From positions 1-24,657 of the IMG/VR virus record IMGVR_UViG_3300036046_000367: a DNA stretch of 24,657 nucleotides; one strand, given 5' to 3'. A program made the translations under genes and the position numbers. The notes under the pieces were generated by a model. The model saw only the letters and a list, made by a program, of their open reading frames with translations, was not told where the DNA came from and searched no databases. Positions 1-24,657 of the stretch are shown here, piece after piece (positions within the stretch are counted from its first letter, which is position 1; each line of letters begins with the position of its first letter). Source of the stretch: a virus.

Positions 1-450
1 CGCCCATTCGCCGCGCGACGGCATGTCACCATCAATGACACGCTGGTGCAACGCTGCTACGTCACTGATTACCTTGCGCTCGTCGTCGCTATCAGCGAAA
101 CGAATCACGCCATCGGAGGGGTCAATCAGCAGCCACACGAGGAAATATCGATGGACAAACGACAGATCAGCGCCGACCGGTATCGCGTCCAATAGCGCGC
201 GCGGGAATTTTTCCGCGTCACCAATTGGCAGGCCCTCGAAGATTACATCTTCGAGATGTGCGATTTCCCTGGGAATGCCTAGCTCGATTGGGTAGCGACC
301 ATGGTCGTAGCCTTCGAGCGTGCACCCAACTGCGCAACCTCTACCGCTCTCCCATCCAGTTCCCTGAATGATGTTGTCAAGCTCGGCGTGCCGAGCGAGA
401 CGATTCAGATACTCCTGTTTAACCTGTGGGTCGTTGTGAAACGCTTGCAT
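1..450 (-). CDS. Conserved phage-type protein of unknown function, 3' end cut by window edge
   Basis: An open frame runs from ATG at 450 leftward to the window edge without a stop, giving 150 visible codons (begins MQAFHNDPQVK). It contains the segments GRGCAVGCTLEGYDHGRYP, ELGIPREIAHLEDVIFEGLP and IPVGADLSFVHRYFLVWLL. I recall this pattern (a CAVGC core, then an 'ELGIP..ia.LED.iFEgl' block) as a recurrent uncharacterised family in phages and bacteria, but know no function for it. It follows the 302-residue gene by 17 nt on the same strand, so it is probably the next cistron of the leftward operon. The C-terminus lies outside the window. Confidence 0.8.
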   Translation of the reverse strand, partial: MQAFHNDPQVKQEYLNRLARHAELDNIIQGTGWESGRGCAVGCTLEGYDHGRYPIELGIPREIAHLEDVIFEGLPIGDAEKFPRALLDAIPVGADLSFVHRYFLVWLLIDPSDGVIRFADSDDERKVISDVAALHQRVIDGDMPSRGEWA

Positions 451-467
451 GTCAGTTGTTCCCCCAA

Positions 468-1376
468 TCAGATGTTCACGTCGCCGTTGGCGCGCGCGTA
501 GTTGCCGGCGTTGTCGAACTGATTCGGCGCAGCCAGTGCGGGCGCGGCTTGGCGCTGTGGCAATTGCGGTTGCTGCACACCGGAGTAGCGGCCCTGCGCA
601 AGGTATTCGTCAAGCTGCTTGCGCAGTTCGATGAATTTGCGGTAGTCGTCGCCGCTGACGAGGCGCTGCATCAGCGCAGGCGTGGCGCTGTCTACCTCCC
701 AGATCGGCGGTGTGCTCGGCCCTTGCACCTTCGCACCCTTCATCTGGGTCTCGCCCACACCCAGTGTCATCCACAGCGCAAATACATGCAGCCTGGTCGT
801 CTTGTTACGCTGTTTGGCAATCTCTTGCGCCACTGCGCCGGCGTAGCCCTTCAGCGCGTTAATCAGCTTCGTTCCCTCGTCGGTGTTAAACGATTTGAAG
901 CTGAGTTCGTATAGCTCACGCTTGGGGTCGTTCTTGAGCACCACGAACAACGAGATGGACGAAACGCATTTGCCGTTCGGCCCGGCCAAGTCTTGCGGAT
1001 ACATATAGCGATCAACGATCAGCTTCACGCGCTTGGGCTTGCCGAAGTTGTCGAGCGTGCCGGCTGGATCGTCGTATTCGGCGACAAAGTATTTGTTGCT
1101 GAAACCGATCACAGCCAACTCAACTTCGGTTGCAACCCGCATGACGGTCGAGCCGCCGCCGAAGTGTTTGACACTCTCGCTCTTGCCGATGTCGGGAGCG
1201 TCGCCGTTGTCGTCAGCAATGGCGTAGCCGCCGCGTTCAATCAATGAACCACGGTGATAGGTCGTGTTCTCATTCATGTGTTGGAGCCGGCGAAAGCCGA
1301 CGGCTTCCAACTGTTGTTCCTGCACGGCTTCGCCGGCGTCGAATGCGTCGTAGTTCGTTTCATTTGTCGTAGTCAT
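468..1376 (-). CDS. Hypothetical protein, 302 aa, with disordered C-terminus
   Basis: I do not recognise the family. The start at 1376 is chosen over the longer frame to 1442 because an AGGAGA Shine-Dalgarno lies at the usual distance and the longer version would overlap the upstream gene. Residues about 25-230 look globular with alternating strand-like segments; the last 40 residues are rich in Gln, Pro and Ala and look disordered. A globular core plus a flexible tail in a leftward early-type operon would suit a DNA-metabolism accessory such as an ssDNA-binding protein, but no diagnostic motif supports this. The upstream gene's stop at 1390 is 13 nt away, so the two are probably co-transcribed. 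Confidence 0.8.
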   Translation of the reverse strand: MTTTNETNYDAFDAGEAVQEQQLEAVGFRRLQHMNENTTYHRGSLIERGGYAIADDNGDAPDIGKSESVKHFGGGSTVMRVATEVELAVIGFSNKYFVAEYDDPAGTLDNFGKPKRVKLIVDRYMYPQDLAGPNGKCVSSISLFVVLKNDPKRELYELSFKSFNTDEGTKLINALKGYAGAVAQEIAKQRNKTTRLHVFALWMTLGVGETQMKGAKVQGPSTPPIWEVDSATPALMQRLVSGDDYRKFIELRKQLDEYLAQGRYSGVQQPQLPQRQAAPALAAPNQFDNAGNYARANGDVNI

Positions 1377-1389
1377 TTCGTTTGTTCTC

Positions 1390-1668
1390 CTAGTTGATTG
1401 ATTCGGTTTCTTGTGCCGCCGCGCTTTGCAGTGCAGCGGCATACAGTGCGGATTCCTCGGTGATCGGCGCAGACGGCGCGGTGTATTCGCTCATCATTGC
1501 TGCCAGCGTGTCGCGCAAGTTGGCGGCTTCCTCGTCTCGATAGCTCAGCCGCTTTTCGGCAATCCGCACCGCCAGCATCACCATTTGCATCTTGATCGCT
1601 GCCGGCGCATACAGCAGCGAGTTGATGACGCGGATGTCGTTGATGAGTCGTTGGGCTTCGTCGGTCAT
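1390..1668 (-). CDS. Small alpha-helical hypothetical protein, 92 aa
   Basis: It starts at an ATG at 1668 that overlaps the upstream stop as ATGA, which is why I reject the longer frame to 1719. The protein (MTDEAQRLINDIRVINSLL...) is mostly amphipathic helix, with several Met residues mid-chain and an Ala-rich C-terminus. There is no recognisable domain. The ATGA overlap implies translational coupling with the small membrane protein before it. Confidence 0.65.
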   Translation of the reverse strand: MTDEAQRLINDIRVINSLLYAPAAIKMQMVMLAVRIAEKRLSYRDEEAANLRDTLAAMMSEYTAPSAPITEESALYAAALQSAAAQETESIN

Positions 1669-1865
1669 TTCGTCACCATTGGTAGCAGCGCGTAGTAACA
1701 ACTCGCGCCGGCTGCGCATTCCTGAATTGGGTCAATGATGGTTTGGCCGTGCACGACGCGCAGCGTCAACATCACGCTGATGATGGCGACAATGCCGAGC
1801 ACGATGATTGCGACGATGAAACCGATAGCCATGCTGCGCGCGCCGTTCTCGTTGTGGTCGCTCAT
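1665..1865 (-). CDS. Small single-pass membrane protein, 66 aa
   Basis: One hydrophobic segment at about residues 12-36 (GFIVAIIVLGIVAIISVML) follows a short polar N-terminus (MSDHNENGARSM); a C-terminal part with two Cys residues (ECAAGASC) follows. The gene overlaps both neighbours by 4 nt (1862-1865 and 1665-1668), so it is embedded in a coupled operon. The function is unknown. The two Cys on the same side of the membrane could form a disulphide if exported. Confidence 0.7.
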   Translation of the reverse strand: MSDHNENGARSMAIGFIVAIIVLGIVAIISVMLTLRVVHGQTIIDPIQECAAGASCYYALLPMVTK

Positions 1866-2491
1866 GCGTCACACTCCATGTGTTCCTCGCAGTCGCCGCA
1901 TATCAGCGATGCGCCGGGTTTGGCCCATGCGTTTTGGCCGCAGTCGGGGCAGGTGTATTTCGCGCGCGAGGGCGACGACTGTTTCGCCAATTGCGGCACG
2001 TCGTTCCAGTTGAGTTTGCAGCCTTGCGCGATCAGCGCGGCGCATGCTGACTCAAACATCCCGCCCGCAATAACGTAGTGCGTCATCTGCTGGCCGGTGC
2101 GTTTGCCGCCCGGCGCGCCGGTGTTCGATGGCATCAGGCCGATGCGTTCCATCTCCGTGCCCCACTCGCGGTTGTGGTAGCCGTTGCGGCTCGGCTTGCC
2201 GTTGTGCTGTTGCCACACGTGCGCCATCTCGTGCGCAAGCGTGCTCAGGATTTCGGCATCGGTGCGACCGAGAAAGCTCACCGGGTTGAGCGCGATTTCG
2301 TCAACGATGGCATCGTTATCGCGGCCAGTAAAACGCTTCGGGCTGAAATAGCCGAGTGTGGTTTCGCCCTTGCGTTGAAACGTGATGAGCACCATCGGCA
2401 GCTTGCCGTCGAACAACGCCGCGTTGAAATGGTCGTAGGCTCGATCTAACGCGCTGTATTCGTCGGTGGTGATTGTGGTGTTGGCGTTCAT
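1862..2491 (-). CDS. SprT-like zinc metalloprotein
   Basis: This 209-residue protein has the SprT/Spartan hallmark HEMAH at residues 87-91, with a downstream His at 106 (NGYHNREWGTEM) as likely third zinc ligand. A C-terminal zinc ribbon follows, with CPDC at 181-184 and a second pair at 198 and 201. SprT-like proteins are known as metalloproteases in DNA-protein crosslink repair in eukaryotes; the phage and bacterial versions are less understood. Such genes are common in early phage operons, consistent with a role near replication. The start at ATG 2491 sits 4 nt after the 18-bp dyad at 2496-2513, which may control it. No strong Shine-Dalgarno is visible. Confidence 0.9.
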   Translation of the reverse strand: MNANTTITTDEYSALDRAYDHFNAALFDGKLPMVLITFQRKGETTLGYFSPKRFTGRDNDAIVDEIALNPVSFLGRTDAEILSTLAHEMAHVWQQHNGKPSRNGYHNREWGTEMERIGLMPSNTGAPGGKRTGQQMTHYVIAGGMFESACAALIAQGCKLNWNDVPQLAKQSSPSRAKYTCPDCGQNAWAKPGASLICGDCEEHMECDA

Positions 2492-2495
2492 GGCG

Positions 2496-2513
2496 TTGTA
2501 TCGTGCGTTACAA
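2496..2513 (-). promoter_or_regulatory. 18-bp dyad site, copy 1
   Basis: On the minus strand this reads TTGTAACGCACGATACAA, an imperfect palindrome 4 nt upstream of the SprT-like start. It matches the dyad at 17641-17658 at 17 of 18 positions, in the same orientation relative to the downstream gene. It is a candidate operator or short RNA hairpin occluding the ribosome site; no regulator is assigned. Confidence 0.5.
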
Positions 2514-2518
2514 AACGC

Positions 2519-2797
2519 CTAGATCAGCGGATGGGCGTCAATGGCGCGCCGGCCGAGTTTGCGGGCGTTGGTCACGATGGGGGCCATTGCGCGCGCCAGC
2601 GCCTCTTGCGCGATCAACTCAGCCATCGCCTCAGCGCGGCGGATGCGGGCGTCAATGACGGCCATTGCGTCGTCCATCGTGCGGCACTGCCAGTCGAGCG
2701 GCGTGCCGTCCGGTTGCACCGGCGTGAAGCGTTCGCCGTTGGATGTGTCGTGCGATACGATAGTGAAGCCGCGATACTGAAATGTTTGCGTGGGCAT
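2519..2797 (-). CDS. Small hypothetical protein, 92 aa
   Basis: The start at 2797 has a strong purine-rich Shine-Dalgarno (GGGAGG) just upstream. The N-terminal half (FQYRGFTIVSHD...ERFTPVQPDGTPLDW) resembles small 'YRGy.I..dG..l' proteins of phages and plasmids, whose function I do not know. A middle segment (MDDAMAVIDARI) looks helical and the C-terminus is Ala-rich helix. It is probably the first gene of the leftward operon, since a hairpin pair and about 135 nt of non-coding DNA precede it. Confidence 0.7.
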   Translation of the reverse strand: MPTQTFQYRGFTIVSHDTSNGERFTPVQPDGTPLDWQCRTMDDAMAVIDARIRRAEAMAELIAQEALARAMAPIVTNARKLGRRAIDAHPLI

Positions 2798-2834
2798 GTT
2801 CCCTCCCTCTCTCTGTTGAATGTGATGTTCGTCC

Positions 2835-2861
2835 GTGCTCGGCTACAATGGGGCCGAGCAC
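2835..2861. repeat. 9-bp inverted repeat between the two leftward genes
   Basis: GTGCTCGGC and GCCGAGCAC enclose a 9-nt loop. No U-tract follows on either strand, so it is a weak terminator candidate or an RNA leader/operator for the leftward operon. With the hairpin at 2889-2926 it fills the non-coding gap 2798-2932. Confidence 0.45.
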
Positions 2862-2888
2862 CCTGCGTCGTCCAATGGGTCGCTTACT

Positions 2889-2926
2889 GAAGCCCGGCCT
2901 GCTGTTCACAACCTCAGCCGGGCTTC
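2889..2926 (-). terminator. 10-bp hairpin just after the RHH-like gene
   Basis: GAAGCCCGGC pairs perfectly with GCCGGGCTTC across an 18-nt loop. On the minus strand it begins 6 nt after the stop of the 2933-3163 gene. A U-tract is missing, so termination is plausible but not certain. Confidence 0.45.
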
Positions 2927-2932
2927 GTCATG

Positions 2933-3163
2933 TCATGGGGTGGCCTCCATTGCAAGCGCGTCACTCAACGCATCGGTAAACAAGGCGGCGCGAAGAAGTT
3001 TATTTGCGAGGTCTTGTTTGCTACCGCCGACCTGAAGTTTGAGCGCGTCCAAGCCACGGTTTACGTCTTCGTCAAGAAGCAGAGTCTTCGTGCTCGGCTC
3101 AACTTTGACGACCACAGAGCGAAGCGCTTTCACTAGATCGGGATTCGGTTGGGCTGTGCTCAT
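2933..3163 (-). CDS. Ribbon-helix-helix-like small DNA-binding protein
   Basis: The protein (76 aa from ATG 3163) has the RHH-like layout: a short strand (TKTLLLDEDV) followed by two helices (NRGLDALKLQV, then SKQDLANKLLRAALF). RHH proteins bind DNA as dimers through the paired strands. I chose ATG 3163 over ATG 3175 because the promoter at 3177-3204 would start transcription near 3170, leaving a leader of only a few nucleotides. It diverges from an XRE-type regulator, the usual arrangement of a phage or toxin-antitoxin-like switch. The RHH call rests on pattern only. Confidence 0.65.
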   Translation of the reverse strand: MSTAQPNPDLVKALRSVVVKVEPSTKTLLLDEDVNRGLDALKLQVGGSKQDLANKLLRAALFTDALSDALAMEATP

Positions 3164-3176
3164 GAATGTGTGCATG

Positions 3177-3204
3177 AGTATATGAATTCATTTATCGAAG
3201 TCAA
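3177..3204 (-). promoter_or_regulatory. Sigma70-like promoter for the RHH-like gene
   Basis: On the minus strand TTGACT (3204-3199) and TATACT (3182-3177) are separated by 16 nt, close to the consensus for both boxes. The predicted transcript begins near 3170, about 7 nt before ATG 3163, giving a very short leader. Confidence 0.6.
3182..3191. promoter_or_regulatory. Palindromic operator candidate in the divergent promoter region
   Basis: ATGAATTCAT is a perfect 10-bp palindrome touching the -10 box of the leftward promoter, well placed for repressor binding. A related half-site (ATGAATTT) overlaps the XRE start at 3226. Confidence 0.4.
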
Positions 3205-3225
3205 TAGTTTTGTTGTCATAATAAA

Positions 3226-3690
3226 ATGAATTTCCTCATGTTGATTACACTTGAAAATGTGAACAGCTTTGAGCCCGAACCCTTCGGCGAGTGGATGAAA
3301 TCTTTGAGAGAGGCCCACAAGCCACCGTGGACGCAGGAAGAAATGGGTGAGCAACTCGGCTTCGATCAGGCCATGATTAGCAAGATCGAAAAGGGATTGA
3401 AACCATCGGGAGATTTCTGTATTGCCGTTGCGGTACATGAGGGCTTGCCGTTCGATTTTGTGCTTCGCAAGGCTGGACTTATTGAGGGAGGGAACACTGA
3501 TGCCACAACGACCGAAGAAGAAGCGATGCTTCAACGCAGTCTCAAGCGCTTTAAGTCGCCTGAGGCGCGCGCCCGCGCCATTGCCGCGGCGATGGCCGTC
3601 CTGGATAGCCTGGCCGAGACTGAGAGCAAAGATCAGCGAGCTTCGGCTACTGCATCGCGCCCGGCGACGCGGCGTCCTGCCGCTGGTTAG
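3226..3690 (+). CDS. XRE-family helix-turn-helix regulator
   Basis: Residues about 19-70 form a classic XRE/Cro-CI-like HTH: FGEWMKSLREAH, then TQEEMGEQLGF, then QAMISKIEKGLKPSG. The C-terminal half has a helix-rich segment (EEEAMLQRSLKRFKSPEARA) and a low-complexity tail. It is a likely repressor or switch protein of the phage, transcribed divergently from the RHH-like gene. ATG 3226 is the longest start; ATG 3238 or GTG 3259 would keep the HTH intact and may be the true start, since CATAAT at 3217-3222 could be a -10 box too close to 3226. There is no LexA-like peptidase domain. Confidence 0.85.
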   Translation: MNFLMLITLENVNSFEPEPFGEWMKSLREAHKPPWTQEEMGEQLGFDQAMISKIEKGLKPSGDFCIAVAVHEGLPFDFVLRKAGLIEGGNTDATTTEEEAMLQRSLKRFKSPEARARAIAAAMAVLDSLAETESKDQRASATASRPATRRPAAG

Positions 3691-3704
3691 TTTGATCCTT
3701 GCTG

Positions 3705-3734
3705 GCCGGCCCTACATCGTAGATCGTGGCCGGC
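3705..3734 (+). terminator. Weak terminator after the XRE gene
   Basis: GCCGGCC (3705-3711) pairs with GGCCGGC (3728-3734), followed by a U-rich stretch (TGTTTGTGTT). The loop is long (16 nt) and the T-run is interrupted. Position 15 nt after the stop favours a terminator. Confidence 0.35.
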
Positions 3735-3816
3735 TGTTTGTGTTCTGGGATGAACGTGCCGCGCCCGCGGTGCGAATTTTGAGATAGCGAATCGAGTTCG
3801 AGCAGGGGAGGGGAGC

Positions 3817-4392
3817 ATGAGAAAACGTCGCGGCATCTTCGCGTACGTCATCGGTGCATTGGTTCTGTTGTGCGGCTGCATGGCCGCCGCTTCGATCTTC
3901 AATCGCAGTGCTGATCGTGGCGCGCAACTGGCCACGCCACGTGTGACGATCTTCGCCACGCAGCCGGCAACTGTCGTACCCACGGCAATATTTGAGCCAA
4001 TTGCCACGGACGTGCCGCCTACGCTCACCACAGCGCCCACAGCAGCCCCTTTGCCCACGGTTGAGCCTGCGACGCCTACAACGCAAATTGACGCGCCTAC
4101 GGCCCTTCCTGTTGCGACGGAGGCGCCAACCGAAGCGCCAGCGCCGGCCGTCGCCACGGAGGTAGATGGATCGCTTTCTGTACCGCCTTCTGGTGCCGAT
4201 GCTGATGGCAAGAACCCGTTCGTTGATCCGCCGTGGCTACCTTGCCAACAAGGGCAGATCAAAGGCAGTCAAACTGGTAAATACCACTTCCCTGATGGTC
4301 GCTTCTACAAATTCACTTTTAGCAAGGTGCGATGCTTCAATAGCGAAGCTGAAGCACAAGCTGCCGGATTCGTCATGGCACAGAATCAGTAG
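3817..4392 (+). CDS. Putative lipoprotein with Thr/Pro/Ala linker and two-Cys C-terminal domain
   Basis: The start has a strong Shine-Dalgarno (GGGGAGGGGAG). A basic N-terminus and hydrophobic stretch end in LLCGC, a plausible lipobox with Cys21 as the lipidated residue. Residues about 40-125 are a Thr/Pro/Ala/Glu-rich spacer, a style common in Chloroflexota surface proteins. The C-terminal about 49 residues (Cys143 to the end) carry GQIKGSQTGKYHFPDGRFY and CFNSEAEAQAAGF (Cys173), recalling the small Ada-like/nuclease-associated module with pattern 'GnI.s.kiYH.PgG..Y......CF.SEaEA.aAGf'. It stands alone between the regulator and the origin-like region, so it may be a lysogenic-conversion (moron) gene acting at the host surface. 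Confidence 0.75.
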   Translation: MRKRRGIFAYVIGALVLLCGCMAAASIFNRSADRGAQLATPRVTIFATQPATVVPTAIFEPIATDVPPTLTTAPTAAPLPTVEPATPTTQIDAPTALPVATEAPTEAPAPAVATEVDGSLSVPPSGADADGKNPFVDPPWLPCQQGQIKGSQTGKYHFPDGRFYKFTFSKVRCFNSEAEAQAAGFVMAQNQ

Positions 4393-4399
4393 GCAACGA

Positions 4400-4414
4400 T
4401 TGCAATTGTTGCAA
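4400..4414. repeat. Outer TTGCAA inverted repeat, left arm
   Basis: Read on the minus strand, TTGCAACAATTGCAA matches TTGCAACAATGCAA at 4789-4802 with one gap. The two arms flank the GTGGA array, adding an outer layer of inverted symmetry to the gene-free stretch 4393-4880. Confidence 0.45.
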
Positions 4415-4434
4415 AGCGCGCGCCACTCTTGATC

Positions 4435-4732
4435 GTGGAAGGTTAGTGGATAGTTGTGGAAGGTTGAACCATGACCCTCCATTGATTTCGACCTGCAATT
4501 CATGCTGGATCGGTAAAATTGTGGAGAGTGTGGATGGTTGGAACTTGAAACCTTTATATTTACGCTCTTTTTTGTCTATTACTTCACATAAGCCATTTTA
4601 AAAAGGCTTATGCGAGAATCTGACTGTAACCATCCACACTTTCCACTACTGAGCGAAGCAAGCCCCAAATGGCTGAAAAATGCATGGAAGCGCAAAGTTA
4701 AACCCTCCACTAACCCTCCACCCTGCTTCCAC
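4435..4732. repeat. Symmetric GTGGA iteron array around an AT-rich core; candidate replication origin or partition site
   Basis: Forward boxes of the form GTGGAaGGTT lie at 4435-4444, 4446-4455 and 4456-4465, then 4521-4529 and 4530-4539. Reverse-oriented boxes lie at 4628-4637 and 4638-4646, then 4701-4710, 4712-4721 and 4723-4732. Boxes are phased at 9-11 bp. The outer triplets and inner pairs share the same centre (4583.5), and the gaps between them are 55 and 54 nt, although the gap sequences do not match. The 88-nt core (4540-4627) is about one third G+C by my count, in an otherwise G+C-rich genome. Some boxes resemble DnaA boxes (TGTGGATGG versus TGTGGATAA). It fills most of the longest non-coding stretch of the window. 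Confidence 0.7.
4587..4612. repeat. AT-rich core hairpin
   Basis: CATAAGCC (4587-4594) and GGCTTATG (4605-4612) flank a loop made only of A and T (ATTTTAAAAA). It lies inside the AT-rich core of the GTGGA array and could help unwinding, or be a rightward/leftward terminator. It is not centred exactly on the array's symmetry axis. Confidence 0.5.
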
Positions 4733-4788
4733 AACCTCCGCGAGCGCGACCAGTGGCCCGGTTCCCAGCGCGGGCGATGATTGCAGTA

Positions 4789-4802
4789 TTGCAACAATGC
4801 AA
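4789..4802. repeat. Outer TTGCAA inverted repeat, right arm
   Basis: TTGCAACAATGCAA mirrors the left arm at 4400-4414; a further TTGCAGTATTGCAA overlaps it at 4781-4794. The rest of the stretch to 4880 holds a possible -10 box (TACAAT, 4841-4846) and a purine-rich ribosome site (GGGAGGGG, 4863-4870). Confidence 0.4.
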
Positions 4803-4889
4803 CGCGCTAAACGGCGAGTGCAAACAAATGCGGTTATGCCTACAATGCGCGACTAATATGACAGGGAGGGGCATTACCTACTGCGCCGC

Positions 4890-5099
4890 ATGCCCTCATC
4901 GCCATCGTCGTCACCGTCTGAGTCGCTCACGCCAATGCAGATGCGTGCGCTCGAAAAGTGCGTCGCGTTCATCCGGCGCGCGATGTGTGCTACGGCCAGC
5001 GATCACATCGTCATCAGCGAGATGAGCATCGCGCCGGATCGTGTGCATGGCCTGGTCAGCGTCCGTATCAGGATTGACGACGAGACGAAAGACACGTAA
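4890..5099 (+). CDS. Small hypothetical protein, 69 aa
   Basis: A Ser/Pro-rich N-terminus precedes a helix (MQMRALEKCVAFIRRAM) and strand-like segments (HIVISEMSI, LVSVRIRI). The family is not recognised. A strong GGGAGGGG ribosome site at 4863-4870 is 19 nt upstream of ATG 4890 but at ideal distance from an in-frame CTG at 4881, so a CTG start is possible. It is the first rightward gene after the origin-like region and is followed by the leader hairpin at 5128-5182. Confidence 0.5.
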   Translation: MPSSPSSSPSESLTPMQMRALEKCVAFIRRAMCATASDHIVISEMSIAPDRVHGLVSVRIRIDDETKDT

Positions 5100-5127
5100 C
5101 ATCGCAACCAACAAAAGCGGCTGAGCA

Positions 5128-5182
5128 AGAATCAATTGCGCGGCCACGAGTCATTGACTCGTGGCCGCGCTTCGCTTTTCCG
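5128..5182 (+). terminator. Leader hairpin element, copy A (terminator-like)
   Basis: Arms of 16 nt (5138-5153 and 5155-5170) form a near-perfect palindrome, GCGCGGCCACGAGTCA with its complement, followed by TTCGCTTTTCCG. The flanks match copy B at 13161-13217: 18 of 19 positions on the left, and 19 of 21 on the right. The stem tips differ in sequence but remain paired. In both copies an ATG without a Shine-Dalgarno follows within about 35 nt. Confidence 0.75.
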
Positions 5183-5191
5183 CCGGCCGCT

Positions 5192-5209
5192 TTGTATCGA
5201 ACGATGCAG
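5192..5209 (+). promoter_or_regulatory. 18-bp dyad site, copy 2 (degenerate)
   Basis: TTGTATCGAACGATGCAG matches the 17641-17658 dyad at 15 of 18 positions and contains the start codon at 5204. Binding here, or RNA pairing, would directly cover the translation start. Confidence 0.35.
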
Positions 5210-5413
5210 AGGCTTCAAACGTTTCATGTGCTGACCGTGCGCGTGCTCATCGCTGAGAACGAAAAAGGCGATGGTGACGTTGCTCGCGACGTTGCTCGCC
5301 ACACAATCGAACGCGCGTTTGACGCGCTGTGGGTTGAGGCGGGCAGGCCGGGGCGCGTGGCGTCAGTTGTGCGTGAGCCGTTGCAAATGCTCATCAAGGA
5401 GATTGATCTATGA
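5204..5413 (+). CDS. Small hypothetical protein, 69 aa
   Basis: MQRLQTFHVLTVRVLIAENE begins with strand-like hydrophobic alternation, followed by helices (RDVARHTIERAFDALWVEA). The family is not recognised. ATG 5204 is preferred over TTG 5192, though neither has a Shine-Dalgarno. The stop overlaps the next ATG (ATGA at 5410-5413), which couples it to the three-segment membrane protein. Confidence 0.6.
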   Translation: MQRLQTFHVLTVRVLIAENEKGDGDVARDVARHTIERAFDALWVEAGRPGRVASVVREPLQMLIKEIDL

Positions 5414-5697
5414 CAGATGTCGCGTTGTCGGCCATCGCCGGCGTGGTGCTCTCGCTAGTGTTTAGCTATGTGCCGGGTGTATCGAGCGCGTTCGACAAAT
5501 TAGAGACGACGCAGAAGCGGCTGACGATGGCGTTGCTGCTGGCAATCGTTGCGTCGGGCGCGTTGTTTTTGTCGTGCGCAAACGTCATCAGCGAAGTGGC
5601 CTGCACACAGGCCGGCGTGATCGGACTCGTCAACGCTTACATCGCTGCGCTGGTTGCCAATCAAGCCGCATACACCATCAGTCCCAAAAAGCGGTGA
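5410..5697 (+). CDS. Small three-segment membrane protein, holin-like
   Basis: This 95-residue protein has hydrophobic segments at about residues 4-24, 38-60 and 67-90, and ends in a basic tail (SPKKR). Size and topology fit class I holins, but no sequence family is recognised and no endolysin is seen in the window. It is coupled to the gene before and followed 4 nt later by the small membrane/coiled-coil gene. The alternative is a membrane partner of the EAD-like module downstream. Confidence 0.65.
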   Translation: MTDVALSAIAGVVLSLVFSYVPGVSSAFDKLETTQKRLTMALLLAIVASGALFLSCANVISEVACTQAGVIGLVNAYIAALVANQAAYTISPKKR

Positions 5698-5701
5698 CGC
5701 C

Positions 5702-5905
5702 GTGGCTAACCTCGATCTCATCAACTTTGTCGTTAACATCATCCTCGTTTTGCTCACATTGTTTTTGATCGTGGTTGTGCGCGAATGGCAAACACTCGTA
5801 AGAGATCAAACAAAGGTTCTGAACGAATTAACTAAAGCTATTCAACACATCAACACGCGCGTTGAGGTTATTGATGCAAAAGTGACAACTGGCCCAAACG
5901 CATAA
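5702..5905 (+). CDS. Membrane-anchored coiled-coil protein; zero-frame product of a frameshift pair
   Basis: This 67-residue protein starts at GTG 5702, just after the previous stop. Residues 6-26 form a transmembrane segment (INFVVNIILVLLTLFLIVVV); residues 30-60 form an amphipathic helix likely to be a coiled coil (VLNELTKAIQHINTRVEVI). The topology recalls spanin-like or XhlA-like lysis accessories. Two codons before the stop it contains CCCAAAC in the correct phase for tandem -1 slippage; the -1 frame is open straight into the EAD-like domain and ends at 6144. So this gene probably yields a short anchor and a longer fusion of about 147 residues. Confidence 0.7.
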   Translation: MANLDLINFVVNIILVLLTLFLIVVVREWQTLVRDQTKVLNELTKAIQHINTRVEVIDAKVTTGPNA

Positions 5906-5938
5906 AGCGCCGCCGCACGTCCAACGCTGCATCGGCGC
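5893..5938 (+). promoter_or_regulatory. Probable programmed -1 frameshift signal
   Basis: CCCAAAC at 5893-5899 is read in the zero frame as C CCA AAC, the X XXY YYZ form. A 7-nt spacer leads to a GC-rich stem (GCGCCG at 5907-5912 with CGGCGC at 5933-5938, 20-nt loop). The zero frame stops at 5905; the -1 frame continues to 6144. The tail-chaperone site at 19046 has the sister heptamer CCCAAAA. Confidence 0.7.
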
Positions 5939-5940
5939 GC

Positions 5941-6144
5941 TTGTTGCGCAATCTAGCTGAGTTGTTCACTATCGAAGAAATTGAGACACTGGGATTTGAG
6001 TTAGGTGTTCATGCCGATGATTTGCAGGGCGACACGCGCAACCGCAAAGCGGCGTCGCTAGTGGATTGGGCTGAGCGCAACAACAGGTTAGTTGATTTGA
6101 CCGTCGCGATTGCGATCAGACGGCCAAACGCAAAATGGGAGTGA
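5941..6144 (+). CDS. EAD-like (effector-associated, death-like) domain, probably expressed as -1 frameshift extension
   Basis: The domain fits the compact helical pattern 'L..lF..eEle.L.FeLGv..ddL.G.tr..KA..LV.w.eR..rL..L...i...RP...W': see FTIEEIETLGFELGVHADDL, KAASLVDWAERNNRL and RRPNAKW. I know this pattern as a small module attached to NACHT, TIR, CHAT, caspase-like or trypsin-like proteins in bacterial conflict systems; I cannot give its family number. No ATG exists in this frame and TTG 5941/5944 lack a Shine-Dalgarno, while the frame is open back to 5875 and in register with the -1 shift at 5893. The linker (RIKRRRTS) is strongly basic. A standalone start at TTG 5941 remains possible. 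Confidence 0.7.
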   Translation: MLRNLAELFTIEEIETLGFELGVHADDLQGDTRNRKAASLVDWAERNNRLVDLTVAIAIRRPNAKWE

Positions 6145-6151
6145 CAACAAC

Positions 6152-6802
6152 ATGAGTTTCGTCAACGCAATCGAGAACAGCATCATCAATCACATGCTGC
6201 GCAACACAGCATGGACATCGCCGGGAACGTCGGTGTATGTCGGCCTCATCAGCGCCATCGCCAACGGCGAGACGCCCAGCGTGACCGAAATTACTGGCGG
6301 CGCGTATGCGCGTCAGCAGGTGCAGGGCACGGCGGCATGGACTGCGCCGGCCGGCAGCGGCACGGATAACGTCAATGAAATTGCATTCCCTGCGGCTACT
6401 GGTGCAGCATGGCCTGAGGTAGTCGCCGTTGGCATCTGGGATGCGCTGACAGCCGGCAATCTCATGATGGTGGATTGGCTGGCAACGACGCGCTATGCGT
6501 TCACGGCATTAGACGCGGGCGACGTATTCACCGCGTTCGGCACTGGGCTAGCCAACGGCGACCGCGTGGTACTGCAGGCCGTTGACGATTCGACACTGCC
6601 GACCGGCGTAAGCGCCGACACGATCTATTTCGTCGTGGGTGTGTCGGGCAACACGTTTCAGTTGTCCACCACATCGGGCGGCAGTGCCATCGCGTTGACC
6701 GCCAACGGCGCTGGAAAGGTCGTGCGTATCAACCCGCGCACGGTCAACGTCGGCGACGTGTTCCGATTCCCGATTGGCAACCTCGACGTGATCGTTGATT
6801 AG
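6152..6802 (+). CDS. Phage tail fibre-type structural protein with inserted beta domain
   Basis: This 216-residue protein starts at ATG 6152 with a GGGAGTG ribosome site. The N-terminal half (FVNAIENSIINHMLRNTAWTS, then SVYVGLISA, GGAYARQQV, IAFPAATGAAWPEVVAVGIWD) matches a widespread small phage structural family usually annotated as tail fibre or virion protein. Residues about 125-195 carry a beta-rich insert (LANGDRVVLQAVDDSTLPTG, YFVVGVSGNTFQLSTTSGGS) of the kind found in fibres and baseplates. It begins the block of fibre-like genes that precedes the terminase. Confidence 0.75.
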   Translation: MSFVNAIENSIINHMLRNTAWTSPGTSVYVGLISAIANGETPSVTEITGGAYARQQVQGTAAWTAPAGSGTDNVNEIAFPAATGAAWPEVVAVGIWDALTAGNLMMVDWLATTRYAFTALDAGDVFTAFGTGLANGDRVVLQAVDDSTLPTGVSADTIYFVVGVSGNTFQLSTTSGGSAIALTANGAGKVVRINPRTVNVGDVFRFPIGNLDVIVD

Positions 6803-6812
6803 GCGGTGATAC

Positions 6813-7292
6813 ATGCCGATTGAGACCAGTTACGGAACTGCTGGGCAGGCGTTTACGATCACGCTGAACTCGCTGGCATCAAGCGCAACGGCGGCGCGGC
6901 AGTCTACTGAGATCAGCAACGCTACGCCGCTGTCGCTTGATGCGCTCGTGTTCGTGATTCTCGAAATTCAAACAGGCACGATTGGCAGCGACCGATGCGC
7001 GTATGTGTATGCGTTCGGTAGTGCAAACGACGGGACGGATAGGACAGAGGGAGCAGGTGCATCCGACGCGGCACTGACTCAGAACGACCCGACGAATCTC
7101 CCGTTGATCGGCGTGGTCAATATGCCGTCTCAGAGCACTGTGTATCGCGCTGGCCCGTTCAGCGTTGCTCGTGCATTTGGCGGCATTCTGCCTGCTCGAT
7201 GGGGGATTGTGGTGCGCAACTTCTGTGGCATCACGTTGCGCAGCACGGGCAACAGCGCGCACTATCAACTGATCGAAGCCACGGTCACATAG
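6813..7292 (+). CDS. Putative virion structural protein, 159 aa
   Basis: The protein is beta-rich and contains few charged residues (QAFTITLNSLASSATAARQS, LVFVILEIQTGTIG, CAYVYAFGS). I recognise it as resembling small uncharacterised structural proteins next to fibre genes in siphoviruses, without a function. It sits 10 nt after the fibre-type gene and 3 nt before the repeat-fibre gene, so the three are one transcription unit. Confidence 0.65.
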   Translation: MPIETSYGTAGQAFTITLNSLASSATAARQSTEISNATPLSLDALVFVILEIQTGTIGSDRCAYVYAFGSANDGTDRTEGAGASDAALTQNDPTNLPLIGVVNMPSQSTVYRAGPFSVARAFGGILPARWGIVVRNFCGITLRSTGNSAHYQLIEATVT

Positions 7293-7295
7293 CTC

Positions 7296-8945
7296 ATGCT
7301 GTATGCGCCGCCAGTGCACTACGCCGGCGTTTCCGGCGATGGATCAACGACAAGCCTGACGGCCTTGCCGCGTGGCCTGTCGTTGTTGCAAGGCAGCACA
7401 TGGGCCATTAGCTGCTGGACATGGCTGAACAGCATTGCTGCTGATGACTATCGCCAAATCCTCAGCATCAACAACGGGATTGCGATTGGCAGCGGATCGA
7501 GCATTGATGGCATTGACTGGATTAGGCCGGGCGGCGGCAGCAATTACCGCATCAGCCTGTATTTCTCGGAGGCCGATTCATTTGAGGAATACCAAAGCGC
7601 CAATCTCTCACTAAACACGTGGCATCACCTGCACGTGCAACGCATCAGCAATACGCAGATGCAGTTGTATGTGAATGGCGTGCTGAGTGGCGCGCTTGCT
7701 CACTCTGCCATTAGTGCCCTTCGCGCTGAGGCGACGCGCTTCGACATGATCGGCGTGTGGGATACGCTCACCGAGCCGATGAATGGCCGCATTGCGAACG
7801 TCAAGGTGTGGTCGGGCCGGTTCATGTCCGCGTCTGAGGTGCGGGCTGATGCGTATAGCGTTGAACCGCATACGCTTCAAAACCGGTGGGCCTGGTATCC
7901 GTTCCCCGTTGGCCGAGCGCGCTATCTGGATTACAGCGGACGCAATCATCACATCAGCACGACGCGCGGCAACCCCGGCACGACGCCCGCGCCAGTGCAT
8001 CGGCTCATTGCGCCGGCTGCGCGTCATCGGTTATTCGTCCTACCGTGGGCGCGCACGGCAGGCACAACACAAAACGGCGCAGCTGTGATGCGCGGCGCTG
8101 GCCGTATGTCACCATTGGCCGCGCTCACATATGCTGCATCGGTTGCAATGCGTGGCGCGGGGCGCGCCAATGCACAGCCCGCGCTCAACATCGCCGCATC
8201 AGCCGCCGTGAGAGGGAGCGGCAGAGAGAACGCTGCGCCGTCGTTGAATATCGCCAGCAACGTTGCGCTTCGCGGCGCTGGCCGCATCGCGCCGGGCGGG
8301 ACACTGAACCTGAATGGTGCGAGCGTCGTGCGCGGGCAGGGCAAGGCAAATGCGCAAGCCCTACTCAACATCGGCGCATCGTCTCGGATCGTCGGCGCGT
8401 CGAAGTTCAACACGTCGCCGTCGCTCAGCATCGCGGCGCTGGCTGTGCTGCGTGCGCAGGGACGCGCAAATGCAGACGGATCGCTACAGGCCGCAGGCGC
8501 AGCCATGATGATGATCAGTCGCAGCCGAATGAACGCCAGTGCATTGCTCAACATCAGCGCAGCGGCGGCCATGCGCGCACATGGCGTGATGCAGCCGAAC
8601 GGCGCAATGACTGCGACGGGTGCGGCGGCGCTATTGGTATCGCGCAGCAAAATGAACGCCGGGGCATCGCTCAACATTGGCGGGGCGGCTGCAATGCGTA
8701 GTGCATCGAAAGCCAACGTTGTTGCCGCGTTGACGATCAATCAGGCCGCGACGATGCGTACTGCAAGCGCCATGCACGTTGTGCCAGTGCTCATCATCGG
8801 CGCATCGTCTACAGTGCGCGGTTACGCGCTGATGCGCGCCAATGGTTCAATCGCTGGCGTCGTGGCTACGGCAATCGAAACGCTCATCATGCGCGATGAG
8901 CCAGTGATGCAGGTGCGCGACGATATGGACATGGTGATGCGATGA
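7296..8945 (+). CDS. LamG-like adhesin with about 13 repeats of 20 residues (fibre-like)
   Basis: Residues 1-190 form a LamG/concanavalin-like lectin domain: WAISCWTWLNS, LNTWHHLHVQRIS, MQLYVNGVLSG, GRIANVKVWSG. A linker ends near residue 258. Residues 261-525 are about thirteen repeats of 20-21 residues with pattern 'A.-R-G.G-[RK]-.NA...L-N-I-.A-S', probably a beta-solenoid or other elongated fibre. The last 20 residues are Met/Asp-rich. A lectin head on a repetitive shaft suggests host-surface binding, either in a tail fibre or a head decoration fibre. The stop overlaps the next start (ATGA at 8942). Confidence 0.8.
   Translation: MLYAPPVHYAGVSGDGSTTSLTALPRGLSLLQGSTWAISCWTWLNSIAADDYRQILSINNGIAIGSGSSIDGIDWIRPGGGSNYRISLYFSEADSFEEYQSANLSLNTWHHLHVQRISNTQMQLYVNGVLSGALAHSAISALRAEATRFDMIGVWDTLTEPMNGRIANVKVWSGRFMSASEVRADAYSVEPHTLQNRWAWYPFPVGRARYLDYSGRNHHISTTRGNPGTTPAPVHRLIAPAARHRLFVLPWARTAGTTQNGAAVMRGAGRMSPLAALTYAASVAMRGAGRANAQPALNIAASAAVRGSGRENAAPSLNIASNVALRGAGRIAPGGTLNLNGASVVRGQGKANAQALLNIGASSRIVGASKFNTSPSLSIAALAVLRAQGRANADGSLQAAGAAMMMISRSRMNASALLNISAAAAMRAHGVMQPNGAMTATGAAALLVSRSKMNAGASLNIGGAAAMRSASKANVVAALTINQAATMRTASAMHVVPVLIIGASSTVRGYALMRANGSIAGVVATAIETLIMRDEPVMQVRDDMDMVMR
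8076..8870 (+). repeat. Tandem coding repeat, about 60 bp period, 13 units
   Basis: The first five units are exactly 20 codons apart (Arg at residues 266, 286, 306, 326, 346), later ones 20-21. DNA identity between units is modest, so the repeat is kept at protein level. This suggests an old structural repeat rather than recent slippage. Confidence 0.85.
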
Positions 8946-9265
8946 CGATAAATGCAGCGAGCCGCGAACTGAGTAACAGCCCGGTGCGCCAGAGCGTGCG
9001 CGAAGTGCGCGCACGGCGCATTCGACTGCCGGCGTATTCAGTTGCGCCAACGTCGCCCGTTGTGCGTTGTTACAACGATGCCACCGGCGCGGACATCAGC
9101 GGATCAGTGTTGAGTGGATTAGCAACAGTGACGCAGGGTGAGTTTGTGACTAACGTTCTCGACCCGGCCAATACGGACATCGGCGCGGTGTATCGCATTG
9201 AAATCCAGTTCGTCGTTAGCAGCGAAACAATCATCCGATATTTTCGTGTGATCTTGGAGGCGTGA
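8942..9265 (+). CDS. Small beta-rich virion-type protein, 107 aa
   Basis: After an Arg-rich N-terminal segment, the protein has alternating strands: VVRCYNDATGADISGSVL, TVTQGEFVTNVLDP, AVYRIEIQFVVSSETIIRYF. This is an immunoglobulin-like or fibre-accessory layout. The family is not recognised. It is coupled to the repeat fibre by ATGA and ends 3 nt before TerS, so it may be a fibre chaperone or attachment protein. Confidence 0.6.
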   Translation: MTINAASRELSNSPVRQSVREVRARRIRLPAYSVAPTSPVVRCYNDATGADISGSVLSGLATVTQGEFVTNVLDPANTDIGAVYRIEIQFVVSSETIIRYFRVILEA

Positions 9266-9268
9266 ATT

Positions 9269-9694
9269 GTGGCAGAACGAAACGACGGACGAAACGAGAG
9301 AGGGCATTTTGTCAAAGGCCACCCCAACACGTCGGGCGGCGGGCGCAAAAGTGCGCGGTTCGAGGAGGGGCGGCTTGCCGTCCTTGAGCACGAAACAACC
9401 GATGACAAATGGCGGGCGATCTGTGCGAAAGCGATTGACGACGCAATCAATGGCGACGGGCGAACCCGCGAGCGCGGACGGCGCTTTGTCGCCGACTACC
9501 TCATTGGTAGACCGCGCCAAACAATCACGCTCGAAACGCGCCCGCCCGACCCGTTTGCCGAATACGACGGATACAGCGACGAACAGTTACGCGCAATCGC
9601 TGACGGCGGAGGTGGCGCGCTCAGTGCTGGCGGCACGGGCAGCGCAGGCACAGACGGCGGCGCGGCAACAACTGGCACGCCGTCACCTGATTGA
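9269..9694 (+). CDS. Putative small terminase subunit
   Basis: This 141-residue protein starts at GTG 9269 with a GGAGG ribosome site. The N-terminus (RGHFVKGHPNTSGGGRKSAR) resembles the 'GN/GHP.GR' start of DUF5681/TerS-like proteins, and the middle (IDDAINGDGRTRERGRRFVADYLIGRP) fits the helical DNA-binding half. The C-terminal 45 residues are Gly/Thr-rich and overlap the start of the large subunit. Role inferred mainly from its position: recognition of phage DNA for packaging together with TerL. Confidence 0.6.
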   Translation: MAERNDGRNERGHFVKGHPNTSGGGRKSARFEEGRLAVLEHETTDDKWRAICAKAIDDAINGDGRTRERGRRFVADYLIGRPRQTITLETRPPDPFAEYDGYSDEQLRAIADGGGGALSAGGTGSAGTDGGAATTGTPSPD

Positions 9695-11000
9695 TTTTGC
9701 GCGGCACGTAGATCGCGGCTACCAGACCGCACCGCACCTGGCAGAGATTGCGACATGGCTAGAGCGAGTAGAGCGGGGCGACGTGCGGCGACTGATGATC
9801 TTTGCGCCGCCGCGCCACGGCAAGAGCAAATTAGCCAGCGAGCTATTCCCGGCGTGGTGCGTTGGCCGCGATGCGTCTCAGCAATTCATGATTGCATCGC
9901 ATTCGGCAGAGTTGGCATACACATTTAGTCGCAACGTGCGCAACATGATTGAAATGGACACATACCGGGAGCTATTCCCCGACACAAAACTGAGCGCCGA
10001 TAACGCTACGGTGCAGCGGTGGACGCTCGACGGCTACACGCGCCCGGCCATGCTGGCCGTTGGCGTAGGTGGCAACCCGACCGGGCAAGGCGCGAAGATC
10101 GCCATCATTGACGACCCGGTTGGCGGCGCGTCCGACGCTGACAGCGTCACCCAACGCGAGACGCTGTATCAGTGGTATGTGTCAACGATTCGCCCGCGCC
10201 TTGAGCCAGCGGGTGCAATCATCCTCATGATGCAACGTTGGCATGAGGACGACCTAGCCGGGCGGCTGCTACGTGATGCGCAGCGCGACGGCGAACAATG
10301 GCACGTCGTTACCATGCCAGCAATAGACGAACACGGCGCGGCGTTGTGGCCGGAGCGTTGGCCGCTGAGTGAACTGGAGGCAATACGCAGCGTATCGGCG
10401 CGCTCATTCGAGGCGAAATACATGCAGCGCCCGCGCCCGGCCGAGGGTGCGTTGTTCAAGCGCGGCTGGCTGCGCACTGCTGATGCTGCGCCGCAGGGAT
10501 TGCGATGGGTGCGATATTGGGATTTGGCCTACAGCGTGAAACAGAGTGGCGACAACAGCGCGACGATCAGCGGCGCGATGGGTAGCGACGGCACGATCTA
10601 CCTGCGGCGTGGCTGGGCCGGCCGCGAGGAAACGCCTGACCTGCGCCGCCGCATCAAAACGACGATGCTGAATGAACGGCGTGATCGGCACGGCATTGAG
10701 AAAGCCATGCACGGCGGGAGCGTCGTTCAGGACCTGCGCCGCGAGCCAGAACTGCTCGGCATCGCGCTCGAAGCGGTGGACGTTGACCGCGACAAAATCG
10801 CGCGGGCGACGCCCGTCGCTGACCGGGCCGAGGCCGGCAAATTGGTATTCGCGCGCGAGACGCTGGCCGACGACGCATGGATTGCATCATGGATTGACGA
10901 ACTGTGCGCATTCCCGTTCGGCGCACACGATGACCGCGTAGACGCCGTGAGTGGCGTATTTGGCATGCTCGCCAAAGCCTCGCAAGGCGTGTATCTATGA
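9624..11000 (+). CDS. terL: Terminase large subunit
   Basis: The packaging motor ATPase and nuclease. Walker A-like APPRHGKS lies at residues 61-68, and AIIDDP (about 160-165) is the Walker B region. The nuclease half has YWDLAYS (Asp300) and HDDRVDA (Asp436-Asp440). The frame is open back to 9267, but the family starts just before the LARRHLIDFARHV helix; GTG 9624 sits 11 nt after GGAGG (9608-9612), giving 458 residues, a normal length. The gene thus begins inside TerS, overlapping it by 71 nt in another frame. The stop overlaps the portal start (ATGA at 10997). Confidence 0.93.
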   Translation: MLAARAAQAQTAARQQLARRHLIDFARHVDRGYQTAPHLAEIATWLERVERGDVRRLMIFAPPRHGKSKLASELFPAWCVGRDASQQFMIASHSAELAYTFSRNVRNMIEMDTYRELFPDTKLSADNATVQRWTLDGYTRPAMLAVGVGGNPTGQGAKIAIIDDPVGGASDADSVTQRETLYQWYVSTIRPRLEPAGAIILMMQRWHEDDLAGRLLRDAQRDGEQWHVVTMPAIDEHGAALWPERWPLSELEAIRSVSARSFEAKYMQRPRPAEGALFKRGWLRTADAAPQGLRWVRYWDLAYSVKQSGDNSATISGAMGSDGTIYLRRGWAGREETPDLRRRIKTTMLNERRDRHGIEKAMHGGSVVQDLRREPELLGIALEAVDVDRDKIARATPVADRAEAGKLVFARETLADDAWIASWIDELCAFPFGAHDDRVDAVSGVFGMLAKASQGVYL

Positions 11001-12994
11001 ACATCATTCAACGCATGGCCTCTCGCTGGTTCGGTGATACGTCACTGCCGCAGGCCAAAGCTGCCTACAACGTCGTCCCTGTTGGTGTGCAGGGCCGGCC
11101 ATATCCGCGCACTTACGACGCGACCAGACTCATCAGTGCCGCGCGCACAAACGAGGTTGTCTACGCCTGCATCAGCACCAAACAACGCACCGCTGTTGAC
11201 CCGCGCCTATACGTCGAACGTCGGCAGAGTGACGGGCAGTGGTTGGAAATTGACGGGCATCCGCTACGCCGGCTGATTATGCGCCCGAACCCCGACATGG
11301 ACGAAATCAATTTTTGGCAATGGTTCATTGCCAGCCGCGAGACGTGCGGCGAGTTCTATGCCGAGATTGTGCGCTCATCGAAGGCCGGGCCGCCGGTGGC
11401 GCTTTACCCACTCAACCCGGCGCTGGTCGATCCGATCCCGAATAGTGACGGCACAATCGGCGCGTATCAGTGGCGGCTCGGTTATTTGAAACAGATCATT
11501 CCCGCCGAGGATATGTTGGTGTGGCGCAATGTTGATATCGGCAACCGATGGCGCGGCCTGTCGCCGTTATCAGTTGCGCTTGGCGCAGTGGGCGGCGACA
11601 TTGCACAGACCGACTACGTAAATGAATTCTTCCGCGTGGGTGGCATTCCCGCCGGGTTGATGACGATCAAGGGCCGGACGGTGACGCCGCTGGAGGCCGA
11701 GGAAATCCGCGAGAAGTGGCGCGCTAAATTCTCGCCATCATCGGGCGGCAACATGAGCGACATTGCTGTGATGGACGAGAACGCGGAGTTTCAGGTGCTT
11801 GGCAGCAAACTCGATGAGTTGTCATCAGAGGAACTGCGCGGCGTGGCTGAGTCGCGCATCTGTATGGTGTTCGGCGTGCCGCCGCTGGTGATCTACGCCT
11901 ACATCGGCATGCTGCGCTCGATTCAATCCAACCTACGCGAAGCCTGGCAACAGTTTTGGGATTCGACACTCACGCCCGAATACCGCGCAATGCGGCAATG
12001 GCTCACGACGCGCATGCTATCAGAGTTTGAAAGCGACGATTTGGTGATGGGTGAGCGCGTGCGCTGCCAGTGGGACATGTTGCAGGTTGCAGCGTTACAG
12101 GACGACGTAGACGGCATGCAGCGGCGTGCACGCGAGAACTACACCGCCGGCGGCATCACGCGCAACGAGTTTCGCGCTGTCATCGGTGCTCCGCCGGATG
12201 ACGTGCATGGCAACGACTACGCAACGCCTGCACAACCGACAGGCGCGCCGGAACCGACGAAGCGCGCCGCACCGATAGCGCGCAAGGCAGTGACAAAAGC
12301 TGATGATGACGACATTGAGCGCATTGACGCCAGCCGCGAAAAGATCGTCGGCAAGGCCGTCGTGAAGATCGAGAAATACTTGCGCGACGAATACGAGGCG
12401 GCCAGCGACCGCATCAAGCGCGACGGCGTTGACGCGGCCACGACCGGCGCGGACGACGGCGCAAAACTGGCACGAGTGATGCAGCCGTTCTATCGTCTCT
12501 CGTTGCGTGCCGCATACGACGATACAAATGTTCTACTCGCTGATCAGGACATCAGCGTGAGTTTCGATCTGGAGAATCCGCGCGTGGCCGACACGATCAA
12601 CGCGCTATTGCAACAGGTCAAACGCGACATTCCCGAAACGACTATCGAGGACATCCGCGCGGCCATCGCAAACGGCCTGCGCGAAGGTTGGGGAACAGAT
12701 CGTATTGGCGACGAACTGCGCGCGGCTGCGCCGCAGATCAGCCAGCGCCGCGCTGACACCATTGCCCGCACAGAGGTAGCGCGCGCACACAGCCGGGGCG
12801 CGCTACTGAGTTATGAGGATTCGGGCGTCGTCAGCGAGGTTGAATGGAACGCAACACTCGACAACAAGACCAGCGAGATATGCCAGCGGCTACATGGTCA
12901 GCGCGCCGGGCTGGGTGAGGCGTTTGAGTCTGGGATCAGTGAGCCGCCGGCGCATCCGAACTGTCGCAGTGTGCTGCTGCCGGTGGTAAACTAG
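10997..12994 (+). CDS. HK97-type portal protein fused to a MuF-like minor head domain
   Basis: Residues about 20-390 are an HK97-family portal (NEVVYACISTKQRTAVDPRL, PLRRLIMRPNPDM, LVWRNVDIGNRWRGLSPLSV, VFGVPPLVIYAY), which forms the DNA-entry ring at the capsid vertex. An acidic/lysine linker (about 420-450) leads to a helical region. The C-terminal about 90 residues match the Mu gpF-like domain: ADTIARTEVARAHSRGALLS, then WNATLDNKTSEICQRLHGQ, ending in EPPAHPNCRS. Portal and MuF are usually separate adjacent genes (as in SPP1), so this 665-residue fusion is unusual. No toxin domain follows the MuF part. Confidence 0.9.
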   Translation: MNIIQRMASRWFGDTSLPQAKAAYNVVPVGVQGRPYPRTYDATRLISAARTNEVVYACISTKQRTAVDPRLYVERRQSDGQWLEIDGHPLRRLIMRPNPDMDEINFWQWFIASRETCGEFYAEIVRSSKAGPPVALYPLNPALVDPIPNSDGTIGAYQWRLGYLKQIIPAEDMLVWRNVDIGNRWRGLSPLSVALGAVGGDIAQTDYVNEFFRVGGIPAGLMTIKGRTVTPLEAEEIREKWRAKFSPSSGGNMSDIAVMDENAEFQVLGSKLDELSSEELRGVAESRICMVFGVPPLVIYAYIGMLRSIQSNLREAWQQFWDSTLTPEYRAMRQWLTTRMLSEFESDDLVMGERVRCQWDMLQVAALQDDVDGMQRRARENYTAGGITRNEFRAVIGAPPDDVHGNDYATPAQPTGAPEPTKRAAPIARKAVTKADDDDIERIDASREKIVGKAVVKIEKYLRDEYEAASDRIKRDGVDAATTGADDGAKLARVMQPFYRLSLRAAYDDTNVLLADQDISVSFDLENPRVADTINALLQQVKRDIPETTIEDIRAAIANGLREGWGTDRIGDELRAAAPQISQRRADTIARTEVARAHSRGALLSYEDSGVVSEVEWNATLDNKTSEICQRLHGQRAGLGEAFESGISEPPAHPNCRSVLLPVVN

Positions 12995-12998
12995 AGTT

Positions 12999-13107
12999 TC
13001 AATCGGGTGGGCCACTGGGTGGTGGAAACGCCGAAGGCGATGCAAATTCGCCGAGCCTAGTGAAAGCCGGCAGGTGACACAAGTTCCGCTACAGCCCACC
13101 CGATTGA
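12999..13107 (+). ncRNA. Candidate structured RNA between portal and protease
   Basis: A 14-bp perfect helix (12999-13012 with 13094-13107) closes a compact fold. Directly stacked on it, CACTGGG (13013-13019) pairs with CCTAGTG (13056-13062), with one G-U. Inside that helix are a GAAA-tetraloop hairpin (13021-13032, one wobble pair) and a second hairpin (GGCGA 13036-13040 with TCGCC 13048-13052). The 31-nt 3' segment (13063-13093) stays unpaired and could pseudoknot. I cannot match it to a known riboswitch or ribozyme. Confidence 0.5.
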
Positions 13108-13160
13108 CACTAAGGCCATCAGAGCTAGAATCACGCCAATCGAATAACTCGGCACGGGCG

Positions 13161-13217
13161 AGAATCAATCGCGCGGCCATGTCTGGGTCACAGACATGGC
13201 CGCGTTTTGCTTTTCCG
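13161..13217 (+). terminator. Leader hairpin element, copy B (terminator-like)
   Basis: CGCGGCCATGTCTG (13172-13185) pairs perfectly with 13191-13204 over a 5-nt loop, followed by TTTTGCTTTT. This is a textbook intrinsic terminator, yet it stands only 25 nt before the protease ATG. Flanks match copy A at 5128-5182; stem tips differ with compensating changes. Together with the structured RNA at 12999-13107 it fills the gap 12995-13229. Confidence 0.75.
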
Positions 13218-13229
13218 TTTCGATCACGC

Positions 13230-13967
13230 ATGGAAATCAAAACGACAGTTCATCAGATCAAGGAAATCAGCGGTCGCACCGTCACCGGCATATTTGCTGT
13301 GCACGGCAACATTGACGGCGGCGGCGACCGGTCATTCCCCGGCGCATTTGCCAAAACGTTTGCCGAGCGCAGCGGCAAGATTCGATTCCTCTGGGGGCAC
13401 GATTTCTTTTCGCCGCCGACTGCAAAAATCACCAACCTGCGCGAGGTGGGGCGCGATGAATTGCCGGAGGGCGTGTTGGCCGCCGCGCCTGACGCGATGG
13501 GCGGTGCAGAGGTGACGCGCGAATATTTGAGCACGCCGCGCGGCGACGAAATTTTGGAGGGCATCAAAACCGGCGCAATTGGCGAGATGAGCTACGCCTA
13601 CGACGCGGTGAAATTCGATTTTGAGGAACTTGGCGATAAGCGCGTGCGTAACCTGCGCGAAGTGCGTTTGTATGAAGCCAGCGATGTGCTGTGGGGCATG
13701 AACCCGGCCACGCAGGGCAGCAAAGCCGATGCGCTCATTGAACAGATCGCGCGTTACATGGCGGCGCTAAAAAGCGGCGCGCGCCATTCCAGCGCAGACA
13801 TCGAACTCATCAACCAGATTGCAGCTAACGCGATTTCACTCGGTGCAACCAACGTGAAATTGCTTGACGAACAGGACGACGGCAAACAACAGAGCCGAGC
13901 CGAGCCGGTCTCACTCACTCTCATCGCCCAACGCCTGAAATTGTTTGAACTCGAAACAGTGAGGTAG
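13230..13967 (+). CDS. HK97-family prohead protease (peptidase U35-type)
   Basis: This 245-residue protein matures the capsid by cleaving scaffold parts. The family block GIFAVHGNIDGGGDRSFPGA is followed by FLWGHDF (His57, probable catalytic) and AIGEMSYAY (Ser121, probable nucleophile). The longer frame back to 13074 would run through the terminator hairpin and has no homologous sequence, so ATG 13230 is chosen; no Shine-Dalgarno precedes it. The C-terminal 80 residues are charged and helical and may act as scaffold. The capsid gene follows 8 nt later. Confidence 0.9.
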   Translation: MEIKTTVHQIKEISGRTVTGIFAVHGNIDGGGDRSFPGAFAKTFAERSGKIRFLWGHDFFSPPTAKITNLREVGRDELPEGVLAAAPDAMGGAEVTREYLSTPRGDEILEGIKTGAIGEMSYAYDAVKFDFEELGDKRVRNLREVRLYEASDVLWGMNPATQGSKADALIEQIARYMAALKSGARHSSADIELINQIAANAISLGATNVKLLDEQDDGKQQSRAEPVSLTLIAQRLKLFELETVR

Positions 13968-13975
13968 ACGTAGAT

Positions 13976-15184
13976 ATGAATCCACGAATCAAAACACTGC
14001 GCACCGAATTGGCCACGCTGACCAATCAGGCCAAAACGCTGTATGCGGAGATGGAATCCACGCCGGCTGACAAGCGCCGGGCCGAGGATGTGACGAAGCT
14101 CGACGCGATGATCGCTGAGGGCGATACGAAGCGGCAGGAACTGCAGCGCCTCGAATCGCTCGACGCGAACGACGAAGCGGCGGGCGGCGGGCAGGGCGAG
14201 CGCAAAACACGCGACGGCGGGCAGCGTCGGCGCACGTTAGGTCAAGCGGTGGTCGAGTCCGAGCAATACAAATCGCTCGGCACATCGCCGAAGGCGATGC
14301 CGCGCGTCGAAGTCAAGGCCGATGAAATCGTCGGCGTGACGGGCATCGCCTCGACGCAGGCGTATCCGATTCGCTCCGAGCGGCTGAGCGAAATCTTTCC
14401 CCGTGCGCGCATCGGCCTCGACCTGCTGGACATCCTCGGCAGCGGTGAGACCAACTCGAACAGCATCGAATACGTGCGGCAATCGATTCGCACAAACAAC
14501 GCAGCCGAAACGCAGGAACTCAGCGCCAAATCGCAATCGGTGCTCGATTGGGATCTGGTGACGGTTCCGGTGCGCACCATTGCGACGTATGTCATCACGT
14601 CGCGGCAAGTGCTTGAGGATGAACCGCGGCTGCGCGGGCTGATTGACGACGAACTCATGTTCATGGTGCGCCAGCGGCTGCAATCGCAGTTGCTCAGCGG
14701 TGACGGCACCGGCGTGAACCTGACCGGCATTCTCAACACGTCGGGCTTGCAGACTCGCGTGCACCAAACCAGTGGCGCGCGCTTCAGTGCAACGGATACG
14801 CGGCACGACACGTTGCGCCGCGCCATCACCGATATTCGTCTCGCGTTCTATCAACCGGATGCGATTTTGCTCAACCCGACCGAGGGTGAGGATTTGGAAT
14901 TGGAGCGTGATACCACAGGCCAATACCTGATGAAGGCCTACGACCCGGTGGCCGCTCGCGTATGGCGTGTGCCGGTGATTGAGCATCCCGTCATTGCGAC
15001 TGGAACCGCGCTGGTTGGCAACTTTGCGCAGGGTGCGAAATATTACATGCGCAACGACGTGACCGTTGAGGCTGGCGTCGTCAACGATCAGTTCATCCGC
15101 AACATGTTCACCGTGCTGGCGGAAGTGCGTGCTGCGTTGACCGTGCCGTATCCCGATGCGTTGGAGCGCGTTACCGGTTTGTAG
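13976..15184 (+). CDS. Major capsid protein, HK97 fold
   Basis: This 402-residue protein starts with a coiled-coil delta domain (residues 1-65), expected to be removed by the protease, then a Gly/Arg-rich hinge around residues 65-85. The HK97 fold follows: ARIGLDLLDILGSGETNSNS, TVPVRTIATYVITSRQVLED, LIDDELMFMVRQRLQSQLLS, GDGTGVNLTGILN, and DAILLNPTEGEDLELERD. A GAGG ribosome site precedes ATG 13976. A perfect 18-bp hairpin begins 6 nt after the stop. Confidence 0.93.
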   Translation: MNPRIKTLRTELATLTNQAKTLYAEMESTPADKRRAEDVTKLDAMIAEGDTKRQELQRLESLDANDEAAGGGQGERKTRDGGQRRRTLGQAVVESEQYKSLGTSPKAMPRVEVKADEIVGVTGIASTQAYPIRSERLSEIFPRARIGLDLLDILGSGETNSNSIEYVRQSIRTNNAAETQELSAKSQSVLDWDLVTVPVRTIATYVITSRQVLEDEPRLRGLIDDELMFMVRQRLQSQLLSGDGTGVNLTGILNTSGLQTRVHQTSGARFSATDTRHDTLRRAITDIRLAFYQPDAILLNPTEGEDLELERDTTGQYLMKAYDPVAARVWRVPVIEHPVIATGTALVGNFAQGAKYYMRNDVTVEAGVVNDQFIRNMFTVLAEVRAALTVPYPDALERVTGL

Positions 15185-15190
15185 TTTGGT

Positions 15191-15236
15191 GTTCGTGGCG
15201 CTGTGCATCTCATCACTAATGCACAGCGCCACGAAC
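15191..15236 (+). terminator. Perfect 18-bp inverted repeat after the capsid gene
   Basis: GTTCGTGGCGCTGTGCAT (15191-15208) is exactly complementary to 15219-15236 across a 10-nt loop. No U-tract follows, so it may slow or partly terminate transcription, or protect the capsid mRNA 3' end from exonucleases. The rest of the gap to 15290 shows nothing else clear. Confidence 0.6.
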
Positions 15237-15290
15237 GAATACGTCAACAGCGCGGCCACAACGCCGCCATTCACGAATCGCTACGCAATT

Positions 15291-15551
15291 ATGAGTGATT
15301 TCTACACACCCGAAAACGACATTGTTGAGACGCTGACTGATGGTCGCACGGTGTTACTCGCGTCCGCCGGCGTGCCGATTCCAATGCACATCGCGCGGCT
15401 GCGTGGTTTTGTGAAAGACGAACAAGCGCCGGGGCCGAGTGAGACGAAGACGGAATTGACCGACGCCGAGCGCATCGAAGCGGCTCGCGGCGCTGGCGAT
15501 GTGAGCGTCACATGGAACGACAAGCGGCCGAAGGGTCGCAAGGACAACTGA
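15291..15551 (+). CDS. Small hypothetical head-region protein, 86 aa
   Basis: ATG 15291 is chosen because the longer frame back to 15156 would overlap the capsid gene and cross the hairpin. The protein (MSDFYTPENDIVETLTDGR) has a beta-like N-terminal half and a charged helical tail with KRPKGRKDN at the end. Position directly after the capsid suggests a head accessory; no family is recognised. Confidence 0.65.
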   Translation: MSDFYTPENDIVETLTDGRTVLLASAGVPIPMHIARLRGFVKDEQAPGPSETKTELTDAERIEAARGAGDVSVTWNDKRPKGRKDN

Positions 15552-15552
15552 A

Positions 15553-16011
15553 ATGAAACTGACCAAACTTCGCGCCACTGGCGCATTGATCGCGTTCGCC
15601 ATCGTCGCCGCGCTGGGGTTGTCGTCTGCTGTGCAGGCCGCGCCCGCGCCGCTTAATCCGCCGTCGCAACCCGTCGCGCCTACGGCCAAAATCGTGACGT
15701 TTGCATCTCTGCAACGCATCACAGCCAACGGGCGCGTGAGCACTATTGCCGTGCCGCAGTACGGCGCGCTCGATCTGCAATATGTCGTTGACGCCGCAGA
15801 CGGCGCGAACCCATTTACGGCCACAGTCGAATACTCGAACGACGCGACCAACTGGGTGCGCAACACGGCAGCGGCCTGGTCGAACACTGCGGCCACGACC
15901 GGCACGACCGATATGACCCGGACACACCTGTATGGCGCGTTTGCAACGGTCTATGTCAGTGTGACCAACTCAACGCCGATTACGCTGTCGCTTGTCGGCC
16001 TCGTCAAATAG
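15553..16011 (+). CDS. Secreted protein with Sec signal peptide inside the head gene cluster
   Basis: Residues 1-29 are a clear signal peptide: KLTKLR basic start, hydrophobic core (ALIAFAIVAALGL) and an AxA-type cleavage region (AVQAAP). The mature part of about 123 residues is beta-rich with a Thr/Asn-rich middle (ATVEYSNDATNWVRNTAAAW, then YVSVTNSTPITLSLVGL), resembling small immunoglobulin-like or decoration proteins. An AAGGA ribosome site precedes ATG 15553. Structural phage proteins normally lack export signals, so this could be a surface or superinfection-exclusion protein, or a virion protein with a coincidental hydrophobic N-terminus. Confidence 0.75.
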   Translation: MKLTKLRATGALIAFAIVAALGLSSAVQAAPAPLNPPSQPVAPTAKIVTFASLQRITANGRVSTIAVPQYGALDLQYVVDAADGANPFTATVEYSNDATNWVRNTAAAWSNTAATTGTTDMTRTHLYGAFATVYVSVTNSTPITLSLVGLVK

Positions 16012-16014
16012 CAC

Positions 16015-16617
16015 ATGACCTACGCAACCGTCGCGCAGTTTCGCAGCTACCTCAAACAGTTGCCGACACTGCAATCATCGCCAAACGCCACTCAGCAACA
16101 GGTCACAGAGACCGATGCGTTGCTGACTGACATTCTGACGCGGGCGACGGATGCGATAGATCAGATGTTGGAATTCTCGTTCGCAGCCTACGGCGCAGCG
16201 TCATCGAAGAAAGTCGTGTCGCAGGGTGGGCGATTGCTCGCTCTGCCTGCGCATCAGGACGCCAGCGTGACCGGCGTTGCGTTCGACGGTGACGCGATCA
16301 CTGACTACACCTACATCCGCGAGAGTAGACGCGGCTATTTGCAGCGCGTGAATGGTTGGCCGGCGTGTGTGCTGTTGGATGTGACAGCCGCATGGGGCGC
16401 AGGGCCAGCGCCGGCGTCAATCACTGAGATGTGTTTGGAGCTTGCCGTCAACATTTGGCGCAGTAGAGATCGCGGCATGTTTGCCGATGTGATCGGCGTT
16501 GATGCGTCGTCTGGGCCAGTGGGCGGCGGCGGTGTGGCCTACATCGGCACGCTGACGAAGATGCAGCAAATGACGCTCACGAAGATCAAGCGCAGCTGCG
16601 AGGTTACAGCGATATGA
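16015..16617 (+). CDS. Putative head-tail connector (gp6-like adaptor)
   Basis: This 200-residue protein begins MTYATVAQFRSYL, the usual start of gp6/gp15-type connectors, followed by a long helix (ETDALLTDILTRATDAIDQML) and beta segments (LLALPAHQDASVTGVAFDGD, PACVLLDVTAAWGAGPAPAS). A helix (ITEMCLELAVNIWRSRDRGM) follows. It would sit below the portal and prepare the head for tail joining. The assignment rests on fold-like pattern and gene order. Confidence 0.75.
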   Translation: MTYATVAQFRSYLKQLPTLQSSPNATQQQVTETDALLTDILTRATDAIDQMLEFSFAAYGAASSKKVVSQGGRLLALPAHQDASVTGVAFDGDAITDYTYIRESRRGYLQRVNGWPACVLLDVTAAWGAGPAPASITEMCLELAVNIWRSRDRGMFADVIGVDASSGPVGGGGVAYIGTLTKMQQMTLTKIKRSCEVTAI

Positions 16618-16967
16618 CGCCGGAGGAACTCGCCAAACGATTCGACAAAGCGGGCGACGAATTCACTGACATCAAAGTGCGGCTGCTCAGGCGCATGACG
16701 GTCACGGCGGAAGCTGAGTCAAAAAAGGTCACGCCGGTCGAAACGGGCACGCTGCGCAGGTCAATCACGCACCGCGTTGAGCCAACTGGCAGTCACGGCG
16801 TCATTGGGACAAATGTGCAGTATGCGCGCTACGTGCACGAAGGGACGGTTTACAACATCTCCCGGCCGTTCCTGGAGCGCGGCATTCGTAACAGCCAGCC
16901 GCAATTTGATCAATACATCGAGGAAGCCGGCGACGAACTCATGGCGCGCATCGCGCAGGGCGGGTAA
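16614..16967 (+). CDS. HK97 gp10-like head-tail joining protein
   Basis: This 117-residue protein has the gp10 hallmark region: KKVTPVETGTLRRSITHRV, then GVIGTNVQYARYVHEGT, and RPFLERGI near the C-terminus. Such proteins act at the head-tail interface. The start overlaps the previous stop (ATGA at 16614). Confidence 0.88.
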   Translation: MTPEELAKRFDKAGDEFTDIKVRLLRRMTVTAEAESKKVTPVETGTLRRSITHRVEPTGSHGVIGTNVQYARYVHEGTVYNISRPFLERGIRNSQPQFDQYIEEAGDELMARIAQGG

Positions 16968-16969
16968 CA

Positions 16970-17389
16970 GTGGCGTATCCCGATGTTGTGCGCGGATTGG
17001 TTGAGGTAATCGAAGGCATGAACGGTATTGCCGCTGTGCACGACTATGAGCCGACCAGCATTGGCAACACGCCAACAGCGTACCTGCTGCTTGATGGCGC
17101 GGAGCGCGTGAGCAAGGGCGGGATAAGCGCGTTCAGGTATTCGATCTTGCTGCGCGTGGTGTTCAACTGGATTGACAACGAACAGGCCGAGCGCGAGGTA
17201 ATGCAATTTGTTAATCCAGTCACAGTGGCAATTGAACGGGGCGCATCGCTCAACGGCGCATTGACGCACGGCATGGCCGGCGTGACGCGAGTGCAGGCAG
17301 TGTTCGTAGTGATTGGCGGCGTGCTGTATCGCGCGCTGGATTTTTATCTGGGCGTCCTGGAGAAAGGCGCGCGAGGTGAAACGATATGA
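16970..17389 (+). CDS. Putative tail terminator/completion protein
   Basis: This 139-residue protein starts at GTG 16970, 2 nt after the previous stop. Pattern and position fit tail terminator or completion proteins: an N-terminal helix (DVVRGLVEVIEGMNGI), a central strand (YLLLDGAERV) and a strand-helix pair (RYSILLRVVFNWI, EREVMQFVNPVTVAIERGA). It should cap the tail tube at the head side. The 3' end overlaps the next gene by 4 nt. Confidence 0.7.
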   Translation: MAYPDVVRGLVEVIEGMNGIAAVHDYEPTSIGNTPTAYLLLDGAERVSKGGISAFRYSILLRVVFNWIDNEQAEREVMQFVNPVTVAIERGASLNGALTHGMAGVTRVQAVFVVIGGVLYRALDFYLGVLEKGARGETI

Positions 17390-17640
17390 GCAACGAAACA
17401 ACAGAGGCAACGGCGGACGAACTGGAGGCGGCGCGCCTGGCTGCGATCGACGAGGACATCGCGGCGAAACTGAGTGTTGACTACGACGGGCCGATCATCA
17501 TCTACGACGCGAGTGAAAACCATTACGGCGCGTCGTTGCCCGGTGTACCGCTGCGCGACCTGACGGCGGCCGAGTTTGCGGAGTACCCGCGCTGGCTGCA
17601 ACGCAGTGTTATCGCATTGAGGTTCTATCGCTGGTCATAG
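17386..17640 (+). CDS. Small acidic hypothetical protein, 84 aa
   Basis: An acidic N-terminus (SNETTEATADELEAARLAAI) precedes a segment with DYDGPIIIYDAS and a helix (LTAAEFAEYPRWLQRSVIA). No family is recognised. It overlaps the tail terminator by 4 nt and ends one base before the 18-bp dyad at 17641. Position between tail terminator and tube protein suggests a tail assembly role. Confidence 0.6.
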   Translation: MSNETTEATADELEAARLAAIDEDIAAKLSVDYDGPIIIYDASENHYGASLPGVPLRDLTAAEFAEYPRWLQRSVIALRFYRWS

Positions 17641-17658
17641 TTGTATCGCACGATACAA
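17641..17658 (+). promoter_or_regulatory. 18-bp dyad site, copy 3 (best palindrome)
   Basis: TTGTATCGCACGATACAA has 8-nt perfect arms around CA. It starts right after the stop of the small acidic gene and ends 18 nt before the tail tube ATG. The reverse complement of the site at 2496-2513 is 17 of 18 identical. Confidence 0.5.
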
Positions 17659-17676
17659 ATCACTAAACGGTGAGAC

Positions 17677-18690
17677 ATGTCTGAAATTCCCTTTGAGTAT
17701 CTATTAGCTGCAACCGAGACAACGCGCGGCACTGCGATCACCACGCCAGCGCGCCATCTGGCTGTGCCGGGCATGATTACGCCGAAGATGGACGTGAGTT
17801 TCCCGGACGAGAATCGCGGCACGCTGGTGCGCAATTACCGCTCGCAACAGAATCGCCGCTGGGTGGAGTGGGAAACCGAAGATACTGAGTTAGACCTGAA
17901 TCAGTTGCATTGGTGGATGTCGCTGTTCGTGCGCGGCGGTGTGACGAGCACGTTGGTCGAAACAGGTGTGCGCAACTGGACATTCACGCCAACGATCAAC
18001 GCCGATAACCTCGCCAGTGCAACGATGTGGTGGGGCGATCCCAACATTCAGATATGGCGCTCTGCGTTCTGCATGGGTGATGAGCTAACGATTACTGCGG
18101 ATGGCAGCGGCACAGAAGGCACAAGTTTTAACGCGAGTGGAATGGGGCGACAGGAAGCCACAGTCACCGCGCCAACTGTGCCCGCCATTGCCGCGCCGCT
18201 CAGCATCACACCGCAATACCTCGACGTGTGGCTTGAAACGACAAGCGCGGCGGCATATGGCACGACGCTGATTACTAATCGTGTCATCAGTGTTGAGCAT
18301 CGCATCCCAACCGAAATGAAATACAAATTCGGGCCGGTGGGTGTCGTCGGCGGCGGCGATGCGCTCACGTTCCGGCGCGTCGGCCGGGACAAACGTTTCA
18401 TTGAGACGACGATTGAAATGGAAGTGCCGGATACCAACCAATACGGCACATGGAACAGCCTACTCGCTCAGCCGGTGCGTCTGCGTTGCCGCCACAACAC
18501 GGCGGCATTGATCGGCGCGACGCAGCGGGGATTTTTGCAGATAGATCAATACGGGCCACTGTTGGATTTGGAGTGGGGCGAATACGAAGACGTGAACCGC
18601 ACGATCAAATTCACCATTCCGAGTATGTCTGATGCAGGTCTGGGCGCTGATTTTCAGGTGCAGGTGCAGAACACGACAACGACGCTGTAA
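17677..18690 (+). CDS. Putative major tail (tube) protein
   Basis: This 337-residue protein begins SEIPFEYLLAATETTRGTAI, typical of a phage tail tube family, and shows FTPTINADNLASATMWWGD, GDELTITADGSGTEGTSFNA and ENRGTLVRNYR. Its order (after connector and terminator, before chaperone and tape measure) confirms the role: the tube polymer of a long non-contractile tail. No sheath protein follows, which favours a siphovirus. GGTGAG gives a modest ribosome site. Confidence 0.85.
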   Translation: MSEIPFEYLLAATETTRGTAITTPARHLAVPGMITPKMDVSFPDENRGTLVRNYRSQQNRRWVEWETEDTELDLNQLHWWMSLFVRGGVTSTLVETGVRNWTFTPTINADNLASATMWWGDPNIQIWRSAFCMGDELTITADGSGTEGTSFNASGMGRQEATVTAPTVPAIAAPLSITPQYLDVWLETTSAAAYGTTLITNRVISVEHRIPTEMKYKFGPVGVVGGGDALTFRRVGRDKRFIETTIEMEVPDTNQYGTWNSLLAQPVRLRCRHNTAALIGATQRGFLQIDQYGPLLDLEWGEYEDVNRTIKFTIPSMSDAGLGADFQVQVQNTTTTL

Positions 18691-18692
18691 TC

Positions 18693-19106
18693 ATGTTTGT
18701 AAAAGACGAACGTATACCCGTCTCGCTTGATAGCGCCGATCTTCCGCACGAAGAACGCAACATCATCTACATCAAGCCAAAGTTGAACTTCGGTGAGAAG
18801 GCGCGCGTAACCGATGCACTCATCACAGTGAAATCAAGCGGCGACAAAAACGCTGATATGGAGATTCTTGCTGGCACGGGCAACCTCGCGCTGCTGACTG
18901 AATGTGTGGTGGCATGGAGCGGGCCAGCGTTTACGGGGATGCAATGCAATGCGGTCAACATTGCGCGGCTCGATCCTGATGAGCCATTGGTAGAAACCGT
19001 ATTGGCGGAAATCAACAAGCGCAATTTCAGCCGCGAGGCCGCTGACCCAAAAGGCTCATTGCCCAGTGGCAGCGCAAACTTGACGGCAAGCTCAAGCGCG
19101 CTGTAG
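18693..19106 (+). CDS. Tail assembly chaperone, zero-frame product (G-like)
   Basis: This 137-residue protein begins MFVKDERIPVSLDSADLPHE and lies exactly between tube and tape measure, where tail chaperones are found. At 19046-19052 it holds CCCAAAA in the C CCA AAA phase. Slippage produces a longer G-GT protein; the zero-frame tail after the site (KGSLPSGSANLTASSSAL) is low-complexity, as expected for a non-essential extension. Confidence 0.85.
   Translation: MFVKDERIPVSLDSADLPHEERNIIYIKPKLNFGEKARVTDALITVKSSGDKNADMEILAGTGNLALLTECVVAWSGPAFTGMQCNAVNIARLDPDEPLVETVLAEINKRNFSREAADPKGSLPSGSANLTASSSAL
19046..19052 (+). promoter_or_regulatory. -1 frameshift slippery site of the tail chaperone
   Basis: CCCAAAA is a canonical X XXY YYZ heptamer. 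The -1 frame has a stop (TGA 19043-19045) directly before the site, so the downstream frame can only be entered by slipping here. I see no strong downstream hairpin. Confidence 0.85.
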
Positions 19107-19270
19107 GCGATTGGGATTTTTACATCGTGATGGCCGACCGCTATCAGTGGACGCCTGAGCAGGTTAACGCTCTCGATCCTGCATTCGTTGACGAACTATC
19201 AGCGCGGTTAGTTGCCGAGGACAAGAACATTGAGCGCGACAAGAAGAAACTAAAACGCGATGGGCACTAG
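19046..19270 (+). CDS. Tail assembly chaperone, -1 frame extension (T-like)
   Basis: The -1 frame from the slippery site encodes RLIAQWQRKLDGKLKRAVGD, then DWDFYIVMADRYQWTPEQV and ends in KDKKK-like basic residues before TAG 19268-19270. The helical, basic T-like segment normally recruits the tape measure protein, whereas the G part coats it. The extended product would be about 192 residues. The tape measure gene overlaps the end by 11 nt. Confidence 0.8.
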   Translation, partial: PKRLIAQWQRKLDGKLKRAVGDWDFYIVMADRYQWTPEQVNALDPAFVDELSARLVAEDKNIERDKKKLKRDGH

Positions 19271-21173
19271 CACCGCTGCGCTCGAGCTACTCATTCGATT
19301 GCGCGATGAAGCCACGTCAAAAATGAGTGGCATTGGCAACACCATCTCAACCGCGTTCGGGATGGTGACGGGCGGCCTCATCACACGCGGACTAGACGCA
19401 ATCACGGGCAGCGTCGGCGGACTGATTGATGGCATGGTGAACGGCAATGCCGAATTCGAGCGTTATCAAACGCAATTCGGCGTGTTGCTCGGCAGCGCGG
19501 ACGCGGCCAAACAAAGGCTGGAAAAGCTAGCGGAGTTTGGCGCGGTGACGCCGTTCGAGTTACCCGAAGTCGTCAGAGCCGACAAAATTTTGCAGGGCTT
19601 CGGTTTGCACAGTGAGGAAGCCGCAAAAAAGTTCGGCATGAGCGGCGAACAGATTCGCACCATCGCGGGCGATGTGGCATCGGGCACTGGGTCGTCGTTC
19701 GAGGAGATGACGCTGCTGCTGGGCAAATTCTCAACAGGCGCGACCGGCGAAGCCATTTCGCGCATGGCGGAGTTAGGCATCACGTCACGCGAAGAACTCA
19801 CGAAAATGGGCCTTGAATTTGACAAAGGCGGCGCGCTGCTCTCGCCGTTGCCAGAGTCAATGGAAGTTGTGCTCGGCCTGATGAAACAAAAATTCGGCGG
19901 CATGATGGATGCGCAATCAAAAACGTTTGAGGGCATGATGAGTAACTTAAACGATTGGGTTGGCGGGACACTGCGCACCATTGGGCAACCGATATTTGAA
20001 ATACTACGCGAGAAGCTGCAAGGGCTGTTGCAGTTCCTCACGTCACCCGGCGTTCAGGCGGCAATTACGGGACTCGCAACGGGGCTTGCAGACGGCATCG
20101 GCGGGGCGATCACATTCCTGACGCCGATCATTACAAATCTCATCACGTTCATTGGTCAGTTAGGAACGACCATCGGGCCGGTTATCACGACGATTGCAAA
20201 TTTTGTATCCGGCCTCATCAGCGGCGGCGCGGGCGCATCGGCATTCGGCACTGACATATCGAATACGTTTCTGTTCGTTCAGGGCATCGTGTCGCAGGTC
20301 GTGCCGCTGGTCACATCCATTGTTGAGAATGGCGTCAAACTCATTGCTGAATTTTGGGATGAGAACGGCGACGAGATCATCGCATTCGTGCAGGACGCAT
20401 GGAAGACCATCGTTGAAATCATTAACCTCGCGCTTGAGTTGTATCAGGCTATCGTCGTGCCAATACTCACCACGGTGGCAAAATTCATTGCTGAGAACGG
20501 CGACCAGATCAAAGCGGCGTTCAAGACGGCGTGGGACATCATCAGCGGCATCATCAGGTTTGCGATGGACACGATCAAGACCGTCATCAGCCTGGCGTTG
20601 GCGGTGGTCAAGGGAGACACGCAGTCAGCGTCGAACATTTTGCAAAACATCTGGACGAATCTGCGCAACGCGATCAGCGATATCGTCAATGGCATTGCGT
20701 CATCAGTGAGCGGCAAATTCAACGAGATCAAAAACAACATCACGGGCGCGATTCAATCAGCGTTCGACACTGTTAACGGCATGGTCACGCAGTTTGTATC
20801 CATCGGCGCGGGGATCATGGATAGCATCGTGAGCGGTATTCGCAATGCGGCCGAGGGTCTATTCAACGCCCTGCGCAGCGCGGTGCTAGGTGCAATCGAG
20901 GGCGCGCTGAGCATCTTCCCGCCATTCATTCAAGATGCGATTCGCAGCATCATCAATCCGGGCGGCGGGCGCAGCGGCGCAGCGGTGCGCATTGGATCAT
21001 CGATCAACAGCGGCAGTTTTGCTCGCGGCGGCGCATCCGCGTCTGGCAGCACGTTCGTATTCAACATTGACGCGCGCGGCAGCGGTGCGTCTACAGCGCA
21101 AATTGAACAGGCCGTTGACCGCGCCATGCTGACGTATGGGCGCAGGGCCGATACTCGCATCAGGACGGCATAG
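19260..21173 (+). CDS. Tape measure protein
   Basis: This 637-residue protein sets tail length. The N-terminal domain has the tape-measure pattern: NAEFERYQTQFGVLLGSADA, LEKLAEFGAVTPFELPEVV, FGMSGEQIRTIAGDVASGTG. Several hydrophobic helical segments follow from about residue 265 (QAAITGLATGLADGIGGAI, IITNLITFIGQLGTTIGPVI) and long amphipathic helices with NIT/IVNGI-type spacing. The Gly/Ser-rich C-terminus may contact the tail tip. Using about 1.5 angstrom per residue, the tail would be roughly 95 nm. No lysozyme domain is visible. Confidence 0.88.
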   Translation: MGTSTAALELLIRLRDEATSKMSGIGNTISTAFGMVTGGLITRGLDAITGSVGGLIDGMVNGNAEFERYQTQFGVLLGSADAAKQRLEKLAEFGAVTPFELPEVVRADKILQGFGLHSEEAAKKFGMSGEQIRTIAGDVASGTGSSFEEMTLLLGKFSTGATGEAISRMAELGITSREELTKMGLEFDKGGALLSPLPESMEVVLGLMKQKFGGMMDAQSKTFEGMMSNLNDWVGGTLRTIGQPIFEILREKLQGLLQFLTSPGVQAAITGLATGLADGIGGAITFLTPIITNLITFIGQLGTTIGPVITTIANFVSGLISGGAGASAFGTDISNTFLFVQGIVSQVVPLVTSIVENGVKLIAEFWDENGDEIIAFVQDAWKTIVEIINLALELYQAIVVPILTTVAKFIAENGDQIKAAFKTAWDIISGIIRFAMDTIKTVISLALAVVKGDTQSASNILQNIWTNLRNAISDIVNGIASSVSGKFNEIKNNITGAIQSAFDTVNGMVTQFVSIGAGIMDSIVSGIRNAAEGLFNALRSAVLGAIEGALSIFPPFIQDAIRSIINPGGGRSGAAVRIGSSINSGSFARGGASASGSTFVFNIDARGSGASTAQIEQAVDRAMLTYGRRADTRIRTA

Positions 21174-22502
21174 ATGGCAGCGAATTACACAGTTCTCAGA
21201 ATCACAGATGGCGTTACAACCGCCGATCTTCTCGACGGTACAAATTACGCGCTGGTTGCAAATGGATGGAGTCCGCAAATTGCGACATTGCAGCCAGACG
21301 GCTCATACAGTGATGTTGTTGAGAACATCACCATTGACGTGTATGGCACGTCGGCGCTAATTGCGTTGCAGCGCGTCGAACGCATTGTAGGTTTGCTGGA
21401 TCAAGCTCGGCGCTGGTCACTCGGCGAGAACGTGACGCCGGTGCGAATCGAGGCGCAGCCGCAGGGTGTAACGACAAATGCAATGCGCGCTGCAATCCTC
21501 GGCGGCGAGGTGATTTTGCCGACTGATTGGGCTGACAAGCTGGTGACAAATTCAATTGACAACGTGGTAATTCGATTGACACGACGTGGCGTGTGGCTGC
21601 GCAACACGTTGACCACTGGCACAGAAACGGACTGGCCGTCGAACGTCAAGAATTTTTCTTTCGGCGCAACGATCAATCGTTACAGTCCAATGAGCCTTGA
21701 GATTAGCGGCGTGACGTTCGACAACCTGGCATACAGCACGTGGAAAACAGGGATATGGGTGTTTGGCGTTTCGGCGGCGCAGATGGAGAGATTAGACGCT
21801 CAAACATACATCAACGGCGTCAACGCATCAAACATATCTAACGGGACGGCGATAGGTAATTCGTTTACGCGACTATCGGGGTCAGCGCGTATTGACGTTC
21901 CGCTGACCAGCAGTCCCGGCGCGCTGGGCGGGCGAAAGATCGCTGTGTTCGCCGCAATCAAAAACTCGACTTCCGGCCTGCGATTGCGTTGCCAACAGAC
22001 GAACGGCAATATCAGTTTTTCTGAACACTTTTTTTACGCGCGTGAGGATAACCGGGTAACGTTCATTGGCACTTTTGAGTGGAACCCGGCCACCACGCAC
22101 GTGCGCATCTCAATCCCAATCTCGTTCGGCGGCGAAGTCGTGGACATTGACTATTTGATGTTGGTGAACGTGAGCGACCCGAACACGTTCATCATTGAAG
22201 TTGAAGAACCGGTCATCTCCTATTTAAACCCACTCAGTGCCGGTAGCTCAGTGATGCGATTGACCAACACGCCTGACACGCAATTAGCGCCGCGCATATC
22301 GCTCGACATTTTTGATGAGGGTGAGATAGACCTGGCCTACTATGGCAATGCCCGCGTCAGTGCGCGGGGGACATTCTCATTTGTCAATCTGGCGCTGAGC
22401 AACAGCACGTCATTTTGGCAGCCATACAACAACGCGGCAACCGATGTGCAGGATCATGCCGTTTCAGGCAGTGTGATCGAGGGTTTCCTGACGCTGCAAT
22501 GA
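21174..22502 (+). CDS. Tail-tip protein, Dit-like, with inserted carbohydrate-binding-like domain
   Basis: This 442-residue protein starts directly after the tape measure stop. Position and the N-terminal strands (TVLRITDGVTTADLLDGT, TIDVYGTSALIALQRVERI) fit a distal tail protein. Residues about 208-345 form a separate beta-sandwich segment (SARIDVPLTSSPGALGGRK, FFYAREDNRVTFIGTFEWN) that looks like a carbohydrate-binding module. The C-terminal 90 residues return to the tail-type strand pattern. The stop overlaps the next start (ATGA at 22499). Confidence 0.7.
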   Translation: MAANYTVLRITDGVTTADLLDGTNYALVANGWSPQIATLQPDGSYSDVVENITIDVYGTSALIALQRVERIVGLLDQARRWSLGENVTPVRIEAQPQGVTTNAMRAAILGGEVILPTDWADKLVTNSIDNVVIRLTRRGVWLRNTLTTGTETDWPSNVKNFSFGATINRYSPMSLEISGVTFDNLAYSTWKTGIWVFGVSAAQMERLDAQTYINGVNASNISNGTAIGNSFTRLSGSARIDVPLTSSPGALGGRKIAVFAAIKNSTSGLRLRCQQTNGNISFSEHFFYAREDNRVTFIGTFEWNPATTHVRISIPISFGGEVVDIDYLMLVNVSDPNTFIIEVEEPVISYLNPLSAGSSVMRLTNTPDTQLAPRISLDIFDEGEIDLAYYGNARVSARGTFSFVNLALSNSTSFWQPYNNAATDVQDHAVSGSVIEGFLTLQ

Positions 22503-24034
22503 TTACATCGCCCCACTTGGCAATCCTAGATCGCATCGGCGGGAATCTACTGCTTGATGGCGCTCGCGCGTCGTCACTCACATTCGGCCACAACGAACAC
22601 GGCCCAGAGTCTCTGCGCGCGACATTTGATCTTTCGATGTCTGAGGCGGCGCGGCTGTTTGATCGTGCCGGTGTGCCGCATGTCGTCGTCAGCGGCTACG
22701 GCGAGACGATATGGACGGGCCGCGTCGAGGATGTTGCTATCGTCAACGAGGGCATCGAGATCACTGCATACGGTTACTGGCGCGCGCTCAGCGACACGCC
22801 ATACACCGCGCTGTGGAGCGATACGCTCATGGAGAACTGGCGCGTGGTCACGTCAAACGACACTGCCAACAGATCGCCGGAACGCTATTCGATTAGCCTC
22901 GACAATCAGATTTACATTGCGTTTGTCAAAAACACGATATACGGAAACAACGATCACATTGCAGAGATTCAATACCGAATTCCGTCGGAGTCCATTCGCG
23001 GTATTGTCGAAGTTCAGTTTGTTTACTCAATACGCATCCCAATAAATTGGGAATTTAGACTGGAGTATTGGACTGGTAATACTCTTGTCGCTTCAGCTCT
23101 GACAATTTTTGGAAGCGGAGCAAATCAAACCGCGAACGTCACCATATCAATTCCTGCTCCATATGACAACGTTCGATTTCGTATTTTTAACAACTCCGGC
23201 AATAACTATACATATGCGCTGGAGACTGGCGAATACTACGCAGGCGTTGGTGTGATTCGTGTCAAAACTACCAATGAGGTCTATGTATCGCCCGATCTGA
23301 TCGTGGCGCACCTGGCATCCATCACCGCTGGGCTGAGTCCCTCGACCGAAAAAATTTTTGGCACGGGCACTGATTTGAGGAACGCACTGTATGAAGACGA
23401 ATCGGCCGCTGATGTGCTCACAAATCTCGCTCAGTTTGGTGACAACAATGGCAGCCGGTTCGAGGTTGGCGTAGATGCAAATCGCACACTGTTTTTTCGC
23501 CCGCGTGGATGGGATGTGCGCAACTGGTCAATCCTCGAAAGCGATTTACAAATCGAGCGTAGCCTGGATGAGTTTTTTGCCTCTGCCTACGTTGTCTACC
23601 GCGACGCCGCAGGCAGAACGCTGCGCACCACTGTTGACACTGACGAGCGCGCAGTAGGTGAATATCTGGATCGGCGCGCAGCCGTGCAGATGAATACAAC
23701 CAGCAACACCGATGCCAACTTCTATCGCGGCGTGTTTTTAGGCGACAGCGCGCAACTCACACCCCGCGCGCAAATTCAAACCAACCGTCTTTTTTGCACT
23801 GGCAACACACCGTGGCCGGGGTGGATGGTGCGCGCCGGCGACTACATCAACATGCGCAATCTGCCCGTCGCACCTGCCGATTCGTCGCTGAACAAAATCA
23901 GGCGCTTTCGCATCAGTCGCACCGAATACGATGCCGTGACGGGAGTGTTGACGATTGAGCCAGAGTCGCCGCTCAGCACGCTCGATTTCCTCATCGCACG
24001 CAACAGCATCGGTGTGCCGACTAATGACGTTTGA
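22499..24034 (+). CDS. Tail-tip/baseplate hub-type protein with AT-rich inserted domain
   Basis: This 511-residue protein starts at ATG 22499, overlapping the previous stop. N-terminal segments (FDLSMSEAARLFDRAGVPHV, IWTGRVEDVAIVNEGIEITA) and the C-terminal half (DVLTNLAQFGDNNGSRFEVG, LFFRPRGWDVRNWSI, DYINMRNLPV) match the layout of tail hub proteins that probe the host surface. Residues about 135-258 are an inserted beta-sandwich (FRLEYWTGNTLVASALTIF, ANVTISIPAPYDNVRF). Its DNA (about 22900-23275) is clearly richer in A and T than the flanks, suggesting a swapped binding module. It is the last gene before the terminator. Confidence 0.75.
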   Translation: MITSPHLAILDRIGGNLLLDGARASSLTFGHNEHGPESLRATFDLSMSEAARLFDRAGVPHVVVSGYGETIWTGRVEDVAIVNEGIEITAYGYWRALSDTPYTALWSDTLMENWRVVTSNDTANRSPERYSISLDNQIYIAFVKNTIYGNNDHIAEIQYRIPSESIRGIVEVQFVYSIRIPINWEFRLEYWTGNTLVASALTIFGSGANQTANVTISIPAPYDNVRFRIFNNSGNNYTYALETGEYYAGVGVIRVKTTNEVYVSPDLIVAHLASITAGLSPSTEKIFGTGTDLRNALYEDESAADVLTNLAQFGDNNGSRFEVGVDANRTLFFRPRGWDVRNWSILESDLQIERSLDEFFASAYVVYRDAAGRTLRTTVDTDERAVGEYLDRRAAVQMNTTSNTDANFYRGVFLGDSAQLTPRAQIQTNRLFCTGNTPWPGWMVRAGDYINMRNLPVAPADSSLNKIRRFRISRTEYDAVTGVLTIEPESPLSTLDFLIARNSIGVPTNDV

Positions 24035-24040
24035 TAAAAG

Positions 24041-24070
24041 GCTACTGCGCTCAATACTGAGCGCAGTAGC
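24041..24070. terminator. Convergent terminator hairpin
   Basis: GCTACTGCGCTCA pairs perfectly with 24058-24070 across a 4-nt loop. On the minus strand CTTTTATC follows, giving a U-tract for the leftward gene; on the plus strand it ends the tail operon without a U-tract. It probably serves both. Confidence 0.75.
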
Positions 24071-24107
24071 TAATAGCGGAAGCGACAGGATTCGTATCAG
24101 CGATTGG

Positions 24108-24527
24108 CTATTGCTGTGTCGCGTCGTAGTGCGCCAGCAGGCGATTCACGCCGGCGCTGAAACTGCGTCCGCCGATCTCGCGGATACGCGCCACCGTCGC
24201 CGCATCGGCGGAGTAGTTCACCCGCACATGCTGCGCATGTTTGCGGGCATGCTGGTTGCCCGGCGTGGCGTGCGGTGTGACGCCCATCTCGCGCCGCACC
24301 TCGGCCGGCGTGAGAGACTCGCCGTAGCGCGATTTCAGGTCGCGGGCGATGGCGCGCCACTCGTCGGTGCTGCGATGCTCTGCCTCGCATGCGCCGTGCT
24401 GTGCAGCGTAGACGGCTGCGGCGGCGAGGCTGAAACCGACTGATGCGCCGGGGTTGCGGCGCATCATGTCGAGGTAGTGCTGAGCAGTGCGGGTCACGCT
24501 AGGAGGCATCCTCCGGCCACGTATCAT
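24108..24527 (-). CDS. Small hypothetical protein with RHH-like C-terminus
   Basis: This protein of about 139 residues starts at ATG 24527; TTG 24533 and ATG 24509 are alternatives. A basic N-terminus leads to a helical stretch (SLAAAAVYAAQHGACEA), then STDEWRAIARDLKSRYG. The C-terminal part (QHVRVNYSADAATVARIREI, then SFSAGVNRLL) fits a strand-helix-helix RHH-like pattern after GNQHARKH. It may be a regulator. It overlaps the upstream leftward gene and ends at the convergent terminator. Confidence 0.65.
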   Translation of the reverse strand: MIRGRRMPPSVTRTAQHYLDMMRRNPGASVGFSLAAAAVYAAQHGACEAEHRSTDEWRAIARDLKSRYGESLTPAEVRREMGVTPHATPGNQHARKHAQHVRVNYSADAATVARIREIGGRSFSAGVNRLLAHYDATQQ

Positions 24528-24657
24528 TGACAAATTCGATTTTCTCGGCAGTCGTCATGCGATCAAATGCCCCGGGGTCTTCGTTGTTCGGGTCTACATA
24601 CTCATTCCACAGGTCGCGGTCGGTTGCGATCTCGCTGGTCGTTGGTGAATTGCTCAT
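24499..24657 (-). CDS. Small acidic protein, 52 aa, at the window edge
   Basis: On the minus strand an ATG at the last base of the window opens a 52-codon frame ending at TAG 24499-24501: MSNSPTTSEIATDRDLWNEY, then DPNNEDPGAFDRMTTAEKI and VNDTWPEDAS. It is strongly acidic, with no recognised family. It overlaps the 24108-24527 gene by about 29 nt. Because the ATG lies exactly at the edge, an upstream start cannot be excluded. Confidence 0.5.
   Translation of the reverse strand: MSNSPTTSEIATDRDLWNEYVDPNNEDPGAFDRMTTAEKIEFVNDTWPEDAS

Follow-up and report, generated by a model that had tools for sequence, protein, structure and literature searches.

The locus analysed here raises the question of what function is served by a symmetric cluster of short repeats in an intergenic region of an uncultivated phage. 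The window, which is the whole stretch of DNA analysed (24,657 bp), is a 24.7-kb phage fragment, and it carries terminase, portal, and capsid-type genes (identified from ORFs, with TerL and portal relatives). A sequence-only reading of the window had proposed that the repeats form a new type of replication origin or a partition centre. The evidence described below indicates that the array is very probably the replication origin of the phage, similar in build to the origins of P4 and SaPIs and read by an initiator helicase of the D5/P4 family. An origin can thus be placed in an uncultivated phage lineage.

Structure of the Repeat Array

Ten GTGGA boxes in a 3-2-core-2-3 arrangement, forward on the left and inverted on the right, had been described and were found at 4435-4732. 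GTGGA occurs at 4435, 4446, 4456, 4521, and 4530, and TCCAC at 4633, 4642, 4706, 4717, and 4728, giving spacings of 11, 10, 65, and 9 bp on the left and 9, 64, 11, and 11 bp on the right (Table 1). The single exact centre claimed for the array (4583.5) holds for mirror pairs 1, 2, 4, and 5, whereas pair 3 (4456/4706) is centred at 4583.0. The inner inverted repeat (4521-4539/4628-4646) has arms of 19 nt which are 95% complementary and lie 88 nt apart, and the outer one (4435-4455/4701-4721) has arms of 21 nt which are 86% complementary. When the boxes are read as 10 bp, the gaps between groups are 55 and 54 nt. Their sequences had been said not to match; the alignment score of 17 equals the 95th percentile of shuffles (17), and by this comparison they appear to be unrelated or only faintly related.

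The G+C content of the core, estimated earlier as about one third, was measured at 33%, compared with 58% for the window, and the core is presumed to be the DNA-unwinding element. Two further features proved weaker than the sequence-only reading had stated. The hairpin within the core exists but is not unusual, and the TTGCAA repeats said to flank the array form a 10-nt pair (4405-4414/4789-4798) which does not share its dyad and shows no significant conservation in the closest relative of the phage. The gene upstream of the array (3817-4392) encodes 191 aa and has a match to Mucin below the cut-off only. Downstream, a strong hairpin at 5138-5170 (+), with a stem of 15 bp including 12 G-C pairs and a T-rich 3' tail, is likely the terminator following ORF 4890-5099.

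Table 1. Coordinates of the array and of neighbouring features in the window.
Feature	Position	Strand	Remarks
Leftward gene, family unknown	468..1442	-	Homologue in sister phage G002, in the same leftward block as the primase-helicase
HTH_3 regulator close to the array	3226..3690	+	G002 homologue 54% identical, in the same place
Palindrome with TTGCAA, left of the array	4393..4414	.	Significance doubtful
Whole candidate origin	4400..4802	.	Intergenic, ORF 3817-4392 (+) to ORF 4890-5099 (+); based on sequence, ORFs, and synteny with G002 27257-27560
Left outer triplet, boxes GTGGAAGGTT / GTGGATAGTT / GTGGAAGGTT	4435..4465	+	Spacing 11, 10
Left inner pair (GTGGAGAGT GTGGATGGTT)	4521..4539	+	9 bp apart
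AT-rich core, 88 nt, 33% G+C	4540..4627	.	G002 core equal in length and G+C
Core hairpin CATAAGCC...GGCTTATG, 8-bp stem	about 4587..4613	.	z -1.6, no better than chance
Right inner pair, inverted	4628..4646	-	9 bp apart
Right outer triplet, inverted	4701..4732	-	Spacing 11, 11
TTGCAACAAT, inverted partner of 4405-4414	4789..4798	.	Centre 4601.5, off the dyad

GTGGA or TCCAC occurs 33 times in the window, and 10 of these occurrences fall within 298 bp. The Poisson probability of this clustering is 7e-13, or 1.6e-8 across all positions, both figures being taken before correction for choosing the GTGGA box afterwards. A search for segregated inverted arrays with no box specified ranked the site at the top of the window (score 8.0), and the other three hits listed were the same site; an initial version of the score, which was dominated by GC palindromes, had been abandoned. 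Since one of 40 dinucleotide shuffles reached 8.4, sequence statistics by themselves were not enough to accept the array. These statistics are only moderately strong, and it is the recurrence of the array in a sister phage that makes it convincing.

Database searches with the locus itself returned little. The 601-bp region had no blastn match among GenBank phages and no match in Rfam. As scan queries, the HTH regulator gave one weak match and the 468-1442 protein none, and a scan of bacterial genomes with the portal protein found no relative. When the dyad was searched for as an exact pattern carrying the box of the window, one viral and nine genome sequences matched; no D5 match was found in the stored stretches, and four that were inspected had no comparable array. 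A box similar to that of the window was found only in one phage with a D5 gene (L003). GTGGA-only scans of TerL relatives found no array because the box is not conserved, and box-free scanning was therefore needed.

A Sister Phage with a Different Box and the Same Inner Geometry

The closest relative, found by a terminase search, is IMGVR_UViG_3300025161_000003 (G002). It is ~30.3 kb in length and was taken as circular or complete on account of its 51-bp direct terminal repeat. Gene order is shared with the window and most shared proteins are 42-80% identical, while the left 480 bp of the window has no match in G002. G002 has no GTGGA array in the equivalent interval, which lies between the HTH regulator gene and the homologue of 4890-5099. 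In its stead lies an array of a different box, GGTGCGACTT, with copies at 27368, 27379, and 27390, then at 27431 and 27440, followed by an 88-nt core and an inverted copy at 27538.

The two phages have an identical distance of 98 bp between the innermost boxes, an identical core length and core G+C (0.33), and a left inner pair 9 bp apart in each. G002 also has an outer triplet on one side (spacing 11, 11). No box or gap sequence is common to the two. The earlier suggestion that selection acts on geometry rather than on sequence is thus borne out. Conservation of box spacing in relatives had been suggested as a check, and the answer is mixed: the inner geometry is kept in G002, but the box sequence and the symmetry of the right side are not. 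On the right G002 has only one clear inner box and lacks an outer triplet, and on the left it has three additional inverted boxes, so that its array is not fully mirror-symmetric. That the box has been completely replaced while the inner spacing matches base pair for base pair suggests an initiator reliant on geometry.

GC Skew

A skew minimum at one site with a maximum opposite is the mark of a bidirectional origin. In G002 the detrended cumulative GC skew reaches its minimum within the array, at 27349, and its maximum at 12379, nearly antipodal to the minimum; the best two-replichore origin is at 27382. The amplitude of 611 compares with a block-shuffle mean of 209, and none of 2000 shuffles was as large. 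To the right of the array the skew is positive in each 1.5-kb step to about 15 kb, and to the left it is mostly negative or near zero across 15 kb. Gene direction alone does not explain this pattern, because at the far switch the late genes are still oriented rightward. Agreement among other full records is partial, with detrended minima about 200 bp (G026) and about 2.3 kb (G025) from their arrays. In the window, where a skew change at the array had also been proposed as a check, the values are 0.018 on the left and 0.051 on the right (P about 0.05), a weak trend from a fragment which is weakly consistent with an origin.

A Probable Initiator and Arrays beside D5 Genes

G002 encodes a 739-aa protein with Prim-Pol, D5_N, and DUF5906 domains, a P4-family primase-helicase whose helicase part matches a DNA primase of known structure (PDB 7ola, E 6e-14). 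Its gene lies in a leftward block together with the homologue of window ORF 468-1442, and the G002 array is found ~3.7 kb from its 5' end and not directly 3' of it. The homologue of ORF 468-1442 ends in DDDIPF, which resembles an SSB-like tail and may be one. A 217-aa protein also encoded by G002 (L085 17287-17940) resembles a short sliding clamp by eye but has no family match. No initiator gene was recognised in the window fragment, because the contig stops short of the corresponding position. Synteny with G002 suggests that the window phage would also encode a D5 initiator.

A scan without a specified box was carried out on 24 D5 loci, comprising 22 GenBank phages and satellites and two IMG/VR loci (L003 and L106). 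In 12 of the 24 the best segregated inverted array starts between -137 and +250 bp from the primase stop codon. These are Javan389, Methanoculleus virus, Fionnbharth, Acinetobacter 4316, P4 (crr), Javan3, L106, L003, the satellite Javan561, Milly, O1205, and Javan135. In the other 12 the scan found no array at the primase 3' end. In a separate test, an inverted-repeat arm score of at least 15 of 17 was reached in 10 of 24 primase 3' regions (450 bp each), while none of the 240 control windows taken from these loci reached it. Listeria showed inverted repeats at the primase 3' end both by eye and by this test, and Anaeroplasmataceae by the test. Neither arrays nor inverted repeats were found at this end in Vash, two Vibrio phages, Klebsiella, Enterococcus, Salmonella, and Proteus. 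Mirrored arrays 3' of D5 primase genes are thus common but not universal.

The box differs between lineages. Tandem boxes of the inner pair are in most cases 9 bp apart, with 8 bp in some streptococcal phages, and the cores are mostly 58-95 nt. Outer groups, where present, lie 31-34, 41-44, or 64-65 bp from the inner pair, which places their starts ~3, 4, or 6 helical turns away. On one side of the Javan561 array the spacings are 9, 65, 10, and 10, compared with 9, 64, 11, and 11 in the window. The correlation between box similarity and primase C-terminus similarity is weak (rho 0.15, P 0.05), and a single pair stands out well above all others. In an unrelated phage (L003 9260-9516) a symmetric ATGGATGGTT array directly follows the D5 primase gene, and its box is nearly the same as GTGGATGGTT of the window. 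The loci examined provide a simple way to find candidate origins in phages with P4-family primases.

Proposed Function and Alternatives

The earlier proposal of a replication origin is borne out by the synteny and architecture shared with G002, by the skew minimum inside the G002 array, and by the arrays 3' of D5-family genes. The most likely initiator would be a D5/P4-family primase-helicase whose gene lies past the left end of the contig and whose DNA-binding domain would contact the ten boxes. With the inner pairs mirrored and the outer triplets in helical phase, a helicase ring would then be positioned on either side of the core, a loading step proposed by analogy with SaPI Rep and Cch2. 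Melting of the 88-bp AT-rich core would allow the two helicases to depart in opposite directions, giving bidirectional replication.

The array may also be considered as an origin opened by host DnaA or by a phage protein other than a D5 helicase. The TGTGGA core of the box resembles part of a DnaA box, and inverted arrays are also present in TerL relatives without detectable D5_N (G003, G007, and G014). However, the window contains no DnaA box (TTATCCACA) as expected of an oriC/DnaA-type origin; the closest box, CCATCCACA, has mismatches at two of the nine positions. The G002 box GGTGCGACTT is not a DnaA box either, and G002 does have a D5 initiator, which leaves this alternative unlikely. It is very unlikely that the boxes are operators of the HTH_3 regulator (3226-3690) controlling leftward early and rightward late operons. 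The regulator gene is close to the array in both phages, and leftward and rightward gene blocks flank the array, but the two regulators share 54% identity and have almost the same predicted recognition helices (DQAMISKIE and DQTLISKIE), while the boxes are unrelated. Moreover, the leftward genes begin ahead of the regulator, over 1 kb away from the array, arrays of this kind adjoin D5 primase genes in many unrelated phages, and regulation would leave the two-replichore skew of G002 unexplained.

Inverted arrays occur in partition, packaging, and attP-type sites as well, and the sequence-only reading had named a partition centre as one candidate. Pfam and PHROGs searches, covering ten early-region proteins and other proteins of the window and G002, called no partition protein, and that part of the proposal gained no positive support. 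The terminase genes lie about 4.5 kb from the array, and the serine recombinase of G002 is about 10 kb from the G002 array. A parS-like site, a cos/pac site, or an attP arm-site array would explain neither the skew switch nor the link with D5 genes, and is hardly to be expected here.

Relation to Known Origins

The earlier suggestion of a new type of origin is not supported. PICI and SaPI origins have been described as two sets of iterons around an AT-rich region (PMC6092414; PMC7581432), an arrangement always found in PICI origins (PMC6092414), and P4 repeats are similarly spaced. SaPI Rep, apparently acting as two hexamers, uses its C-terminal domain to recognise iterons that lie immediately downstream of its own gene (PMC7581432). 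The window array likewise has two iteron sets flanking an AT-rich region and an iteron sequence specific to the element, and the sister phage G002 encodes a D5-type initiator. Unlike these elements, the window belongs to a full-size tailed phage and not to a satellite, the array is not immediately 3' of an initiator gene, and the layout is a precise 3-2-core-2-3 mirror. Because of the first two differences, the array is described as working like a PICI-type origin and not as a member of that class. A mirrored-iteron architecture that has been called unique to phage-inducible islands thus occurs in ordinary tailed phages too. An earlier description of this in subscription journals may exist.

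P4 offers a second comparison. Its ori1 and crr contain type 1 repeats, many of them 9-11 bp apart and in both orientations, its ori lies away from the alpha gene (which encodes the alpha primase-helicase), and its primase is of the P4 family, as in G002. The annotation of P4, however, shows ori and crr as two separate cis elements, compared with a single array in the window, and its type 1 repeat GGTGAACAGT differs from the window box GTGGANGGTT.

The origins of pRN1, pRN2, and the Bordetella phages BIP-1 and BPP-1, whose replicases combine Prim-Pol, SF3-helicase, and winged-helix domains, have been published as secondary structures and not as iterons, the required pRN1 origin being a 21-nt stem with a 58-nt loop (PMC4234260). 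Three of these stem-loop loci were inspected: L149 285-384 (pRN1), L151 62-160 (pRN2), and L150 608-711 (BPP-1). Each arm of the pRN1 stem contains two TGTCCA boxes at 9-bp spacing, pRN2 and BPP-1 look similar, and the BPP-1 arms are tandem GTTTGCCTC. From their sequences, these origins can be read as inverted iteron pairs, which for pRN1 is a testable re-reading. They differ from the window in having no outer triplets, and the pRN1 arms are perfectly complementary. In published work on pRN1, replication was regained only once the symmetry of a mutated stem was restored, which favours structure over sequence there and opposes a pure iteron reading.

There is about an even chance that one origin architecture serves D5/P4-family replicons in phages, satellites, and archaeal plasmids alike, with a box that turns over and a geometry that is kept. 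It would consist of mirrored iteron pairs 8-9 bp apart, a 58-95-nt AT-rich core, and optional phased outer boxes. If true, it would unify the "PICI-unique" iteron origins with the pRN1/BIP-1 "stem-loop" origins, and the window would be a displaced, fully symmetric example.

Arrays in Phages without Detectable D5_N

Across 354 kb of TerL-relative loci not chosen for D5, two arrays scored >11, and these may be origins or other repeats. Since TerL relatives that lack a detectable D5_N domain carry inverted arrays, other initiators may use the mirrored layout too. In G003 (34609-34774) and G007 (5372-5558; loci L088 and L093), mirrored TGAACTTT arrays with 9-bp spacing lie inside a winged-helix-like ORF of 348-353 aa and encode short amino-acid repeats, which is reminiscent of the internal iterons of lambda O. 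In G014 (33992-34134; L101), mirrored GTTCCAGA-type boxes were found directly 3' of a gene for a 494-aa replicative-helicase-like ATPase. A different kind of repeat was seen in L002 (89-160), where TCCAC direct repeats with 11-bp spacing lie just upstream of a small-terminase-like gene and are possibly a packaging recognition site.
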